Of a stretch of DNA of 64,000 bases, positions 1 to 64,000 are shown piece after piece. The translations under genes were made by a program, and so were the position numbers. The stretch lies in IMG/VR virus record IMGVR_UViG_3300037297_000249, positions 1 to 64,000 of that record; one strand, written 5' to 3'. The stretch comes from a virus. The notes under the pieces are model-generated. The model had not been told where the DNA came from and searched no databases. It worked only from the letters and a program-made list of their open reading frames with translations. Within the stretch, counting starts at the first letter, position 1, and each line of letters opens with the position of its first letter.

Positions 1-1
1 T

Positions 2-145
2 ATGGGGGGAGATGGGGGAATGTGTAGGGACGGGGGGGGGGGAGAGGTTTCTCTAGGTGTGTTGGGGGGAATGGTTTGGGAGTATCCTAGTTATGTTAAT
101 GTTATTAGATGTTTATATGGAGTATTTACATTTGATGATACTTAA
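2..145 (+). CDS. Possible C-terminal end of an upstream gene (partial)
   Basis: One frame is open from the left edge to a TAA at 143-145 (48 codons) while the other two plus-strand frames stop within the first 60 bases. It encodes a Gly-rich stretch over the G-runs, then a more ordinary ending with aromatic and aliphatic residues (VWEYPSYVNVIRCLYGV). It could be the tail of a gene starting outside the window or simply an open stretch in G-rich DNA. An 11-base G run (32-42) makes the frame vulnerable to sequencing or replication slippage. No homology recognised. Confidence 0.3.
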   Translation: MGGDGGMCRDGGGGEVSLGVLGGMVWEYPSYVNVIRCLYGVFTFDDT

Positions 146-153
146 TGTATGCT
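125..153 (+). promoter_or_regulatory. Candidate sigma70-type promoter before the RyR array
   Basis: TTTACA (125-130), 17 bases, TATGCT (148-153). Each hexamer matches the consensus at four or five positions. It lies 44 bases ahead of the first RyR-domain gene, and there is no other obvious promoter for the left half of the array. The call is by eye only and the region is AT-rich, so chance matches are likely. Confidence 0.3.
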
Positions 154-196
154 ATGTTGATTTAATGTTTATGTTATAAACCAAATAAAGGAGGTT

Positions 197-568
197 ATGA
201 TGAGTCCGAAAATTAGTGTAGATAATATTGCTTGGATTGCCCATGAGGTTGAATGTATGTATTGTGTAGTAGTTGGGAAGCCGGTAGGAGCTGCTTGGGA
301 ATATTTGGATAAGAATAATATTAAGAATCTTAAAGAGGGGATTAAGTATATAGCCAAGCACCCGACATTAACTCCGAAGGTTGCACATAGGATGTGGGTA
401 GAGAAGATGAAGAAGGAGGGTTGGAAGTACGGGGAGAAGGCTGATTTGGAGGCGAAGGTTCATCCGGATTTAGCGGATTACGACATGCTTCCTAGTTGGA
501 TACGGATGAGGGACCGGTTAATTAGCGTTACGATTAAGACTTTGTTAGGAATAGGGCTAGATGAGTAA
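197..568 (+). CDS. RyR-domain protein, array member 1
   Basis: A 123-residue single-domain protein. The second half carries the full RyR-repeat signature: a conserved H..W about ten residues before GWKYG, an Asp, a Lys, HP, LADY, LP, then an R-RD basic/acidic pair and the closing helix ending LLGIG. The N-terminal half (ISVDNIAWIAHEVE) is shared with members 2, 3 and 4, defining a subfamily. RBS AAAGGAGG at 187-194 stands 5 bases from a second ATG at 200, which is the better spaced start. In eukaryotic ryanodine receptors this repeat is a small helical module; its ligand in phage proteins is not known to me. The gene's stop overlaps the start of the next gene (TAATG). Confidence 0.82.
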   Translation: MMSPKISVDNIAWIAHEVECMYCVVVGKPVGAAWEYLDKNNIKNLKEGIKYIAKHPTLTPKVAHRMWVEKMKKEGWKYGEKADLEAKVHPDLADYDMLPSWIRMRDRLISVTIKTLLGIGLDE

Positions 569-783
569 TGGTTGACGTAGAGATGGTTGGTTATGAGGAA
601 CCCGAGGATATACCGACGTGTGGTGGTTATTCGACTTGGACGGATTGCGGGTATGAGTTTGATTGTGAGTACGGGCCGCCGTGGAATTGTGAGGAGTGTT
701 TAGTGAATTGGGACATAGGAGGTGTGTATGATCCCAGGTGTCCGGAGGACTATCGGAGGTATGAAGGGGAAGAGAGTGAGTAG
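568..783 (+). CDS. Small Cys-rich acidic protein inside the RyR array
   Basis: A 71-residue protein with six cysteines (C18, C27, C33, C41, C44, C58), including a CEEC pair, and many Asp/Glu/Tyr/Trp. It does not match the RyR pattern and I do not recognise a family. The CxxC pair and spaced cysteines suggest metal binding or disulfides; no signal peptide is present, so zinc binding in the cytoplasm is the likelier reading. Its ATG shares an A with the stop of array member 1 (TAATG), and its stop overlaps a possible GTG of member 2, so it should be translationally coupled to both and made in step with them. Confidence 0.65.
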   Translation: MVDVEMVGYEEPEDIPTCGGYSTWTDCGYEFDCEYGPPWNCEECLVNWDIGGVYDPRCPEDYRRYEGEESE

Positions 784-785
784 TG

Positions 786-1145
786 ATGAATCCTATTATT
801 AGTACCGATGAGATAGCGGTTATAGTTTACGAGGCCACCAGGATTTTTGGTAGTTCCTTTGGGGATGTTGTGTGGCCTAGGGTGGAGGAGGCACCGGAGT
901 GGAGGCTTAAGGGAGTTAAATTTGGGGTGGAGCGTTTCGTGAAGAATCCGGACATTACTTCAAGGGAGGTGCACAGTAATTGGGTGTGGGAGATGGTATT
1001 AGCTGGTTGGAAGTGGGGTAGGGAGTTTGATGTAGTTAAGATGACGCACCCCGATTTAGTTGATTACGACCGGTTACCAATTCAGCAGAAGGTTCCGTAT
1101 AGGTTGACGGAGGTTATAACTAAAACTTTGTTAGGCGCACTATAG
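786..1145 (+). CDS. RyR-domain protein, array member 2
   Basis: About 119 residues, same architecture as member 1: N-terminal ISTDEIAVIVYEATRIF segment, then KNPDITSREVH..W, the GWKWGREFD core, THPDLVDYDRLP and a C-terminal helix ending TLLGAL. The aromatic at the core is Trp instead of Tyr. A GTG at 783 overlapping the previous stop is a possible start, but ATG at 786 follows directly and begins at the conserved MNPIIS. Only a weak purine-rich RBS precedes it, fitting translational coupling to the Cys-rich gene. Function unknown beyond the RyR fold. Confidence 0.8.
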   Translation: MNPIISTDEIAVIVYEATRIFGSSFGDVVWPRVEEAPEWRLKGVKFGVERFVKNPDITSREVHSNWVWEMVLAGWKWGREFDVVKMTHPDLVDYDRLPIQQKVPYRLTEVITKTLLGAL

Positions 1146-1155
1146 TGGAGGAGTG

Positions 1156-1941
1156 ATGGAATATATTATTAGTAAGGATGAGATAGCTCATATTGTTTAT
1201 GAAGCTGATCGTATTTATCGAGAGGCTTTAGGGGAGAGGCCGCGCCGGGCATGGGAAGGTGCACTTGACTGGGAAGTCCAGATAGCTAAGGAAGGAGTTA
1301 ATAATATTATAAGGAACCCGGAGTATAGTTCTGAGGTAGCTCACGATGAGTGGATGGCTTTCATGAAGGAGCGCGGGTGGACGTACGGTATGAAATTGGA
1401 CAGGGAAAGAAAGGAGCATCCAGATATAGTAGAGTATAGAAGGTTGCCTTCGCAGCAGAGGGTACGAGATACGTTAGTTGACGTTTTAGTCAGGACGTTG
1501 TTAGGGAGGGGGACCTGTCTCTCTAGTCGGAGGGTGGTACACTTTAATTTAAATCAGGAGTTAGTAATGAAACCCGTTATTGAGATAGACGAAATCGCAC
1601 ATATTGTTCACGAGGTTAATCGTCTTTTTTGCGAGGCGTTGGGGGATTATTCTCAGCCCAGGTGGGAGAACGCGCAGAACTGGCAGGTTAAGTCGAGTAA
1701 GAGTGGTATAAGTGCTATTATGGCTAATCCGAATCTTACACCCGAGGAGAGTCATAAGAATTGGTTACGGGATAAGGAACGAGACGGTTGGAAGTACGGG
1801 GTGGAGAAGGATGTAGAGAAGAAAGAGCATCCGTGTATGGTGGAGTACGAGAAGTTGCCGGAGGAGCAAAGGGTGAAGGACAAGTTGTTTACGTCCATCG
1901 TAAAGGCGTTGCTGTGTTTTGAGAGTGCTGATGTAGGGTAA
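1156..1941 (+). CDS. Double RyR-domain protein, array members 3 and 4 fused
   Basis: One open frame of about 261 residues holding two complete copies of the 125-residue unit seen alone in members 1 and 2. Core motifs are GWTYGMKLD...EHP and GWKYGVEKD...EHP. The joint is telling: the first unit ends TLLGRG, as the single-domain proteins end, and the next ~20 residues read like translated spacer DNA, including a retained AGGAG (1556-1560) six bases before ATG 1567, exactly where the second unit begins. An in-frame TAG would appear after the first unit with a one-base shift. RBS GGAGG at 1147-1151. Either a recent fusion by frameshift or a sequence error; the second unit can probably still start independently. 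Confidence 0.75.
   Translation: MEYIISKDEIAHIVYEADRIYREALGERPRRAWEGALDWEVQIAKEGVNNIIRNPEYSSEVAHDEWMAFMKERGWTYGMKLDRERKEHPDIVEYRRLPSQQRVRDTLVDVLVRTLLGRGTCLSSRRVVHFNLNQELVMKPVIEIDEIAHIVHEVNRLFCEALGDYSQPRWENAQNWQVKSSKSGISAIMANPNLTPEESHKNWLRDKERDGWKYGVEKDVEKKEHPCMVEYEKLPEEQRVKDKLFTSIVKALLCFESADVG
1567..1941 (+). CDS. Internal-start product: RyR array member 4 alone
   Basis: The same frame as the fused gene, beginning at ATG 1567 with AGGAG at 1556-1560. It would give a 124-residue protein (MKPVIEIDEIAHIVHEVNRLF start) matching the length and domain layout of the free-standing members. Listed separately because the RBS and start are intact; whether both the fusion and the short form are made cannot be told from sequence. 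Confidence 0.5.
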   Translation: MKPVIEIDEIAHIVHEVNRLFCEALGDYSQPRWENAQNWQVKSSKSGISAIMANPNLTPEESHKNWLRDKERDGWKYGVEKDVEKKEHPCMVEYEKLPEEQRVKDKLFTSIVKALLCFESADVG

Positions 1942-2025
1942 GGGTCGCAAGGTTATCAAGTCTTCGTAATTCATTTACAGTAAGTAGGATGTCTGCGTTC
2001 TAGGATTAGAACAAAGGAGTTATTT

Positions 2026-2268
2026 ATGGAAAAGCTTGTGAGCAATCGTGAGGATATAGAACGTATTGTTGAGGAAGCCTATGATAGCTGGGTACAAGAG
2101 ATGAAGGATAGTGGGTGGAAGTATAGTAAAGTAGTAGACCTCGACAAGAAGGAGAGTCCGTATATTGTTCCGTATAAAGATTTGTCTTTAAGGGCACAAA
2201 CTGAATATCGAGTGTTTGCCCATATTCTTAATGATGTGATTTGGAGACGGAAGAAGGACGGGGCTTAG
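2026..2268 (+). CDS. Short RyR-domain protein, array member 5
   Basis: Only 80 residues. After MEKLVSNREDIERIVEEAYD it goes straight to W..EMKDSGWKYS, D.DKKESP, IVPYKDL, and the closing helix. Roughly 40-45 residues between the first helix and the conserved Trp, present in members 1-4, are missing, and the core Gly of GWKYG is Ser. It looks like an internal deletion derivative. RBS AAAGGAG (2013-2019) is directly preceded by a 6-bp hairpin (GTTCTA / TAGAAC, 1997-2012). Its stop meets the stop of the opposing gene tail to tail with a 4-base overlap. Confidence 0.7.
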   Translation: MEKLVSNREDIERIVEEAYDSWVQEMKDSGWKYSKVVDLDKKESPYIVPYKDLSLRAQTEYRVFAHILNDVIWRRKKDGA

Positions 2269-3182
2269 AGGCAGGTCGGCAGGAGTTGGGCGATATTAAT
2301 CAGGGTATCGACGCGTTCGGCGAGGTCCGTACGGTTGATAAGTATAGCGTCTTGTTTTCGTTCTTCGAGTTCGTTGAGGATTTGTTCACGGCCTAGGCCG
2401 GCGATGAGTGCGACGCCTCGGAATACGAGGGCTTGGTCGTTCACTTCGGGGATAGCCTGTACGTAGTCGTTCGCGAGTTTATCCATAAGCGGGTAGATGA
2501 CGTTTTGCGAGCAGTTCATCACTTCGGGGAGGATGAGGTTCACGGAGTAGCAGGTACCGCAGGACTCGACGGGGAGCATAACGGTTGAAGTTTCTTCATT
2601 TTTTCCGTGGCAGCAGCGAGCCCAGATTCGGTAGCAGCCCGGGGGGACGTCGAGTTCTACGTGGTTGATGTATTGACCTGCGGGCGGATAGATTTTGATG
2701 CGATAGGCGCCGTGGTAGTATCTGGTAGAGATTTCGTATCCGGAGCCGGGGGTGGGGGTGGAGAATTGGATGTCGGAGTCGGTATCGATATTGATGAATT
2801 GAGACGGTCCTTTATCGAGGGTTGTGAGGACGATTTGGTCGTTATCGAAGTCGAGGTTCACATTGACGTTGGTGAAGTAGGCTTTGAGGGCGTTGAAGAC
2901 TTCGGCTTTGGTGGTGCAGCTGGTTGTGATGTTAAGGGTCAGGGAGGAGGTGTTGGTGGTGATGGTGATGTATCGACCGGCCTGGTCGGGCAGCGGGTAG
3001 TTTGACAAGTCGACGGCGGAGGCCGGGGTAGCGTATCGAGATTTCAGCTGTTCGAGCAGGGGGAAGACGGAGTAGAGCGGGGTGCCGTTGCAATACTGGA
3101 CGACGAGGTCGAGAAGCCAGCAGTTGGTGAGGGGCACGCAGTTGTAGTCACGAAGCCAAACGTTCAGGCGAGAAGTTCCCAT
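2265..3182 (-). CDS. Hypothetical 305-residue protein, only minus-strand gene
   Basis: Complete frame with AAGGAGAT 9-10 bases upstream of ATG on the minus strand. I do not recognise the family. The first 60 residues are hydrophobic/aromatic and Cys-containing; the middle is beta-rich and Thr/Asp-rich (TITTNTSSLTLNITTS; DLDFDNDQIVLTTLD); around residues 165-210 there is a G.Y.I..PPAGQY...PPGCYRIWARCCHG stretch resembling strands of carboxypeptidase-regulatory-type beta sandwiches, then a C-terminal helical part. Ten or more cysteines. No signal peptide. Its orientation, its more GC-rich codons than the G/T-rich neighbours and its tail-to-tail junction with array member 5 suggest separate acquisition. 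Role unknown. Confidence 0.72.
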   Translation of the reverse strand: MGTSRLNVWLRDYNCVPLTNCWLLDLVVQYCNGTPLYSVFPLLEQLKSRYATPASAVDLSNYPLPDQAGRYITITTNTSSLTLNITTSCTTKAEVFNALKAYFTNVNVNLDFDNDQIVLTTLDKGPSQFINIDTDSDIQFSTPTPGSGYEISTRYYHGAYRIKIYPPAGQYINHVELDVPPGCYRIWARCCHGKNEETSTVMLPVESCGTCYSVNLILPEVMNCSQNVIYPLMDKLANDYVQAIPEVNDQALVFRGVALIAGLGREQILNELEERKQDAILINRTDLAERVDTLINIAQLLPTCL

Positions 3183-3441
3183 AGTGTATCTCCTTGGTTA
3201 TGGGTTGGTGATGGGGCATGATAGGATTTATTTTTCTATCGTGCAAATGTATTTGAGGGAGTTTTCGGAAGTTATCCGTGTATTTGGGACTTATGGGTTT
3301 TGCAGGTTTATTTTATTGTGTATTTTATTGTGTATTTTTAAGGAGTTATGGAAGTTAATAATATTTGATAAAAATTTATGTGCGTGTTACTATAATTATA
3401 TTCGATTAATTCGGATAACAACCAAGGCAAGGAGGGAACCA
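3183..3441 (+). promoter_or_regulatory. Divergent intergenic region
   Basis: About 260 bases between the minus-strand gene and the next plus-strand gene. An open frame runs through it from 3184 but its translation is AT-driven and hydrophobic without RBS support, so it is read as non-coding. It is AT-rich from about 3300 on, with a repeated TTTATTGTGTA element (around 3310-3336), and contains the promoter listed at 3365-3396. Confidence 0.5.
3365..3396 (+). promoter_or_regulatory. Candidate sigma70-type promoter
   Basis: TTGATA (3365-3370) followed after 17 bases by TACTAT (3388-3393), overlapping TATAAT (3391-3396, 20-base spacing). Either pairing is plausible. It lies 46 bases upstream of ATG 3442 and would drive the 72-residue gene and, past the palindrome, the second half of the RyR array. 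Confidence 0.5.
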
Positions 3442-3660
3442 ATGCACTATTGTTGCGGGGATTATGTCATTATCCCCAGTTGTGATGACAAGTTTATCGT
3501 AGTTGCTCGGTCTAGGTGGCACGATTATCTGGAGGCAGATATTTTGTTGTCCGCAGACAGTTTACGAAAAGCCGTAAAGTGGGTTGACCGTGCGGTTAGG
3601 ATTGACCTAGGTATTACTCGCCGAGGCTTCGTAAATGGATATGAAGTCTGTAGGCTCTAG
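3442..3660 (+). CDS. Hypothetical 72-residue protein
   Basis: Start chosen at ATG 3442 because GGAGGG (3431-3436) is correctly spaced; the frame is open further upstream but through promoter-like DNA. The protein begins MHYCCGDYVIIPSCDD and continues with SRWHDYLEADILLSADSLRKAVKWVDRA. A vicinal CC and a third Cys near the N-terminus could bind metal; the rest looks like a small alpha/beta fold. No family recognised. It precedes the palindrome and the ~300-residue RyR paralogs. Confidence 0.6.
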   Translation: MHYCCGDYVIIPSCDDKFIVVARSRWHDYLEADILLSADSLRKAVKWVDRAVRIDLGITRRGFVNGYEVCRL

Positions 3661-3681
3661 CTAGAAGGGATCATCGAATCT

Positions 3682-3707
3682 TTAAAGGATAATTGATTAT
3701 CCTTTAA
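3682..3707. repeat. Perfect 26-bp palindrome (12-bp arms)
   Basis: Arms TTAAAGGATAAT and ATTATCCTTTAA separated by TG. It is AT-rich and has no following T-run, so it is a poor terminator; symmetry and position (10-40 bases before the RBS of the first ~300-residue RyR protein) fit an operator for a dimeric regulator. It could also be an mRNA hairpin affecting translation. Confidence 0.6.
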
Positions 3708-3733
3708 TTAACACAGGAAGGAGGTTTGTAACC

Positions 3734-4654
3734 ATGACTACAAACCGAGTTGAAGAAGAAGTAGTGGAGTTCGAAATAACTCCTAGGCAGTTAGAAGAAT
3801 ATAGCTCCAGGTATGAGAGAATCATGATAGATCTTATATTTAATAAGAAGATCATGGATAGCTTGGGGCGAATGCTTATTGAGCGGGTGGAGGGGGTGCA
3901 GGCTTATAATCAGTATATGGAGTTCACTGGCAGGTTGGATTTTGTTTTACTTATGATGGAGGTCATAGGCAAAACCGTTGAATGGAAGTCGTTAGAAATT
4001 TTAGAGCTTCCGAGTGAGGAGGCGGTTAAGAATGCTATGACTGTTACTGCCGAGATATTGAGTTGCCCGGGCAAATCTGTTCGAAGCATTAGTAGTAGCT
4101 TGTGGAAAAGCTTCGATGAATTATCCCGTCGGGAGCAGGCACGGTATTTGCTTTTAGATCTAATGATTAAGGAAGTGTGTAAGCTTCCATATAGAGTAAA
4201 GATAGAGGTGGAGCCAAAAGTAACGGAGGATATGCGTTTATTATTCTATCGACTATTACAGATACAGAATACGCCGAGGGATCGCTCAATTAAGGATGCC
4301 CCCGGAGTTCCGGTAGTAGCGCGTATTCATACTCTTATATGGTTGATGGCCAAGCTTTTACGGGTGGTGTCCAGTTCGAGGCCAAAGCCATTGACCCGGG
4401 ATTTTGTGGTGGGATATTCAACGGAGGTTTTGCGTATTTTGGAAAACCCTCTTAGGGGGCAAGAGGAGAGGTATCTTAGGAGAGTTAAAGAACTAACTAA
4501 AGATGGGTGGACTTTAGGCAATAGAATTGATGTAGAGAGTAAAACAACTCCCTGGTTAATACCTTTTGAGGAGGCCCCGGTTGCCGCACTGCAACGAGAC
4601 CGGGTAATGTGGGCGATCGTTTTATTGATTATTGGGTATTACGAGTGTTTTTAG
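3734..4654 (+). CDS. Long RyR-domain protein A, array member 6
   Basis: A 306-residue protein with RBS GGAAGGAGG (3716-3724). Layout: N-terminal EFEITPRQLEEYSSRYERI segment; a helical domain (about residues 40-150) that reads as a degenerate RyR unit, keeping the ILSCPGKSVRSI helix and the terminal R.RYLLLDLMIKE helix but lacking the GWxYG/HP core; a linker; then a complete RyR unit at the C-terminus (about 240-306) with GWTLGNRIDVESKTTP, LIPFEEAP and a final helix. Members 7 and 8 share the whole layout and the LEYTxxQLxxYR start, so these three are one subfamily of tandem RyR proteins. Confidence 0.78.
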   Translation: MTTNRVEEEVVEFEITPRQLEEYSSRYERIMIDLIFNKKIMDSLGRMLIERVEGVQAYNQYMEFTGRLDFVLLMMEVIGKTVEWKSLEILELPSEEAVKNAMTVTAEILSCPGKSVRSISSSLWKSFDELSRREQARYLLLDLMIKEVCKLPYRVKIEVEPKVTEDMRLLFYRLLQIQNTPRDRSIKDAPGVPVVARIHTLIWLMAKLLRVVSSSRPKPLTRDFVVGYSTEVLRILENPLRGQEERYLRRVKELTKDGWTLGNRIDVESKTTPWLIPFEEAPVAALQRDRVMWAIVLLIIGYYECF

Positions 4655-4694
4655 AAGGTCGAGAAAGTTTATAAAGAAAGGAAGGTTCGTAGCC

Positions 4695-5615
4695 ATGAAT
4701 GCGACCGTAAATGAAGAAGAGGTATTGGGAGTTGAGTATACAAAGGAACAATTGGATGAGTATCGGAGGGCTTCAGAGGGGATTATTCTTAATGTGTTGG
4801 ACGACCAGGGGTTTATAACAGGGATATGGAAGAAATTGGCGTGTTCGCCTATTGGGGGTGCTGCTTGTGACCAATTTATGTGCATGATTAATTGCCCGGA
4901 TTTGATTATGTTATTGTTGAGGGTCATCGAAAAGACGGTGGAGGGGGAAGACTTGGGGCCGTTGAAGCCGGTGGGTGACGAAAGGGTAAGGTACACCCTA
5001 GAGATGCTTTCCGAAATTCTGAGTAATCCGGAGAAATCAGTTCGGGAGTTGGATAGTCCGGAGTTGGGGGCCTTCGCTGTGTGGCCAGAGAAGATTCGGG
5101 TGAAGTATTTATTTTTTGAGTTGCTTATTAAGCAACGGTTTAATTTACCTCGCAAGTCGGTAGACCGGGAGTCCCTTGTGTTGAGCCGGAGGGCTTGCGA
5201 TTTGATGGACCGCATGAAGGGGGTTACGATCATGCAGCAGTTAGGCTCATTACAAGGAGTTCTTGGGTTAGACGTTCTATTGAGAATGCACACCATAATG
5301 GGCCTTATGGCTAAGATATTTAATGCTAATCCTAATTATATGTACACTCCTTTGTTACCCAGGTTTGCGGTTGGTTACGCGATAGACGTTCTCCAGGTTC
5401 TATCAAATCTCAGGCTTTCTGTAGAGCAGAGGCATAACCGTAGAGCTGAGGGGCTATTGGGTGCTGGGTGGAGGTCAGGGGAAGTTCTTGATATAGACAA
5501 CAAGGTTACGCACATCGTCAAGCCATTCTCTGAGATGTCGCGGAAGACGCAGCAGCGAGAGGTATTAATGGAGGCTGTGGTGTTTATCTTGGCGGAGCTC
5601 GGGTTGTATATTTAA
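4695..5615 (+). CDS. Long RyR-domain protein B, array member 7
   Basis: A 306-residue paralog of the preceding gene. Start at ATG 4695 is supported by AAAGAAAGGAAGG just upstream and by alignment of GVEYTKEQLDEYRR with its neighbours; the frame is open earlier but overlaps the previous gene. Degenerate first RyR unit (LSEILSNPEKSVREL ... WPEKIRVKYLFFELLIK) and complete second unit (GWRSGEVLDIDNKVTH, IVKPFSEMS). In the second unit the core Tyr is Ser and the HP is H-I, so ligand contacts made by those residues, if any, may be lost. Confidence 0.77.
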   Translation: MNATVNEEEVLGVEYTKEQLDEYRRASEGIILNVLDDQGFITGIWKKLACSPIGGAACDQFMCMINCPDLIMLLLRVIEKTVEGEDLGPLKPVGDERVRYTLEMLSEILSNPEKSVRELDSPELGAFAVWPEKIRVKYLFFELLIKQRFNLPRKSVDRESLVLSRRACDLMDRMKGVTIMQQLGSLQGVLGLDVLLRMHTIMGLMAKIFNANPNYMYTPLLPRFAVGYAIDVLQVLSNLRLSVEQRHNRRAEGLLGAGWRSGEVLDIDNKVTHIVKPFSEMSRKTQQREVLMEAVVFILAELGLYI

Positions 5616-5652
5616 GTCGATAGAATAGTTAACAATATAGAAGGAGGGAATT

Positions 5653-6564
5653 ATGGACGACAAGAAAGTCGTGGGGTTGGAGTACACGCCAGCTCAGCTT
5701 GCAGCATATAGGTTGCATGTTAGGGCGCTGGAAGTAGACACTGTGTCTGACAGTAAATTTATGGGTGAGGTTTGGGGTCCGCTTCTAGCACTTCAGGGGC
5801 CAGAGGCGGTGGAAAGGTTTATTAAGTTTATTGGGGCTACGGAGGATATATTTTTAGTATTGGATATTATTGGGAGGGAAGTTGGTCCGAATGGTTTGGA
5901 CAAGGTAAGGAATGTAAGTCAGGAGATTATACGCAATGGGCTTATGGCAATCTCTGGGATAGTGCGTAGTCCAGAGAAGCTAATTAGGGACATTTGCGAA
6001 GATATGGTGCCGTCGTTTTCTTGTTGGCCATATAAGGCCAAGGTTAGATCTTTGTTTCTTGGTTTATTGGTTAAAGAAATGTTTGGTTTCCCGTACACGT
6101 TCAAGACCGTTAGGACTACGGAAAAGAATGATATAATAAATAAGTTAGGTTCTGTTGTAGTTGGGGCTTTATTGGTACCAGATAACCTATGTGTTGAGAG
6201 AGTTCCGGGCGTGGATTATTTATTGAGAGTGCATACTCTTTTAGGGCTGTTTGCAAAAATGCTTAATGGTAATAATAAGTATATAAGCACGCCCTTAACG
6301 GTGCCTTGTGCTAAGGGGTATGCTCTTAACATGTTGCGTTTGTTGAAAGACCTCAACAGGACTGATGAGGAGTTACGTACCGAGAACATGGCAGAGTTGG
6401 TGGCCTCTGGGTGGACCTACGGTGAGGAGTTTGACCATGAAAATAAGATTGGTCCTACGATAGTTCCATATGACAGATTGCCAGAGACGATTAAAGCCAG
6501 GGATAGGCTGTTTCGGGCTATAACTTTAACATTTGTGGGCTTGGGAGATCACATACAGAGTTAG
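5653..6564 (+). CDS. Long RyR-domain protein C, array member 8
   Basis: 303 residues, RBS AGAAGGAGG. Third copy of the tandem layout: GLEYTPAQLAAYR N-terminus, degenerate unit (ISGIVRSPEKLIRDI ... WPYKAKVRSLFLGLLVKEMF), and a well-preserved C-terminal RyR unit with GWTYGEEFDHENKIGP, TIVPYDRLP, I.ARDRLF. Of the three it keeps the canonical core best. Separated by about 37 bases from member 7 and 35 from the next gene, so one transcript is likely. Confidence 0.78.
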   Translation: MDDKKVVGLEYTPAQLAAYRLHVRALEVDTVSDSKFMGEVWGPLLALQGPEAVERFIKFIGATEDIFLVLDIIGREVGPNGLDKVRNVSQEIIRNGLMAISGIVRSPEKLIRDICEDMVPSFSCWPYKAKVRSLFLGLLVKEMFGFPYTFKTVRTTEKNDIINKLGSVVVGALLVPDNLCVERVPGVDYLLRVHTLLGLFAKMLNGNNKYISTPLTVPCAKGYALNMLRLLKDLNRTDEELRTENMAELVASGWTYGEEFDHENKIGPTIVPYDRLPETIKARDRLFRAITLTFVGLGDHIQS

Positions 6565-6598
6565 TCTGTAGAATTTACAAAAAGAAAGGAAGGAAGTC

Positions 6599-7015
6599 AT
6601 GGGTAAGCCTAAGGCTATGAGTGATACCATGCTCATGGGGATACGTGAGTTGGTTATTGTTTGCAAGAATACGCTGGACGGGGAAGACTACATCTCTAGG
6701 TGGGAGAGATATTCAGAAGAAGATTTTGTTAAGTTGTTGCACGCGGAGTATTTGTTGGAAGATGGGGTACTTGATATGGCTCGAGTTCATGCGGATTGGG
6801 TGAATGAGCAGCTGGCCGATGGGTGGTTTTTAGGAGATACATTTGATGATAAATTAAAAACTGACCCCAGTTTGGTTGAATATGAAAAGTTGTCAAAAAC
6901 CGCTTTGGACTTGGACAAGGCGTTTTCCGGAATGGTGTCGGATTATCTTACAATGAAGGGGATAGAAAGAAGGGAAGAAAATGGAGCATTTAACAAGGGG
7001 TCTTGTAAACAGTAA
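6599..7015 (+). CDS. RyR-domain protein, array member 9
   Basis: 138 residues; RBS AAAGGAAGGAAG. N-terminal helix (MGIRELVIVCKNTL), then HADW..EQLADGWFLGDTFDDKLKTDP, LVEYEKLS, and a closing helix. The core aromatic is Phe-Leu rather than Tyr. The last ~12 codons overlap the start of the next gene by 35 bases, and the tail residues (REENGAFNKGSCKQ) look like a read-through extension without domain content. Confidence 0.75.
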   Translation: MGKPKAMSDTMLMGIRELVIVCKNTLDGEDYISRWERYSEEDFVKLLHAEYLLEDGVLDMARVHADWVNEQLADGWFLGDTFDDKLKTDPSLVEYEKLSKTALDLDKAFSGMVSDYLTMKGIERREENGAFNKGSCKQ

Positions 7016-7478
7016 TGGTTCTTCTGTGTTCAAGGGGTTGACGGCTTTGCTTAAGGGCAAGGCCTATACACCGTATTTGATGGGTAGGTTTAGTACCCTT
7101 GAAGAGGATGAAGAAAAGCTGGCGCAGTTCACGTATGTTATTTCAAAGCTGGATAAGGTCAGGTTGATTTTGGAATTATTAAGACTCACTATGGATGAGA
7201 AGCCGATAGGTGAGTTCAGTTATATCGGACAAGAAGAGCTTATTAATACCATGAGTTTCTTAGTGGACATGATTTTGTGTCCTGAGGCTTCAATAGAGGA
7301 GTTGTATAACAAGTTTGTATTTGGCATGAAGGATTTCGGGTGGAGCTTGGGGGATGAATTGGATATAGAAAATAAAATTCATCCGGGTTTAATTTTGTTT
7401 AAAGACCTTCCGTATTCTGTGAGGGCGAGTTATTTGACCTTCGAAGCGATAGTCAGAATCTTGTTGGAGATGAAATGA
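6981..7478 (+). CDS. RyR-domain protein, array member 10
   Basis: 165 residues starting in the 3' end of member 9 (35-base overlap) behind GAAGGGAAGAAA. The first ~95 residues are helical (KLAQFTYVISKLDKVRLILELLRL...) and the C-terminal part carries FVFGMKDFGWSLGDELDIENKIHP, ILFKDLPYSVRASYLTFEAIVRILLEMK. Position of the HP and closing helix match the RyR unit closely; the usual Trp 10 residues before GW is replaced. Coupled by ATGA to the next gene. Confidence 0.74.
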   Translation: MEHLTRGLVNSNGSSVFKGLTALLKGKAYTPYLMGRFSTLEEDEEKLAQFTYVISKLDKVRLILELLRLTMDEKPIGEFSYIGQEELINTMSFLVDMILCPEASIEELYNKFVFGMKDFGWSLGDELDIENKIHPGLILFKDLPYSVRASYLTFEAIVRILLEMK

Positions 7479-8041
7479 AGGATAAGCGAAATAACGAATG
7501 GGCCCCGTATACCCTACTAAGGGGCAAGGGAGCTAAGTTCAGGTTATTAAGCAGTGATCTTCCGGCTGAGGAGGTGGAGAAGGTTAAAAAGCTTATGGAA
7601 ATGGTTATGGAGGACAACGGGATTGCCGAGGGTTCGGATGAATATAATATTATTATGGGCCGATGTATACATCAGGAAAGGGTGGTTTCAAAGATTTTCA
7701 TGATATTGAGGTTGTTTGAAAGTCTTATTATGGATGACGAAGAGACTATGTATACGGAGCTGACCCCGGAGAGGTATGCGATATATACCAGCAATGTAGC
7801 TGATATAGTTGCTCACCCCGAAGAGGGAGTTAGAGATAGGCATGAAAGATATCGGCGGAAAATGTTAGATATGGGCTGGAAGCTCGGGGTCAAGTCAGAT
7901 GTGAAGAATAAAGTCAGTGCCCTTTTAGTCCCATATGAGTCTTTGGATAAAAAGTTACGCAATTTTAATCTGTTTTTTGAGATGATAGTTAGATTGGTAT
8001 TTAAGATGAAAATATATGAGGGTATTTATGAAGAGCAATGA
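7475..8041 (+). CDS. RyR-domain protein, array member 11
   Basis: 188 residues. ATG overlaps the previous stop (ATGA), indicating coupled translation. After a charged N-terminal region and a helical segment similar to member 10, residues ~120-185 form the RyR unit: HPEEGVRDRHERY, GWKLGVKSDVKNKVSA, LVPYESLD, closing helix. HP is replaced by S-A. With members 9 and 10 it forms a middle, more divergent branch of the array. Confidence 0.72.
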   Translation: MKDKRNNEWAPYTLLRGKGAKFRLLSSDLPAEEVEKVKKLMEMVMEDNGIAEGSDEYNIIMGRCIHQERVVSKIFMILRLFESLIMDDEETMYTELTPERYAIYTSNVADIVAHPEEGVRDRHERYRRKMLDMGWKLGVKSDVKNKVSALLVPYESLDKKLRNFNLFFEMIVRLVFKMKIYEGIYEEQ

Positions 8042-8423
8042 AAGTACGGAGATTCGCAAGGTTAGGCTTGAGGAATTCGCGGGGGTTGTATCGGATATAA
8101 TGCAAAGGGCCGGTTGGCTGATGACCGGAAATGACGTCCTGCCGTATGGCGCTGCACACAGCCCAGAAGTTTATGAGGCCTACACAAGTCTCGTAAAAGA
8201 ATTTATTAGGGACCCCTCGGTAACTTTGAGGGGCATGTACGAGGCGTCTCGAAAGGATAAGATTGATGAAGGATGGGTTTATGGAGAAGAATTTAATGAA
8301 GCCAAAAAAACCAGTCCGCAAATGTTGCCTTATGATGAGTTAGACCCGTTCGTTAAGTCTATGGATAAGATACTAGAAACAGTGTTGAAGTCTGTAGCAG
8401 TTATGGTCAAGAAAGGGGAATAG
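8028..8423 (+). CDS. RyR-domain protein, array member 12
   Basis: About 131 residues. ATG 8028 is preferred over ATG 8016 because GAGGG (8018-8022) is well spaced; both overlap the end of member 11. N-terminal helices (EEFAGVVSDIMQRAGWLMTGN), then RDPSVTLRGMYE, and GWVYGEEFNEAKKTSP, MLPYDELDPFVKSMDKI. The core Asp is Asn, shared with member 13. Members 12-14 share an N-terminal helix with WLM/WIL-G-N, forming a third subfamily. Confidence 0.77.
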   Translation: MKSNESTEIRKVRLEEFAGVVSDIMQRAGWLMTGNDVLPYGAAHSPEVYEAYTSLVKEFIRDPSVTLRGMYEASRKDKIDEGWVYGEEFNEAKKTSPQMLPYDELDPFVKSMDKILETVLKSVAVMVKKGE

Positions 8424-8427
8424 GAAT

Positions 8428-8838
8428 ATGGAAAAGGAGTTTTCATCTAAGGTGATTGATGAATTAAATGTAACAAATGCTAGGGGTCTTTTCTTAGCTC
8501 ATGTTTTTCGGGAGTTGATGTCAAAGGTGAGACTTCTAGTACATGGGGAGGAGATTGAGAGACATGAGCCAGGGTCAGAAGCTGATTTAAAGTCTTTAAT
8601 CGGTTATGTTGAGTTAATTAAAATTGTTGCGAAAACACCGAATCAATCTATGAAGGAGGTACATGAAGAATGGTTTGAAAAGAAGGTTAAAGAGGGATGG
8701 GTCTATGGTGAGAGGCATAACGAAGAGAAGAAGACGAGCCCAAGAATTTTGCCGTACGATCAGGCAGTAGGTAACATAAGGTCTATAGATAAAATATTTG
8801 AGTTGTCTGTAAGGGCATTGCTGTATAAAGGAGAATAG
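8428..8838 (+). CDS. RyR-domain protein, array member 13
   Basis: 136 residues, directly after member 12 with an AAAGGGGAATAGGA leader. RyR unit: KTPNQSMKEVHEEWFEKKVKEGWVYG, NEEKKTSP, ILPYDQA, and IRSIDKIFELSVRALL. Closest to member 12 in core sequence (GWVYGE..N...KKTSP), which suggests a recent duplication followed by divergence of the N-terminal half. Confidence 0.78.
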   Translation: MEKEFSSKVIDELNVTNARGLFLAHVFRELMSKVRLLVHGEEIERHEPGSEADLKSLIGYVELIKIVAKTPNQSMKEVHEEWFEKKVKEGWVYGERHNEEKKTSPRILPYDQAVGNIRSIDKIFELSVRALLYKGE

Positions 8839-8839
8839 A

Positions 8840-9274
8840 ATGATAGATCGACAAGCCGTTGTGATGACAGATGCAACTAGTTTAAAGGTGCTAAGAATAA
8901 TTCATGAGGTTATGCACAAGTTTGAATGGATTCTTATGGGGAATCCCGACTCGTTAGTTTGCGAGCCTGATGAAGATGACTTTATTTCATATTTGAATAT
9001 TATGGTGAGATTTGACCAGGACCCTACGTATTCTATGAGAAAGCGCCATGAGGAGTGGCTTAAATTGAGGGTTGACGAGGGATGGAGGTATGGGGAGGAA
9101 GAAGATGAGGCGAATATGGTTGATCCCTGCATACTTCCGTACGATGAGATTCCATACGTAATACGGGCTATGGATGAGCTTTTTGAGACCTTGATAAAAG
9201 CAATATATGCGTCGGGTAAAATTTCAGTGGTTCACCATAGTAGTGTTGATAAAGATACCCGTACATTGCATTAG
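8840..9274 (+). CDS. RyR-domain protein, array member 14
   Basis: 144 residues, one base after the previous stop, RBS AAAGGAGAA. LRIIHEVMHKFEWILMGN N-terminus, then DPTYSMRKRHEEWLKLRVDEGWRYGEEEDEANMVDP, ILPYDEIPYVIRAMDELF and a closing helix, with a ~20-residue hydrophilic tail. The usual K before HP is M. Last RyR gene of the array. Confidence 0.77.
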   Translation: MIDRQAVVMTDATSLKVLRIIHEVMHKFEWILMGNPDSLVCEPDEDDFISYLNIMVRFDQDPTYSMRKRHEEWLKLRVDEGWRYGEEEDEANMVDPCILPYDEIPYVIRAMDELFETLIKAIYASGKISVVHHSSVDKDTRTLH

Positions 9275-9343
9275 GTTATAGGTTGTGCGCGCCTAGGCGG
9301 TTGTGCTAAGTCGCACGGATATGTTTTGTTTGGAGGCAGAATT

Positions 9344-9769
9344 ATGATATATAAGCCAGATTTAAAAGCCATGCAAAGTTTGATTGTAGCTTCATGGGAT
9401 ATATCTGAATGTAAGTTGGGCAAGGATAGAGTGTATGTTTATAAGATATTGAAGGTACTTTTGGATTATGATTTAGTTAAGATAACTAGGTTATATTTAA
9501 AATACGGTGTAACCTATACAAGAGAATTGCATGCGTGGCTTTTTGACATAGTACTATCTACGGTTTCAAAGTTCTGTCTTGAGAATGCTAATTATGTTTG
9601 GTTTTTAGTTACAGATATCTTGCTTGAAATTCTTCAGGGTGTTCATAGGGATATTCAGATTAGGCTGGGGCATGTTCCCTATGATAGTTGTTTGACTTCT
9701 ATGGTTAGAACAATTAGGGATGCTGTGGCTTGTATTGACTATTCTAGGTGTTATCTTCTTGCCGATTGA
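9344..9769 (+). CDS. Hypothetical helical protein
   Basis: 141 residues from ATG 9344 (RBS GGAGG, 9332-9336, 7-8 bases away). It is rich in Leu, Ile, Tyr and Val with few charged runs and has helix-like periodicity, but no RyR core (no GWxYG or HP). No family recognised. It follows the array after ~70 bases with a short CGCCTAGGCG palindrome, so it may be the last gene of the accessory operon. Confidence 0.55.
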   Translation: MIYKPDLKAMQSLIVASWDISECKLGKDRVYVYKILKVLLDYDLVKITRLYLKYGVTYTRELHAWLFDIVLSTVSKFCLENANYVWFLVTDILLEILQGVHRDIQIRLGHVPYDSCLTSMVRTIRDAVACIDYSRCYLLAD

Positions 9770-9817
9770 CCCCCTACCCTATTCATATAAATTAAACTAA
9801 TACTGTAGTTTATAAAC

Positions 9818-9847
9818 TTTCAAGACAAACATGGTTTGGTCTTGAAA
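9818..9847. repeat. Inverted repeat / hairpin
   Basis: TTTCAAGAC ... GTCTTGAAA (9-bp arms), extended inward by AAAC/GTTT with one bulged G around an ATG loop. Strong RNA hairpin 50 bases after the last accessory gene. No T-run follows, so it is an atypical terminator; operator or RNA-processing site also possible. Confidence 0.6.
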
Positions 9848-9867
9848 TCCTATGTAGGCATATTACA

Positions 9868-9904
9868 TTGATATTGTAGTCATTAGAATATACTCTAATG
9901 ACTA
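9868..9904 (+). promoter_or_regulatory. Promoter-like element under an 11-bp dyad operator
   Basis: TTGATA (9868-9873) and TATACT (9889-9894) are 15 bases apart, short for sigma70. TAGTCATTAGA (9877-9887) and TCTAATGACTA (9894-9904) are perfect inverted repeats around ATATAC, so a dimeric protein bound here would cover the -10 element. Read as a repressor-controlled promoter or an autoregulated site. Confidence 0.42.
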
Positions 9905-9913
9905 GGGATAGGG

Positions 9914-9943
9914 GATATGCCATAGATATGCACTGTGATATGC
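9914..9943 (+). repeat. Three GATATGC direct repeats, helically phased
   Basis: GATATGC starts at 9914, 9925 and 9937, i.e. 11 and 12 bases apart, placing the copies near the same DNA face. Immediately downstream of the 11-bp dyad. Iteron-like binding sites for a repressor, activator or initiator are the simplest reading. Confidence 0.5.
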
Positions 9944-10027
9944 CGATACCGGATGATACATCCACTTCACCGACATATTTTGGGATATTATACCCATGTC
10001 TCATGTATATCATCGACAACACATACG

Positions 10028-10042
10028 ATATTACTGTAATAT
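10028..10042. repeat. 15-bp palindrome
   Basis: ATATTAC T GTAATAT, perfect arms of seven. AT-rich, in the control region about 160 bases before the next gene. Could be a binding site for a dimeric regulator. Confidence 0.4.
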
Positions 10043-10199
10043 TCACTAAAGATTTCAAGTTATGCTCACATTGCAGACTATTACCGCCAAATTAACCAGT
10101 TATCATGGTTTTAAGTCTTGTAACTCAATTAAAATTACGCATATTATTATTAATGGATATGTTAATTACACTAAGACGTGTCAGACTACAGGGGATACT

Positions 10200-10478
10200 A
10201 TGATAGATGGGATAATCGATAGAGACCTGGAGCGCGTGTCGTCTGCAATTCATCGATCTGGGGCAAAACCTGCCGCGAGGGTGATGACCACCGCCTCTGC
10301 ATTGCCTTATGCGGATATGGGGCAGCAAAAGAGGCTTCGAAAGGGCAAATGGCTGGTATCATATCTGTGCTCTAGGGGCCCAAGAGATGATTTAGAGAGG
10401 GTTGTGTTACGCGCCGGATACAAAATTCGGAGTAGGTATTCGAACAAATGGAGCCATTTTGTGATCTTCGATGAATAA
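10200..10478 (+). CDS. Hypothetical 92-residue basic protein
   Basis: Start set at ATG 10200, preceded by a weak AGGGGAT. Encodes MIDGIIDRDLERVSSAIHRSG then a basic segment (QQKRLRKGKWLVSYLCSRGPRDDLERVVLRAGYKIRSRYSNKW). The pattern of a charged N-terminal helix followed by basic/aromatic strands is compatible with nucleic acid binding, but no family is recognised. The frame is open farther upstream into the control region without support. Confidence 0.5.
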   Translation: MIDGIIDRDLERVSSAIHRSGAKPAARVMTTASALPYADMGQQKRLRKGKWLVSYLCSRGPRDDLERVVLRAGYKIRSRYSNKWSHFVIFDE

Positions 10479-10517
10479 CCATTAAGATAAGGCAACAAAT
10501 AAAGAAAGGAAATGAAA

Positions 10518-10964
10518 ATGTCAAAGCACAAAAAACCAAGTTGGTCATTTACGGCTAATGCCGTTGAAGAGGTGGATGTCAATCGGGTATTGGCTGAAGC
10601 TCCTAAGAGTGCACAATGGGTGGTTATTGCCGACAAGGTTGGCGAGCCAGTATTGTTGTGTATCCGTGAGGAGTATTTGCGGAGGTTCACGGCGGATGAC
10701 CGACTTGAAGTGTGTGGGACCAGTCTTCAGAATGGATGGGGGTGTAGATACCTCCCCTATTTCGGACATGAAAACGGGTGCTTGACGGTACCCAAGTGCT
10801 CTTCTTGCTCTGGGAAGCCAGTTCTTGAGGGGTGGAGAGCTTCAGATAACTATATGCACTCACACCCTATGTCGAGGGAGGAGATTCGCCGTATGGCCGC
10901 GACAGATAACTATGTTCGGAGAATACCTGTACGTGTATATCTTGCGGGGGATTATCATGAGTAA
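10518..10964 (+). CDS. Hypothetical phage protein with Cys/His cluster
   Basis: About 148 residues; AGAAAGGA (10503-10510) is 7 bases from ATG 10518 and too close to ATG 10512. The N-terminal half is alpha/beta (ADKVGEPVLLCIREEYLRRF). The centre has C..(9)..C..(11)..C....C..C with two nearby histidines, a zinc-site-like arrangement (VCGTSLQNGWGCRYLPYF, then KCSSC). The C-terminus is basic/acidic mixed. Overlaps the next gene by 8 bases. Confidence 0.6.
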   Translation: MSKHKKPSWSFTANAVEEVDVNRVLAEAPKSAQWVVIADKVGEPVLLCIREEYLRRFTADDRLEVCGTSLQNGWGCRYLPYFGHENGCLTVPKCSSCSGKPVLEGWRASDNYMHSHPMSREEIRRMAATDNYVRRIPVRVYLAGDYHE

Positions 10965-11124
10965 AAAGTATCCAATACCAACCATGGAAGAGCCGGATGA
11001 AGAGCAGCTTGAGGAATGGGTTTATGATTCCGTGTGTGATGCTACTGATGGGTGTACTGTTGAGCCTGATGGGGTATGCCCCCATGGATACCCTTCTTGG
11101 CTCCTTTATCTAGGGCTGATTTAG
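10957..11124 (+). CDS. Small conserved phage protein (55 residues)
   Basis: Short acidic protein: MEEPDEEQLEEWVYDSVCDATDGC, then TVEPDGVCPHGYPSWLLYLGLI. The EEW..DSVC.ATDGC..EPDG.CPHG.PSWLL pattern is one I have seen in small phage proteins of unknown role; three cysteines and a His could hold a metal. The ATG lies within the last codons of the preceding gene, so translation is coupled. Confidence 0.65.
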   Translation: MSKKYPIPTMEEPDEEQLEEWVYDSVCDATDGCTVEPDGVCPHGYPSWLLYLGLI

Positions 11125-11134
11125 GAGGTGTAAT

Positions 11135-11548
11135 ATGTCCGAGACTACGTCCATTTTGGAGGAGTTGGTTACGGGCTTTACCTTATTGCGGGCACAGGTT
11201 CCTGAGGGTGTAAAGGCTACAGAAGATTTTCTTCTGGAATATCTAGATCTACGGGCTGGGACGCTAGGGACCTTGATATGTGTCATGAAGCCATCGTGGC
11301 TTCTGTTGAAAGAAGTTTTAAGTGTGGACCTGTGTACTCATTATGCAATGCAGGAGAGTTATAAAGATGCTCATATCGAGTACACAGGAATGATTCTTAG
11401 TACTATTGCCGCACAGGTGTTAATCAGGACATATAGAAATACATATGTACGGACGGACACTTATCGTGATACCAGTTTACGATTCGCGACGAATATTAAA
11501 GATATGTTAATTGAATATAGACGTATGCCTCATGATAAGTTTTATTAA
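11135..11548 (+). CDS. Hypothetical helical protein
   Basis: 137 residues, RBS TAGGAGGTG. Mostly alpha-helical with Leu/Ile/Thr content (TSILEELVTGFTLLRAQV; SLRFATNIKDMLIEYRRM) and Tyr/Arg/Thr-rich repeats (YRNTYVRTDTYRDT). No signal peptide or clear membrane segment; it resembles the 9344-9769 protein in character, but I cannot claim homology. Unknown function. Confidence 0.58.
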   Translation: MSETTSILEELVTGFTLLRAQVPEGVKATEDFLLEYLDLRAGTLGTLICVMKPSWLLLKEVLSVDLCTHYAMQESYKDAHIEYTGMILSTIAAQVLIRTYRNTYVRTDTYRDTSLRFATNIKDMLIEYRRMPHDKFY

Positions 11549-11618
11549 GGTTAAGTCTTGCGGTAGTAACAGTTAGTTGCAATATTATTATTAGGACTTG
11601 CGATAGAAAGGACTCAAA

Positions 11619-11975
11619 ATGAAAGTTACAGGGAAACATGTTATAACGCCAATCCCGCAATGTTATTTCTGCGGACAAGACAAGGACCGGAGGTCCAGGG
11701 GGAAGAAAGTACAAGTGGCACGGGCGATACTGGACCATACCCCATGTAAAGACTGCGCCGACATGATGGAGACAGGGATTCTGTTGGTAGAAGTTTCCAA
11801 GGGCTCTACGGCAGAAGTCCCCATATGGAAAGGGCAGCAGGTGGCGGTCACCCCCGAGTTTATTGAGGAGGCATTCGACTCAAAAATCGCGAAAAAAGTT
11901 CTCGATGTCAGATTTGCCTTCATCGATGGTGAGGGTTGGGATCTGTTGGGATTGCCCCGGGAGGGTGATGAGTAG
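11619..11975 (+). CDS. Zinc-ribbon-like phage protein
   Basis: 118 residues with two CxxC pairs: C..C in QCYFCGQDKD (about residue 15-18) and C..C in TPCKDCADMM (about 43-46), spaced as in a zinc ribbon. The remainder is a small alpha/beta domain ending FAFIDGEGWDLLGLPREGDE. Such proteins are common in tailed phages and usually unassigned. RBS AGAAAGGA; monocistronic-looking, with ~70-base gaps on both sides. Confidence 0.65.
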   Translation: MKVTGKHVITPIPQCYFCGQDKDRRSRGKKVQVARAILDHTPCKDCADMMETGILLVEVSKGSTAEVPIWKGQQVAVTPEFIEEAFDSKIAKKVLDVRFAFIDGEGWDLLGLPREGDE

Positions 11976-11993
11976 GAGATGAATTCCCGGTGT

Positions 11994-12018
11994 ATTCCGT
12001 TTTGATTCGAAACGGAAT
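11994..12018. repeat. Hairpin after the zinc-ribbon gene
   Basis: ATTCCGTTT (11994-12002), 7-base loop, AAACGGAAT (12010-12018), a perfect 9-bp stem. No U-tract follows (TTGGGGGG), so termination would need another factor. A second short stem CCGTG/CACGG sits at 12041-12055 before the H1-like gene. Confidence 0.45.
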
Positions 12019-12087
12019 TGGGGGGTACAAATAATTAGTTCCGTGCTAGACACGGTGGAAAAGCAAAGAAAAGAAGCGGAGTGCATC

Positions 12088-12891
12088 ATGAAAACAAAAA
12101 ACACAAAAAACACAAAAAACACAAAAAACACAAAAAGCACAAAAACAAAAAAAGCGGCATACGGAGTTATTAGTTCTCGTACCATTGCGAAGCCACCGAA
12201 AGGAAGTGCGGGAGGAAACGCCGCAGAGGTCCTCAAGAAGGGGACACCAAGAGTTCGCAAAGTGTCCAAAGTCGTAAAGACAGCGGATGTGGAGACCAAA
12301 AAGACGAGGGAAAAAAAGACGAAGGGAGCCGCGCCGGCCTTCGGGATATTTGAGGTTACCCTTCCCGATGGAAGGGCGATCCAAAGGAGGTTTAAGGCGG
12401 GGAAGCAGGTTGTCGGCGCAATACTCGTTAAGGTGGTCGCCGATGATAGGTGGTACGTTCTGCTCTGGACGTCCAAAGATGATTTGGACAAACGGGCAGA
12501 GAAAATATATGCCCGATGGGTGGATGAGGGGTCGGATAAGTTCCAGGAGAAGATATATCACGCGGTGCGAACTACCCGGGAGGTCAGGCTTGTTGGTGAG
12601 CAGGAGACCAAAAAGAAGGTGGAAAGCGAAGACCGGACCGTTCTCAATCGAGTTCGCAAGGGACATCCGAAGCCGACAGAAGTGACGGAGCCGGTAGACA
12701 GCGAGGAAGGAGAGGCGCGCTTCATCTCTGCCGAGGAGCTGAACGGGGGGAAGGCATCGAAAAAGGCCAAAAAGAAGGCTGCCAAAAAAACCACCCCCAA
12801 AAAGACCACCGCCAAAAAGACCACCCCCAAGGCCACCAAGGCCACAAAAGCGAAAAAGACCTCGAAGAAAGGCGTTACGCCCGTAGCGTAG
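12088..12891 (+). CDS. Histone H1-like basic protein
   Basis: 267 residues from ATG 12088 (AGCGGAG upstream; an in-frame GTG at 12043 is possible). N-terminus is five N/S-T-K repeats; a globular core (about residues 85-170) has PAFGIFEVTLPDGRAIQRRF, VKVVADDRWYVLLWTS and a helical ARWVDEG..KFQEKIYHAVRTTREV; the last ~45 residues are a Lys/Ala/Thr/Pro tail (KKAAKKTTPKKTTAKK) like H1-type nucleoid proteins. The tail should bind DNA electrostatically, so genome compaction, virion DNA packaging or chromatin takeover are likely roles. Located just before the lipoprotein and packaging genes. Confidence 0.7.
   Translation: MKTKNTKNTKNTKNTKSTKTKKAAYGVISSRTIAKPPKGSAGGNAAEVLKKGTPRVRKVSKVVKTADVETKKTREKKTKGAAPAFGIFEVTLPDGRAIQRRFKAGKQVVGAILVKVVADDRWYVLLWTSKDDLDKRAEKIYARWVDEGSDKFQEKIYHAVRTTREVRLVGEQETKKKVESEDRTVLNRVRKGHPKPTEVTEPVDSEEGEARFISAEELNGGKASKKAKKKAAKKTTPKKTTAKKTTPKATKATKAKKTSKKGVTPVA
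12100..12144 (+). repeat. 9-bp tandem repeat encoding Asn-Thr-Lys
   Basis: AACACAAAA four times, then AGCACAAAA, encoding NTK x4 and STK at the N-terminus of the H1-like protein. Length variation in steps of nine would keep frame. Confidence 0.85.
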
Positions 12892-12911
12892 AAACAACCA
12901 AGCAACCAATA

Positions 12912-12937
12912 CCCTAGTGGGGAGATTCCCCCTAGGG
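12912..12937. repeat. Strong hairpin before the lipoprotein gene
   Basis: CCCTAG and GGGGA on the left pair with TCCCC and CTAGGG on the right around a GAT loop, 11 bp with one bulged T. It abuts the RBS AAAGGAGGGG. No U-run follows; it may block read-through or modulate translation of the lipoprotein. Confidence 0.65.
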
Positions 12938-12949
12938 AAAGGAGGGGTT

Positions 12950-14107
12950 ATGAAACTTTATTTTGTGATGATGATGATGGTGTTATGTGCGTGTTCCGAG
13001 GATATGTCGGATATTGCCGATGGGGAGGATGGAGGTGATATGTCTTCGACTGCCGATGGGGATACGGATACGGATACGGATACGGATACGGATACGGATA
13101 CGGATACCGATACCGATGGGGATACCGATGGGGACACGGACACGGACACCGATACCGACACCGACACCGATGGGGATACGGATACCGATACCGATGGGGA
13201 TACCGATGGGGATACGGACACGGACACCGATGGGGATACCGATGCAGACTTCGATCCAGGCACAGATGCCGATATTGATGGGGATACGGATACGGATATC
13301 GATACCGATACCGATACCGATACCGATACCGATACCGATGGGGATACTGATACAGACACGGATACAGACACGGATACAGACACGGATACAGACACAGACA
13401 CTGACACAGATACCGACGCCGACGCCGACGCCGACGCCGATGGGGATATTCCGGTAGATGGCTGGATAGAGGGGGAAACGGTATGCAATGAGAATATCCT
13501 ATCTGTATGCACATCTTCCGGTTCGGACTGTCGGGCGGTCTCCGTAATGGAATGCCCTCGTATGTGTGTAGCTGGAGCATGTGTTGAATGCGGCGAGTAT
13601 TCCGACTGCGAAAACCCGGGAAGGGAGGTGTGTGAGGATGGATATTGCAAAACAGCGGATGGGTGGGCGGAGATTACGCTTGAGCCTACTGTTTTAGAGA
13701 TAGAGCCTATTGAGCTTATTTTTCGTGGCGGAGCAGTCTTTGATTCAGAGGAATCAAAGGTTGTAATACAGATGGAGTCGATGAACCGGGAGAAATATAC
13801 CTTTGAGTTGGGCGTCGATACAATTTATAGGTCTTCCGAGATAAACGCCGCGGGTCTACTTATGCTCAATGGGACACCTGACCCGGATTCTCGTGGGAGT
13901 TTTTTTGATTTCAAAATTGAAGATGCGGAGATTACTAGCCTAAGCTATATGTATCCAACAGAAGAATTTCACGGAAATATACCTATCGCGGAAGGAGATA
14001 TGAGGCCAGGCGGAGAAATTAGTGGGGCAATAAGCGTAAGTACCTGCCCTACGTATCCCAAGTGCTTCAATTTAAAGGGGAGGTTCTATACAAAGATTCA
14101 TCTCTAG
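12950..14107 (+). CDS. Secreted lipoprotein with Asp-Thr repeat and Cys-rich module
   Basis: 385 residues from ATG 12950 (RBS AAAGGAGGGG). MKLYFVMMMMVLCAC is a short signal peptide; L-C-A-C15 can serve as lipobox. Residues ~38-165 are almost pure D-T with D-G breaks (DTDTDGDTD), an acidic spacer also resembling calcium-binding DxDxDG loops. Next is a Cys-rich module (C..NILSVC..SGSDC....ECPRMCVAGACVECGEYSDC, about residues 178-230), then a ~150-residue beta-rich domain ending in a C-x5-C pair. This order is typical of surface lipoproteins of Myxococcota/Bradymonadota-like bacteria. In a phage it is best explained as a host-derived moron, perhaps altering the infected cell surface. Confidence 0.75.
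   Translation: MKLYFVMMMMVLCACSEDMSDIADGEDGGDMSSTADGDTDTDTDTDTDTDTDTDTDGDTDGDTDTDTDTDTDTDGDTDTDTDGDTDGDTDTDTDGDTDADFDPGTDADIDGDTDTDIDTDTDTDTDTDTDGDTDTDTDTDTDTDTDTDTDTDTDTDADADADADGDIPVDGWIEGETVCNENILSVCTSSGSDCRAVSVMECPRMCVAGACVECGEYSDCENPGREVCEDGYCKTADGWAEITLEPTVLEIEPIELIFRGGAVFDSEESKVVIQMESMNREKYTFELGVDTIYRSSEINAAGLLMLNGTPDPDSRGSFFDFKIEDAEITSLSYMYPTEEFHGNIPIAEGDMRPGGEISGAISVSTCPTYPKCFNLKGRFYTKIHL
13061..13446 (+). repeat. GA(T/C)AC(N) hexamer repeat tract
   Basis: About 385 bases of GATACG/GATACC/GACACG/GACACC/GATGGG hexamers encoding Asp-Thr and Asp-Gly. Several sub-blocks are near-identical, so slippage in steps of six is expected; third-base variation shows the tract is not freshly expanded throughout. 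Confidence 0.9.
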
Positions 14108-14360
14108 GACACACGCCTTCCCCGTTTTCCTTTTAGATTTTATCCATTAAATTTCCTTCCACTGTTCGATTCAATTTATTCCCTAATTACTCGCCCAATA
14201 ATTCTATGTACTCCCCCACGCAACATTAAAAAGAATCCATCAGAACTCAGTCTGAACCGGTCTGACCGGTTTTAGAATTGTATCCTTGATAAACCTCTGA
14301 AGGGTTGAAAAATTTCGGTGATATGGCATATTTGTCTTAGAGGATATTAAGGAGTTTTTT
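14108..14360. promoter_or_regulatory. Intergenic region before the packaging genes
   Basis: About 250 bases without a gene. The first 130 bases are pyrimidine-rich on the + strand, opposite to the genome's general purine bias. It contains the AACCGGT hairpin listed next. Likely holds the end of the moron transcript and the start signal of the late operon, but no clear -35/-10 pair was seen. Confidence 0.45.
14255..14273 (+). terminator. Candidate terminator or operator hairpin
   Basis: AACCGGT (14255-14261), CTG, ACCGGTT (14265-14271), then TT. A perfect 7-bp stem with a three-base loop and a short U-run (TTTT overlapping the stem end). Weak as a terminator; its symmetry would also suit an operator. 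Confidence 0.45.
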
Positions 14361-16928
14361 ATGGAATCACTACAGGATACACGAGACACACAAGAGGTTT
14401 ATGAGGATAATCTAGACCAAGCAGAGGAGGTGCTTAAGGATACTCCACTGGACACCAAAAAAGGGAGGCTTACTGACAAGCAGATATGTAAACTTTCCGA
14501 TGTCATCCTGAGTTTTTCTCAAATGATGTGCGGGATAAATTTACATGATTATGAGTTAGAGTTTGGTTGGAGGGCTATCTATTCCATATTGGTTGAAGAT
14601 GCAGAAGAGATAACCGCTCTTTTTGCTAGACAGTCGGGCAAAACGGAGACGGTTGCAGTTACGGTTTGCGGCTTGATGGTGATGTTGCCGTTGTTAGCTG
14701 AGAAGCTTCCGCAGGATGACAGAATACATAAGTTTAAGGATGGCTTTTGGGTGGGTATATATGCTCCTCATTATCATCAGTCGGACATTATGTTCCGTCG
14801 TATGAAGGCTAGGATGTATTCTCAAGAGTCTAAAGCTACTTTGTTGGACCCAGAAATTGACATCGATCTGACTAAGAAGAAAGTTATAGAGAATCTTAAG
14901 CTTCCTAATGGGTCGTTTGTTCATTGTGGAACTGCGGCTCCACAGTCCAAAATCGAGGGGGAAACCTTTCATTTAATTATTTGTGAGGAAGCACAAGATA
15001 TAGATAGGAATGCGCTTAGGTCATCCATTCACCCGATGGCTGCGGCCACGGCGGGGTCACTAATAAAGATAGGCACAGTTAATAGGGTAAAGTCTGATTT
15101 CTTTGAGGCATGTAAGAGGAATAAGAGGTCAGATATTGTTAATGGAAAAACTAGAGCGGCAAAACGTAAGCATTTTGAGTTTGATTATACGGTTGCCCAG
15201 AGAAATAATCCGAAATATAGTAAGTATGTAGAAAAGGAGATTGAACGGCTAGGGTACGATTCCGATGATTTCAGGATGAAGTATAGACTTCATTGGTTAT
15301 TAGAACGCGGCATGTTCGTAAACTCGGATATGTTCGATGAGTGCGGTATTAGAGAAGCTGATTATCTGAAAGTATACAAAGGAGGCAGAGGGCGCAGAAG
15401 AGCAATAAAGTTTGTGCGTTCTCATAATTTGATAACGTATGACCCCTCAACGCAAAAAATTGTGGCGGCGGTAGACGTAGGTAAGGAGTTTTCAACTGTT
15501 GTTACTGTCGGTAGGCCATTTTACGATATGCCTATTGATTATGCGGATACTATTCGATTTCCCATTCATATTTGGAATTGGCTTGAGTTACAGGGAGATG
15601 ATCATGAGGAGCAGCATTCTAAGATTCTTGACTTTTTAGCAAACTACAGGATTTCTGATGTTATAGTTGACGCTACGGGTAAGGGCGATCCAGTTTATTC
15701 AAGGTTGGCGGCGGATCTTAGAAGTTTAGATATAGCAGTTCACCCATTTATTTTTTCCGCTACGAGTAAAGATAGAGGATATAAGGCTCTCTTACAGGAG
15801 ATTAACAGTAAACGGTTTACATATCCGGCCGGACCTATGGCGGCAAGAACACAGAAGTGGAAAAGGTTCCAGTTGCAGATGACCGACTTAAGAAAAACTT
15901 GGAGGGGAAACACTATGGTTGTCCAGAAAGATAAGTCCAGTGATGAGGCGCGAGACGATTATTGTATGGCAGAAGACATGGAGGTTCTAACCCAAAGCGG
16001 TTGGGAAGGGTTTAAGACATTCTCTACCACTTCATTGGTTGCGAACTATGACCCGGGCACCGAAACAATCCAGTACCTACCTGCAACTAGGGTCATCCGC
16101 AGAAGTCTGCATCAAAACGAGTTTATGGTCAGTATTCAGGGGGACTTTGTGGACCAATTAGTCACGGACCAACACAAGATGTATTTTGAGAAAGTGACTA
16201 AGGGCAATATTTGGATTAGGGATATAGACACAGCGGAGAGCCTACTTCAAGTATCCCCGAATAAGATTTCAATCCCGGCAGCGGCGAAGCAGACCCCTAG
16301 GTGGGCGACGTACCAGCGTCATGAGATACTCTCGATTGTACATAGGATACTGACAGGGGAGTTGCCGAGTATTCCAAAGTCCATGCTTGGGGCATTGACT
16401 TCGGATGAATGCTATTTTTTGTTGAGTTTACTTCTTACTAACGGGGAGTGTGGAGAGATAGGAGACACGGATAGAGGGTATTTTGTTAAAAGTAAGGCAT
16501 TGGCTGATGGAGTGCATGAGTTAGCATTTAAGTCGGGGAATTATTCACGAATAGAAATGACGGATACAGGTTATTTGGTTCACATTTTTGATCTCAAAAG
16601 GAGTCCCATAGTTACTTGTGAGAAGAAGGAGTATAGTGGTTCGGTGTGGTGTGTAACAGTGCCTACTGGGTTCTTTATATGCAGACGCAATGGGAAAATT
16701 TCTGTGACGGGCAATTGCGACTCGGCAATGATGCTAAATTGGTTGGTGAATGTTGGGGCTTCCATGGAGGTTGAAGAAGGTGATAACATGCTTCTAGGCA
16801 GGGTTGCTCGATTGGCGTCTAATGGAGATATTCACGGGGCGGTACGTGCAATGAATCAAAGGCTGAAAACCTACAGGAAAAATTTAGGTTTTAGCAAAAA
16901 GCGTAGGCAGAACTCAAAGTGGGATTAA
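14361..16928 (+). CDS. terL: Terminase large subunit interrupted by an intein
   Basis: 855-residue precursor; packaging motor ATPase/nuclease. RBS AAGGAG. ATPase domain: Walker A ARQSGKTE (89-96) and Walker B LIICEE (205-210). Nuclease domain: AVDVG with D372, DVIVDATGKGD with D437, and the third acidic motif DDY-C-DSAMM split by the intein between Y534 and C786. Removing residues 535-785 leaves ~604 residues, a normal TerL length. Start of the head-packaging operon; portal follows after 11 bases. No small terminase was recognised nearby; one of the unknown small upstream genes may fill that role. Confidence 0.93.
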   Translation: MESLQDTRDTQEVYEDNLDQAEEVLKDTPLDTKKGRLTDKQICKLSDVILSFSQMMCGINLHDYELEFGWRAIYSILVEDAEEITALFARQSGKTETVAVTVCGLMVMLPLLAEKLPQDDRIHKFKDGFWVGIYAPHYHQSDIMFRRMKARMYSQESKATLLDPEIDIDLTKKKVIENLKLPNGSFVHCGTAAPQSKIEGETFHLIICEEAQDIDRNALRSSIHPMAAATAGSLIKIGTVNRVKSDFFEACKRNKRSDIVNGKTRAAKRKHFEFDYTVAQRNNPKYSKYVEKEIERLGYDSDDFRMKYRLHWLLERGMFVNSDMFDECGIREADYLKVYKGGRGRRRAIKFVRSHNLITYDPSTQKIVAAVDVGKEFSTVVTVGRPFYDMPIDYADTIRFPIHIWNWLELQGDDHEEQHSKILDFLANYRISDVIVDATGKGDPVYSRLAADLRSLDIAVHPFIFSATSKDRGYKALLQEINSKRFTYPAGPMAARTQKWKRFQLQMTDLRKTWRGNTMVVQKDKSSDEARDDYCMAEDMEVLTQSGWEGFKTFSTTSLVANYDPGTETIQYLPATRVIRRSLHQNEFMVSIQGDFVDQLVTDQHKMYFEKVTKGNIWIRDIDTAESLLQVSPNKISIPAAAKQTPRWATYQRHEILSIVHRILTGELPSIPKSMLGALTSDECYFLLSLLLTNGECGEIGDTDRGYFVKSKALADGVHELAFKSGNYSRIEMTDTGYLVHIFDLKRSPIVTCEKKEYSGSVWCVTVPTGFFICRRNGKISVTGNCDSAMMLNWLVNVGASMEVEEGDNMLLGRVARLASNGDIHGAVRAMNQRLKTYRKNLGFSKKRRQNSKWD
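15963..16715 (+). other. Intein within terminase large subunit
   Basis: Residues 535-785 (251 residues). Begins C-M-A-E-D-M-E-V-L-T, a typical block A with Cys nucleophile; block B VTDQHKMY holds the TxxH pair; block F is VWCVTVPTGFFICRR; it ends VTGN followed by extein Cys. The usual penultimate His is Gly. The middle (CYFLLSLLLTNGE ... SKALADGVHELAFKSG) resembles a decayed LAGLIDADG endonuclease half, too short for an active enzyme, so this is probably a mini-intein that has lost homing. Insertion is in the nuclease active-site motif, so splicing should be required for packaging. Confidence 0.9.
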
Positions 16929-16939
16929 TGGAGGAGTAA

Positions 16940-18544
16940 ATGTCCGGATATTCGGTGTCTTCAGCTGAGATAAGGTTTGGCATAGCCAATTCCTTTGAAA
17001 CCCTTTTCAGTGAGGAATTGGGTTTAAACCATGCGCGTAGGCTTCAAGCATATCGGCGTTATTGGTTAGCATATTTTGGGGAGCATTGGTCGTATAAGAG
17101 AGACCCAGGGGAAGTGGAGAATACGGTCAACTATTGCAGAAAGGCAATAAACAGTCATTTGGATTTCGCGTTCAGTAAAGGTTTTGAAAATATAGTTCCG
17201 GATGATCCCTCGACGACAGAAAATGAGCAATTAACCCGTGATTTCATTAAGGTGAAGTTGGATGAAACGTGGGAGAAAAACAATAAAGAGCTTTGGCTGG
17301 TTGATTGCGGTCAGGGGGGTGGGGTTACAGGGGATGTATTTGCTCGGGTCAGTTGGGATAAGACCGATTTATTCGAGGATGCCTATGCCAGGGTGGACAT
17401 AATTCCGAGTCATTTTTGCTTCCCTGAGTTCTGCGGGCCGCACGGGGTCGACAGAAAGCGCATAAAGAGGTTACTGATTGTCATCCCGACTTTTATGGAT
17501 GTCAACTGGAATGAGTTGGCTCCCGGAAGGCTGCTAGAAAAGAACTTGGGCAACAATCGAGTTACCTTAGTGATGAAGGCGGAGCTTTGGACGTCACCAG
17601 TGGTGGATGAGAACGGGAACATTCAAACACCGGCTATGGTATATGAGTATGAGGATAATAATCTGATAAGTGAGAGGGTTAATCCCTTACAAGAAATACC
17701 GGTAGTTCATATACCCAATTACCCGGTTACGGGGGAATACTATGGCATCTCGGATTTGGTAGACGTAGTGGATTTGAATACAGAGTTCAATGAAAAGATT
17801 ACGGACATTTCAGACATCATTGATTATCACGGGTCGCCGCAAACGATTGTTAAAGGATGCCGGCTAAATCAACTTGAGCGAGGGGCTAATCGTATTTGGG
17901 GTATTCCCGAGACGGGGGATGTGTTCAACCTTGAGTTGAAGGGGGATATGTCGGCAGCCCTAAAGCACGTTGAGTTCTTGAAGAAGTCTTTTCAGGAGCT
18001 CTCGAGTTGTCCCGACCATTTCTGGGGTACCCCTTTGCCTATCAGCAACACTTCAGGGGCGGCATTACAGATTATGTTCATGCCGGTTTTGCAAAAACGG
18101 GACATGAAAGCGATGGTTTACGGTGCGGGAATTCAGAGAATCAATCGACTTATTTTGAGAATGAATGAGATAGCTGATTTGGATTTTGCGAAAAAGATGA
18201 AGAATATTAAAAATCGCTATCGAAACAAGGTAAAGTTCCCTGACCCGATGCCTAGGGATGAAGTTCGTGAGCTTGAAAGGAACAAGTTGGAAAAAGACCT
18301 CGGGATTACTTCCCGGAAGTTCATTCTAAAGAGTAGAGGGCTGACCGATGCCCAAGCAAAAGATATCATGAAAGATGCCGATAAAGATCGGGAAGAAGAG
18401 GCCTTACAGGATTACGAAGTTGGGCTGGGAAGTGGAAATGGAAATTTTGCTCGTGGAGGGTCCAGCGACACACGCGGTGAAAAAATTTCTGAGTCTATGA
18501 ATGACAAAGCCGACGGTCCGAATTCCCCTAAAGAGGAAGAATAG
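16940..18544 (+). CDS. Portal protein
   Basis: 534 residues, RBS GGAGGAG. Sits between terminase and a Mu-F-like head protein, the normal portal position, and has portal features: N-terminal RRLQAYRRYWLAYFGEHW with NYCRKAINSHLDFAFSKG, a beta-rich clip/wing middle (PVVHIPNYPVTGEYYGISDLVDVVDLNTEFNEKITD), a long helical stem and an acidic C-terminal tail (DREEEALQDYEVGLGSGNGNFARGG). It forms the dodecameric ring at the packaging vertex and docks the terminase. Confidence 0.85.
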   Translation: MSGYSVSSAEIRFGIANSFETLFSEELGLNHARRLQAYRRYWLAYFGEHWSYKRDPGEVENTVNYCRKAINSHLDFAFSKGFENIVPDDPSTTENEQLTRDFIKVKLDETWEKNNKELWLVDCGQGGGVTGDVFARVSWDKTDLFEDAYARVDIIPSHFCFPEFCGPHGVDRKRIKRLLIVIPTFMDVNWNELAPGRLLEKNLGNNRVTLVMKAELWTSPVVDENGNIQTPAMVYEYEDNNLISERVNPLQEIPVVHIPNYPVTGEYYGISDLVDVVDLNTEFNEKITDISDIIDYHGSPQTIVKGCRLNQLERGANRIWGIPETGDVFNLELKGDMSAALKHVEFLKKSFQELSSCPDHFWGTPLPISNTSGAALQIMFMPVLQKRDMKAMVYGAGIQRINRLILRMNEIADLDFAKKMKNIKNRYRNKVKFPDPMPRDEVRELERNKLEKDLGITSRKFILKSRGLTDAQAKDIMKDADKDREEEALQDYEVGLGSGNGNFARGGSSDTRGEKISESMNDKADGPNSPKEEE

Positions 18545-18549
18545 TTTGA

Positions 18550-19419
18550 ATGCCAGCTGATAAAATACTTGGAGAGGTTGTAGACGTATTGTTTCGATCT
18601 TGGGTTCGAGAGTCCAGATATGTCCGGACACCTTTTCAAAAGATGAATAGAAAGATTCAGGGAAGGTTGGACAAGTCGAGGTTCAATGTCTCGGGGGAAT
18701 GGATGCTTAAGCGAAACGCTGACAGGCTTTCTGCGGCAATCCGAAAGGACATGGGTAAAATATTTAACGAGGTTGATTTAGAAATACAGTCAGCGGTGGA
18801 AAGAGCAGCTGCTAGAGCAGTTAAGTATCAAAAAAGGTTTTTGAAGGCTGCGAATGTTCCCTTTTTAAAGAGTGCCGAAATAAATGCTATTCATAATGAA
18901 GCGTCGAAGATTTTGAACGAAGATTTCCCGAAGGGTTCTGGATTAAGCTATCGTGACCGGCTGAAAATGATAAGAATGCGACATGAAAGAGAACTTCTGG
19001 GGTCGTTACGAGCTTCCTATAAGTCAGGAGATGCGTTAGCTCGTATAGCGAAAGAGGCAAAATTACGGCTTACGAGCAATACTCCCGGGGTGAAGGTACG
19101 CGTTTCAGGCGGGAGTGTTGCCAAGCAGGTCTCTAGGGTTATGGTTGCAGAGGAGGCCAGAATTTCTCATGAGATAGAACGGCGTATTTTAATGGCGCAT
19201 AACGTTGAGTATGGTTATTGGAGGTTGAGTCCCGAGCATAAGTGGGAGGGAGGTTCAGAAATCTGCGAAGTATTGGCGGCGGGGACTGGGGAGGGGTTAG
19301 CAACTTCAATAAAGAGGGAAGAGCACGGCCCGCTTATCCTTGAAGGGCTTTATCGCCTAGATGCCTGGCCGGAATACCCTCATCCATATTGTAAATGTCA
19401 TATGGAGCCTTGGATTTAA
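18550..19419 (+). CDS. Head morphogenesis protein (Mu F / SPP1 gp7-like)
   Basis: 289 residues. Long N-terminal helical region, then a conserved C-terminal segment with a Cys/His pattern (GYWRLSPEHKWEGGSEICEVLAAGTG ... WPEYPHPYCKCHMEPW) typical of the Mu-F-like minor head proteins that follow portal genes. These proteins enter the procapsid in a few copies and assist assembly. Five bases separate it from portal. Confidence 0.8.
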   Translation: MPADKILGEVVDVLFRSWVRESRYVRTPFQKMNRKIQGRLDKSRFNVSGEWMLKRNADRLSAAIRKDMGKIFNEVDLEIQSAVERAAARAVKYQKRFLKAANVPFLKSAEINAIHNEASKILNEDFPKGSGLSYRDRLKMIRMRHERELLGSLRASYKSGDALARIAKEAKLRLTSNTPGVKVRVSGGSVAKQVSRVMVAEEARISHEIERRILMAHNVEYGYWRLSPEHKWEGGSEICEVLAAGTGEGLATSIKREEHGPLILEGLYRLDAWPEYPHPYCKCHMEPWI

Positions 19420-19538
19420 TCGGAAAATTTAAGTTGAAATCAGGTTCATTAGACTATAGAATTATTGTGTTGGTCGTTAAGACTGTTTAACGGTTAATTT
19501 TGTTGGGGAGTCAAGTAGTTACCTAAAGGAGGCCGAAA

Positions 19539-19730
19539 ATGGCGAATAGTGCTGGGAAAGTTACCGGTGGTGACCAGAGCAAAACCGATACCAATCGGGG
19601 GTCGTCCATGACCTTCCCTTTCACCAAGGGAGGTAGAAAGACTAATCGAGTTGGGAGTCCTTCGGGGGCACCCAACTCGAATACCGTTGACGGAAATGCC
19701 CGAAAGGCGAGTGACCCGAGGTACGCGTAA
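19539..19730 (+). CDS. Small disordered protein in the head operon
   Basis: 63 residues, rich in Gly, Ser, Asn, Thr and Lys with no hydrophobic core (GGDQSKTDTNRGSSM; TKGGRKTNRVGSPSGAPNSN). Strong RBS AAAGGAGG supports it. It lies between the head morphogenesis and scaffold genes after a 119-base gap containing a CGTTAA/TTAACG stem (19475-19492). Possibly a capsid accessory peptide; unknown. Confidence 0.55.
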   Translation: MANSAGKVTGGDQSKTDTNRGSSMTFPFTKGGRKTNRVGSPSGAPNSNTVDGNARKASDPRYA

Positions 19731-19770
19731 AAACTTCGGTAAGTTTATGGATTCATTATAGGAGTAAATT

Positions 19771-20574
19771 ATGGGTGTAGAAAACGAAAATAATCAAGAC
19801 ACAGTTTCCGAGGGTAAAGCTCAGGGAGGGGTTACCCCTCCGGCAGAGGGCGGCGGAGCTCCTTCGGAGGCATCACAGAAAACAGAAAAGAAGGTTGAAG
19901 AGGAGAATGTAGGACCCCTTTATTCGGCAGCACAGTTGAATGAGCTTTTGAATAAAGTTAGGAAAGACGAGAAGGCTAAGCATCAAGGAAAGCTTGAGGA
20001 AACTGCGAAGTTAATCAAAAGCCAAGCGGAGAGTCTCAAGCAGTTTGAGGCTAAGCTAGAGGAAGCAAAGAGTAAAATGGATACTCTCAAGGAAACTAAG
20101 TCAAAAGCAAAGGGCGAAGTTTCCGAAGAGTTGGAGAAGCTCCGAGAAGAAAAGAGGAAGCTGGAATTGGGTATGGAAGAGTTGGCAACCTTGTCGGCGA
20201 AGCAGATTCAGGCTGTTGAGCTACAGGGGGCTAAGGAGAGATTGATTTTAAAGCATGGACTTAAGTTTCCAGAATTGGTTTATGGGGAAACTGTTGAAGA
20301 GTTGGAGAAGTCAGCTGAAGAAGCTTTGAAGAGAGAGCAAGCTCTTATTCAAGAAGCCGTAAAGGATGCTGAAGTTCGTGCGAAAGAAAAACTTTCTTCT
20401 ACCATGGTTGAAGGCCTTCCAAAGCCGATGTCTCCAAACGCATCGTTGGGCAATGGCAATGATTTGCCTACTGGCCACAAGTCGTTTGAGCAGATTGCGG
20501 CTCTTCCCAAAGACCAGTTTCTGAAAATCCGGTCGGAGATACTCCAAGAAGCTAGGAGAAAAGCCGGAATTTAA
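19771..20574 (+). CDS. Scaffolding protein
   Basis: 267 residues, RBS TAGGAG. Gly/Pro/Glu-rich N-terminus, then a long Lys/Glu/Leu coiled coil (about residues 60-150), a helical middle and a C-terminal LPKDQFLKIRSEILQEARRKAGI helix. This composition directly upstream of the major capsid gene is characteristic of internal scaffold proteins, whose C-terminal helix binds capsid subunits. No protease motif seen, so scaffold is probably released or cleaved by another enzyme. Confidence 0.8.
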   Translation: MGVENENNQDTVSEGKAQGGVTPPAEGGGAPSEASQKTEKKVEEENVGPLYSAAQLNELLNKVRKDEKAKHQGKLEETAKLIKSQAESLKQFEAKLEEAKSKMDTLKETKSKAKGEVSEELEKLREEKRKLELGMEELATLSAKQIQAVELQGAKERLILKHGLKFPELVYGETVEELEKSAEEALKREQALIQEAVKDAEVRAKEKLSSTMVEGLPKPMSPNASLGNGNDLPTGHKSFEQIAALPKDQFLKIRSEILQEARRKAGI

Positions 20575-20602
20575 CTACCGGCATAGCTAAGGAGAATCAG
20601 AT

Positions 20603-21565
20603 ATGGCAAGTTATTCCGGTGTACAGACGGCGGGGGATGTTAAGGCTCTTCCTCAAGCAGTGTTGGATGTCTTTTCCATGGACATGCTTCATGAGGCTCT
20701 AGGCATCATGAAGTTTGATGTCTTTGCGGTCAAAAAGACAGAGCTCATGAAGCAGCCGGGTGAGACCATCACCATGACTCGGTACAACAACATCCCCCGG
20801 GGCGGACGTTTGGACGAGCATGTCGAGATGGTTGAGAAGTCGATGTCTGCAAGCCAGCAGGCTATCACGGTCACTGAGTGGGGCAACGCGATTGGCGTTA
20901 CCGAAAAACTGCTTCAGCTTTCGGCAGACGACCAAATGTCCGAGGCAGGGGTTCAGTTGGGTCGGGACTATGCCGTGGTTCATGATCTCATGCACCGCGA
21001 TGCATTGACCGCAGCAACCCAGGCCCTGTATGCGGGTGACCATACCTCCATGGCCGCGATGGTTGGTGGGACGGATTATTTCGATGTCGAAATGATTCGA
21101 CAGGGTGTGGAGATTCTCCAAACGGGCAATGCTCCCAAGTTCATGGGTGATTTCTACGTGTGTTTCATCACCCCTCACCAAGCCGCATCGATTAAGCGTG
21201 ATCCCGATTGGATTGGAGCGCAGAATTATGCGGGCACTCGAGCACTGTTCACCGGCGAGATCGGCCGCTGGGAGGATGTTATCTTCATTTCAACCACGCA
21301 TTGTCGTTCGGGTGCTGGAGCTTCGGTAGATCCCGGATACGAGGCCACTTTCGTGAACGCAGCGGTTGGTGGTGGAGTCCCGGCGCATGTTTATGAGGGT
21401 TTCCTATTGGGAGACAGTGCTTACGGTAAAGCCACGGCACTCCCGGCAGAGGTTCGTCAAAGTGAGGTCAAGGATTACGGAAGAAAGCACGGATTGGCCT
21501 GGTACGCGATTATGGGTTCCGGGATTTTGGATGACAAGTTTGTCGTCCGTATGTTGAGCGTGTAG
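20603..21565 (+). CDS. Major capsid protein (N4-gp56-like)
   Basis: 320 residues, HK97 fold by family. Motifs seen in N4-gp56-type capsids: GETITMTRYNNIPRGGRLDEH (early strands), SASQQAITVTEWGNAIGVTEKL, YAVVHDLMHRDALTAATQALYAG (spine helix) and DFYVCFITPHQAASIKRDPDWI. Codon use is more GC-rich and regular than neighbours, as expected of a highly expressed gene. RBS AAGGAGAA. Follows scaffold by 28 bases. Confidence 0.88.
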   Translation: MASYSGVQTAGDVKALPQAVLDVFSMDMLHEALGIMKFDVFAVKKTELMKQPGETITMTRYNNIPRGGRLDEHVEMVEKSMSASQQAITVTEWGNAIGVTEKLLQLSADDQMSEAGVQLGRDYAVVHDLMHRDALTAATQALYAGDHTSMAAMVGGTDYFDVEMIRQGVEILQTGNAPKFMGDFYVCFITPHQAASIKRDPDWIGAQNYAGTRALFTGEIGRWEDVIFISTTHCRSGAGASVDPGYEATFVNAAVGGGVPAHVYEGFLLGDSAYGKATALPAEVRQSEVKDYGRKHGLAWYAIMGSGILDDKFVVRMLSV

Positions 21566-21579
21566 TCCGAGGAGGGCAA

Positions 21580-21879
21580 ATGGCAAAGACGAAAAAGGTT
21601 TCTAAGGAATATGTAGTTCCGAGTCAGAGTGCCGTAGAAGCTAAGCCGAAGGAGAATGTTCCTGAGGTTAAGGAGTCGAAGCCGATAGTTGCGTTTTCCG
21701 TGAACAAGGCGAAGGATATTCGCCATGCGGTACCGGCGGAAGATGTTTTGTTTAAAGCAGTAGCTTTGCAGGACGCTTCGAGGTTCGTTGGCGGGTGGAT
21801 CACTTTAGAAGCAGGAAAAGAAGTCCGTGCTCGAAAAGAGGTTATTGAGAGTCTTCGGCGTCAAGGACTAGTGAGGTAA
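21580..21879 (+). CDS. Hypothetical head/connector protein
   Basis: 99 residues, RBS GAGGAGG. Lys/Glu/Pro-rich flexible N-terminus followed by a small folded segment (DASRFVGGWITLEAGKEVRARKEVIESLRRQGLVR). The second part looks like a short peptide that lies on another structure. Position right after the capsid gene suggests a capsid or neck accessory protein. Confidence 0.55.
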   Translation: MAKTKKVSKEYVVPSQSAVEAKPKENVPEVKESKPIVAFSVNKAKDIRHAVPAEDVLFKAVALQDASRFVGGWITLEAGKEVRARKEVIESLRRQGLVR

Positions 21880-21883
21880 TTGT

Positions 21884-22663
21884 GTGGCCACACTTGAGCA
21901 AGTTGTCGATGCAATCCGGGTTAAGGTCTCGGACTATGCACAGCCAAGAAAGTTTGACATAAGCTATTACGAAGCTGCGATTTCCTTTGCTCTAAGTAAG
22001 CTAAGTCACGATTTCCACGAAGAGTATCTCACCATAGCCGACGTTCCCTATGATCGGGAGTTCCTCCTGATTAAGCTCGCCACCATCGAGATGTGCTATA
22101 CTCGGTCGCAGTCAGTACAGCAGTCTGATTTAGACCCAGATTCAGACGATGATTTCGGACCGGTCACTTCGGTTCAAACCCCCGATTTGATGGTGATGAA
22201 ACGCGGGGAATCCAGTGAGGACACCGCTTCTAGATGGCTTCGGATTGCCGCAGATTTACAAGCTGAGTACGACGATGAGTTGCGAAATTCCGGGGGTTCA
22301 GCTTTTGTCGCCGAAATCGTAGTTGATACGGTTAATCGTAAGTCGATGAAGACAGGGGGGCTTGCAAGTAGAAAGCTGGATATGGGGCTTCCGGCGGTAG
22401 CGTTGTCTGCTGTGGTTGAGAGTAATACTGTGGCACTTACTTGGGGGAAGCTGTACAGCGATTTGTTTCAGCAGTATGAGGTGTACCGTGCCACTACGAT
22501 TACTTTCAGTGATAAGCAGCGCATTTCTGTAATCTGCGATAACCATGAAGTTGAGTATCTTGATACAGGGCTTCAGCCAGGAACGTACCACTATCGGGTG
22601 TATACGGTTAATCCAAATCTAATAAAAACTCCGAGTAATAGTGTAACCATAGAGGTAGTCTGA
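21884..22663 (+). CDS. Head-tail connector with C-terminal FN3-like domain
   Basis: 259 residues, GTG start. The first ~140 residues are helical and connector/adaptor-like (EEYLTIADVPYDREFLLIKLATIEMCY). The last ~95 form a fibronectin-III-like domain: LSAVVESNTVALTWGKLY, QYEVYRATTIT, EYLDTGLQPGTYHYRVYTVN. FN3 domains on capsids and necks are thought to help adhere to surface carbohydrates. Four bases after the preceding gene. Confidence 0.72.
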   Translation: MATLEQVVDAIRVKVSDYAQPRKFDISYYEAAISFALSKLSHDFHEEYLTIADVPYDREFLLIKLATIEMCYTRSQSVQQSDLDPDSDDDFGPVTSVQTPDLMVMKRGESSEDTASRWLRIAADLQAEYDDELRNSGGSAFVAEIVVDTVNRKSMKTGGLASRKLDMGLPAVALSAVVESNTVALTWGKLYSDLFQQYEVYRATTITFSDKQRISVICDNHEVEYLDTGLQPGTYHYRVYTVNPNLIKTPSNSVTIEVV

Positions 22664-23085
22664 TGGTAACCGAGTCCCTTGCCCAACGGTCAGCGGATGT
22701 GGTTATTAGAAGATACCGAACATCCACAATTTTGGTTAGGAAGTATGTATCCTCCGGAGTTCCGGACAGATTTGGTCAAGCTATTCCTGTTTATGACACT
22801 GGATTAGAAGTTGTTGGGCGGGCGATACACCACCCCACCAAGGAGCAAATATCGTTTATTGGGGATGCCGAGAGATACGGAGCCGCATTTCTGTTTAGTA
22901 GGTTAGAAATGTTGCGGAAGTTTCCGGGGTTGGCCGAGGGGAAGTGGATAACCACATACGACCGGATTGTGTGGAACGGCAATGATTATAAGCTTGAAAA
23001 AGTTCAGCCTACGGGGCAAGTAGGGCGAACGTTTTCACTTGTAATAGCTTTGGGGAACACCCCGGAAGGAGAACGAGTTCCATGA
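22663..23085 (+). CDS. Head-closure (stopper)-like protein
   Basis: 140 residues; ATG overlaps the previous stop. Beta-rich with YDRIVWNGNDYKLEKVQPTGQVG, a motif style seen in SPP1 gp16-like stopper proteins that seal the connector after packaging. Assignment rests on position plus this pattern. The next gene overlaps it by 4 bases. Confidence 0.58.
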   Translation: MVTESLAQRSADVVIRRYRTSTILVRKYVSSGVPDRFGQAIPVYDTGLEVVGRAIHHPTKEQISFIGDAERYGAAFLFSRLEMLRKFPGLAEGKWITTYDRIVWNGNDYKLEKVQPTGQVGRTFSLVIALGNTPEGERVP

Positions 23086-23555
23086 CAGACCCGTTTTATG
23101 GAGATTGGATGCAGCTTTCGGCTATGGTTCGTAGGGGGAAGTCCTCTAAAACGATTACTGTGGCTTCAAAAAAGCTGGAGGCGTTGGGGAAGGAGATACG
23201 AAGGTCCATAAGGGGGCACATACGAAAGCAGGATTTGGACTGGGGACCTCTAGTTTCGGCGAGTATTAGGAGGAAGGGGTTTGATAAAATTTATGTGAGT
23301 CGGGGGGATTATCTGAAGTCTATCACGGTGGATGTTACGAAAACGGATATCGGAGCGGAGGTTGTGGTGTCCCCGGAAGGGGAGCATTATTCTGGGTTGG
23401 ATATGAAGACCTTGGCGCATTATTTGGAGTACGGTACGAAGAAGATGATATCTCGCCCTTTGTGGCGTCCTGTATTTTCTGAAGTTGAAAGCATGCGCAC
23501 TTCGAGTAAGCTAGTAAAGTCTGTTGGTTCGTATGTCTTGACAGGGATGGAATAG
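23082..23555 (+). CDS. Tail-completion protein, HK97-gp10-like
   Basis: 157 residues. AMVRRGKSSKTITVASKKLEALGKEIRRSI helices followed by beta strands and the signature ...MKTLAHYLEYGTKKMISRPLWRPV, matching the LEyGT..m.aRP motif of HK97-gp10/virion morphogenesis proteins. It should join the head connector to the tail. Confidence 0.75.
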   Translation: MTDPFYGDWMQLSAMVRRGKSSKTITVASKKLEALGKEIRRSIRGHIRKQDLDWGPLVSASIRRKGFDKIYVSRGDYLKSITVDVTKTDIGAEVVVSPEGEHYSGLDMKTLAHYLEYGTKKMISRPLWRPVFSEVESMRTSSKLVKSVGSYVLTGME

Positions 23556-24263
23556 ATGAGTTTGTCGGTTAGTCAGGCAGCGTTTGAGATAGCACTGGTA
23601 GGTCGGTATTCCGGGTTTACGATGGATGTTCTTGGGGTAGCTACTGGGGTACCGGTGTTTTTGGAAGCGCCTTCTGATGAGCTGATAACGGACAGAGTTT
23701 TTCCTTCGGTTTCAATCAGGTATCTAGGGGAAGATGAAGCTTCTGATTTGAGGGAGTCTTCGGATAAAGATACCGAGGAAGTTGATTATGATGATTCCGT
23801 GTTTCCTCCTGAGCGGGTTATGCGGGAGACCTCCGATCCGATACGTTTGAGGTACTCTATAGATACTTGGCATAAAGACCGGGCCGCAGAAGACCAGGTG
23901 CTTTATCATGAAATGCTTAGGCGACGCACCCCTAGTCGAGGGCACATTTCTGTTTTGAATTTGGATAGCGAACCGGTTGATTTGTGGTTGTTCAAGGTTA
24001 ATGGGAGTTTAGCAACTCATGACTATGAAGATATCGATACCTATGTTTATCATAAGAGCATTACGGTAGAAACGCTTGTGTACTTGGCTGAAGTTGAGTA
24101 CGATGATGTTGTAAGGGAAAAGGTTGTAGAAGAGGTTCATTGGGAAGTGCAGTCGAGGGGAATGGTATTGGGGTCTAAGGGGATGTTGGTTGGAGTTGAA
24201 AGTTCAGAAGACGTTACGGATGTCGATATGGTCGTAACGGTAGATAGTTTAGAACGGCTTTAA
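23556..24263 (+). CDS. Tail terminator-like protein
   Basis: 235 residues, starting immediately after the preceding stop. Alpha/beta mixture (TDRVFPSVSIRYLGEDEASDLRESSD; RLRYSIDTWHKDRAAEDQVLYHEMLRRRTP) resembling tail terminator proteins that cap the tube and sheath. Directly upstream of the sheath gene. C-terminal ~60 residues are Val/Glu-rich and of unknown role. A CCTCCC/GGGAGG stem lies in the gap to the sheath gene. Confidence 0.6.
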   Translation: MSLSVSQAAFEIALVGRYSGFTMDVLGVATGVPVFLEAPSDELITDRVFPSVSIRYLGEDEASDLRESSDKDTEEVDYDDSVFPPERVMRETSDPIRLRYSIDTWHKDRAAEDQVLYHEMLRRRTPSRGHISVLNLDSEPVDLWLFKVNGSLATHDYEDIDTYVYHKSITVETLVYLAEVEYDDVVREKVVEEVHWEVQSRGMVLGSKGMLVGVESSEDVTDVDMVVTVDSLERL

Positions 24264-24323
24264 AACAAGCCTCCCTTTAAGTATCATCAGTCACGTGGGA
24301 GGGAATGAGTTGAGGAGAAAGCA

Positions 24324-26792
24324 ATGGGATATTACACGAGGCCTGATGTTTACGTCGAGGAGTTAAGCAGCGCAGAGGGTCCGGTTCGATCTGCCCAGAC
24401 GGGTCGAGGCGGAATGCAGGCGATCACGTATAAGGGACCGGTGGGAGTCCCGATTCGTACACGAAACTTTGAAGCTTGGAAAAAGATTTTCGGCGGATAT
24501 GAGGAGCGGAGTGATGCCGCATATGAAGCCGAGAGTTTTTTCAAGGAGGGGGGTTTCGAGCTGATCACCGTTCGGCAGGCGCATTATGCTGATTTGAGTG
24601 ACAAGACTTCCGTTGCTGGGGCAGCATCGTTTCGGATGCATCAGACGGCAGGTGTGGCAGCAACGCCGGCTACGAAAACCAGCTTAGTAGGGCCGTTCAA
24701 TATTCGGTCCGGAGGAGATGTTAACTTCACATTCGAGGTTGGCGGTAGTGGAAGTTTGACCGCAGAGGTCACGGCTACTTACGGCGCTATTCTGTGTACG
24801 TCTTCTGAGGGTACCGACCAGGATGGAAGGACACTCGATATCTCAGTGGATTCCGGGCCGGTTCAAACGATCACTTTGGCTGGAGCGGCTATTACCTTCC
24901 AAGAGATTATAAACCAGGTGAATGCTCAGATTATTGGAGCTTCTTGTGTTGCAGGCCCGGGTTCTGCCCCGTACATTATTTCAGACACCCTTGGTTCGTC
25001 GAGTTCCATCCACCTTGTTGGGGGCGATTCCACTTTGACTTGGGATACTTCGAGTATGGATGGGACCGGCAACGTAGCTGATGATTCCGCGGTGACAGCT
25101 ACTGAGATGAAAGCTTTGTTGGATGCTATTCCGACGTTCACCACCTATGGTGTTGCACAAGTCAATGTTGACGGATCTTTCACGATAAGTTCGGTCGATA
25201 CCGGGGCGGCTGTTGCCCTTGAGTTTACCGATGCAAACACCACTTTTGGATTTTCGGTTGAAACGCTCAATGGAACCGACGATGGGGCGACCTTCCCGAC
25301 GCTAAAGGTGAGTGCTGGGTATCACGGGTATCTGTCTCCGGGGCTGTCCGGGGATCTGCTGAAGACAAAAGCTGTTCCGAATCCCCTTGTTCCTTCGGGG
25401 GGTGCCGGTCATGATTTGGCCGCGAATATTACCATTGGAGACACCGCAATTCAGGTTGAGTCCATAAGTGGGATTAATGAAAACACCGTTCTTACGGTGT
25501 CCGATGGTACGCATACGGAGCAGAAAATTGTTTCGGGTACGCGTACGGAAATCAGTGGAAGTACCATAAGCTATTTCGTGGATGTTTCCAGTGCGTTTAC
25601 CTACGGGTATACCGATGGAAGCACCACCATCCATTCGAATGAGTTTGACCTCTATATTTATGAGGGAACCCAGGAAGTCGAGCGTTGGGAAGGTTTATCC
25701 ATGCTCGATACGGCGGACAACTATGTTGAAACCATCGTGAATGATGAAAGCATCGGATCGGTGTACGTAGTCGTCGAAGACCAAAACGCAGTTCCCCCGG
25801 GAGTTGGTTTGGATACCCCAGCGGAAGATACGGCCGCGGTATCCCTAGCCGGGGGTGCAGATGAAACGTCGGGGATTATAGACCTCGACTGGGTGGGACT
25901 CGAGTCCGGGGGTACTGGATTGTACGCTTGGGATACGGTTAATGAGTTCATGCCGTTCTGTACCGTGGGGAATATCAGCCCAATCGTGGTCCATATGGCG
26001 GCTCTTTACGCGAAGAGTCGGATTTATATGGAGTACTTGACCTACCTTTCAGCAGGACTTTCGGGGTCGGCAGCTGTCAGTTATAGGAACAACACTTTGG
26101 GTGTCAATTCGGACTGTACCAGTCTGTACGCTGGCGGAATTCAGGTATTCGACCCGGTTGGTTCTGGGTCAAACCCCCGACGAAGCATCGCTGGGATTGG
26201 AGCGATGATGGGCATTCGAGCTCGGGTCGATTCTTTGCCGGGAGATGGTGGCGGACCTTGGGAGGCGCCGGCGGGCGAAGGCGACTACGGTACGGTGAAT
26301 TATGCTCTAGATGTCGCGACGGAGTACAAAGATTCCGAGACAGGCGGGATGAATGAGGCCGGAATCAATGTCATCCGGAAGTTCGGGAGTACAAATCCGG
26401 TTACGGTTTGGGGGTGCAGAACGCTGTCCACAGACCCGAACAAGCGATTTTTGTACATTAACGTACGAAGGTTTTTCCAGTTTGTGGAGAAGTCGATTGC
26501 AGACTCCACACGGTGGGCTGTTCATCGAAACAACAATTACAAGTTGTGGGCAAAGCTTACCGACAGGGGGGATGATTTCTTGAGTTCGCTTTTGGTTCGC
26601 GGGGCCTTCCCCACGCGGGTTAAGGAGCTGGCGTTCTTTATCGATGTTGGGACAGCGAACGGAGTCATGACTCAAGAGGATATCGATGCAGGTAGAGTGA
26701 AAGGAAGAATTGGCATGGCGGCTAACAAGCCGGGTGAGTTCCTGATTTGGGAGTTCACTCAGTATGACAGCGGTTGGGCCATTTCTGAGTGA
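24324..26792 (+). CDS. Contractile tail sheath protein
   Basis: 822 residues, RBS GAGGAGAA. N-terminus YTRPDVYVEELSSAEGPVRSAQTGRGGM...GPVGVPIRTRNFEAWKKIFGGY is the standard sheath start (exposed handle plus GptA-like domain); the C-terminal YINVRRFFQFVEKSIADSTRWAVHRNNNYKLW ... GRIGMAANKPGEFLIWEFTQ is the conserved inner domain. About 350 extra residues (roughly 110-480) of Thr/Ser/Gly-rich beta repeats are inserted, almost doubling the usual ~480. These would decorate the outside of the tail. Confidence 0.93.
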   Translation: MGYYTRPDVYVEELSSAEGPVRSAQTGRGGMQAITYKGPVGVPIRTRNFEAWKKIFGGYEERSDAAYEAESFFKEGGFELITVRQAHYADLSDKTSVAGAASFRMHQTAGVAATPATKTSLVGPFNIRSGGDVNFTFEVGGSGSLTAEVTATYGAILCTSSEGTDQDGRTLDISVDSGPVQTITLAGAAITFQEIINQVNAQIIGASCVAGPGSAPYIISDTLGSSSSIHLVGGDSTLTWDTSSMDGTGNVADDSAVTATEMKALLDAIPTFTTYGVAQVNVDGSFTISSVDTGAAVALEFTDANTTFGFSVETLNGTDDGATFPTLKVSAGYHGYLSPGLSGDLLKTKAVPNPLVPSGGAGHDLAANITIGDTAIQVESISGINENTVLTVSDGTHTEQKIVSGTRTEISGSTISYFVDVSSAFTYGYTDGSTTIHSNEFDLYIYEGTQEVERWEGLSMLDTADNYVETIVNDESIGSVYVVVEDQNAVPPGVGLDTPAEDTAAVSLAGGADETSGIIDLDWVGLESGGTGLYAWDTVNEFMPFCTVGNISPIVVHMAALYAKSRIYMEYLTYLSAGLSGSAAVSYRNNTLGVNSDCTSLYAGGIQVFDPVGSGSNPRRSIAGIGAMMGIRARVDSLPGDGGGPWEAPAGEGDYGTVNYALDVATEYKDSETGGMNEAGINVIRKFGSTNPVTVWGCRTLSTDPNKRFLYINVRRFFQFVEKSIADSTRWAVHRNNNYKLWAKLTDRGDDFLSSLLVRGAFPTRVKELAFFIDVGTANGVMTQEDIDAGRVKGRIGMAANKPGEFLIWEFTQYDSGWAISE

Positions 26793-26821
26793 GGATAGGA
26801 TAGCTAAACAAGGAGGGCGTG

Positions 26822-27274
26822 ATGCCAGATCCGTATCGAAATTTTAAGTTTGAGGTTGAGATTGATGGTTTTGTTCGTGCGGGATTTTCTAAAGTTTCCG
26901 GGTTAAGTCGGACCACTGAAGATACCGAGTACAGGGAAGGTGGGGAGAATGAAACTCCTCACAAGCTTCCGGGTCAAACCACGTTTTCGGACGTCACCCT
27001 GAGCCGCGGGGTTTCGGATGACGAAGATTTCCAAAACTGGAGTGATACCATCTTCAACGTAGACCAGGTGGATGGTGAGCAAGGTGATGAAAACTTCCGA
27101 AGAACGGTGGTGGTCTATCTCAAGAACAAAGCCGGCGAACGGGTTATCAAGTGGACCATTCTTCGAGCCTGGCCAAAAGAGTTCTCGACGGAAGATCTCG
27201 ATGGTGCGGGGAATGATGCCTTGATCGACAATCTCGTTTTGGTAAACGAGGGAATAAAGCGCGAGCGTCTCTAG
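26822..27274 (+). CDS. Tail tube protein (gp19-like)
   Basis: 150 residues; AGGAGG (26811-26816) fits ATG 26822. MPDPYRNFKFEVEIDGFVRAGFSKVSGLSRTTEDTEYREGG is the hallmark of the T4 gp19/contractile tube family, followed by LPGQTTFSDVTLSRGV and a C-terminal W-PKEFS...GND strand. Polymerises into the inner tube under the sheath. Confidence 0.93.
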   Translation: MPDPYRNFKFEVEIDGFVRAGFSKVSGLSRTTEDTEYREGGENETPHKLPGQTTFSDVTLSRGVSDDEDFQNWSDTIFNVDQVDGEQGDENFRRTVVVYLKNKAGERVIKWTILRAWPKEFSTEDLDGAGNDALIDNLVLVNEGIKRERL

Positions 27275-27328
27275 GCCGCGTAATTTACAATAGTTATTAT
27301 TGTTTCAACAAGTAGGAGATATAGCACG

Positions 27329-28204
27329 ATGAAGTACTCTTCCAACAACGACTATCAAGACAGTTTGGATTCGACGGCTTCCGATTGGGAAGTGGACGAC
27401 AGTGAAGAAGTTGAGTTTGTTCCAGACGATACTGTGGAGCTCCCAGTAGGGATACGAAAGGACGGACAGGTTTATCGAACGGTCGTTATCGACGAGCTTG
27501 GGGGTGTCGATGATCGACTTGTTGCGGATTCGAAAGTGCGAGGCAACGGGGCGAAGGCGATGTCCCTAGTGATATGCCGATCGGTGCAAGAAGTCCCCGG
27601 GTTGTTAAAGCAGAAGCAGAATCCGGATAAGATGTTTAACCGAGAGTTTGCCCGGGCGATGACGGAGATTGACCGGGTATTCTTGATTACGCGCATTTTC
27701 ATGCTGTCCGGACGAAATGAGTCTGCCTTTGTTGGGACCTGTAGGCACTGTAAAAAGGTGCATTATGAGAAGGTGTATCTATCGAATCTTCAAGTCGATA
27801 AGTGGCCGGACGACAAGCCACCAGAGATTGAGTTTCATTTAAAAGGAGGGTTCAAGGAAAGGAAGGATAACGGTGAGTACATTTATCATCGAGATGGGGT
27901 TTTAAGCTTTCCTACGGGAAAGACTTCTGAGTTGATTGGAAAGATCACCAACGAAGCGGAGGCTTTGGACAGTATGCTCGCTTCCTGTATCAAGAATGTG
28001 GGTACTTATGGAAGGGTGGATAGTTCCATGGCTCAGGCGTTAAAGAAGACTGACCGTGAAGAGTTGCTATATTCACTGAGCGACGGGCTCCCAGGCATAA
28101 AGCAGGGTAAGTGGATCACTTGCGAATGTGGAGTGGACCTTGAGTTGAGTTTGGACTTAGTCTCTTTTTTCGACGGACGGCGGCGGAGAGCGAGAAAGCC
28201 CTAG
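27329..28204 (+). CDS. Tail assembly chaperone, upstream frame
   Basis: 291 residues in the zero frame. Acidic N-terminus, a helical middle (KQNPDKMFNREFARAMTEIDRVFLITRIFMLSGRNESAFVG), a zinc-like pair CRHCKK, then CECG near residue 268-270. Between tube and tape measure, where contractile phages carry T4-baseplate-type/assembly chaperone genes. It ends just after a TTTTTTC slippery site; the frameshifted longer product is listed separately. Confidence 0.8.
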   Translation: MKYSSNNDYQDSLDSTASDWEVDDSEEVEFVPDDTVELPVGIRKDGQVYRTVVIDELGGVDDRLVADSKVRGNGAKAMSLVICRSVQEVPGLLKQKQNPDKMFNREFARAMTEIDRVFLITRIFMLSGRNESAFVGTCRHCKKVHYEKVYLSNLQVDKWPDDKPPEIEFHLKGGFKERKDNGEYIYHRDGVLSFPTGKTSELIGKITNEAEALDSMLASCIKNVGTYGRVDSSMAQALKKTDREELLYSLSDGLPGIKQGKWITCECGVDLELSLDLVSFFDGRRRRARKP

Positions 28205-28347
28205 ATAATCTTTATGAGTGTGTGAACTACCTAGCACATCGTTACGGTTGGTCTGAGTCTGAAATTTTACGATTGCCGATAAGACGGCTTAATCGATACA
28301 CCGAGTTAATCAACCGTGATCGGCGAAAGGAAGAAGGCAAGCGATGA
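27329..28347 (+). CDS. Tail assembly chaperone, predicted -1 frameshift fusion
   Basis: T TTT TTC at 28165-28171 is in the right phase (codons TTT TTC in frame zero) for canonical -1 slippage. Slipping gives an open frame to TGA 28345-28347, adding 58 residues (ESEKALDNLYECVNYLAHRYGWSESEILRLP ... KEEGKR) to 281 shared ones. The tail LAHRYGWS..EIL.LP is the same type of helix pair as in the GT part of lambda-like G/GT chaperones. The fusion's stop overlaps the tape measure ATG (ATGA). A fixed ratio of short to long form is usually needed for tail assembly. Confidence 0.82.
28165..28171 (+). other. Programmed -1 ribosomal frameshift slippery site
   Basis: TTTTTTC in the X XXY YYZ register of the chaperone frame, followed by a GC-rich CGACGGACGGCGGCGG stretch that may slow the ribosome. 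Confidence 0.8.
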
Positions 28348-31184
28348 GTGCCGGTAGTCAGATGCTTTTGGGGATTAGGCTTCAGTTAGACGCTGAAGGG
28401 TTAGTGACAGGGGCCTCCGTAGCCGAGAGTTCGCTTCAAAAAATCCAAAACAATGTGCACACCACGCAGCGGAAGGTTTCCGAAGCTGGTAACGCAATGA
28501 AAGACTCGATGAATGCGAGTCTTGGCGTAGGCGCTTTGGGAACGGCTGCGATGGGGGTTGGGAAGGCTTTAGATGCAGCTATCACTCCGGCGATAGACCA
28601 AGCGAAGTCTTTCCAGGTGGAGATGTCTCAGTTGCGGTTTGTTTCGAAGGCAACTGAGGATGAGTTGAGGGAGCTCGAGCAGGTTGCTTTGAAGACCGGT
28701 TTAGAGACCCAGTTTTCTCCGCAGGAGGCGGCTGCGGCCATCCGGATGTTGAAGGCAGCGGGTTTGTCTACCGAGACATCTCTTAAGAGTTTGAGTGCTA
28801 CTCTCGACACAGTGACGGGTTCTGCGGGGTTGCTTGATTTGCAGACGGGTGCCACGGCCACCGCGGCGGCGTTGTTGAAGTTCAGCCATACGGGGGAAAC
28901 CGCCCGGGATATTATGGATACGTTTGCCAATGCGACGCGAGAAACGAACCTTCAGTTCCATGACTTGCCCATTTTCATCAACTCTTTGCGGGATGCGCCG
29001 GCAAAGATTAGGGCCACCTCGTCGGAGGCGATCGCTCTAGTCGGTGTGTTGAAAAACGCCGGTATGCAAGCTGCTCAGGCTGGTCAGACGGTGGATATGT
29101 TTGCCAACAAGTTCCTTGTGGTCTATCGAAGGTTGGAGAAGTATTTAGAGAAGAATAATATTTCTGAGCAAGATTTACTGGCCGGTTATACCGACAAGAA
29201 GATGCCCCAAACGGTAAAGGCTTTTCAGAAGCTGGGCGTTTCGATGTTCGACGTTAACGGCAACCTGAAGAACATGACTCAGTTCTTTGGGGAGTTGATC
29301 GATGCTTCGACGAAGTTATCCGGGGAGAGTGCTAAGAGTTTTTTGGTAACAGCTTCTACGGTGTTTGGAGCTAGGGGAGGCCCCCTTATTACCGCGCTTC
29401 GGGATATGAAGAGAGGTTCTCTTACTGGCAGGGCAGCGTTTGAAGACTTAGTTCATACCCTAGAGAAGTCCGGCGGGGCTTCACGGGAAGCGGCTATGGC
29501 GTTCGAGGACACGCAAGTCGGTTTGGAAGTGTTTATTCAAGGCACAAAGGATACGATCAATATCGCTCTGGGAAAGACTTTGATACCGTATTTGCATAAG
29601 TTTGGGGGTGTTTGGAAGAAGGTGTTGGGGGCTTTCTTGGAGTTCATCGAAGAAAACCCGACGTTTGCCAAGGCTTTGATGGGCACTGCGGCAGCTTTGA
29701 TGATAGCTGCCAAGGTTGCTGGGTTGGTCATTCTAGCCTTCGCCGGGCTGTTGTTTTGGTCTACGGTGGTAGCTCCCGCAGTCGCTGCGGCAGGGGGCGC
29801 CGCCGGCATCGCTGCAATAGGATTTGGGGCCTTGCAGGCCATGTTGTGGCCTTTGATTCTGATTGCCGGAGCTGTCGCGGTCGTATTCGTGGCTTTGTAC
29901 GGCGTAATAAAGATATTTAAGTATCTAATGACGGGTAATTTAGAGATTGCGAAGTCCTTCCAAAGATTGATGAAGACTTTCTCAATGATAAAGAAGGGGA
30001 TTACAGAGCTTTGGTCCGGGGAAGAAGGTAAAGAGCAAACGGTTAAAGCCCTGAAAGCCATGGGGCTTTACGGAATCGTTACCACTATCATTGGGATTAA
30101 GAATCGGATTGTTGCCGTCTTCAGTGGGTTTATAGACGGGTTGATTTATGGGTTTAAGTCGATAGCGTTAGTGTTGTATCCCGTTCAGTTGGTTATAAGC
30201 TATGTTATCGATGCCTTCAGAAGATTGTTTGAGTCTTGGGGTCCGATGAAGGACGTTTACGAAGTGGCAAAAGGATGGAGAGCTTTCGGGTTTATACTGG
30301 GGTGGATAGCTTCGGTGGTTCTAACTGCATTGATAGTTAAGGTGGCATTATTGGCATTGCCGTTTGTTATTCTCGCGGCGAAGGTATTAATTGTAGCAGC
30401 AGTTATCTATGGTGTATTTTGGATATTGCGTAAAATTTTTGTCGGATTGGGTACTCTAATAGGTTGGGTTGCGTTTAAGATTTATCAGTTGTTTTTATGG
30501 TTAAGAGAGAAGGCCTTTGCATTCGGAGTTTATTTCTATGTTGCTTTCTTGAAGCTCAAAGTTTCTCTAGTAAAATTAGCTGTGGGGATATTCCGAGCAG
30601 TCGCTAATCCTATAGTAGGAGTGGGTATATTCATTCGTGATAGTTTTAATAAGGCTGTCGGATATTTAATGAGTTTGAAGACCCGTGCAGCACAGGCTGC
30701 GAGCGGGTTCATACAGGCCTTCTTTGATGCTATCCGGAGCAGGTGGGAAGCGGTTAAGGAATGGTTTAGTGGGGCGTTGCAGTGGATTCGGGACAGGCTC
30801 CCGGGTTCGGACGCTAAAGTAGGTCCCTTATCCACTCTCACCCGAGCGGGGCAGGGATTCTCTAGGGCTTTTGGTGAAGGCATAGAGCAAGGGGCTCCGG
30901 AGCTTCAGGGAAGAGTTACTCGAGTCCTTGAGGGCACAGCGCCGGACGGGGAAGGACTTGCCGGGGCATATGCCAAGCCTGACGGAGTTCTCCCGAAGGG
31001 TGAAGGTGCTGAGGACCGGAAGGCTTCTATTTCCAACAGTCGAGGTGGAACGGTAATTACGATTCAAAAGATGGAGTTCAATGTTGCGGAGGCCACTCCG
31101 GAAGAAGCTGAAAGTCTTGCTGAGCAGATTATCGAACGGATACGGACGATGCTAGATGAAGAGCAGGAAGTGGGGTTTGTATGA
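28344..31184 (+). CDS. Tail tape measure protein
   Basis: 946 residues. N-terminal TP901-type core: FQVEMSQLRFVSKATEDELRELEQVALKTG..TQFSPQEAAAAIRMLKAAGLS, then repeated helical pairs; several hydrophobic stretches in the middle (about residues 440-540 and 640-740) that may insert into the host membrane; a C-terminal acidic helix (EEAESLAEQIIERIRTMLDEE). Using the common rule of about 1.5 Angstrom per residue, tail length would be near 140 nm. Confidence 0.92.
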   Translation: MSAGSQMLLGIRLQLDAEGLVTGASVAESSLQKIQNNVHTTQRKVSEAGNAMKDSMNASLGVGALGTAAMGVGKALDAAITPAIDQAKSFQVEMSQLRFVSKATEDELRELEQVALKTGLETQFSPQEAAAAIRMLKAAGLSTETSLKSLSATLDTVTGSAGLLDLQTGATATAAALLKFSHTGETARDIMDTFANATRETNLQFHDLPIFINSLRDAPAKIRATSSEAIALVGVLKNAGMQAAQAGQTVDMFANKFLVVYRRLEKYLEKNNISEQDLLAGYTDKKMPQTVKAFQKLGVSMFDVNGNLKNMTQFFGELIDASTKLSGESAKSFLVTASTVFGARGGPLITALRDMKRGSLTGRAAFEDLVHTLEKSGGASREAAMAFEDTQVGLEVFIQGTKDTINIALGKTLIPYLHKFGGVWKKVLGAFLEFIEENPTFAKALMGTAAALMIAAKVAGLVILAFAGLLFWSTVVAPAVAAAGGAAGIAAIGFGALQAMLWPLILIAGAVAVVFVALYGVIKIFKYLMTGNLEIAKSFQRLMKTFSMIKKGITELWSGEEGKEQTVKALKAMGLYGIVTTIIGIKNRIVAVFSGFIDGLIYGFKSIALVLYPVQLVISYVIDAFRRLFESWGPMKDVYEVAKGWRAFGFILGWIASVVLTALIVKVALLALPFVILAAKVLIVAAVIYGVFWILRKIFVGLGTLIGWVAFKIYQLFLWLREKAFAFGVYFYVAFLKLKVSLVKLAVGIFRAVANPIVGVGIFIRDSFNKAVGYLMSLKTRAAQAASGFIQAFFDAIRSRWEAVKEWFSGALQWIRDRLPGSDAKVGPLSTLTRAGQGFSRAFGEGIEQGAPELQGRVTRVLEGTAPDGEGLAGAYAKPDGVLPKGEGAEDRKASISNSRGGTVITIQKMEFNVAEATPEEAESLAEQIIERIRTMLDEEQEVGFV

Positions 31185-31729
31185 GGGTAAACGGAACCAG
31201 GGCCGAGAGGGCATATCTAGCGAAAATTCTGGAGGGGGAAGTAACGTATGTCTATGAGTTTCAATTCAATCCCTCTGAGGATGAAAAGACCCGTGAAGTT
31301 GCTTGGGCGTGGGCTGTCGTAGGGCCGCTTTTGCCTGAAGCCATCTTCATACGGCTTTCTAGGGAAGCCTTCAGTCTTCAGCTTTTTCTAGATGCGACGG
31401 AGAACTATGACCCAGATAAGCAGGGGGTAGGAGCGGACATTGCGGCGTTGGACAGTTTTACTATGCCCTATCCGGAAATCTATTGTGCGGATATGGGGCA
31501 AGTAGCTTCGCCGCCGTTAACGCTTTTTGGTATCGGTGAGGATGCTTATTATGTTGTGGTCAATAGTGTTAACGTTAGAGTCGTTAGACGAAATAGTGAA
31601 ATGCATCCGACCAGAGCGTATGTGGATTTGAAGCTTACATCCACCTATGTAGATACTTCACAAATGCTAAATTCATTGAACAAGAATTCAGAGTTAGCTC
31701 GTAAGGTGTTAGTAGCAAGGAGGGCGTAG
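31181..31729 (+). CDS. Tube-initiator / CIS tube protein
   Basis: 182 residues, overlapping the tape measure stop by 4 bases. AYLAKILEGEVTYVYEFQFNPSEDEKTREVAWAW is characteristic of the contractile-injection-system tube-like family (LysM-partner proteins, Afp7/gp53-neighbour type) joining hub and tube. Beta-rich with a conserved aliphatic C-terminal helix. Confidence 0.75.
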   Translation: MRVNGTRAERAYLAKILEGEVTYVYEFQFNPSEDEKTREVAWAWAVVGPLLPEAIFIRLSREAFSLQLFLDATENYDPDKQGVGADIAALDSFTMPYPEIYCADMGQVASPPLTLFGIGEDAYYVVVNSVNVRVVRRNSEMHPTRAYVDLKLTSTYVDTSQMLNSLNKNSELARKVLVARRA

Positions 31730-32025
31730 TGCTTACAGTAAGTTCAAGATACATTACAGTTGGGAAGATTAATTATGTAGTATCTTCCGGCGAGAGTGTC
31801 GGCCTTTTGAGAATGCGGCCAACTACTACAGTTTCACTCGATGAAACACAGTCATATGTAGTGAAAGCCGGGGATACTTTTGAGAGTCTTGCGGCGAAAT
31901 ATCTAGGTAATGGAAGAAAGTGGTGGGTGTTAGCTGATGCGAACCCCCATATATTCTGGCCTTTAAGCTTAAGAGCTGGTGATAGAATTGTAATACCTTC
32001 AAAAGCCCAGGCGTTACTCTCATGA
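31729..32025 (+). CDS. LysM-domain baseplate protein
   Basis: 98 residues, GTG start overlapping the previous stop. The C-terminal half is a LysM module: SYVVKAGDTFESLAAKYLGNGRKWWVLADANP ... LRAGDRIVIPS. In contractile tails such small LysM proteins (P2 gpX/T4 gp53-like) bind the central baseplate or peptidoglycan. Confidence 0.85.
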   Translation: MLTVSSRYITVGKINYVVSSGESVGLLRMRPTTTVSLDETQSYVVKAGDTFESLAAKYLGNGRKWWVLADANPHIFWPLSLRAGDRIVIPSKAQALLS

Positions 32026-33515
32026 AAGAAATATTTATTTCTATCTGGGTTAATGGTCGTAGAGTCTCTGAAGATGTCGTTAAAAGGGTTATGTCCATAA
32101 GGTTTACTGACCATTTAAAAAAGGCTAATTCTGGGAAGGTGGTATTTAGTGACCCCAGAGCTTGGATTGGTTCCACAAATGTCTTTAAAAAAGGTAGTTT
32201 ATTACACTTTATAGTTGGATGGGTTAATGACGTAGAGTTAAAGGGTGCGTACTTAGTAAAGTCGAATAGTATGATTTTTCCTGCGAATGGTGAGCCAAGG
32301 TTCACGGTAGACTTCCAGGATTTAAGTCACAAGCTTGATAAGAAGCAGAAAAAGCGGAAGCATATCGGGACGGCTGCTAGTATCCTAAAGAAGATAGCAA
32401 AAGAACATGGACTGGGGTATGATATAGATTCAATAGACGGTTTGGAGTTTACAGATGATTTCCCCTTGAATCAGGCATCGTATTCGGACGCCACGCTGCT
32501 ACAGTTACTGGCCGATCGTTATGGGTATGTCTGGGGAGTTTCCGGTGGGAACCTTGTATTTAAACGGCCAGCAGATAGGCAGATGAAAAAGAAAGCCGAG
32601 CCTGAAGTAATATCTTATAGAATAAATGATTATTCGATATCTTCCTTTGCTCCTGACGTTAAATACTCTAAAAACGGCAAGAAAAAGGGGGCCAATAAGC
32701 AGGACAGTAATATAGATTTTGGGGCGGATAACGACAAAGGTGGAGGCATCCTAGAAGACATGTTAGCCAAGGATATGTCCGAGGCAGAAAGACAAGAGCT
32801 GTTTGCTGAGCATAAAAATGAGGCTGAGCTTGCGGTATTGATAGAAGAGAATTTGGGGTCACTTTTAGCGAAGAACGTAGGTGAAGGGTTTCGAAAGTTC
32901 TATCATGAAGCTGTAGATAGTTCTGAACGGCTTATCAGTTGGGCAGCTGGAACGGGATACCAGACAACCAATGAGAGTTTTAATCGAGCTGAGAGCCAAT
33001 GGTATACACGGCAGATTGAAAAGGACGTGGAGTTACATACGGACCCAAATTTAAGTGATAACCCAGATGCCCCCCAGTCAATTTATGATGAGGTTTGGGA
33101 GTTAGAGAATGCCGAGACTACATGGGCAACACCGGCAACGCTTGAGGAGCTTGCTCGTCGCAAGAAAGCCAGATTAGCGGTAACTGAAACAGTAACGGCT
33201 AAGATTGTATTGAATCTCGCTTCAGTTCGATTTCGTCCGGGGGAGAAAGTAACGGTTGCTGGGGTAAGCATTTATGACGGAGATTACTTGATAAAAGAAG
33301 TGGAGCATATTTTCAGTCGGCGTGGGATGCCGTTTAAAACCCGGTTAACTGCCATAAAAAGAGCTAGAGGGCCAAGCAGACAGGCTATACAGAGAATTGC
33401 TAGACAGGAGGAACAAGTTAGAAACGGTAGGGCGTCTATTTCAGGGAGAGCTGAAAAGACATATGAGCCAGAATTGGATCGAGTCGGTATTGTGAATAAG
33501 GTTGATAATGCTTAG
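32022..33515 (+). CDS. Baseplate hub protein (gpD / gp27-like)
   Basis: 497 residues. N-terminal beta barrel (SIRFTDHLKKANSGKVVFSD ... FTVDFQDLSHKLDKK), then AASILKKIAKEHGLGYDID ... ATLLQLLADRYGYVWGVSGGNLVFKRP, the signature of phage late control D/gp27 hub proteins. A charged insert (about residues 210-370) is unusual; the C-terminus (VRFRPGEKVTVAGVSIYDGDYLIKEVEHIFSRRGMPFKT) closes the second barrel. Forms the trimeric hub on which the spike sits. Confidence 0.85.
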   Translation: MKEIFISIWVNGRRVSEDVVKRVMSIRFTDHLKKANSGKVVFSDPRAWIGSTNVFKKGSLLHFIVGWVNDVELKGAYLVKSNSMIFPANGEPRFTVDFQDLSHKLDKKQKKRKHIGTAASILKKIAKEHGLGYDIDSIDGLEFTDDFPLNQASYSDATLLQLLADRYGYVWGVSGGNLVFKRPADRQMKKKAEPEVISYRINDYSISSFAPDVKYSKNGKKKGANKQDSNIDFGADNDKGGGILEDMLAKDMSEAERQELFAEHKNEAELAVLIEENLGSLLAKNVGEGFRKFYHEAVDSSERLISWAAGTGYQTTNESFNRAESQWYTRQIEKDVELHTDPNLSDNPDAPQSIYDEVWELENAETTWATPATLEELARRKKARLAVTETVTAKIVLNLASVRFRPGEKVTVAGVSIYDGDYLIKEVEHIFSRRGMPFKTRLTAIKRARGPSRQAIQRIARQEEQVRNGRASISGRAEKTYEPELDRVGIVNKVDNA

Positions 33516-34716
33516 TTCGGATGAGTTCAAAAGAAGATTTTCCAAACGGTATTTCGGTAAGTATCGAGCGTATGTTCGGGATGTTCAAGACCCCAAGAAG
33601 CTTGGTCGAATAAAGGCCGTCGTTCCAGCAGTTTTAGGGAATGACGACGATGTTGGTTGGGCGTACCCCCTCCCCTCTTCTGGGGGTGGCGTTAATACGG
33701 GAGACCTTCAGCTTCCGGAGAAAAAGGACTTTGTTTGGATAGAGTTTGAGGAAGGCGATGTGAGCCGGCCGCTGTGGTCTCCGGGGTCGTGGGGAATACG
33801 CGGCGGGGAGAGCATGGTTCCGAAGCACTCTAGGGGGGAGTTGGATGAAACTGATTATGTGTATCGAGAGACGGGGAACCTTCCCCCAACGCAGTTTTCC
33901 GGACAATACGGCAACGTCCGGGTGATTCAAAATAGGTCTGGGGGCAATTTCATAGAGCTCGACGATACTCCGGGAGAAGAGCGCTTACAGATAAGCCATC
34001 GAACGGGTACTCGAGTAGAAATGACGGCTGACGGAAGTCTTCAGGAGGCCTCGGCGGGGACTGTCCGGAGGAACATCGGAGGAGCGCATTCCGTAGAAGT
34101 TGCTGGGAACGAAGAAGTTTCGATTAAAGGAGTGAGTACGTTCACGGCTGAAGCGCAGAGAACGGAGACCTATGGGGGGCCGGTCACCCAGAACTTTGGT
34201 GAGTTGACTCAGGTAGTGGGGAACATCTCCCAGAAGAGTGAAGCCAAGACGCAGGTGGTATCCGGACCCTGGGCGGTGCAGTGTGGGGGCCAGGGGAGCA
34301 TGATGTTCAACGGCGCACTTGCGTTCATGATTCAGCAGAACCTTCAGATGACCATTTTAGAGAACGCGGAAATCGCTGTATCCAATGCCACGGGATTGCC
34401 CACAGCGGATTCTCTGTTGCTTCATGGATACAACGGGAATGTCCATCTAACCGCTTCGGACGCTACTGGATTGGTATCAAAAGCTGAGGTGTTGTTGAAG
34501 GGGAACTCCCCCACGGCGAATATCCTTCTAGGCGGGGCTGCCGCGACTGAGCCGATGGTCTTGGGCAATTTGTTCAAAACTTGGATCACGACGTCATTGT
34601 TGCTGCACACCCATCCAACGGGTACTGGGCCGAGCGGTCCTCCGGTGGAAGCTGCGGCTATTTCGGCTCAAATAGATACTTTTTTGTCTACGGTTATTAT
34701 GGGGAAGTTCGTATGA
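33508..34716 (+). CDS. Baseplate spike (gp5/gpV/VgrG-like)
   Basis: 402 residues, ATG 33508 inside the end of the hub gene. OB-fold at residues 18-110 (KYRAYVRDVQDPKKLGRIKAVVPA...WAYPLPSSGGG...VWIEFEEGDVSRPLW), followed by beta-helix-like repeats (VEVAGNEEVSIKGVSTFTAEAQ...GELTQVVGNIS) and a C-terminal Ala/Thr/Pro segment containing HTHPTGTGPSGPPV. No lysozyme domain. The trimer would form the membrane-piercing needle base. Confidence 0.85.
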   Translation: MLSSDEFKRRFSKRYFGKYRAYVRDVQDPKKLGRIKAVVPAVLGNDDDVGWAYPLPSSGGGVNTGDLQLPEKKDFVWIEFEEGDVSRPLWSPGSWGIRGGESMVPKHSRGELDETDYVYRETGNLPPTQFSGQYGNVRVIQNRSGGNFIELDDTPGEERLQISHRTGTRVEMTADGSLQEASAGTVRRNIGGAHSVEVAGNEEVSIKGVSTFTAEAQRTETYGGPVTQNFGELTQVVGNISQKSEAKTQVVSGPWAVQCGGQGSMMFNGALAFMIQQNLQMTILENAEIAVSNATGLPTADSLLLHGYNGNVHLTASDATGLVSKAEVLLKGNSPTANILLGGAAATEPMVLGNLFKTWITTSLLLHTHPTGTGPSGPPVEAAAISAQIDTFLSTVIMGKFV

Positions 34717-35237
34717 GTATGCTTTCAGTAGTTGCCCAGTTTCCTGGGAATCTTCAAAGTTTGTGGGAGGGGGCTGATGAGAATACTACGGTGTATGAAA
34801 CGGCAGATTTGATAGAAGATTTTTGGGGGAATTGTGAAGTTTCAGGGTATCCTCAACCGGCCAATCAAACGAATGTTATTTTGCAGACATCGTATCCGGG
34901 GTTCGGTCTCATTTCTGAGCCGCTTTTATCTCATACAGCGGCGTATGCAGCTCAAGCTTTCGAGACGGGTTTGACAGCTTTATGTTTGGCTACAACTTTT
35001 ATTTTGGTAGCGCCCCCTTCGGCCGTACCACCGATTTTTCCTGCACCCGGAGGGACGGCTACTCCGGGGTTGTTGACTGCGGCTTTGACCGCGATATTTA
35101 CAAGCGGAGCTGCTCCAGGGGCGGTAACACCCACTGCTCCTTTGGTTGCAGCGGAGATAATCAAATTTTTAAATGGGTGGTTATGTAATGTTTTGATTCC
35201 GCCGGCCACGACGCCGGTTCCATTGCCAATAATATGA
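34713..35237 (+). CDS. Hypothetical baseplate-region protein
   Basis: 174 residues from ATG 34713 (ATGA overlap with the spike gene). Polar N-terminus, then a hydrophobic Ala/Pro/Thr-rich stretch (TALCLATTFILVAPPSAVPPIFPAPGG; AALTAIFTSGAAPGAVTPTAPLVAAEIIKFL). It could hold two membrane-active helices or a packed structural core. Position suggests a spike tip or hub accessory; no family recognised. Confidence 0.6.
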   Translation: MSMLSVVAQFPGNLQSLWEGADENTTVYETADLIEDFWGNCEVSGYPQPANQTNVILQTSYPGFGLISEPLLSHTAAYAAQAFETGLTALCLATTFILVAPPSAVPPIFPAPGGTATPGLLTAALTAIFTSGAAPGAVTPTAPLVAAEIIKFLNGWLCNVLIPPATTPVPLPII

Positions 35238-35452
35238 AAAAGTTCGATGAAATTATTGTGAGAGATACAGCCAAGGAAATTGCCCGGCGATGCAAAAAAG
35301 CACAAAGCCAGAGCCTTGCTGTAAGAGCTAAAGTTTTTGTTGATGTAGTCGTATTCCTTGCGGAGTATCGAATAAATCAACTGGAAAAGCAGTTAAGAGC
35401 TCTTGCAGTGGTTACCCGAGACAGGGTTGAGAGGAGCAATAATCATGGCTGA
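35234..35452 (+). CDS. Small basic helical protein
   Basis: 72 residues, overlapping neighbours on both sides by 4-8 bases. Basic amphipathic helices (AKEIARRCKKAQSQSLAVRAKVFVDVVVFLAEYRINQLEKQLRALAVV). Likely a small structural or assembly protein in the baseplate operon. Confidence 0.55.
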   Translation: MKKFDEIIVRDTAKEIARRCKKAQSQSLAVRAKVFVDVVVFLAEYRINQLEKQLRALAVVTRDRVERSNNHG

Positions 35453-36395
35453 GTGGAAAAGCTTTAATCCAAGTGACTTAATGCCCAATGAAATTATGGA
35501 CTTAGCTTCGACATGCAGTTCTGTTGGAGACCAGGTTGCTACAGTTTTGGATGCTGCGGCAACAGTGTTGGATGTAATAAAGAATTTTGTTTCGGGGTAT
35601 AATGACCCGTTAGCTTCTGTCATAGATTCGTTACAGGATTTGATAATGTCCACTGTTCAGCAGTTTACCCAGGCCGGGGTTTATATGCTGAAGCATGTCC
35701 CGTTATCTTCTAAGATTCCTGCGAGTCCTACGAAGTGGTTGTATGACGTGGCGAGTTCTTTGGACGATGTTTATGATGAAAATCGGCCGATATTGGTTGA
35801 CCCTAACGCCTATATAGGGGCCGTAGTTTTCATGGCAACATCCCAATACTACAAAGATTTGATGAGTTTGTTCTATGGTATGCTGAGATTGTTTGGACTG
35901 GCCGGGCCTACAGAAGACCAAATAGCTGCTTGGAAAGATATCGGAGTTGACATCCCCATAGTTCCTGGAGTTGGGAGGGCACCTGATTGGGAGTCAAAGC
36001 GAATGATTGATTTCATTCCTGAGTTGGGGACTCTTGCCGATTTGCTTATCAACTTCTCTTTGGGGATAGCCGCAGCTCAGGGGGCTTCGGATTTGTACGG
36101 TATGTTCGCCGATCAGCTTGCGGCAAAAGCGGAAGCATTAAGGTCCATTGCTGACGATGCAGCGTCGATTGCCAGCAAGTTCGAGCAGAATATGGGGTTT
36201 GAGGGGGCTTATATGCTGCCTATCTATGGACAAGGGGATAAGGAGTGGTTACAGAGTCAACTGATCAATTCTACTGGAGGGCCTAGGGACATACGGGATG
36301 CACAGTTCTCCCTAGGTGTGGTATTCTTGGCTACAGGAGGCACATCAACCCCGGCCGATTTGTTGTTTACATTGATGGGGTTGAGTACGGAGTGA
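35445..36395 (+). CDS. Baseplate-associated structural protein
   Basis: 316 residues from ATG 35445 (GAGAGGAG upstream). Predominantly helical and Ala/Leu/Asp-rich (ATVLDAAATVLDVIKNFVSGYNDPLASVIDSLQDLI). The Trp/Pro-rich middle (SKIPASPTKWLYDVASSLDDVYDENRPILVDPN) and length match uncharacterised proteins I have seen between hub/spike and gp25 genes in large contractile phages. Role not known. Confidence 0.62.
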   Translation: MAEWKSFNPSDLMPNEIMDLASTCSSVGDQVATVLDAAATVLDVIKNFVSGYNDPLASVIDSLQDLIMSTVQQFTQAGVYMLKHVPLSSKIPASPTKWLYDVASSLDDVYDENRPILVDPNAYIGAVVFMATSQYYKDLMSLFYGMLRLFGLAGPTEDQIAAWKDIGVDIPIVPGVGRAPDWESKRMIDFIPELGTLADLLINFSLGIAAAQGASDLYGMFADQLAAKAEALRSIADDAASIASKFEQNMGFEGAYMLPIYGQGDKEWLQSQLINSTGGPRDIRDAQFSLGVVFLATGGTSTPADLLFTLMGLSTE

Positions 36396-36401
36396 TTCAT
36401 T

Positions 36402-36770
36402 ATGGACTATCCGCAGGGTATAAAGTTTCCTTTTCGTATTCAGCCAGCTGGAGGTGTGGGTTTGGTAAACTCCGGTATGAAAATAACCTCTAATCTGCAT
36501 GCTTTGATTTTAACCTTTGTGAATGAAAGACTGATTTACAAGGATGTGGGTACTGTAGGATATATGGCCGTGCTCAGAACTAATAGTATGGTAGGACTAT
36601 TGCGGCATTTGATAGAGGAAGCCATTACTTCGTTTGAGCCGAGAGCTGCAAGAGTACGGGTCGAAGTCATCCCTAGAGAAGAGTCGGGCACTCAGCGAGT
36701 GTATGTAAAAGTTTCATATGTTTTTACTCTTTCGGGTGAAATGGTCTATAGTGAGTTAAGGTTAATTTAG
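36402..36770 (+). CDS. Baseplate wedge protein (gpW/gp25-like)
   Basis: 122 residues. GIKFPFRIQPAGGVG....ITSNLHALILTFVNERL....VGTVGYMAVLRTN.....LLRHLIEEAITSFEPRAARVRVEVIP shows the gp25 sequence with N-terminal FPF, central helix and the FEPR motif. gp25 starts sheath polymerisation. RBS absent to weak; 6 bases after the preceding gene. Confidence 0.85.
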   Translation: MDYPQGIKFPFRIQPAGGVGLVNSGMKITSNLHALILTFVNERLIYKDVGTVGYMAVLRTNSMVGLLRHLIEEAITSFEPRAARVRVEVIPREESGTQRVYVKVSYVFTLSGEMVYSELRLI

Positions 36771-36778
36771 GAGGCACG

Positions 36779-38545
36779 ATGCCTACAATAACACTGCTTT
36801 CAGGTAATGTGGCACACATCAATTTGGAGTCCCGTGATTTTGAAAGTTTTAGGAACGATATAGTTGGTGAAGGGGGTTTAGCTGATTTATATCTGCCCAA
36901 CTGGACGGATAGGTCTCCCCTAGACCTTGGGGTAGCGTTAACAGAAGTGATGGCATTTTTTGCGGATAACTTGTCTTACTATCAAGATAGGTGTGCAAAT
37001 GAGGCATTACCCTTAACTTGCATAGAGAGACGTTCGGTAATTGAGCATTGTCGATGGATAGGGTATGAGCTTCAGCCGATTCAGGGGGCTTCTGTTGATT
37101 TGACTATTGTCACCAATGGAAGTGGCACGATGCCGGCAGGAACTAAGATACAGGTAGATACTTCTGATGGGTCAAAGCAGGCAACCTTTGAGTTGTATGA
37201 AGATTTTGTTTCTACTGGGGCAGGAACGTATATTGCACAGCTTGCGGTTCACGGGGAGTCCCGGGAGGATACCCCTCAGTCGAGTTCCGGTGGAGCAGGT
37301 CAGCAGTTTACCTTGCAGGCGGCGCCGATGGCGTTAGGGCCGGACGGTAGCCCGAGTCTTGAAGTATGGATTGAAGAGGGTGGACCAGCAGAGATATGGA
37401 CGCTAGTTGGGAATTTTATCGAGTCTTCGGCTACCGATAAAGTCTACCGTATTTATACGGATGAAAACGATATTACAACGGTAGAGTTTGGCGATGGTGT
37501 GAAGGGGAAAATCCCGGATGCTGGAGTAGGAAATATTGTCTTCAAGTATCGCGTTGGTGGGGGTGTTGAGGGAAATCAGGTAGGTCCGAATAAGCTCACA
37601 AGGTTTCCGGCACAGCATACTTTTGTGGATTCCGTAACGAACCCATTAAGGCCCTCCGGAGGGCAAGAAAAGGAGTCAGTAGAAACAGCAAAGGTTAATG
37701 CTCCGGCGAGTTTAATCTCGATGGAGAGAGCTGTAAGGCATGATGATTTTGCTGTTCAGGCTATGAAGGTTTCAGGGGTCGCTTCTGCAAGTGCCAGCAG
37801 GGATTCTCGAAGCCCTTTGATTGAGATTGTAACGCTTGCGGCTTATGGGGAGAATCCGGTTCCTACAGGTACTTGGAATAAGTGGACACAAACAGGTAGC
37901 GGACTGCTCGGTCAGGTAGGAGAGCATTTACTGACGTTGTGTACTGTCCCGATTATTCTTGATATTAGGCCATGCCGTCCGATTTATGCAAATGTGGCTT
38001 TCGAGGTGTTCTTCATACGTACGATACATGTTGAAGACGGGCTGGCCGCAGTTCGGAGTACTATTAGGGATTATTTTTCTTCGGAAAGTCGGGAGATAGG
38101 TGTGCTGTGCCCCGTATCGGGTCTAATCGCACGGATAGAGCAGACATATGGGGTTGATTATCTCAATACTCTGAGGTTTCAAAGAACACCCCTAGAGAGA
38201 AGGCTGTCTGGACTCAATTCGGACATAACTTTTCAGATGATTAAAGTTGGACCGGAGACCTTACAGGATAGGCATACTATAACCTTTATAACTCCGAGTA
38301 CTTTTGAAGTGTATTCGGAGCAGTATGGGCAGCAGATGGGGGTTGGTTCGTTAGATTCGACTTACACTACAGATGACGGAGGTTTTTCTTTTAAAATCTC
38401 AAGCGGATCATATCCACCAATGGTTAAAGAAAAGTGGGAAATAGTAACAGGGGCTTATGTGGGTAACATAGATCTGGATTATGATGAAGTCTGTGTGCTA
38501 TCCGAGGATGAGGAAATACCCATAACACCGAGAGTTGCTGATTAA
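36779..38545 (+). CDS. Baseplate wedge protein (gpJ / gp6-like)
   Basis: 588 residues, RBS TTAGGAGG. N-terminal DLYLPNWTDRSPLDLGVALTEVMAFFADNLSYYQDRCANEALPLTC is the classical baseplate J start; the middle contains GDGVKGKIPDAGVGNIVFKYRVGGG, and the C-terminal half the second conserved domain (VEDGLAAVRSTIRDYFSSESREIG). Forms the wedge ring around the hub and triggers contraction. Confidence 0.9.
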   Translation: MPTITLLSGNVAHINLESRDFESFRNDIVGEGGLADLYLPNWTDRSPLDLGVALTEVMAFFADNLSYYQDRCANEALPLTCIERRSVIEHCRWIGYELQPIQGASVDLTIVTNGSGTMPAGTKIQVDTSDGSKQATFELYEDFVSTGAGTYIAQLAVHGESREDTPQSSSGGAGQQFTLQAAPMALGPDGSPSLEVWIEEGGPAEIWTLVGNFIESSATDKVYRIYTDENDITTVEFGDGVKGKIPDAGVGNIVFKYRVGGGVEGNQVGPNKLTRFPAQHTFVDSVTNPLRPSGGQEKESVETAKVNAPASLISMERAVRHDDFAVQAMKVSGVASASASRDSRSPLIEIVTLAAYGENPVPTGTWNKWTQTGSGLLGQVGEHLLTLCTVPIILDIRPCRPIYANVAFEVFFIRTIHVEDGLAAVRSTIRDYFSSESREIGVLCPVSGLIARIEQTYGVDYLNTLRFQRTPLERRLSGLNSDITFQMIKVGPETLQDRHTITFITPSTFEVYSEQYGQQMGVGSLDSTYTTDDGGFSFKISSGSYPPMVKEKWEIVTGAYVGNIDLDYDEVCVLSEDEEIPITPRVAD

Positions 38546-38925
38546 TGGAATTACTTAATACCCTCACTAAGTTCGGGGCCGATAGGCTATATCAGCCGTT
38601 GGACAATCTCATTAGAAGGGATATTAATGATAATTCAGTTGAGACTATTATTGTTGGGAGTGTTTTAGAGAATCGCAAAGTTAATATTGAGTATGGATTA
38701 GAGCTTACTATAGCGAATAGGTTTCAGACCGGGGAGTTGATTTTAATTCAGGATTCATCAGGCATAGGTTTAAGTCATCGATACAGTTTTTCTGAGCCTG
38801 AAATTAGCGAAGTTGAATTTAGTTCTGGAATAGTAGGAGTTAATATTCAACTTTATATTCAGTGTACTGGGATAGGTGAAAATCCCATATTTCGGTATAG
38901 GTATACAACCATACCGGTTACCTAG
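38545..38925 (+). CDS. Hypothetical baseplate/tail protein
   Basis: 126 residues, ATG overlapping the gpJ-like stop. Beta-rich (VGSVLENRKVNIEYGLELTIANRFQTGELILIQDSS). Located where gpI-like or wedge-fibre adaptor proteins sit, but a gpI-like protein is found later (47616). Unassigned. Confidence 0.58.
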   Translation: MELLNTLTKFGADRLYQPLDNLIRRDINDNSVETIIVGSVLENRKVNIEYGLELTIANRFQTGELILIQDSSGIGLSHRYSFSEPEISEVEFSSGIVGVNIQLYIQCTGIGENPIFRYRYTTIPVT

Positions 38926-38936
38926 GAGGGTATCGA

Positions 38937-39749
38937 ATGGCTTCTAAGCATTATGAATTGTCGGGTATTGATAGCAATGTTGAAATTGGCAAAAGGGGTC
39001 CGAGGGTTAAGGATAACAGTGGTGCTGTAGAGTTTCGGAATCAAGCCGACGATGATTTTGTCGTTGTCCGTGGTGCGGACCCGGTAGCTGCAAATGATTT
39101 CGTCACCAAGCGGTATATGGAGACCCGGGCTTCGGTTTATGTTACCGGGCAGATTGACGGGGGATCTCCACCGGCTGCGGGGACTCCGGGAAGAGTGTTC
39201 ATATGCACCACTACAGGTGGTGGGTACACTATTAATTATCTCTACTGGGATAACGGAGTTACGTGGGATGAGATTGTTCCGGCTGAGGGGCAAGTGGTGT
39301 CTGTCACCGATGATCTTTCAGGAGGAACGGTAGAGTTCACAGGAGACCATCTCTATCTTTGGGATGCCGACGGAAGTGCTTGGGTAGACCTCGGGCCGAC
39401 GCCGGCGGCACAGGAGGTTGTGAAGTCGTCGAGACTGGCTTTTGATTATGCCGATGTTGGAGCAAATTTGATTGTCAATGTCCCGGCAAACGCGATTGTA
39501 ACCAAGGTTATTCTCAATGTCACTCAAGCGTGGGATGTAAACCAGCCGTATGTTGAGGTAGGAGATGCCGCAGACGCCGACCGGCTGATGCAAGAGAAGG
39601 GAAACGACTTAGCGAAGGTTGGGGTTCAGGTTACCGACGCAGGATATCTCTATGGAGTGGCAACCGACGTGAATGTGACTTTGAGCAACAATGGAGGTAC
39701 TCCTACACAAGGGCAGGCGATTATCGTTGTTCATTATGACCTGATTTAG
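38937..39749 (+). CDS. Tail fiber / distal tail protein
   Basis: 270 residues, RBS CTAGGAGG. N-terminal ADDDFVVVRGADPVAANDFVTKRYME resembles the N-terminal repeat of phage tail fibres; next a Gly/Thr-rich segment with tryptophans (YLYWDNGVTWDEIVPAEG; LYLWDADGSAWVDLG) and a beta-rich C-terminal domain (NAIVTKVILNVTQAWDVNQPYVEVGD). Probably attaches to the baseplate by its N-terminus and contacts the host by its C-terminus. Confidence 0.68.
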   Translation: MASKHYELSGIDSNVEIGKRGPRVKDNSGAVEFRNQADDDFVVVRGADPVAANDFVTKRYMETRASVYVTGQIDGGSPPAAGTPGRVFICTTTGGGYTINYLYWDNGVTWDEIVPAEGQVVSVTDDLSGGTVEFTGDHLYLWDADGSAWVDLGPTPAAQEVVKSSRLAFDYADVGANLIVNVPANAIVTKVILNVTQAWDVNQPYVEVGDAADADRLMQEKGNDLAKVGVQVTDAGYLYGVATDVNVTLSNNGGTPTQGQAIIVVHYDLI

Positions 39750-39756
39750 GTGAAGA

Positions 39757-40011
39757 ATGGGTAATGTAAAAGCGGGCAACCTTGAAGGGACATTGCAAGA
39801 GGAGTTCTATATCGGGAAGGGGGATATAGATACTCCAGGACAGAATATTATAGGACTTCGAACTGATGGTTCTGGGAACGCTGAGTATAAAGAAGCTGGG
39901 GGTTCCTGGAAGCCATTTAGTTCGTTTGATGTAGATAGTATTCTTGTGGATGACGTAACAGGTGAAGTGTTAACAGACGACGTTCTTGGTAACGTTTTGG
40001 TAAGAGAGTAA
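39757..40011 (+). CDS. Small tail fiber-like protein
   Basis: 84 residues, starting MGNVKAGNLEGTLQEEFYIGKGDIDTPGQNIIGL with GSGNAEYKEAGGSWKPFSSFD, a fibre-type module, followed by an Asp/Val-rich end containing two VLVDD/VLTDD-like repeats. Lies between two fibre genes, three bases from the next. Confidence 0.6.
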   Translation: MGNVKAGNLEGTLQEEFYIGKGDIDTPGQNIIGLRTDGSGNAEYKEAGGSWKPFSSFDVDSILVDDVTGEVLTDDVLGNVLVRE

Positions 40012-40014
40012 AGC

Positions 40015-40959
40015 ATGAGTTTTCATTCGACAGTCAGTCTAGGAGCAAGGCATGGTCCGCATAATTGGGAGTATGCAAATCAGGCCGCAAGGGAGGGTGC
40101 TACCGGTTTTCTTTCTACCGATGTCTATAAAGTCGCTTTGCAGCTAGATGATTTGTCTTTATGGCTCTTGGTTGATACTTCCCCTACGTGGCAAGCGTTC
40201 GGTACCCTATCCGCTCACGGCGATCTTTCAGGGTTGCCCGCACCTGCGGACGATCATACTCAGTACTTGCACATCGACGGTAGAAGAGCTATGTCGGGTA
40301 ATTTGAGTTTGGGCGGAAACGCAATTACCAGTGTAGGTAATGTTGACGGTAGAGACGTTTCGGCTGATGGGTCCACTTTGGATTCTCATGTAGGAAATAC
40401 TTCAAACCCTCACAGCGTGTCAGCGGCGCAGGTGGGGGCTATACCGGCTATCTCGAGTCCTGCTCATGGGGATATTATCTATCGAGGGTCTTCAGCGTGG
40501 GACCGCCTAGCTGCTGGAACTTCAGGGTATTTGTTGCAGACCAACGGAGCAGGGGTGGCACCTTCTTGGGTTGAAGCCCCGGTAGGAATGGTTACAGTTG
40601 CAAGTGGAGTTAGTGAGGCTGAGTCAAGTACAACGTCGTCATCATTTCAACAGAAGCTTAGAGTTACAACTCCTTCTTTGACTAACGGATTGTCTTATTT
40701 GATTCAATGGTCTTGCGAAATAGGGGCATGGGCTGATGAGGATGTTGAGTTTCGAATGCAGCTTGACGATACCACAACCATAGCCACGCATTCTTGGAAG
40801 AACAATCCGTATGTCACGCGATATATGCCATGTAGTGGTTTTTACCCGAGTTCGGCGTTGAGCGGTGCAATCAACATTGATATGGATTGGAATAATGCGT
40901 ATGGGTTTAACCCTGCGTATATCAGAAGAGCTCGCATAATGATTTTCCAGCTCCCCTAG
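40015..40959 (+). CDS. Tail fiber protein
   Basis: 314 residues. Contains GDLSGLPAPADDHTQYLHIDGRRAMSG, then NLSLGGNAITSVGNVDGRDVSADG, LDSHVGNTSNPHSVSAAQVGA, repeats widespread in trimeric phage fibres, and a C-terminal jelly-roll-like domain (ESSTTSSSFQQKLRVTTPSL ... IATHSWKNNPYVTRYMPCSGFY). The last part is the likely receptor-binding head. Confidence 0.82.
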   Translation: MSFHSTVSLGARHGPHNWEYANQAAREGATGFLSTDVYKVALQLDDLSLWLLVDTSPTWQAFGTLSAHGDLSGLPAPADDHTQYLHIDGRRAMSGNLSLGGNAITSVGNVDGRDVSADGSTLDSHVGNTSNPHSVSAAQVGAIPAISSPAHGDIIYRGSSAWDRLAAGTSGYLLQTNGAGVAPSWVEAPVGMVTVASGVSEAESSTTSSSFQQKLRVTTPSLTNGLSYLIQWSCEIGAWADEDVEFRMQLDDTTTIATHSWKNNPYVTRYMPCSGFYPSSALSGAINIDMDWNNAYGFNPAYIRRARIMIFQLP

Positions 40960-40979
40960 AGAAAGGCAGAGGGCATTAC

Positions 40980-42626
40980 ATGGCTATCTATACGTATTAT
41001 AAGTCTACAGATTTTCCAGCACAAAAAGTTGCACCGGGGAAACTGCATAAAGAAATAGCAGAGAGTAGTATTACCGTTGATCTAAATGGTATAACTACTC
41101 AGGGTAATGAGGATGAAGTTTATTTAGACTTTGATGGGACATTGTCTTCTGGCGAAGAAGCCACTCTTGACGCGATTGTTGCAGCACACGGTGGGGACGA
41201 AGACCCAGCACAGAGTTCTGAGATAACTGAGTTTTTGGATATTAATACCATTGTTACAGATCCAACAACGAGTTTGTATGGTCCGTTTTTTATAATGCAG
41301 TTAATGTTGAACAGGAAAGCCTTGTATAATGACAGTGATAGTCCATTATACGAAGCAGGGTACACTCCTTTGTTGGGGGAGCTGGGTTCTGTACAATATC
41401 TTTTAGACATCCACGAAAAGACAGGATGGCATAGGGTGGAGCTAATGCAAGCAAGATATTCTAAGCCAAAAGCTTTGTTGATCTATTATGGGTATTTGAA
41501 CTCCTTTAATTACTCCAACAATTCTTGGAATAATGAATTAGTCGCTCAAGATATGGCTAAGTATAGTCTTATAGTCTTAGGTGGGTCCATTGTTAGGCAT
41601 GAGTCGGGAAGCCATACTGGGAGCAATGGGGCAGCATCCCTAGAGGACACGAGTAAGAGCTGGGAGACAAATGAGCTCGTTGGGCTTACTGTAACAAACA
41701 GTACCGACGGGAGTTCTGGTACAATAACAGCCAATACGGCTACTACAGTCACGGCCACGTTATCTGGGGGTACCGATAATGATTGGGATACTGATGACGT
41801 GTATGATATTCGTCATCCAGACTATACAAACGCTTCGACTATCATAGCTAGGGTAAAAGCTCTTAATCCGAGAACGAAGATTTTTGGATACGTGAAAACT
41901 CCACTTGAGTATACACCCTGGACAGCTCGGGTTAACGAGTGGGATGCAGAGGGGGTTCATGGGATCTTTATGGATGAGTCCGGGTATGATTATGGTACTA
42001 CATCCACAAATAGCAGGACTGCGTTCAACACTAAGGTTGACTTTGTTCACGGTAAAACCAATTCGAACCTTTGTTTTGTTAATTCTTGGAATATGGATCA
42101 TGTGCTGGGTACAGTGAACGATGCCTCATACCCAAACACTACGTGGAATCCAAGTTTAGTTGAGTCCAATTTGACTTGGGATGATTATTATTTGCTTGAG
42201 AGTTTTGCGGTTAATACTTCGGCATATTCCGCGAACAATGGATATGAGTCAAAGGCCAATTGGGCGTATAGAGGGGCTAAGGCCATCGCTCATCGATATA
42301 CGTATGGAATTAATCTTGTAGGTTCTGGAATAGTCTCTAATGGAAACGCAAATGGGAGCGACCTTTTCAACTTTGGGTTTATTTCAGCTTTGATGTTTGC
42401 TTTGGAGGCTTTTGGAACAAGCGATGCTTATTATGGGGCTTCGTCCGCGGAAGTCGATTGGTGGAGTAGGCCAGATGTTTCTGACATGGGTTTAGTTTAT
42501 GAAGTTACGCCGGTTATTCAAGTAGATGCAGGTGATTCGGATGTCTATCACAGATATGTCGAGTTTGGTAAATTGTCGCTGGACTTTTCTACCGGGGCAC
42601 AGAGCTCAAGTATTACGAAGTACTAG
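40980..42626 (+). CDS. Tail protein with glycoside-hydrolase-like barrel
   Basis: 548 residues. Residues ~150-470 read as a TIM-barrel glycoside hydrolase of the GH114/TM1410 style: KALLIYYGYLN, SLIVLGGSI, ALNPRTKIFGYVKTP, WDAEGVHGIFMDESGYDYG (D332, E333 are catalytic candidates), NSNLCFVNSWNMDHVLG. A ~70-residue beta module (about 210-280; TDGSSGTITANTATTVTATLSGG) is inserted after the second strand. The N-terminal ~120 residues resemble a tail attachment domain. Likely a depolymerase acting on capsule, exopolysaccharide or LPS. Confidence 0.68.
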   Translation: MAIYTYYKSTDFPAQKVAPGKLHKEIAESSITVDLNGITTQGNEDEVYLDFDGTLSSGEEATLDAIVAAHGGDEDPAQSSEITEFLDINTIVTDPTTSLYGPFFIMQLMLNRKALYNDSDSPLYEAGYTPLLGELGSVQYLLDIHEKTGWHRVELMQARYSKPKALLIYYGYLNSFNYSNNSWNNELVAQDMAKYSLIVLGGSIVRHESGSHTGSNGAASLEDTSKSWETNELVGLTVTNSTDGSSGTITANTATTVTATLSGGTDNDWDTDDVYDIRHPDYTNASTIIARVKALNPRTKIFGYVKTPLEYTPWTARVNEWDAEGVHGIFMDESGYDYGTTSTNSRTAFNTKVDFVHGKTNSNLCFVNSWNMDHVLGTVNDASYPNTTWNPSLVESNLTWDDYYLLESFAVNTSAYSANNGYESKANWAYRGAKAIAHRYTYGINLVGSGIVSNGNANGSDLFNFGFISALMFALEAFGTSDAYYGASSAEVDWWSRPDVSDMGLVYEVTPVIQVDAGDSDVYHRYVEFGKLSLDFSTGAQSSSITKY

Positions 42627-42728
42627 GGTTAGGGATATTGGTTTGTGTATTGCGTAAGTATGCTCTGATTTTAGGATTAGAGCGTATTGGTATTGAGCAT
42701 GTTCTTGGGGAAGACATGGAGTTTGGGT

Positions 42729-43238
42729 ATGGACAAAAGGGATGTTCCATCAGAGCCGACTGGAGTGAGGCAGCAAGATATTCGGGCATTACATGCCCGA
42801 ATAATGGAGTTGGAGCTTCGCATGAAAGCCGAGTTGGACAGAAAAAAGGACGCAAAAGTTGTAGACCTGGAAGTCGTACAGCTCAAGGAAGCCGTAAGCA
42901 AGCATGAATGCAGCCAGATTACTCGTATAGAGTTGATGTCGTCGAGCATGTCGGCCATCCAGAAGAGTATAAGCAATATCGAGGGAAGCATTAGTCGATG
43001 GAAATCTTTTCGTCTAGGAGGAGTGCTCGCGATCGTTCTAGCGCTGATTTCCGGGGCAACCTATATAATCAGGGCTGAAACGAAAGCAGATACAGTTAGC
43101 ACTTCGGTAAAACGGATTGAAGAAGACGTAGCCGAGATGAGGGAGCAGTTCGACGGGATAACCCCGAAGAAAGAGGCCGATGAAGAGACCCTAAACGTTA
43201 TTCGAAGTACGATAATGGAAGCCCTTTCCGGGAGGTAA
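42729..43238 (+). CDS. Coiled-coil membrane protein in the tail operon
   Basis: 169 residues from ATG 42729 (GGAG 7 bases upstream). Charged coiled coil (ALHARIMELELRMKAELDRKKDAKVVDLEVVQLKEAVSKHE), one transmembrane segment (FRLGGVLAIVLALISGATYI, about 100-120) and a second acidic coil. Resembles small phage membrane proteins with haemolysin-XhlA-like layout. It sits among tail genes, about 10 kb before the lysis cassette; lysis, membrane docking or host takeover are possible. Confidence 0.6.
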   Translation: MDKRDVPSEPTGVRQQDIRALHARIMELELRMKAELDRKKDAKVVDLEVVQLKEAVSKHECSQITRIELMSSSMSAIQKSISNIEGSISRWKSFRLGGVLAIVLALISGATYIIRAETKADTVSTSVKRIEEDVAEMREQFDGITPKKEADEETLNVIRSTIMEALSGR

Positions 43239-43239
43239 C

Positions 43240-43839
43240 GTGGAGACACATGTAAGGCAGGTAGGGGAAGTTGTAGTATCGCAGTTCCCTATATTTGATG
43301 AAGACGGTGTTTCGTATCTATCAGGTGTGCTTCCGAGTTCTTTTGATATTTCCCAGTTTCGCAATGACACCGAGGTTGCGGTTACAGCTACAGTCTCGGA
43401 GATAGGCACAAGCGGTATTTATCAAGTTACGTTCACCCCCACCGATTCGGCGCAGTGGGCCATTGTAGTAAAGCTTCCGAGTACAGGTGACGTTTGGGGT
43501 ATGCATGTTACCTCATTCGTTGAAGATTTTAATGGAGTATCGGAGGCGCAGATGAACGCGGCATACGATGAGGATACTTCGATACTCTTCTTAGAGATGT
43601 GGTTGGATAGGAATGGAGAGACGGTGCTTACTGGGTTGGTTTCGGCCAGGGTTGAGGTGTATGACGACTTAGAGAATCTTCTATTTTCAGGAAGTTCGAG
43701 TACACCTAAAGTCGATGGTCGGTTTAGTGTGTCAGGTGTCGTTTCTCTAGTGGAGAACCGGCCGCACAATGCAGTGGTTTCTATAACTGATAGTCTGGGA
43801 ACGGTCGTAACCGGACAGGCTTTCACCACGGTGGGTTAG
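43240..43839 (+). CDS. Beta-rich tail/baseplate protein
   Basis: 199 residues, GTG start, GGAGG 8 bases upstream. Starts with strands (VGEVVVSQFPIFDEDGVSYLSGV) and two beta-sandwich-like halves (TFTPTDSAQWAIVVKLPSTGDVWGMHV; RVEVYDDLENLLFSGSSSTPKVDGRFSVSGVVSL). Similar to BppU-type or Ig-like tail decoration modules, but no confident family. Confidence 0.6.
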   Translation: METHVRQVGEVVVSQFPIFDEDGVSYLSGVLPSSFDISQFRNDTEVAVTATVSEIGTSGIYQVTFTPTDSAQWAIVVKLPSTGDVWGMHVTSFVEDFNGVSEAQMNAAYDEDTSILFLEMWLDRNGETVLTGLVSARVEVYDDLENLLFSGSSSTPKVDGRFSVSGVVSLVENRPHNAVVSITDSLGTVVTGQAFTTVG

Positions 43840-44072
43840 TGTTTTTAGTATCGAAAAATAAGCGGTCTCAAGTGCTGTTTCGTCGGGGGTTGGAGGGGGA
43901 TAAGCCACCGGATATTTTCTTTGAGTCGCCGCTTAGGGTAACAACAGAAAGACTGATTACTATGGTGGACTCACTTAATACAGTGGTGGCGTCAGAGTAC
44001 GAGTGCAAAGTTGTGGATGAATTAACAATATCCCTTGAGAATGAGCCTGTGTTATCTTTGGACTGTGAGTAG
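43839..44072 (+). CDS. Small hypothetical tail-operon protein
   Basis: 77 residues, GTG overlapping the previous stop (TAGTG). Begins MFLVSKNKRSQVLFRRGLEGDKPPDIFFESP; C-terminal part is Leu/Val/Glu-rich. Translation coupling and position argue for a real structural accessory; no family. Confidence 0.55.
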   Translation: MFLVSKNKRSQVLFRRGLEGDKPPDIFFESPLRVTTERLITMVDSLNTVVASEYECKVVDELTISLENEPVLSLDCE

Positions 44073-44080
44073 GAGGGTCT

Positions 44081-44434
44081 ATGAGTGTTCCTAATGTTTT
44101 AAGGGTGGTGAAAAAACGGCATTCTCAAAGGCCATACCTTAGAGTGAGAGTCAGCGGGTCCGATGAGACCCCTTTTGATTTCACGGGTGCCTTGTCAGTC
44201 ACGTTCACTATGGTCAATAGAATAAGTGGTGTCGAGAAGGTCAACTCGGCCGGGGTTATTGTAAGTCCGGTTACAGAGGGCCTACTAGAGTATCAGTGGA
44301 AGGCTGTTGATGTAGATACCGCCGGAGAATATGTTGCAGAGTTTGACGTGGATTACGGGGCAGGGGAAACGATGACACTTCCTGAAAATGGTAATATTTT
44401 GGTTACTATTTTTGAGGATGTAAACGACGAGTAG
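44081..44434 (+). CDS. BppU-like baseplate upper protein domain
   Basis: 117 residues, RBS TAGGAGG. YLRVRVSGSDETPFDFTGALSVTFTMVN...VEKVNSAGVIVSP..EGLLEYQWKAVDVDTAGEYVAEFDVDYG is the pattern of the BppU N-terminal/Ig-like domain used to plug receptor-binding proteins into baseplates. Confidence 0.7.
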   Translation: MSVPNVLRVVKKRHSQRPYLRVRVSGSDETPFDFTGALSVTFTMVNRISGVEKVNSAGVIVSPVTEGLLEYQWKAVDVDTAGEYVAEFDVDYGAGETMTLPENGNILVTIFEDVNDE

Positions 44435-44442
44435 GTGATACT

Positions 44443-46353
44443 ATGGCTGCAAAAATCAATATCGAAGTTACAGGGTTTCCTCTAGGCAGTCCGGGTGAAA
44501 GTGAAATTCATCCCTATTCTGTGATCGAAAGTTCTTCTCCTTTGATTAATCTTTCGCTGACTGATGACACTGGGGTAAACCAATATTTTTGGTCTTTTGT
44601 TTCGAGGCCATTAGGGTCTACGGTGACTATGGTTAACGCCACGTCACCCATAGCGAGTTTCAATCCGGATATAGGTCTTGCTGGAACGTATATTGTTCAG
44701 TGCTCACTGAATAACGGTGCAACCATTTTGACCAACGGGGTTGCTTTCACGACAGAAGTCATGGAAGTTCGAATACCCAGCGCGAAAGAGACCAAGGAGT
44801 TCGATGCCTATGCGGGATGGGACCCAGCCTTACAGGATTTCATGCGTAAAGTCGACGACGGCATCGGGGGAATTGGGGCGACCTACTGGGAGCAGTTTGC
44901 CGGCAGTCTCATTGGGGGCTCCGGGGTATACCTGAAGCCTGCATTGGACGAGAGAGTAGCACTTCCCGCAGGAACTTTTGCGGGGCCTTCTTTAGTGCTT
45001 GGTGGGGATGCGGAGACGGGGTTGTGGTCAAGGAATACCGGGGAGATTGCGGTTACGGTTAATGGGTACCCTGGGGTGACCCTGTATGAAATGTGGGGTG
45101 GGCTTTATTTTGAAACCTATGACGTTGATGACTCTTGTTATGAGTTTTATCTGTCACATTATAAGGAGTCCTCAGGAGCCCCAGCCACATTCTATGTAGA
45201 GGCTATCGGGACAGACGATAACGCAGGGTCAAATCTTAATTTATGGAGTAGAGCAGGTTATACCGCTGGAAGTAGCTATGTTGAGGTAGCTGCATATGAT
45301 GGAACGGATACCTATGTTGGCGTTAACGCATGGAATAGCTCGGGGTATTCAAGTTCAATATCTGTATTGGCGGTATCCGAAGATGTCTCAACAGTCGGAG
45401 TTTCATCCCGGTGTATGGGTACTGAGTGGTCGTATCTACGGATTTCTTCTGAGTCGACGCATGGAGGAGCCTCTCTAGTATTGTCGTGTAGGGGTAAAGC
45501 CGGGGCTTCAGTGGATGAGGGCAGAATACAAATAGGTGAGAATAATACGGGTAAGATTACTTTCTGGAATGCCGATATTTATGCAGCTCCATCTTGGCCT
45601 GGGGATTATGTTTACTTAATCGATGACTTTACTGAAATGGATGATTATTATAGCGCTTTTGGTGAAGTGTCTATTCTTAACGCCATTGTTCAAGCGTCGA
45701 CAACGGGGTTTAGTGTTTCGGGTCTAGCAGAAGACCAAATAGTTTTCGGAGCTCCTAGTGGAGCGCTAGACCAGTCTCCGGATTTCATGTTAACTGACAC
45801 CTTAAGGTTTAAGGTAGCTGCCGATTCCATTGTTTCGTATGATTATTCCAGCGTATTCGGTAGGTATGTGAATTCTGAATTTTCAGGAGCCCAGTTTGTC
45901 GCCTATTCTAGACGAGGTACTGATACAGGTTCTGCTCAAGTCGCAGATAATTTAGTTCTGGTTTGTGAAACCACGGGAGATACTACGGCGTCATTTCGGC
46001 TAGTATCTGGGGGTACCGATAATCCTATAAAACTTTCAGAGAATAGGGTTATGGCTTTTAAGGTCAAAGTAGTATCTTCTGGGGTAGACACGAGTACCGG
46101 TGTGCGTGTGCAAGAGCGTCATGTGCTTTTTTGGAATAGTTCAGTAAACTCTTGGGATTGGGGGCCGGCGGCTACAGTCATCAATGATAGGTCTACTTGG
46201 GCGTCTTCTATTGGGGTTTATATGGGGGGTGTTGACGGAGAGTTTGGATTATCAATAGAAGTTACTGGAACAAGTGGGAATCCGAATATTTTCCACGTAG
46301 CTTATGTTACGGAAATGGTCATAGCTCAAACGGCGTACAATGCGAGTAGTTAA
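44443..46353 (+). CDS. Large tail fiber / tailspike-like protein
   Basis: 636 residues. N-terminal Ig-like domain (INLSLTDDTGVNQYFWSFVSRPLGSTVTMVN...GTYIVQCSLNNG), then a linker and the GPSLVLGGDAETGLWSRNTGEIAVTVNG motif found in many phage fibres, a Tyr/Ser/Gly-rich beta body, and a C-terminal beta domain. No chaperone or depolymerase motif recognised. Likely a receptor-binding protein. Confidence 0.72.
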   Translation: MAAKINIEVTGFPLGSPGESEIHPYSVIESSSPLINLSLTDDTGVNQYFWSFVSRPLGSTVTMVNATSPIASFNPDIGLAGTYIVQCSLNNGATILTNGVAFTTEVMEVRIPSAKETKEFDAYAGWDPALQDFMRKVDDGIGGIGATYWEQFAGSLIGGSGVYLKPALDERVALPAGTFAGPSLVLGGDAETGLWSRNTGEIAVTVNGYPGVTLYEMWGGLYFETYDVDDSCYEFYLSHYKESSGAPATFYVEAIGTDDNAGSNLNLWSRAGYTAGSSYVEVAAYDGTDTYVGVNAWNSSGYSSSISVLAVSEDVSTVGVSSRCMGTEWSYLRISSESTHGGASLVLSCRGKAGASVDEGRIQIGENNTGKITFWNADIYAAPSWPGDYVYLIDDFTEMDDYYSAFGEVSILNAIVQASTTGFSVSGLAEDQIVFGAPSGALDQSPDFMLTDTLRFKVAADSIVSYDYSSVFGRYVNSEFSGAQFVAYSRRGTDTGSAQVADNLVLVCETTGDTTASFRLVSGGTDNPIKLSENRVMAFKVKVVSSGVDTSTGVRVQERHVLFWNSSVNSWDWGPAATVINDRSTWASSIGVYMGGVDGEFGLSIEVTGTSGNPNIFHVAYVTEMVIAQTAYNASS

Positions 46354-47106
46354 ATGAAAATAAATCATGCTAAAGTTCGGTGTATAAATCTTGAGCGGTC
46401 GCCTAAGCGGTGGATAGATATTGTCACATTATTCGGTGATAAAGTGATACGGATTGACGCCGTAGACGGTATGCAGTTTGCTTCGGGTGAGTGGGACCGT
46501 ATGGGCAAGCCTTGCTGGGCTGAACTCCCCATCGATGCATCTACGAAGTATTTTGAAATGTTTCCTACTACCTATGGTTGTAATCTTTCTCACATTAAAG
46601 CATGGGAGCACTTTTTAAACAGTGATGAAGAGTGGGGAGTCTTTGTAGAAGACGACACTATGCCTATTAAGGATATTTTATCGGTGGATATTCCTGAAGC
46701 CTGTGACTTTTTCTATCTTATCGGGCCAGACCATCCGGGTTATCGTATAGGGCTTTTTCCGGACGGACAAGTTAGGTTTGCTAGGACATTAGGGGCGTAT
46801 TTAATGTCTCGTAAAGCCGCTGAGCTGGCCATTCGCGCCATGAATACCCATTACTTTCAAGCCGATACTCAAGTGCCGATTAGAATCTTTGAGTCAATGA
46901 AGCATCATAAAATTAAAACGCCTAATTGGGAAGCGCTGCCTAGGATAAAGGCATATGGGCCTATGGAGTCTATAGTAGGCCATTCTAAGAACGCAGAGTT
47001 GTCAACGTTCACGATTGACGGCAAAAAGAATTGGATACCAGATGAGCTAAAGAGTATAAAGTATACCAGTCATCAAAGGAGGCATCATGACAGTAGTTAC
47101 AAATAA
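46354..47106 (+). CDS. Glycosyltransferase family 25-like protein
   Basis: 250 residues. VRCINLERSPKRW (9-20), TTYGCNLSHIKAWEHFL (72-88) and GVFVEDDTMP (95-104; EDD is the metal/nucleotide-sugar motif) match the GT25 (LPS beta-galactosyltransferase/procollagen transferase-like) fold. It follows directly on the fibre stop codon and has no clear RBS of its own. Could glycosylate tail proteins or alter host surface glycans to exclude other phages. Confidence 0.78.
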   Translation: MKINHAKVRCINLERSPKRWIDIVTLFGDKVIRIDAVDGMQFASGEWDRMGKPCWAELPIDASTKYFEMFPTTYGCNLSHIKAWEHFLNSDEEWGVFVEDDTMPIKDILSVDIPEACDFFYLIGPDHPGYRIGLFPDGQVRFARTLGAYLMSRKAAELAIRAMNTHYFQADTQVPIRIFESMKHHKIKTPNWEALPRIKAYGPMESIVGHSKNAELSTFTIDGKKNWIPDELKSIKYTSHQRRHHDSSYK

Positions 47107-47614
47107 TCAATTGGCAGCAGTTAGCGCAGTGTTTGATAAGCTCGGAAACACAACAGATGAGGTTTCGCGGTGGGAATTTGCAGTTAGGATTTGTAAATTT
47201 AAACCATTCGTTGATGCATTAAACGAAGCCAGAAAACCGTCTGATGGAGCAAAGAGATTTCAGGATAGAGCTCAGGGTCTGGTTATGAAACACGGGTCTG
47301 TCGTGGAAGAAGTTAATGGGTTTCGTAGGTATGAAGTCCCAGAGGAGGCGAAGGGAACATTTGCACGGGAGCAGGAAAGTCTCCGGGAGGAGTACGCATC
47401 TGAGTTTCAGGAGTTTGTTAAGCACCAAGAAAACTTGAAAACGCTCGGGAATAAAGAAATAGAGTTGGACATAGAGCCGATAAAGTATGAATGGTGTGAT
47501 AACCTGATTAATGCTAAGGAGGTCGCTTTCCTTATGGGATTGGGGCTGATAACGGCCAGTGTTCAAGAAGACGCTAAAAATGTACCCAACGTTATGCGCA
47601 AAGTAGGAGGTTGA
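47087..47614 (+). CDS. Hypothetical helical protein in tail operon
   Basis: 175 residues, RBS AAAGGAGG, overlapping GT25 by 20 bases. Helical throughout (NQLAAVSAVFDKLGNTTDEVSRWEFAVRICKFK; FAREQESLREEYASEFQEFVKHQENLKTL) with a C-terminal FLMGLGLITA. The layout resembles DUF1617-type phage proteins; this is a weak, by-eye match. Confidence 0.5.
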   Translation: MTVVTNNQLAAVSAVFDKLGNTTDEVSRWEFAVRICKFKPFVDALNEARKPSDGAKRFQDRAQGLVMKHGSVVEEVNGFRRYEVPEEAKGTFAREQESLREEYASEFQEFVKHQENLKTLGNKEIELDIEPIKYEWCDNLINAKEVAFLMGLGLITASVQEDAKNVPNVMRKVGG

Positions 47615-47615
47615 A

Positions 47616-48851
47616 TTGCTCGGATGGGGCGTTCAGTATTGGGGCCTAGATTACTGGGGTGGGATAGGGCCTACTTTAGATGAAGGATTCGGAGAATTCC
47701 AGTTTAGGGTGGTTGCTATGTCCCAAGGGTACACCATAAAGGTTACTCTAACCACTCCTGATGCGGCTGATAGCCCCCAGTGGTCGCGAAGGTTTACGAT
47801 TCTTCGCAAGAGCAACGAATGGCCGCAGGCGGTCGATGATACGAATGTCTTTGTAATTTCCGATGTAGTGGATTTGGGGTCTACTGAGTATTCCTTCTTG
47901 GACCCAGACTTGGTCGCGGGCAAGGACTACTACTATCGGCTGTTTCTTTTGGGTACCGATGGGATTTGGTATTCAAGTCGAGCTGAAATGGATTCGGCTT
48001 ACCCCTATGAGCGGTGGGGGAGTGCGAAGTCGATGTATATGAGCCTTCCTAGGGGATGGAGGTCTCATGATGAAACCCAAGATTTGTACAACTTTGTTGA
48101 GATGTTTGGCGCGGTTGCGGACAATCTCAAGACCGATTGTGAGTACTTAAAGACTCTGTTCTCTATCTATGATGTTCATGAAGATTTACTTCCGATAGCG
48201 GACAGCAAGATTGGGTGGCCTACCTGGATTCAAGCTGGAGGGGTTCATAAAAGGCGGGACTCGGCGAATGCTGTTGAGACGTATAAGCGGTTAGGCACTG
48301 AGTATGGGTATAGCCAGCTTTTTGCATCTGTTACAGATTGGGAGTTTACTCTCACTTCAGGGTGGAAGTACCTTTTTTGGTCGAACAGTGCCTATAGCAC
48401 CACTCCGGATTTAACTGATCCTGATTTATTGGCCGATGTAGGCGGAGTCGGTGACCTCCTTCGGTATACGAACGACCCCTCTAGGTGGCAGTCTTATACC
48501 GGGTTGGGATTTTATTTGACGGAGATACCCGGGGTTACCGGTCCGTTCACCCAAGAAATGTGGGATCGAATCCTATTTCTCATCGAGTGGGGGAAAGCCA
48601 GTTACGTAGTCTACGAGGTCCGGATTGTCCCGATATCGGAAGAAGAGTATCTAGCGGACTGGGTACTTGACGAAGCTTTGGAACCCCTCATTGCGTTTAT
48701 AGAGCGTAGCGTGAGCGCTGAGTTGGACGAAGAAGATGCCCCGTATTCCCCCGATTTATTTATGTTCATGTCTAATCACGATATGTGCTTAACAAACACC
48801 GATGAAAGTCGGGTATGGCACAGTTATCTAAGCTTTGATTATCCCCCCTAG
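47616..48851 (+). CDS. Tail protein I-like baseplate component with FN3-like domain
   Basis: 411 residues, TTG start with AGGAGG (47606-47611). Residues ~25-120 look like an FN3 module (QWSRRFTILRKSNEWP ... STEYSFLDPDLVAGKDYYYRLFLLGTDG). The rest (LYNFVEMFGAVADNLKTDCEYLKTLFSIYDVHEDLLPIADSKIGWP and ETYKRLGTEYGYSQLF) is typical of P2 gpI-like tail proteins that connect wedge and fibres. Confidence 0.72.
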   Translation: MLGWGVQYWGLDYWGGIGPTLDEGFGEFQFRVVAMSQGYTIKVTLTTPDAADSPQWSRRFTILRKSNEWPQAVDDTNVFVISDVVDLGSTEYSFLDPDLVAGKDYYYRLFLLGTDGIWYSSRAEMDSAYPYERWGSAKSMYMSLPRGWRSHDETQDLYNFVEMFGAVADNLKTDCEYLKTLFSIYDVHEDLLPIADSKIGWPTWIQAGGVHKRRDSANAVETYKRLGTEYGYSQLFASVTDWEFTLTSGWKYLFWSNSAYSTTPDLTDPDLLADVGGVGDLLRYTNDPSRWQSYTGLGFYLTEIPGVTGPFTQEMWDRILFLIEWGKASYVVYEVRIVPISEEEYLADWVLDEALEPLIAFIERSVSAELDEEDAPYSPDLFMFMSNHDMCLTNTDESRVWHSYLSFDYPP

Positions 48852-48871
48852 AGGGCTGAAAAGAGGTCGTA

Positions 48872-49396
48872 ATGAAAATTGTAGGTCGATGGCAGGATGT
48901 TTATCGGTATTCGAACGGGCAGGTCACCCCGGGGAGAGCCGGCGAGTTTGTCTGGGGGTTTAACCAGATACAGAATTCTTTTCGGACGTTGTTGGCTTGT
49001 TGGGCGCGAGAAGAGTCGGGATACGGACGTATAGGGTTTATGGGGATTGGTACAGGGTTGCCGGGCTGGGACACCACCCCGCCGGTTCAGAGCTACGCCC
49101 AAAGCACTCTAGAGGCAGAGTATTATCGGTTGACGATTCCCCAAGGGGAAATCATTTTTATTGACCCGAGTACTGGGTCACCAGCAGGGAGTCCCACCAA
49201 TAAGTTAGAGATCACCGTTATCATCGGGTATTCGGCGGCCAACGGCACCATGCGAGAATTCGGTCTGTTCGGGGGAACGGCCACATCCACTTTGGATACC
49301 GGCGAAATGGTGAATTGGATTGTGCATGATAGGATTGACAAAACGTCAGGTTTTGAAATTCAACGAAAAGTCAGAATTGAGTTTGTTACCCAGTAG
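48872..49396 (+). CDS. Tail fiber-adaptor-like protein
   Basis: 174 residues. MKIVGRWQDVYRYSNGQVTPGR then a beta-rich domain with GIGTGLPGWDTTPP ... RLTIPQGEIIFID ... GTMREFGLFGGTATSTLDTGEMVNWIVHDRIDKTSGFEIQRKVRIEF. The REFGLFGG...G....R....I.K....EI.R..RIEF ending is widely seen in phage tail proteins of the collar/adaptor group. Confidence 0.68.
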   Translation: MKIVGRWQDVYRYSNGQVTPGRAGEFVWGFNQIQNSFRTLLACWAREESGYGRIGFMGIGTGLPGWDTTPPVQSYAQSTLEAEYYRLTIPQGEIIFIDPSTGSPAGSPTNKLEITVIIGYSAANGTMREFGLFGGTATSTLDTGEMVNWIVHDRIDKTSGFEIQRKVRIEFVTQ

Positions 49397-49407
49397 GAGG
49401 AGGCATA

Positions 49408-51282
49408 ATGCCAGGCAATGTTCCAAACATAAGTGACGATACTTTCAACTTTATCAAGGAGTATGCAAAAGTCGTACTTCAACAAGGCGTTCCTATTACC
49501 GATGCGGATTGGAATGAGCTTCAGGACATTATTCGTTTGCGAGAAATCCGGCAGAATATTGTAGCTCTTGGGAATTGCCGGCTTGCAGCAGGAGCTTCGA
49601 GTGATACTCCAGGCTTTGTTATCACGGGTACAGGGGCTTCGAACAATTTCACCATTTCCGGAGGGCTTGCTTGTGTTGATGGGGTTATTGTGCCTTCTCA
49701 ACATGGGGTCAGCGAGCCCGGAGACATTGATTACGATTCCTCTGATAACTATATGATGGAGGGTACGGTTTCATCGATTGGAGGGGGCAACATCGTAGAT
49801 GAGCACACATTCTATTCGTCTTTTATGAATGTGGTGAATTGTCGAATCCGAATGACTTCGGGTACTGAGAGCGGCAATGATTTCGTTATATCGGCTTTGG
49901 TGAATGCCACCACCCTAACGTTGAGTGGGGGTACCGGCACAATAGCACCCGGCGACACCTATCTTATGCTGCCTCCGGCGCTTACCACACCGGGCACTGT
50001 TCGGGTTGATCAGGTTTACATCCAGGCATGGTTTGACGACATAAACGCTGAAGAAGATACCGATTTATTGAATCCAGCTTTGGGGTTGGAGCCATCGCAT
50101 CGCAGTAAATTGAGGTCGTGCGTTCGGGTTGCAGAAGGGGGCGTCTCCCCGAGCACTCCCGACCCGTATTCTACTGGGGTTCGTTATTTGAATATTGGTT
50201 ATATTGAGCGCAGTGTTTCAGACGTCATTCTACCGTGGTTTTGCTTCCCGGCGGGAGCCTCTCAGGTTAAGTCTGGGTTGGGGGGCACCGACTTTTATAC
50301 CTCTTTACCCATGTTGGTTTGGCGGAATATGGGGAGGAAAAGCGATGCGGAGGTGGATAGTGCCACGTTCAGCATCTACCAGTGGCAGGGCAGGTTCATT
50401 CTAGTGAAGGGCGGGTATCTAGAAGCTGATGGACATGTCTTTGTAGGTACGAGCACAACGTATCCTGTTTGGTTTGACACCGAGGGGTTTGTGAAGTACG
50501 GGTCGGATAACACCCCGGGAGCAGATTTAGGTCTTGCATATCTAGATGACGATACGTGGGATTCTGAAACTCAGTTTGCTTCCTCCGGACCGATTTTTAA
50601 GGGGGGTGAAATAGCGGTCCACAATACCCTAGCTCTTAAGGAGGGTTCTTTTCTCCAACTAGAGGATGACGCGCATCTTTTGGGTGACCCCACTGTGTTG
50701 GGGGCTAATCCCATGAAGATGTTCGGTGTGGATGCAGGGTATTATTCCCAGATACATTATAATGATAGCGAGATTTGGTGGACATTGAACACTTCATATG
50801 ATCGGGCTACTGGGGAGTTCACTTCGGTCGCACCTATTTCGGCGAGTTTTCTTGTTCGGTTTATTGAAGGGGGTTTTCGCCTAATGTACCACGCTTTTTC
50901 CTATACTGCGTGGACAATAGGTGACTGGACAAATGAAGTAATTGTTGACCCTTTGATGGTACATGCGAAAGACTTCAATCTTACCAGGGAGTTGCAGACC
51001 TATATTGTTGATCAGGAAAGAGTTTTTACGCGTAGGATGGGTTTTTTAGCCGTTAGACTTCATCATGTCATGCAGGGTAAGCATGTGGCTTTGTTTCGGA
51101 CTGAAGAAAATGATACCTTGTTTGAGATGATAAGCGGAAACAGTGGGTATTTTTCGATCAATGAAAACGAAGCTGGGCACGTAAATGTATACCCTGAGGG
51201 TACAGATCAGGTAAGAATTCAGAATAAGCTGACACAGCAAGTGGATATAGGTTATGGTTACATAGACATGACGGGAGTCTAG
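49408..51282 (+). CDS. Large tail structural protein
   Basis: 624 residues, RBS TAGGAGGAGG. N-terminal NFIKEYAKVVLQQGVPITDADWNELQDIIRLREIRQN is a recognisable start of large tail/baseplate proteins in big phages (pre-wound DADWNE motif). Middle beta-rich with a SGTESGNDFVISALVNATTLTLSGG module akin to that inserted in the GH-like protein. The C-terminal part is jelly-roll-like. Function probably fibre or baseplate rim. Confidence 0.7.
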   Translation: MPGNVPNISDDTFNFIKEYAKVVLQQGVPITDADWNELQDIIRLREIRQNIVALGNCRLAAGASSDTPGFVITGTGASNNFTISGGLACVDGVIVPSQHGVSEPGDIDYDSSDNYMMEGTVSSIGGGNIVDEHTFYSSFMNVVNCRIRMTSGTESGNDFVISALVNATTLTLSGGTGTIAPGDTYLMLPPALTTPGTVRVDQVYIQAWFDDINAEEDTDLLNPALGLEPSHRSKLRSCVRVAEGGVSPSTPDPYSTGVRYLNIGYIERSVSDVILPWFCFPAGASQVKSGLGGTDFYTSLPMLVWRNMGRKSDAEVDSATFSIYQWQGRFILVKGGYLEADGHVFVGTSTTYPVWFDTEGFVKYGSDNTPGADLGLAYLDDDTWDSETQFASSGPIFKGGEIAVHNTLALKEGSFLQLEDDAHLLGDPTVLGANPMKMFGVDAGYYSQIHYNDSEIWWTLNTSYDRATGEFTSVAPISASFLVRFIEGGFRLMYHAFSYTAWTIGDWTNEVIVDPLMVHAKDFNLTRELQTYIVDQERVFTRRMGFLAVRLHHVMQGKHVALFRTEENDTLFEMISGNSGYFSINENEAGHVNVYPEGTDQVRIQNKLTQQVDIGYGYIDMTGV

Positions 51283-51295
51283 GCCAAAAGCTGTT

Positions 51296-51313
51296 GCCCC
51301 GGGCTAACGGGGC
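51296..51313. repeat. Hairpin between tail genes
   Basis: GCCCC (51296-51300), 8-base loop, GGGGC (51309-51313), 9 bases ahead of the RBS GGAGG of the next gene. No U-run; likely an mRNA processing or translational element. Confidence 0.35.
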
Positions 51314-51328
51314 GTAAGGAGGAAATGC

Positions 51329-51859
51329 ATGGCCAGTACAATGAGTAAAAGGGACATTCTTGCAGTGTCTGCCAGTGGTGTAGCTACAAAGAAGCTTCAT
51401 CAGTGGTTGCAGGATGCCCGAAACGACATGGTGAATTTAGCGGCGGGAGCCACTCTATATCACCAGGGCATCGATGACGGAGCATTGGAGGGCCGTGCAG
51501 ACGCGGCCGTAACTCTCGCTTCGGCCATCGAGTTGGTGAATTCTTTGAGGCGAAAGATCGTGGCGCATTTTGTCTCCACCGGTCAAGCTGGGGCACATGC
51601 AACGGCTGATACGACTAATGCCATCGCGGCGCCGGCGGCGACAGACCTTGCGACGGGTCTCGCATTGGTGAATGAGTTGGCGACGGATTTTGATGCGCAT
51701 TTGACCCAGGCAGGTGTGCATCTCAATAATGATACCACCAATGCGGTGGGTGGGTCCGCAGCAACAGATCTCGCGACGTTGATCACGAGAGTAAATTCTG
51801 TCAAAGCTAAATACAACCTCCATACGGCGGCGGCTTTGACCTCAGCGTATGTTCTGTAG
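51329..51859 (+). CDS. Repeat-containing structural protein
   Basis: 176 residues, RBS AAGGAGG. Two to three copies of a ~40-residue unit: (A)HF..TGQAGAHATADTTNAIAAPAATDLATGLALVNEL and AHLTQAGVHLNNDTTNAVGGSAATDLATLITRVNSV. The repeats are Ala/Thr/Asn-rich with a fixed H...(D)TTNA..APAATDLAT pattern. Such arrays occur in uncharacterised virion proteins of large phages; probably an abundant surface or tail component. Confidence 0.62.
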   Translation: MASTMSKRDILAVSASGVATKKLHQWLQDARNDMVNLAAGATLYHQGIDDGALEGRADAAVTLASAIELVNSLRRKIVAHFVSTGQAGAHATADTTNAIAAPAATDLATGLALVNELATDFDAHLTQAGVHLNNDTTNAVGGSAATDLATLITRVNSVKAKYNLHTAAALTSAYVL

Positions 51860-51868
51860 GAGGAGCAA

Positions 51869-52258
51869 ATGAGTGTATTAAAAGTTGGTTACAATGTGTT
51901 TGCAGGGGCTTCGCAGGCAGGGACAAACTCCGGAACTCCCGGGGTGGTTCAGGCAGAGGTCAATCAAAGCAAAGCCTATTTCATGAAGATTCAAGAGCTG
52001 ACAGCCAATGAGTACTGGAATAACACCACGAAAGCGTTCCAGGTCGGGGATCCGGCACAGGCGGATGAAATTCAAATTCAGGGGTCCTGCCCCTATTCGG
52101 GGTCTCCGAACACCATCCGGCGACTTTCCGACCGTATTCCCTACGAAGCGCTTGCGGGGATTGCAGCCGCGGGCTGCACCATCACCGTCTATGCCGATGG
52201 GGATACCCCTGCGGTAGATGGTGTGTCGATTACGCTTGCATACAAGCCGGATGCATAG
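51869..52258 (+). CDS. Hypothetical structural protein, last gene of the tail operon
   Basis: 129 residues, RBS GTAGGAGGAG. Beta-rich, GC-richer codons (AGASQAGTNSGTPGVVQAEVNQSKAYFMKIQEL; CTITVYADGDTPAVDGVSITLAYKPDA). Ahead of the strong terminator, so it is the last product of the structural operon and probably highly expressed. Confidence 0.6.
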   Translation: MSVLKVGYNVFAGASQAGTNSGTPGVVQAEVNQSKAYFMKIQELTANEYWNNTTKAFQVGDPAQADEIQIQGSCPYSGSPNTIRRLSDRIPYEALAGIAAAGCTITVYADGDTPAVDGVSITLAYKPDA

Positions 52259-52283
52259 TATAAAGAGTCACCTCTAAGCCATG

Positions 52284-52331
52284 GCCCTCTTGTGGTTCTC
52301 GCTAACACCCCACAAGAGGGCATCTTTTTTT
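52284..52331 (+). terminator. Strong intrinsic (rho-independent) terminator
   Basis: GCCCTCTTGTGG (52284-52295), 14-base loop, CCACAAGAGGGC (52310-52321), a perfect 12-bp GC-rich stem, then ATC and seven Ts (52325-52331). Marks the end of the structural transcript. Confidence 0.95.
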
Positions 52332-52354
52332 CAGCTAAAAATTCAGGAGGAGTC

Positions 52355-52741
52355 ATGGAAACGTTCAAGGAAGCTTGGGAGTTTGTGTCGGAGTCTATTT
52401 GGCCGCATTGGATAGGAATATTTTACACTCTCGTGGTATCGGTAACAGCGCAGACGGTGAAAACCAGGGTTCTAACCTCGGAATATGCTCGAAAATACCG
52501 AGTGGTTTTCTGGATACGGAGAGTTTTCCCGCTAACTCTCATAGGGCTAAGCGCTCTGATTGGATGCATAGTCCAAAGTGAGGTCGCTCCGGGAGTAATC
52601 TCTCTAGGGCACAGAGTATTATATTTTAGTGCATGCGCATGTTTTGCTATAATCGGATATGACATTGTAAAGCAATGGGCAAAAAAGAGATACGATGTTG
52701 ATTTGGATATAGGAGGTAAAGATGTTCTTAAGCTGGATTAA
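52355..52741 (+). CDS. Holin-like membrane protein
   Basis: 128 residues from ATG 52355 (RBS CAGGAGGAG). Three hydrophobic segments: about 19-35 (WIGIFYTLVVSVTAQTV), 57-74 (VFPLTLIGLSALIGCIV) and 84-104, with a charged C-terminus, the layout of a class I holin. First gene after the terminator, followed by coiled-coil membrane and spanin-like genes. Would form the membrane lesion that starts lysis; assignment from topology and context only. Confidence 0.68.
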   Translation: METFKEAWEFVSESIWPHWIGIFYTLVVSVTAQTVKTRVLTSEYARKYRVVFWIRRVFPLTLIGLSALIGCIVQSEVAPGVISLGHRVLYFSACACFAIIGYDIVKQWAKKRYDVDLDIGGKDVLKLD

Positions 52742-53072
52742 GTCAGCTTTTTCTTGGGTAAAAAAGAATGTGGTGTTAATAGCTGTTGCCGCTGGTGGGG
52801 TTATAGCCATGTTGTTTGCCGTATCCCATGAGAAAAGCAAAATTAGAGGCATAGAGCTTACAAAGGAGATGGAAAAGCTTCAGAGTGATAAAAAGAACAT
52901 AGAAGCCATTCGTAAACTATATATAGAAGACATTAAAAAAGACTCTATTGAAGTAAAAATCATTAAAGAAGAAGTCGAGAAAATCGACAGGAAGATTGAG
53001 AGGGTTAAAAATGAAGTCAAGCAGCTTGAGCCGTCAGAAGTTGTTAATCGCTTTAATAGCCTGTACGGTTAG
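52722..53072 (+). CDS. Small membrane coiled-coil protein (i-spanin-like)
   Basis: 116 residues, RBS TAGGAGG, overlapping the holin end by 20 bases. One N-terminal transmembrane segment (about 16-34, NVVLIAVAAGGVIAMLFAV) with the bulk as a Lys/Glu-rich periplasmic coiled coil (SIEVKIIKEEVEKIDRKIERVKNEVKQLE). That is the inner-membrane spanin layout. The next gene starts inside it (62-base overlap), as Rz1 does in Rz. Confidence 0.62.
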   Translation: MFLSWIKSAFSWVKKNVVLIAVAAGGVIAMLFAVSHEKSKIRGIELTKEMEKLQSDKKNIEAIRKLYIEDIKKDSIEVKIIKEEVEKIDRKIERVKNEVKQLEPSEVVNRFNSLYG

Positions 53073-53469
53073 TCTGTCGGCGAGCGCTCAATCCGTAAGG
53101 TTGGAGTTTAACGGGAAGTCCGGGGTATGGTTTCCTGATGAGATGAGCAATAGGATTTTAAGCGATGTAGAAACCGTACCCCTTCTCAAGAAAAAGATTC
53201 AGCTACTTGAAGAGAGTCTAAAGTTAAGTGAAAACTCGCTTAATAAAGCTGTAAGTCTAGAGACGGTCGAGCATGGGCACATGGAGATGCTATATTTAAG
53301 CTTGGAGGGGTCTCTCAAAGCACTTGAGGGGGCATGGGAAGAGAATGACAAGCTAAAGAGGTCTAAGAGTCCATGGTGGAAGCACCCAGCAGTATGGTTT
53401 ACGGTTGGGGTTGTGGTAACTTCTGGGATCATGGTCGGAGCTACACAAGTAATAAAAGTATCTAAGTAG
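53011..53469 (+). CDS. Spanin-like lipoprotein with C-terminal membrane segment
   Basis: 152 residues from ATG 53011 (GAGGG upstream). MKSSSLSRQKLLIALIAC contains a lipobox L15-I16-A17-C18, so outer-membrane lipidation is likely; the body is a Leu/Glu/Lys coiled coil; residues ~126-146 (WFTVGVVVTSGIMVGATQV) form a C-terminal membrane segment with a short cytoplasmic KVSK end. Both anchors in one protein is the u-spanin architecture (as in phage T1 gp11). An ASA signal-peptidase I site after the lipobox is the alternative reading. Confidence 0.68.
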   Translation: MKSSSLSRQKLLIALIACTVSLSASAQSVRLEFNGKSGVWFPDEMSNRILSDVETVPLLKKKIQLLEESLKLSENSLNKAVSLETVEHGHMEMLYLSLEGSLKALEGAWEENDKLKRSKSPWWKHPAVWFTVGVVVTSGIMVGATQVIKVSK

Positions 53470-53475
53470 CACTTC

Positions 53476-53503
53476 TTGACAAAACATCACCTTCAATTAC
53501 AAT
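53476..53503 (+). promoter_or_regulatory. Strong sigma70-type promoter
   Basis: TTGACA (53476-53481, full consensus), 16 bases, TACAAT (53498-53503, five of six). It sits right after the lysis genes and 107 bases before the GHKL gene, and should drive the GHKL/replication genes. The first ten bases TTGACAAAAC recur at 62749. Confidence 0.75.
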
Positions 53504-53609
53504 TACTGTACATGAAACTTTATTAGGGTTTGTGTAAAGTAAATAGAGTTTATTAGGTCTATTGCAGGGTATAGGCAGACGGAGAGCTGCATCCCCAGGA
53601 AGGTATCGA

Positions 53610-54980
53610 ATGGAAAAATTATTTTTTACTATGACTCCTGATTACGCGATGAGTTGGGGCTTATGGGAGGGGCTAAGGGAGCTGTTACAAAACTCCCTAG
53701 ACGAGCTCGACCAAGGGGCTGAAATGAAGGTGTTCTATGAGAACGACACTTTGTATATTCGTACTATGGGAGACGAAATTGGCGCGGATTCGTTTTTGTT
53801 AGGTGAGTCCGGAAAGAGGGAAATCAAGGGTTTGCGTGGAAAGCACGGGGAGGGATTGGCATTAGGGTTACTGGCTTTATGCAGAGCTGGTATAAAGGTT
53901 TGGGTGAAATCAGGAGATTATTCATGGGAGCCTTCTTTCGAGATGGTAAGGAGTCTTAATGGGTTTGTTATCAATAGAGATTTATTTTGTTTAACGCAAA
54001 AACCAGTCAATGAACGTTATACTCAAGAAGTCCTTGTAGGTATAAGTATTCTCCCGGATGTTTGGGAAGAATACAAAATTAAATTTTTACCACTTATAGA
54101 AGAGACAATCCCAGTTGACAAGTTCCATAAAGCTCCAATGGGTACATTGATTTTAGACAAACGGTTCTCGGGAATGATATATTCTAAGGGAATATATGTT
54201 CAAACAAGAGATGATTTCGATTATGGTTACGATTTGAATAATCTTACTCTTGATCGTGATAGGAATATGTTACCGGATTTTGACGTGAAGTGGGAAGCCG
54301 GGCAGGTACTCTCCCATTATGAACGACAGTCTAAGTCCCGGGTAGTTTATGATTTGATTCTTAAAGACAAGCCTGAATGTACTTTTCCAAATTTATCCGA
54401 TGGTAGTCACGAAAGACTTGGTAAGTATTTTCAAGAAGACCACGGTGAGGACGCAGTTCCAGTTAGTTCAGAAGAAGAGTCCTCGGTTGTTCGGAGGGCA
54501 GGCAAGGTGCCTGTCATTGTCGGCGGTAGGGCAAAAGAGGTATTAAAAAAGTCGAAAGTTCCAGCGGTTTCAGACTTAGAAAAAGATTATTCAGTACAAG
54601 TTGTGCGAAATATCCATGACAGTGAGCTAACAGAGGTTCAGAGTACAGTGCTGAGATACGTTGTAGGTTTATACTATAAGTTAATAGGGGATATGGCAAA
54701 GTGGAAGTCTGATGAGATTGATGAAGAATTTATTGATTTTCTAATATTGTCTACATTTACGGTTGAAGTTGTAGAGCTATCTCGTGAAGATGCTTATTAT
54801 TGCATTGACTATGATAATGAAGTTATCGGTATTACTACTGAAGTTCTACGGAATCGAGAATTTGCCCAAAGAATACTATTCCGTGGCATGGCAGATTATG
54901 CAGTAGCAAAGGAAAAAGTCTCTACAATTTTAACCGGAGTGGAACATTTATGGTCTATATGTTATGATTTTTCAGTCTAA
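53610..54980 (+). CDS. GHKL-type ATPase domain protein
   Basis: 456 residues from ATG 53610 (AGGAAGG upstream). The first ~230 residues show the Bergerat/GHKL ATP-binding fold: RELLQNSLDE (E24...N28, N-box), MGDEIGADSF around D55 (G1-like), RGKHGEGLALGLLAL (76-90, ATP lid glycine motif), and MGTLILDK (GT motif). The C-terminal part (about 350-456) ends in a helical IDYDNEVIGITTEVLRN...FRGMADYAVAKE region reminiscent of a degraded zincin-like domain, without HExxH. Not gyrase or MutL. Role in host takeover, chromosome handling or counter-defence is speculation. Confidence 0.72.
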   Translation: MEKLFFTMTPDYAMSWGLWEGLRELLQNSLDELDQGAEMKVFYENDTLYIRTMGDEIGADSFLLGESGKREIKGLRGKHGEGLALGLLALCRAGIKVWVKSGDYSWEPSFEMVRSLNGFVINRDLFCLTQKPVNERYTQEVLVGISILPDVWEEYKIKFLPLIEETIPVDKFHKAPMGTLILDKRFSGMIYSKGIYVQTRDDFDYGYDLNNLTLDRDRNMLPDFDVKWEAGQVLSHYERQSKSRVVYDLILKDKPECTFPNLSDGSHERLGKYFQEDHGEDAVPVSSEEESSVVRRAGKVPVIVGGRAKEVLKKSKVPAVSDLEKDYSVQVVRNIHDSELTEVQSTVLRYVVGLYYKLIGDMAKWKSDEIDEEFIDFLILSTFTVEVVELSREDAYYCIDYDNEVIGITTEVLRNREFAQRILFRGMADYAVAKEKVSTILTGVEHLWSICYDFSV

Positions 54981-55188
54981 GTTCAATCGTACAGGTAAGA
55001 GTATGCAAAATTTTGAAAAGGGTTCTTTTTCTGTTGACTCATATAGTAGGTACTGTGTAGAGTAGTACGCGGAGTTAGCGGTTGAATAAATAAGAATTCT
55101 GTAAATTGAGGACTGCACGGTTACGTTAAGGTCTTCACTTTTAATAATGTGTGGACCACTGTGCTAACCATTTCTACTAGGAGTATCA
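54981..55188. promoter_or_regulatory. Intergenic region with promoter candidate
   Basis: 208 bases without a gene. TTGACT (55034-55039), 18 bases, TAGAGT (55058-55063) is a plausible promoter for the initiator gene, 125 bases upstream of it. An imperfect GGTC/GACC dyad around an AT loop lies near 55130-55156. Confidence 0.42.
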
Positions 55189-56298
55189 ATGAGCATCGAG
55201 GTATCTAGGGTGTTGGCGTATCCAGGATTAAGTGACAGAGAGGTTCGTGTTATTCTGACTATCGAGGAGTTATCTAAAGTTAAGGATGTAATTAAAGAAG
55301 ATCTCATCACTTATTTATCGATAAGTAAATCAACGGTTGAGAGGGTACTACGGAGTTTAAAACAAAAGGGGATACTTCTAATGAAAAGAAGCGGTCCCTA
55401 TCGGTGGATATATTCCTTTACTGCGGCTCTTCATTCGGATGACGATGCAGTGGGTCTTCATCCGGATGACGCCTCGGGAGACCTTCAGAATGGGGGCTCT
55501 GCAGTGGGTCTTCAGTCAGATGAAGACCCACAAGAAAGAGGGACTCTTTCTCTTTTCTTCTCTTCTTCCCTAGCTTTATTTAAAAATACTATTACTTATT
55601 TGGGTCCCCCAAATGTGGCTCTTCACCTGAGTGAAGACCCACGAGTCAAAATGGCTCCATTGAGGTTTAAGCAGAGGAGCTCCTTGTCAGATGCGCTTGA
55701 AGAAGTCGTCTCTAGACCCCCGAAGGAGAAACCACCGAAGAAGCCTTTCAGTTGGCCGAGTAGGGAAGAACGTCTTAGAGACAAAATGGAAGACAAGTCT
55801 CTTGACGAATACAACTGCAACGATATGCGGTTTGTTTTTGAAGACGCTTGGAAAGCGAAGGGATGGAGGGGGAGCATCCCTAGATGGGTGGGGAAGGACC
55901 GGGGGCTTATGAAACGCCTTATTGTTAATTATGGTGCTGAGCAAGTTGTGCTGTACGTTAAGTACGTAATTAAAAATTGGGAAGACGTATGTCGTAGGTA
56001 TAAGATCCACGGTTACCCGACGGTTGGGATACTGTCTGCGTATAGTAGGTCTCTTTATCCAGAGATGGTTAACGGATTGCCTGTTGTGCATGATAACGAG
56101 TATCGGGATAGATCCATGGTGGTGGATGCCAGTGTCGAGGAGTTTAGAGAGAAACGCGGTATGAGCAAGGAGGAACGGGATGCTGAGTCTCGTTTGGCGC
56201 GGAAGTATGGTCTAGGTGATTATGAGCTACAGCTCATATCGTCTCGGGGATTGAGTGTTGAAGAATTTATTGCGGAGACATTCGGTGAGGACAGTTAG
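55189..56298 (+). CDS. Replication initiator-like protein (winged helix; lambda O-like layout)
   Basis: 369 residues, RBS TAGGAG. Residues 14-77 are a winged helix-turn-helix (LSDREVRVILTIEEL...DLITYLSISKSTVERVLRSLKQKGILLMKRSG..RWIYSF). Residues ~79-151 are a low-complexity linker translated from the iteron/dyad DNA. The C-terminal half is a helical domain (DMRFVFEDAWKAKGWRGSIPRWVGKDRGLMKRLIVNYGAEQVVLYVKYVIKNW) like partner-binding regions of phage initiators. A DnaC-like loader gene follows within 400 bases, matching O/P organisation. Confidence 0.75.
   Translation: MSIEVSRVLAYPGLSDREVRVILTIEELSKVKDVIKEDLITYLSISKSTVERVLRSLKQKGILLMKRSGPYRWIYSFTAALHSDDDAVGLHPDDASGDLQNGGSAVGLQSDEDPQERGTLSLFFSSSLALFKNTITYLGPPNVALHLSEDPRVKMAPLRFKQRSSLSDALEEVVSRPPKEKPPKKPFSWPSREERLRDKMEDKSLDEYNCNDMRFVFEDAWKAKGWRGSIPRWVGKDRGLMKRLIVNYGAEQVVLYVKYVIKNWEDVCRRYKIHGYPTVGILSAYSRSLYPEMVNGLPVVHDNEYRDRSMVVDASVEEFREKRGMSKEERDAESRLARKYGLGDYELQLISSRGLSVEEFIAETFGEDS
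55425..55641. other. Candidate replication origin inside the initiator gene
   Basis: Iterons GGCTCTTCATTCGGATGA (55425-55442), GGGTCTTCATCCGGATGA (55452-55469) and GGGTCTTCAGTCAGATGA (55506-55523); a degenerate one near 55480. Perfect dyads TGGGTCTTCA/TGAAGACCCA (55505-55530) and GGCTCTTCA/TGAAGACCC (55617-55640, one mismatch). Between them lies a pyrimidine-rich then AT-rich stretch (about 55543-55600), a good unwinding element. Position between the DNA-binding and C-terminal parts of the initiator copies lambda ori. Confidence 0.72.
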
Positions 56299-56379
56299 TC
56301 GAGTAAAGGCAATTAAGGCTGGATGTTTTATGCTATATTCTTTTTGATGTTGTTGATGAAAAGCATAAGTGGAGGAGCG

Positions 56380-56682
56380 ATGGCCAGCGAAAAAAGAACC
56401 GTAAGCCCGAGAAGTCTGATTCGGTGCAAGCATATTTTCATAACCCCGGATGAGACGGGGAAGAAATTTTGGGTAAAGCTTATTGATTTTACTTCAGGGA
56501 AAACCATCGGGCATTCCGGGGGCCGGGTAGTGCATGTGTTAAAGGCATATAGCGAGAACGATATTGCGAGGTTCTGCCGAGATTGGGCAGTACGGTTTAA
56601 AGTCCCTCCGGAGGCAATCATACGGGGGAAAACCCCGGAAAAATATCATGAAGAGTACAAAGAAACATGGGGGGTTGGATGA
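56380..56682 (+). CDS. Hypothetical protein
   Basis: 100 residues from ATG 56380 behind GGAGGAG; an in-frame hydrophobic extension from 56323 lacks an RBS. Basic alpha/beta protein: RCKHIFITPDETGKKFWVKLIDFTSGKTIGHSGGRVVHVLKAYSENDIARFC. Between initiator and DnaC-like genes and coupled to the latter by ATGA overlap. Unknown. Confidence 0.55.
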   Translation: MASEKRTVSPRSLIRCKHIFITPDETGKKFWVKLIDFTSGKTIGHSGGRVVHVLKAYSENDIARFCRDWAVRFKVPPEAIIRGKTPEKYHEEYKETWGVG

Positions 56683-57299
56683 CGAAGCTCCGAAGAGGAC
56701 ACATGCATCTTATGAACATTGGGGTGAAATATTGGAGGGCAACCAGAGCGGCTTTAAGTGAAGCTCAGAGAGCCGCTTGTGGGTATTACCTTTCTCATAT
56801 GGATGAGTTTGTACCTTCTGGAGTTGGAGTCTTCTTGCATGGGGATAACGGCGTTGGGAAGTCTTATTTGGGTTCCGTTATGTGCAAAGTCGCTTGGGGG
56901 ATGTATGGATACCCTAGTTTTTGTGTAACGGCTTCGGAGCTGAAGGAGGCCTGGATTACAGATAGGCCGGTGTATCCTGAAGCGCGGCAAACGGTTAGTG
57001 AACGAGCAAACGACGTTCGTTTTTTAGTCATTGACGATTTGGGTAAGGAGTACCGAGCAGGCTCCGGGTTTGCTGAGAATCGATTTGGGGCCTTGATTAG
57101 AAGTCGGGTACGTGACGGTAAGGTTACGGTTATAACTACAAACTTTTCCATGAAGGAGTTTGAGGGGACCTACGGCAGGTCTACTTGCGAGTTGGCTCGC
57201 GAGAGTATGCACATAATAAATTTGGTCGATGTTAATCATAGGAGTGCTGAGGCGTATAAGTTGCTGAAGCAAGTATCAAAGTTTCAAGGAGTAAAGTGA
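56679..57299 (+). CDS. DnaC-like helicase loader (AAA+ ATPase)
   Basis: 206 residues, ATG overlapping the preceding stop. Walker A GDNGVGKS (55-62), Walker B VRFLVIDD (113-120) with LGKE, sensor I TTN, and Arg-rich C-terminal part (YGRSTCELARESMHIINL), the layout of DnaC/IstB-type loaders. It should deliver the DnaB-like helicase (59639) to the origin. Confidence 0.87.
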   Translation: MTKLRRGHMHLMNIGVKYWRATRAALSEAQRAACGYYLSHMDEFVPSGVGVFLHGDNGVGKSYLGSVMCKVAWGMYGYPSFCVTASELKEAWITDRPVYPEARQTVSERANDVRFLVIDDLGKEYRAGSGFAENRFGALIRSRVRDGKVTVITTNFSMKEFEGTYGRSTCELARESMHIINLVDVNHRSAEAYKLLKQVSKFQGVK

Positions 57300-58267
57300 T
57301 GGCTAGAGTGCAAGTTGTTAATTTCGGGAAATATCGGGGGATGAAGATACACGGAAGTACAATTATGAGCCCGCCGATGGCCGAGAATCACCTAGATGAG
57401 GCATCATGGTTGACCGCTATGGTCGAGAGTAATGGTCGTTTCGGGTGTGTGATGAATTATGATGGAACGGGAATGACCGCGGGTATCCATCAGGCAATCG
57501 CAGTCTATCCTTCGGCTCTTGCGGACAATAATCGAGCCAATGACCAGGGGCCATTGTGGAAGTTGCTTGATGAATTTAGAACTCTTGGCTTAACGGCAGC
57601 TATAGATCGGCATCTTAAAGAATATGGTGTGTATCTATCCTTGGATGGCAAGTGTGTATCCGAGGATACAGGTAAGCCGGTTACCGGTCAGTTTATCCGG
57701 AACATGTTTACAGGCGATGCAGAGGGCATTATGCCTCTAGACGGCAAAGGAAGAAGGGAGTGTCGTAGATGGGTTGTTGAGTTTCATGAGGCGTTTTCAG
57801 AGCCCTACGGATTGGATGCCCAGTTGAATTACGGTAAACGTCATTTTGAGACTATGAGCCGGCGTAGGCTCCGTTTCTGTCGTAACGATGCATATGCAAA
57901 AATGACTTTGTCTGAGGTGTTCTACGATGGGGTTTCGTTAACAGCCGTTTGTGGTTTGCCCGACCATTACAGTTTAGCTATGAGCCTGTTTTGGAGCCAT
58001 TCGGTTAATGCTCCAGGATATGCTCTAAAAGTCCTTTGCAGAAAAGTCGTAGATAAGCTTGGAGTTGAAGCAATAAAGGAGCAGAGCCCTATGGTTTCGA
58101 AAGCTATCGTTGCTGCCTTTGGTAATTCTTCGTTTGGTCGTTGGAGTGATGACTTGGAAAACGGTCGGTATCAGAGAACTCGGAACTATGCTAAGAAGTA
58201 TTGGGATGCAGGGTTGTTTGATGTAGAGTGCATTATGCCGTATAAAGTATCTAGGAGGACAGCATGA
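57299..58267 (+). CDS. Possible lysozyme-like muralytic enzyme
   Basis: 322 residues, AAGGAG at 57287-57292 and ATG 57299. ASWLTAMVESNGRFGCVMNYDGTGMTAGIHQAIAVYPSAL shows a Glu-containing ...E-S-N-G-R... helix and a YDGTGMTAGIHQ strand arrangement similar to lysozyme/SLT-fold enzymes (catalytic Glu, then AG..Q). The C-terminal part (YSLAMSLFWSHSVNAPGYALKVLC ... FGRWSDDLENGRYQRTRNYAKKYW) fits a second lobe. No signal peptide. By-eye assignment; could instead be a different enzyme. Confidence 0.45.
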   Translation: MARVQVVNFGKYRGMKIHGSTIMSPPMAENHLDEASWLTAMVESNGRFGCVMNYDGTGMTAGIHQAIAVYPSALADNNRANDQGPLWKLLDEFRTLGLTAAIDRHLKEYGVYLSLDGKCVSEDTGKPVTGQFIRNMFTGDAEGIMPLDGKGRRECRRWVVEFHEAFSEPYGLDAQLNYGKRHFETMSRRRLRFCRNDAYAKMTLSEVFYDGVSLTAVCGLPDHYSLAMSLFWSHSVNAPGYALKVLCRKVVDKLGVEAIKEQSPMVSKAIVAAFGNSSFGRWSDDLENGRYQRTRNYAKKYWDAGLFDVECIMPYKVSRRTA

Positions 58268-58689
58268 GCGATAAAGATTGGGTAGGAGTTGAGTTGGATG
58301 GGACATTAGCCACCGAGGTTTCATATCAGGATGCTTTGGGGATTGGGCAGCCTGTGGCTATGATGATTAAACGGGTGAAGTGGTGGTTGGCAGAAGGGAA
58401 AGATGTCAGAATAGTTACGGCCAGAGTTGAAGGCGTAACCAGTCCGGCGGTAACGGCAGGTATTCGTGATTGGTGTATTAGGAATATTGGGAAAGTCCTT
58501 CCTATCGTGAGTGGGATAGACACGGGTACTACGGAGCTTTGGTCGGCAAGAGCTGTTCAAGTAGTAAAAAATACCGGAAGGATCTCGAGTAGTGAGAATT
58601 TGTGGCGAGACCAACGGATGTTTGATGCTCGAGCACAAGACCGGAAGGACCGGTTGGCGGAGATGGCAGCGAGAAAGGCCAATAAGTGA
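58264..58689 (+). CDS. HAD-like phosphatase fold protein with altered nucleophile
   Basis: 141 residues. VGVELDGTLA (7-16) matches HAD motif I (DxDGT), but the first, nucleophilic Asp is Glu10; D12 is kept. Motif II RIVTARV follows near residue 50, and the IGQPVAMMIKRVKWWLAEGKDVRIVTARVEG pattern is shared with small phage HAD-like proteins that normally read GVDLDGTLA. If not a sequence error, catalysis should be impaired. ATGA overlap with the previous gene. Confidence 0.78.
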   Translation: MSDKDWVGVELDGTLATEVSYQDALGIGQPVAMMIKRVKWWLAEGKDVRIVTARVEGVTSPAVTAGIRDWCIRNIGKVLPIVSGIDTGTTELWSARAVQVVKNTGRISSSENLWRDQRMFDARAQDRKDRLAEMAARKANK

Positions 58690-58690
58690 A

Positions 58691-59209
58691 GTGGAAAAGG
58701 ATGCTACAGTTTTGGGTAGGATTTTACGTTTCACTTGTGTTAGCCCAGATGTGGCTTCATGGATTGTAGTTCTATGCGTTCGTCTTCTTTATGGGGGTCG
58801 ACTGTGGTTCATTGGCGGCCTGTGGTGTGAACTCCCCCGGGGGAAAGCCAAGGGCCGACATGTTCGCCCTCTAGGGCACGGGGGGTGGTATAGGCCGCCT
58901 AAGCATGTAAGTAGAGCAGAAGGGCAACAGTACGCTTTGAGAGAAGCTGTGGATTATGTAGTGGATTATGAAGCGTATAGTGTGTTCAGGTGGATATTTA
59001 GATTGCCTTATGCTGGTTTGTTTTGTTTTTTTGTGGGGTTTAAATATTTTTTATTGGTCTATGTTCTTTCAGGGGTTCAGTTTGGATTATTGGGCTTTGA
59101 GATGAGACAAAAAGTCGTAAGGTTTTTGAGGTCAAGGTACACTGAGGGTACTCCGGGGGTCTATGGGGTTGCAGAAGAGTACATGAAGTATAAAGTCGGT
59201 ATTCGATAG
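58691..59209 (+). CDS. Hypothetical membrane protein
   Basis: About 172 residues from GTG 58691, just after the HAD gene; start uncertain (no clear RBS). Two hydrophobic regions: near residues 18-45 (ASWIVVLCVRLLYGGRLWFIGGLW) and ~105-145 (LPYAGLFCFFVGFKYFLLVYVLSGVQFGLLGF), separated by a basic, Tyr/Pro-rich loop. Probably inserted in the inner membrane; function unknown. Confidence 0.5.
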   Translation: MEKDATVLGRILRFTCVSPDVASWIVVLCVRLLYGGRLWFIGGLWCELPRGKAKGRHVRPLGHGGWYRPPKHVSRAEGQQYALREAVDYVVDYEAYSVFRWIFRLPYAGLFCFFVGFKYFLLVYVLSGVQFGLLGFEMRQKVVRFLRSRYTEGTPGVYGVAEEYMKYKVGIR

Positions 59210-59217
59210 GTTTAGAC

Positions 59218-59649
59218 ATGCTTAGAGGTGAGTTGTCTAACATGTTGTCACCCATGTTTGGGGTGGATTTCCGGATTCTTTTGGAGGAGCCAGAGAGTTC
59301 AAAAGTCGGCAAGATTGTCGATAGGTTTCTTATGGCTTCAGGTATGCCAGGGTTTCTGATGTATCGGTATAAGTGGAGGGATGGGGCGATAGATTGGATT
59401 AGTAGGGAGTTTGAGTACAGAGCAGTAGGGTTTATTGTGGGGAAGGGTGTCTATTCAGAAGTTATAAAAGAAGTTCTTTTACAAGGGTTATCAGATGTGC
59501 TGTTGTTTGATGACCGATATAAGTTCAAGCAGTGGGTTTGTGTAGCGCCAGATTTGGTTAGGGTATTCACAAATGACCCGTATCTTTTGGGGTTAAATAA
59601 AGTCGTAGATAGGCATTCAGGATGGACAGAGAGGGTACATGGATTATGA
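59218..59649 (+). CDS. Hypothetical protein upstream of helicase
   Basis: 143 residues, starting MLRGELSNMLSPMFGVDFRILLEEPESSKVGKIVDRFLMASG, mixed alpha/beta. Its last codons overlap the helicase start by 11 bases, so it is translationally coupled; possibly a replication accessory. No family. Confidence 0.52.
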   Translation: MLRGELSNMLSPMFGVDFRILLEEPESSKVGKIVDRFLMASGMPGFLMYRYKWRDGAIDWISREFEYRAVGFIVGKGVYSEVIKEVLLQGLSDVLLFDDRYKFKQWVCVAPDLVRVFTNDPYLLGLNKVVDRHSGWTERVHGL

Positions 59650-60898
59650 ATCAATAGCAATATCGAAGGCTATTCTAGACAATGCGGTTGGGGAAATTAT
59701 CGACAAGGGTATAAAGGATGATTATTTTGTTACTAATTTGTCGGTATGGCAGTTTGTTCTATGGTCTTATCGTGAGCATGGTGGACCCCCTTCTATAGAG
59801 ATTGTTCAGCAACATTTTCCGAGTTTTGAGGTTAAGAAGTCGGATGCTCCAGTAGGGCTTATAGTAGATGAGCTGAAAAAGCGACATATCCACAATGCGA
59901 TGCGTGAGTCTCTTCGAGGTATGGCTCGATTGATGGAGAAGGCGAAGCCATTAGACGCGTTCGGGTTGATGAAGGAGACGGTATTAAGGATACAGGCTGA
60001 TGAAGATTTTTCTAGGGATGTGAATCTAGTTGAAAACACTGAGGCGCGGTTAAGCGAGTATAATGATATTGCAAAGTGCGATGGGATGATAGGTATACCT
60101 ACGCCTTGGAAGATGTTGAATGAGGCTACATTAGGTTTGCAGTCTGAAGATTTAATAATGCTGGCGGGCAGAAGTGGGGTGGGTAAGACCTGGAGTGAGG
60201 TTGTTTTTGCTTGTACTGAGTGGATGATGGGCTATGTACCGTTAGTTATTTCAAATGAAATGTCAGTGAAGCAAATGGTCAGGCGTATTGATGCTACTTG
60301 TGCTAAATTGCCTTATAAGAGATTTAGGGCAGGTATGCTTAGTGGAGAAGAGTTGGAGAGGTGGGAGCGTTCGTTGCGTGACATGAAAGATGGGTTGCCA
60401 TTCTGGGTTTCAGGGGATAGGAGGCAACTTACTGTCACGGGGATACGTGCCAAGGTTCGAAAGTATAAGCCGAATGTTTTATGGATTGATGGCGGGTATT
60501 TACTTTCGGATGAGTCGCATGGACGGCAGTCTTGGGAGCGATGGTCTAATGTCTGTGGTCAACTTAAGAGGTTGGGACAAGACGAGGGCATACCGGTAGG
60601 CATTTCACATCAGTTTAATTTGGAAGGTAGAGGTTCAGAAGGTTCGGCCGACACACTTAAGTATGGTGATGTGAAAATGTGGTTTGATCTTATTTTGGGT
60701 ATGTACCAGACAGATGAGTTAAGGTTGAATAAAGAGATGTTGTTCAGGGTGTTGAAGATACGGGAGAGTGAAGAGTTCAACGTTGAGTGGGTTAGTGGAT
60801 GGGATTTGGATGCGATGGAGTTCCCGGATAAAGGTCCGGGTACAGAAGAGGTCAAAAGGGCACAGGAAGTTATGGTAACTGAAGAAATAGATTATTGA
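59639..60898 (+). CDS. dnaB: DnaB-like replicative helicase
   Basis: 419 residues. N-terminal helical domain (1-130), linker, then RecA-like motor: Walker A GRSGVGKT (177-184), H1a-like SNEMS, Walker B LWIDGGYL (281-288), and VGISHQFNLEGRGSEG corresponding to the H3/H4 region. Family and order clear; slightly short for DnaB (~470), typical for phage versions. Unwinds ahead of the polymerase. Confidence 0.9.
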   Translation: MDYESIAISKAILDNAVGEIIDKGIKDDYFVTNLSVWQFVLWSYREHGGPPSIEIVQQHFPSFEVKKSDAPVGLIVDELKKRHIHNAMRESLRGMARLMEKAKPLDAFGLMKETVLRIQADEDFSRDVNLVENTEARLSEYNDIAKCDGMIGIPTPWKMLNEATLGLQSEDLIMLAGRSGVGKTWSEVVFACTEWMMGYVPLVISNEMSVKQMVRRIDATCAKLPYKRFRAGMLSGEELERWERSLRDMKDGLPFWVSGDRRQLTVTGIRAKVRKYKPNVLWIDGGYLLSDESHGRQSWERWSNVCGQLKRLGQDEGIPVGISHQFNLEGRGSEGSADTLKYGDVKMWFDLILGMYQTDELRLNKEMLFRVLKIRESEEFNVEWVSGWDLDAMEFPDKGPGTEEVKRAQEVMVTEEIDY

Positions 60899-60906
60899 GG
60901 AGAGTC

Positions 60907-61152
60907 ATGTTTATAGAAGTTGGGGAAAAGGACTTTAAAAAGTTAGTTGAGGTTATCAAGTATGTCATTTCACGTGAGGGCGAAGTGGTTGACACCGTTA
61001 TGGTGGAGCATCTTCATGGCGTGCTATCGGAAGTTGTTGATCATGTAAAGAATGAACGTTTCGGTAGAGTTGGGGGTAGGGCCTCCGGGGTGGCGATGCA
61101 AATAGATGCAGTATTGCCGTTGTTCGGCGGAAATAGGGGCGAGGGCGAATAG
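60907..61152 (+). CDS. Small hypothetical protein between helicase and primase
   Basis: 81 residues from ATG 60907 (GAGGAGAG upstream). N-terminal FIEVGEKDFKKLVEVIKYVISREGEVV and helix ...VEHLHGVLSEVVDHVKNERF; small alpha/beta. Its stop overlaps the GTG of the primase. Unknown. Confidence 0.52.
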   Translation: MFIEVGEKDFKKLVEVIKYVISREGEVVDTVMVEHLHGVLSEVVDHVKNERFGRVGGRASGVAMQIDAVLPLFGGNRGEGE

Positions 61153-62180
61153 TGAACAAGAAGCAATTATGGAAGATGCTTGAGGAGTTAGGAGTCAAAG
61201 AAGTCATAGAGTATGAAAAAAATGTTCAGATTCCCTGTCTGTTAGCTAAGTGGAGGTTTGGCCATACTAAAGGAAGCGACCATGCGGGGTCTATGGGCAT
61301 CTCTTTTAATGATAAGGGAAAGCCATCGTTGGTGAATTGTTTTGCATGCCAGTTTAAAGGTAATTTGTCCTATTTGTTGTTTAAGTATGCTCAATTATCG
61401 GGGAAAAATATACAAAAGATTAGGGATTGGGTTGATGATATTGAGGAAGGTGATCCAATTCAGATGGTTTTGGATATACGCGGGTTTGACGAAAGGGACG
61501 GCGAGGAGAGCCACAGGGTCGATATTTTATGTGAAGGCTTGTTGAATATGCATTTTGAGAGTGGGTACAGACCTGAGGTGTTAGCCAAGAGAGGTCTGGA
61601 AGATGACACTCTAGGTGTATGGGAGTGCATGTATGATCGTAGGTTTAATCGGTTTGTATTTCCAGTAAGAGAGATGCAAAAATCAATTGGGTACAGTTGT
61701 TTTAATTATTTAAATTTAGTTGGGGCAGTAGGGCGCTCAGTTGTGGGGAAAAAGAGGTATCACAATTATTTTAATTTTCCTACGTCGAGGTATTTTCTAG
61801 GTGAGCATTTAGCTAAGAAGGATACTGTTGCTGTAGTTGTTGAGGGAGTGGTGGATACCATTTCTGTTTGGCAGGAGATACACCGAGCCGGGAGGTCTGA
61901 AGAGTATAGTGTATTGGGTCTTTTGGGTACGGAGGTGTCAGGTAAAAGGGAGAAGTTCCTATGCGACAATTTTAAATCTGTAGTTGCATTTTTTGATAAT
62001 GACCCGGCCGGATGGACGGGACAAAGAAAGCTGATTGTAGCTATTCAGGATAGGACTTTGTTGAGGGGAGTGAGGTATCCGAGAGTAGCAGGATATGTCA
62101 AAAGTGACCCGGCCAAGTTGGTAGAGGATGGGGTGGATGTAATATCGCTTATCGATAATGCTGGGTTGATAGCTGTTTAG
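61152..62180 (+). CDS. DNA primase (CHC2 zinc and Toprim domains)
   Basis: 342 residues, GTG start. N-terminal zinc site in PC29LLAKWRFGH38TKGSD..GSMGI...NC63FAC66 matches phage primase CHC2 fingers (IPCLLA.W..GHT.GSD..GSMGI). Toprim: VVVEGVVD (228-235, E231) and AFFDNDPAGW (279-288, D282 and D284). Synthesises primers for the replisome; no helicase domain, consistent with the separate helicase gene. Confidence 0.87.
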   Translation: MNKKQLWKMLEELGVKEVIEYEKNVQIPCLLAKWRFGHTKGSDHAGSMGISFNDKGKPSLVNCFACQFKGNLSYLLFKYAQLSGKNIQKIRDWVDDIEEGDPIQMVLDIRGFDERDGEESHRVDILCEGLLNMHFESGYRPEVLAKRGLEDDTLGVWECMYDRRFNRFVFPVREMQKSIGYSCFNYLNLVGAVGRSVVGKKRYHNYFNFPTSRYFLGEHLAKKDTVAVVVEGVVDTISVWQEIHRAGRSEEYSVLGLLGTEVSGKREKFLCDNFKSVVAFFDNDPAGWTGQRKLIVAIQDRTLLRGVRYPRVAGYVKSDPAKLVEDGVDVISLIDNAGLIAV

Positions 62181-62188
62181 GAGGTACT

Positions 62189-62752
62189 ATGAAAAGTCTG
62201 TTGACGGTCATTTTAATTCTGATGATATCTTTTGCATGTTTTGGGAGTGGAGTATCCAGAGGTGGGAGGCCGATACCCCGCGAGCAATGGACCGATAGCA
62301 CTAAAGTATGGCTTGCCAGATCGTGTGTGGGGGAAGCAGGATTTGACGCATATGAGGAGTGCATTGGAATAGCTTGGGTATATGCTGTGCGATGGAAGTC
62401 TTCTGCTGGGAGGGACACTTTGGAGGGGGTTATTCGAAGTTATTCGGCGGCGGTAAAGAGTAGAAATTCTCATAAGCGTAAGTGGATTTTTGACTTGAGA
62501 TTGGATGGAAAGCGGCCAAAGGGGTGGCCAAAGAGGTTAAGTTGGAAAGGGCATTTGAAGTTTTGGAACAAGATATTGTTTGAGCTTGAGCAGTGGTCTA
62601 AGGGGTTTAGACCGAATCCAGTTAAGGGAGCTATTCATTGGGGAGGTAGCATGGATACCCCGCATGCCAGTTGGGTTAGAGTTTTACCCGAGGCAGGAGT
62701 TAAGTTCAAAAATATCTTTTATAGATCAAAGTATTCGGCAGGAAGAGATTGA
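62189..62752 (+). CDS. Exported cell-wall hydrolase-like protein (SleB/CwlJ-like)
   Basis: 187 residues, RBS TAGGAGG. MKSLLTVILILMISFACFGSG is a signal sequence (or signal-anchor). ARSCVGEAGFDAYEECIGIAWVYAVRWK matches the SleB/CwlJ-type 'LAr.i.gEA.......iA.V..nR' helix with a catalytic-Glu candidate, and AIHWGGSMDTPHASWVRVLPEAGVKFKNIFYR is the second half. Probable endolysin or secreted lytic enzyme located away from the holin/spanin genes. Confidence 0.55.
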   Translation: MKSLLTVILILMISFACFGSGVSRGGRPIPREQWTDSTKVWLARSCVGEAGFDAYEECIGIAWVYAVRWKSSAGRDTLEGVIRSYSAAVKSRNSHKRKWIFDLRLDGKRPKGWPKRLSWKGHLKFWNKILFELEQWSKGFRPNPVKGAIHWGGSMDTPHASWVRVLPEAGVKFKNIFYRSKYSAGRD

Positions 62753-62776
62753 CAAAACTGGTTTTGATGATAAGCT
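62749..62776 (+). promoter_or_regulatory. Candidate promoter before the SSB-like gene
   Basis: TTGACA (62749-62754), 16 bases, TAAGCT (62771-62776). The -35 is perfect and shares TTGACAAAAC and the 16-base spacing with the promoter at 53476; the -10 is weak. It overlaps the stop of the preceding gene. Confidence 0.42.
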
Positions 62777-62824
62777 ACGCCCAGAAGCATAAAACACAAA
62801 AGGCTTTAGAGCCAAGGAGACAGC

Positions 62825-63574
62825 ATGACAGAACGACCAAGGTATTTCAGATCGGGGGATGAAGCTGACACGGAGTTGACGGAGCGAATAAAGACCGCTG
62901 AGCGGGGTTTTATTCCCAGAGTCTATATGCCGGTTACTCCGGAGGACTCTGACGGTATGCCATTTACTTTTTTGGATGGCAACGTCAATCCAGGCGGGTA
63001 CAATACTCCCTATGCATTTGAAGAACACAATTTTGAGATGAGGGGCAATTGGTTTAATCATACTACGTGTATTGAAGGTCTTCCGCATCCCATTACAGGA
63101 AGGCCAATGGCGTGCCCTATTTGTAGAAGTAAGGTTATCCCGGCAAATCAGAAACGGCCGTATACAGCACATGCATATACTGTGATTAATCATACGCCAT
63201 ATATGGTAAAAGAAGAGCTCCGAAATCCTAATGGGGATGAAATCACTTTATTGATTGCGAAGACTAAGTTTGCGGGCAAGTTGAGAAGGAAGCGCCGGCA
63301 GGTATTTCAGGAAGGTGGGCTTAGAGGGTGGAAGGGGCTGTTCATCCGGTCGGAAAAGGGGGAGCCGAGTACTGGGGGTGAAGTTGAATGGGTAGGAAAG
63401 GTTGAGTTGCCCGACAACCTACAGCCGTTTGATTATTCTCAAATTTTGGCCCCAAAGACTCCAGAAGAAATAACTCGATATCTGATTCTTGGCAATATGG
63501 CCGACCCAGTGGATTCTGGGGGTACAAGGGTCAATGCCCGCATCGGTGAGGGAACCGACCAAATACCTTTCTAG
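62825..63574 (+). CDS. Single-stranded DNA-binding protein candidate (gp32-like zinc motif)
   Basis: 249 residues, RBS AAGGAG. NHTTCIEGLPHPITGRPMACPIC gives H79...C82...C97-x2-C100, like the His/Cys3 zinc site in gp32-type SSB cores. An aromatic/basic core (GYNTPYAFEEHNFEMRGNWF; KLRRKRRQVFQEGG) and a Gly/Asp-rich C-terminus ending DQIPF, a typical acidic-hydrophobic tail for partner binding. Between primase and polymerase genes. By-eye assignment. Confidence 0.55.
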   Translation: MTERPRYFRSGDEADTELTERIKTAERGFIPRVYMPVTPEDSDGMPFTFLDGNVNPGGYNTPYAFEEHNFEMRGNWFNHTTCIEGLPHPITGRPMACPICRSKVIPANQKRPYTAHAYTVINHTPYMVKEELRNPNGDEITLLIAKTKFAGKLRRKRRQVFQEGGLRGWKGLFIRSEKGEPSTGGEVEWVGKVELPDNLQPFDYSQILAPKTPEEITRYLILGNMADPVDSGGTRVNARIGEGTDQIPF

Positions 63575-63615
63575 TTAGGGTTTAGAGGTATACCCGAAGT
63601 AGTTGGAGGTTGTTA

Positions 63616-64000
63616 ATGGAGTGGAGTACTATTGTATCCTCTGAGGCTCATGTATCGGCTTTTTTGGAGAAGGTGGAAGCATGTAACTGCACGTTTGGAA
63701 CGGACGTGGAATCGACCGCAGCTGTAGCGTTAGAGGATGCTCCTTTGCGTCATGATTTACTTCAGATCGTTGGCATTGGGTTTGGGTTTCCTGATGGGTC
63801 GAAAACTTATTTTCCTTTTGCACATGCAGAAGGACCAAGGGCGCCTGGTGGAGCCTATGGGGCAGTAAAGAGAGTTCTTGAAGATCCTAAAGCTGTAATT
63901 TGGGCACATAACTCCAAGTACGAGCATATGGCTCTAAGGTCATTTGGTATCGAGATAGTTGGTACACTTCTTTGCAGTCAGATAGCTCAGTATTCTTTAG
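63616..64000 (+). CDS. DNA polymerase I-type polymerase, N-terminal exonuclease part (partial)
   Basis: Open from ATG 63616 (GGAGG 63605-63609) to the window edge, 128 residues. DEDD 3'-5' exonuclease start: FGTDVESTA (ExoI motif, D and E), then VGIGFGFPDGSKTYFPFAH and the ExoII region WAHNSKYEHMALRSFGIEIV...CSQIAQYSL (N-x2-Y/E, then the D-T position as C-S). Gene truncated by the window, so the polymerase domain is not visible. Confidence 0.8.
   Translation, partial: MEWSTIVSSEAHVSAFLEKVEACNCTFGTDVESTAAVALEDAPLRHDLLQIVGIGFGFPDGSKTYFPFAHAEGPRAPGGAYGAVKRVLEDPKAVIWAHNSKYEHMALRSFGIEIVGTLLCSQIAQYSL

Follow-up and report, generated by a model that had tools for sequence, protein, structure and literature searches.

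Organisation of the locus

The window analysed here – 64,000 nucleotides of a phage record of about 110 kb (IMG/VR IMGVR_UViG_3300037297_000249, positions 1 to 64,000) – carries at positions 197–9274 an array of 13 plus-strand open reading frames with 14 cores of the RyR domain (PF02026; Table 1). RyR genes cover 79% of this interval and are grouped in tight co-directional blocks, the array being interrupted by one minus-strand gene and two small ORFs without RyR. The N-terminal halves of R05, R06 and R07, proteins of about 300 aa, add three degenerate RyR units (profile–profile probability 95%, E 2.7e-8), bringing the total to 17. The preliminary description had reported fourteen intact cores in thirteen frames; both counts hold, but the degenerate units had been missed, and R04, with the alpha1–alpha2 region of its RyR core deleted, is not intact.

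Table 1. Features of the RyR gene array. The pocket code gives the residues at RyDEP positions H75, W78, H100 and D117.
Feature	Position	Strand	Architecture	Pocket	Support
R01	197..568	+	single RyR domain	HWHD (all four RyDEP residues)	Pfam E 3.3e-10
R02	783..1145	+	single RyR domain	HWHY (without D117)	Pfam E 1.6e-8
R03	1153..1941	+	two RyR domains in one chain (R03a, R03b)	HWHD in both	Pfam E 1.4e-22
R04	2026..2268	+	80 aa, truncated RyR	YWSY	Pfam E 2.9e-7
Inverted repeat	3684..3705	.	perfect, AAAGGATAAT-TG-ATTATCCTTT, upstream of R05		kept in G001
R05	3734..4654	+	degenerate N-terminal RyR unit and C-terminal RyR	YRTD	PHROG_5154 E 5.7e-6
R06	4695..5615	+	as R05	HRTE	Foldseek RyR matches
R07	5653..6564	+	as R05	RNGD	Pfam E 8.4e-6
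R08	6599..7015	+	single RyR domain	HWDD	Pfam E 4.3e-7
R09	6981..7478	+	single diverged RyR domain	YFHY	PHROG_5154 E 1.2e-6
R10	7475..8041	+	N-terminal extension, then RyR domain	HYSN	Pfam E 7e-5
R11	8016..8423	+	single RyR domain	YSSD	Pfam E 2.6e-7
R12	8428..8838	+	single RyR domain	HWSD	PHROG_5154 E 7.9e-13; six-frame PF02026 37.1 bits
R13	8840..9274	+	final array gene, single RyR domain	HWDD	PHROG_5154 E 4.7e-13; PDB RyR matches

The proposed assignment to PF02026 was borne out: ten of the 14 cores pass the curated Pfam cut-off (27.4 bits) and 12 reach E < 0.001, while the strongly diverged R05 and R09, weak against Pfam (E 0.14 and 0.098), match PHROGs common to other array members (Table 1) as well as their array neighbours by BLASTP. 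A six-frame PF02026 search of the 110-kb record returned 12 places, all inside 377–9217, and a profile built from the array found no further RyR in the remaining 100 kb, where its best match had E 0.9. A chance origin of the array is excluded, given these E-values, its conservation in a second genome and a dN/dS under 1 for all shared genes.

Pairwise identity among the copies is only 10–42%. The three subfamilies proposed earlier are recognisable as R01–R03 (canonical-like), R05–R07 and R11–R13, but the division leaves R04, R08, R09 and R10 as diverged singles. R03 looks like a gene fusion, with a linker (121–141) that is disordered in the predicted model and an internal ATG at 1567; its top Foldseek matches are to RyR Repeat12, with PDB 6uhh and 9l90 among the matches. 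The R06 AF2 model has a pLDDT of 87.7, and the ATG at 4695 is a more likely start for this gene than the TTG at 4632 of the listed ORF. R08 and R09 overlap by 35 bases. The inverted repeat is a candidate operator; promoter and terminator scans gave signals no greater than those in shuffles.

Distribution and selection

The closest relative, the complete 109.5-kb genome G001, carries the same array except for R04, so that copy number, whose turnover the preliminary description had suggested sampling in related phages, differs by one gene. Terminase and polymerase queries reached near-identical genomes only, whereas a head-module protein led to 22 wider relatives, none of which has RyR (0/22) – although many are fragments, and the absence is firm only for three of 97–104 kb, themselves possibly missing their ends. 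A query of viral_contigs with R07 returned no relative, and a DNA motif search yielded 80 loci. Among other RyR-carrying virus records, 121 of 123 hold a single copy. We reject a virion or housekeeping component with constant copy number on the basis of the 22 wider relatives, three of them of 97–104 kb, and of the missing R04 of G001.

Protein-level change in the array genes is about 15-fold faster than in the other genes of the window, with both dN (p 2e-6) and dN/dS (p 3e-6) higher; together with the distribution, this supports the earlier picture of a large, fast-diverging accessory family. The array genes are nevertheless under purifying selection despite their fast protein change, with dN/dS of 0.10–0.66 (the maximum being that of R01) and frames intact in both genomes. 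The tree places the array on one side of a branch (support 85/60, long branches), giving modest support to a single origin, while the array may also have been built by several acquisitions.

The same pattern bears on a metabolic or regulatory role, in which the phage would use RyR units as sensors of its own for ATP, ADPR or NAD-derived metabolites. Binding of adenine nucleotides is known from RyR Repeat12 (PMC13232231), and PDB 6uhh and 9l90 are among the matches noted above; rapid divergence and accessory distribution are, however, atypical of core metabolism, and we regard this role as highly improbable.

Binding-pocket residues

According to a May 2026 preprint, phage RyR proteins encoded in single copy shield phages from Thoeris, whose signals 2'/3'cADPR they either sequester or hydrolyse; RyDEP itself, the mycobacteriophage DyoEdafos protein gp78, acts on both through H75, W78, H100 and D117 (PMC13232231). 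Since single phage RyR proteins sequester these molecules, the idea that array members are sponges has direct experimental precedent. The mark of a RyDEP-type sponge would be nanomolar binding of 2'cADPR or 3'cADPR, and that of a glycosidase the hydrolytic conversion of 2'cADPR into ADPR. Among the eight homologs assayed in the preprint (H1–H8), two bound neither signal and none cleaved, cleavage being confined to RyDEP (PMC13232231).

All four ligand residues occur in only three of the 14 cores (R01, R03a and R03b). The other 11 are altered and retain the GW..G scaffold. In 117 other phage homologs H75 and W78 never vary, and the remodelled states of the array stand apart from these homologs (Fisher p 0.002 to 3e-7). 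The RyDEP catalytic dyad, H75 and D117, is found in R01, R03a, R03b, R08, R12 and R13, but as the tested homologs do not cleave (PMC13232231), the sequence is not decisive for catalysis.

Where pocket residues are lost, the ability to bind nucleotides could be lost as well. In a rival reading, the helical RyR scaffold of the remodelled members has been reused to bind and block host defence proteins directly, its pocket unused for nucleotides. The retained scaffold of those 11 cores would fit such protein-binding inhibitors, as would fast protein change, which is typical of protein–protein conflict. The remodelled positions are, however, kept between genomes: R07 apart, none of 48 pocket cells differs from G001 (5.7 expected, P 0.002), nor does any of 36 among the remodelled members alone (P 0.015), and this conservation suggests that these positions matter. 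R07 is the exception, sharing 56% identity with its G001 counterpart, whose pocket reads HRSD. Nor was literature precedent found for RyR proteins acting in this way, and we consider direct inhibition unlikely.

That the array consists mostly of decaying duplicates around one working gene might seem to follow from R04, both truncated and polymorphic, and from the loss of the ligand segment in the N-terminal units of R05–R07. The dN/dS values, the intact frames and the conserved remodelled pockets lead us to reject pure decay, and even a mostly decaying array is scarcely credible.

A proposed diversified counter-defence island

The reading we favour, with about even confidence, is that a RyDEP-type RyR gene of phages has undergone lineage-specific expansion, the resulting array being kept as a counter-defence island with diversified pockets. 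It builds on what can be read directly from the sequence: homology of the units, co-directional blocks, purifying selection, accessory distribution and the split between canonical and remodelled pockets. R01 and R03, with their three canonical pockets, would bind 2'cADPR/3'cADPR produced by the TIR proteins of Thoeris-type defence, acting as sponges and perhaps also as hydrolases. Other nucleotide signals, or variants unfit for the canonical pocket, would be held by the eleven remodelled ones. In R05–R07, a pocketless unit joined to a remodelled pocket in one chain would replace the homodimer.

More tentatively, the array may form a combinatorial panel in which every pocket is matched to a nucleotide immune signal of its own (2'cADPR, 3'cADPR or others, some perhaps undescribed). 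If so, one could read from its pocket sequences which signals the hosts of this phage employ.

Binding or destruction of immune signals by phage RyR proteins has been known only since 2026, from single-copy genes with near-invariant pockets. Seventeen units in a single genome, of which three are canonical and the others altered at key residues, make a change of ligand within this fold directly testable, and likewise whether phages maintain panels of signal sponges; remodelled pockets, should they bind new molecules, would serve as probes for unknown bacterial immune signals.

Comparison with known systems

The preliminary description knew of no system with this arrangement. The arrangement is indeed new, as is the pocket remodelling, but the RyR unit itself had already been described (PMC13232231). 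The array shares its domain family with RyDEP and H1–H8, and R01, R03a and R03b have the four ligand residues at identical spacing. RyDEP, by contrast, is one gene in a NARP1 operon, whereas the array comprises 13 genes and 17 units with most pockets changed. A search of the 110-kb record for a NARP1-type partner gave no match to NAPRTase (PF04095) or Pribosyltran_N (PF13793), families that we take to cover Namat and Adps.

Like Repeat12 of animal ryanodine receptors, R03 and R05–R07 have two RyR units per chain; unlike it, the phage proteins are free-standing and one unit of R05–R07 lacks the ligand segment. RyDEP is a homodimer built on alpha1 and alpha4 (PMC13232231), and these natural two-unit chains might point to a hetero-oligomer system, in which remodelled or pocketless members would serve mainly as partners of canonical ones, adjusting affinity or catalysis. 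Single units of the two-unit models fit Repeat12, but whole chains superpose poorly (rmsd 13–16 Å), and such a system appears quite unlikely.

With the anti-Thoeris sponges Tad1 and Tad2, the array would share the sequestering of cADPR-type signals – proposed only, in its case – through an unrelated protein family; the 110-kb record has no match to the Tad2-like domain (PF11195).

Finally, T4-like phages multiply counter-defence genes in tandem by segmental amplification (tifA, PMC9391042; SegB, PMC13096335), and the tandem layout of the array recalls such cases. Many copies might thus boost a single sequestering activity, much as tifA is amplified in T4, but this dosage effect is very unlikely: it predicts near-identical repeats, as in those recent amplifications, whereas the array's copies differ in their pockets, share only the low identity given above, and are constrained, older and diversified.

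The RyR array

The array comprises 14 cores of the RyR domain (PF02026) in thirteen ORFs, R01 to R13, with R03 holding two (R03a and R03b). A six-frame PF02026 search of the whole virus record matched 12 places, ten of them above the curated cut-off and all within the first 9.2 kb; R05 and R09, missed by Pfam, match PHROGs that also hold other members, and match their neighbours by BLASTP, while a profile derived from the array found no further match elsewhere in the record. Together, these searches establish that the array is real and bear out, protein by protein, the assignment made in the preliminary description, whose 14 cores in thirteen frames also stand – but not all as intact cores, as R04 lacks the α1–α2 region.

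The N-terminal halves of R05–R07 hold second, degenerate RyR units (profile–profile probability 95%, E 2.7e-8) lacking ~24 residues that bear ligand positions. An AlphaFold2 model of R06 (pLDDT 87.7, pTM 0.87) agrees with such a unit, predicting helices 68–82, 95–110 and 132–149 in the N-terminal half, and 192–208, 222–237, 243–256 and 283–299 with short strands in the C-terminal half. Its best structural matches are bacterial, animal and phage RyR proteins, above all for the C-terminal unit; the whole chain had no match among known structures. R03 looks like two genes joined through stop loss, since its linker (121–141) is predicted to be disordered, with an internal ATG and a stretch resembling a ribosome site. 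Within two blocks, R01–R03 and R05–R13, genes overlap or lie at most 40 bases apart.

Features of the array and its surroundings (L009 and L011, stretches of the same record with their own coordinates; G001, nearest relative; G063, unrelated RyR-carrying record)
Feature	Location	Strand	Observation
RyR array	window 197–9274	+	
R03 internal ATG	window 1567		
305-aa gene within array	window 2265–3182	−	98% conserved in G001, dN/dS 0.13; slow-evolving, unlike its neighbours; clear family match not found
Listed ORF	window 3184–3660		Opens at GTG 3184; strong ribosome-binding site upstream of ATG 3442 points to a possible real gene of ~72 aa
Perfect inverted repeat	window 3684–3705		Upstream of R05, kept in G001; may be an operator
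R06 start (probable)	window 4695	+	
Third paralog family, perhaps a further member	window 9326–9769		E 0.05
Lipoprotein-like protein	window 12917–14107		Long Asp-Thr repeat, its length differing in G001
Homologs of radical SAM, GTP cyclohydrolase I, QueC	L009:17252–19904		
Tandem 346/338-aa proteins	L011:4161–6214		67% identical; signal-peptide-like starts; no Pfam or PHROG match
Second paralog array (67–89-aa family)	L011:8201–10749 (record about 103.2–105.7 kb)		Nine copies (one partial), three in G001; few kb before RyR array across record ends; informative Pfam or PHROG match not found
Third paralog family	L011:10901–11446, 12955–13488		Weakly similar (E 6e-9 between these); flanks arrays
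RyR matches in G063	38239–38388, 52195–52344		Opposite strands, equal scores

Phage context and distribution

The record is 110,050 bases long (the window covers bases 1–64000). Judged by its genes – terminase, portal, tail sheath, tape measure and baseplate, with phage-encoded polymerase, helicase, RecA and ligase – it is a contractile-tailed phage. At 109,495 bases, G001 (IMGVR_UViG_3300034989_000047) bears an exact terminal repeat of 127 bases, which marks it as a complete circular assembly, and in it the counterpart of the record end joins directly onto that of window base 14; the record is thus near-complete and the array uncut by the contig start.

G001 carries otherwise the same array without R04 (~250 bases are absent there), and a relative fragment, G002, carries R05–R13. 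Wider relatives, fetched with a head-module protein (49–78% identity; probably the major capsid protein), show RyR in none of 22 records, three of them 97–104 kb, so the array is accessory and lineage-specific. Searches by protein and by DNA motif gave 123 other RyR-carrying virus records; PF02026 matches once in 121 of these and twice in two, although many contigs are fragments and diverged copies can escape Pfam, as in this array. In one of the two, the second match is weak and truncated where the contig stops; G063 (IMGVR_UViG_3300010965_000005), the sole unrelated record with two full matches, perhaps reflects an inverted duplication or an assembly effect. In an annotated phage collection, R03 found 276 places in 274 records. 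In a tree with 117 homologs, all 14 cores fall on one side of a branch (support 85/60), which, the branches being long, would tentatively fit one acquisition followed by duplication.

In the second paralog array, beside the RyR array, copy number turns over fast. Homologs of radical SAM, GTP cyclohydrolase I and QueC point to 7-deazaguanine modification of DNA, a possible second counter-defence layer. The lipoprotein-like protein resembles Myxococcota-type lipoproteins in style, a possible host lead.

Selection and pocket residues

When the window is compared with G001, the 12 array genes common to both exceed 53 other genes in median dN (0.066 versus 0.0044, p 2e-6) and dN/dS (0.20 versus 0.06, p 3e-6). 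The most diverged, R07 (56% identity, dS 1.16), suggests allele replacement through recombination. Decay of array copies is a rival reading, but dN/dS is below 1 in every shared array gene (highest in R01, 0.66, single-gene values being rough owing to overlapping frames in R08/R09 and R10/R11 and elevated dS in part of the array); with dN high, this shows genes that are constrained, non-decaying and fast-changing.

RyDEP, the single-copy RyR protein of mycobacteriophage DyoEdafos (gp78), is reported to hydrolyse 2'cADPR and 3'cADPR through a catalytic dyad, H75 and D117, with W78 bracing adenine and H100 coordinating phosphates; of eight other phage RyR proteins, six bind these signals but all fail to cleave them, and the two that were characterised in more depth rescue phages from Thoeris (PMC13232231, preprint, May 2026). 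The mapping of these positions onto the array rests on exact spacing (in R01, H75 to H100 is 25 residues and to D117 42) and on PDB chain 35tm_A, which R03b matches and which we infer to be RyDEP. All four residues are kept in R01, R03a and R03b and remodelled elsewhere (order 75-78-100-117: R02 HWHY, R04 YWSY, R05 YRTD, R06 HRTE, R07 RNGD, R08 HWDD, R09 YFHY, R10 HYSN, R11 YSSD, R12 HWSD, R13 HWDD). Phage homologs outside the array have H75, W78 and H100 in 117/117 and D117 in 113/117; for H75, W78 and D117 the comparison set was the motif-retrieved one, where they are unselected, whereas H100 belongs to the DNA motif that retrieved many homologs and was therefore set against the non-motif set only, where some search peptides contain it too. 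Except in R07, pocket states are identical in G001 (0/48 cells changed, 5.7 expected, P 0.002; remodelled members 0/36, P 0.015), so selection holds the remodelled pockets.

Proposed function and known systems

The locus would most likely counter nucleotide-signalling defence, with canonical members sequestering, perhaps cleaving, 2'/3'cADPR and remodelled members taking up other signals. Published homolog biochemistry and residue identity make it quite probable that R01 or R03 binds a cADPR-type signal; for remodelled members, other ligands would fit their conserved yet altered pockets. Alternatively, members might inhibit proteins directly, serve as hetero-oligomer partners, act through the dosage of many RyR copies or have metabolic roles. 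The DyoEdafos RyR gene is coupled to NAD+ synthesis, whereas an NAD-salvage partner sought in this record was not found, so such coupling is unsupported here. The literature searched yielded no description of the array, the fused half-pocketless architecture or the remodelled pockets; the RyR unit itself is already known, and phage RyR genes appear there singly.
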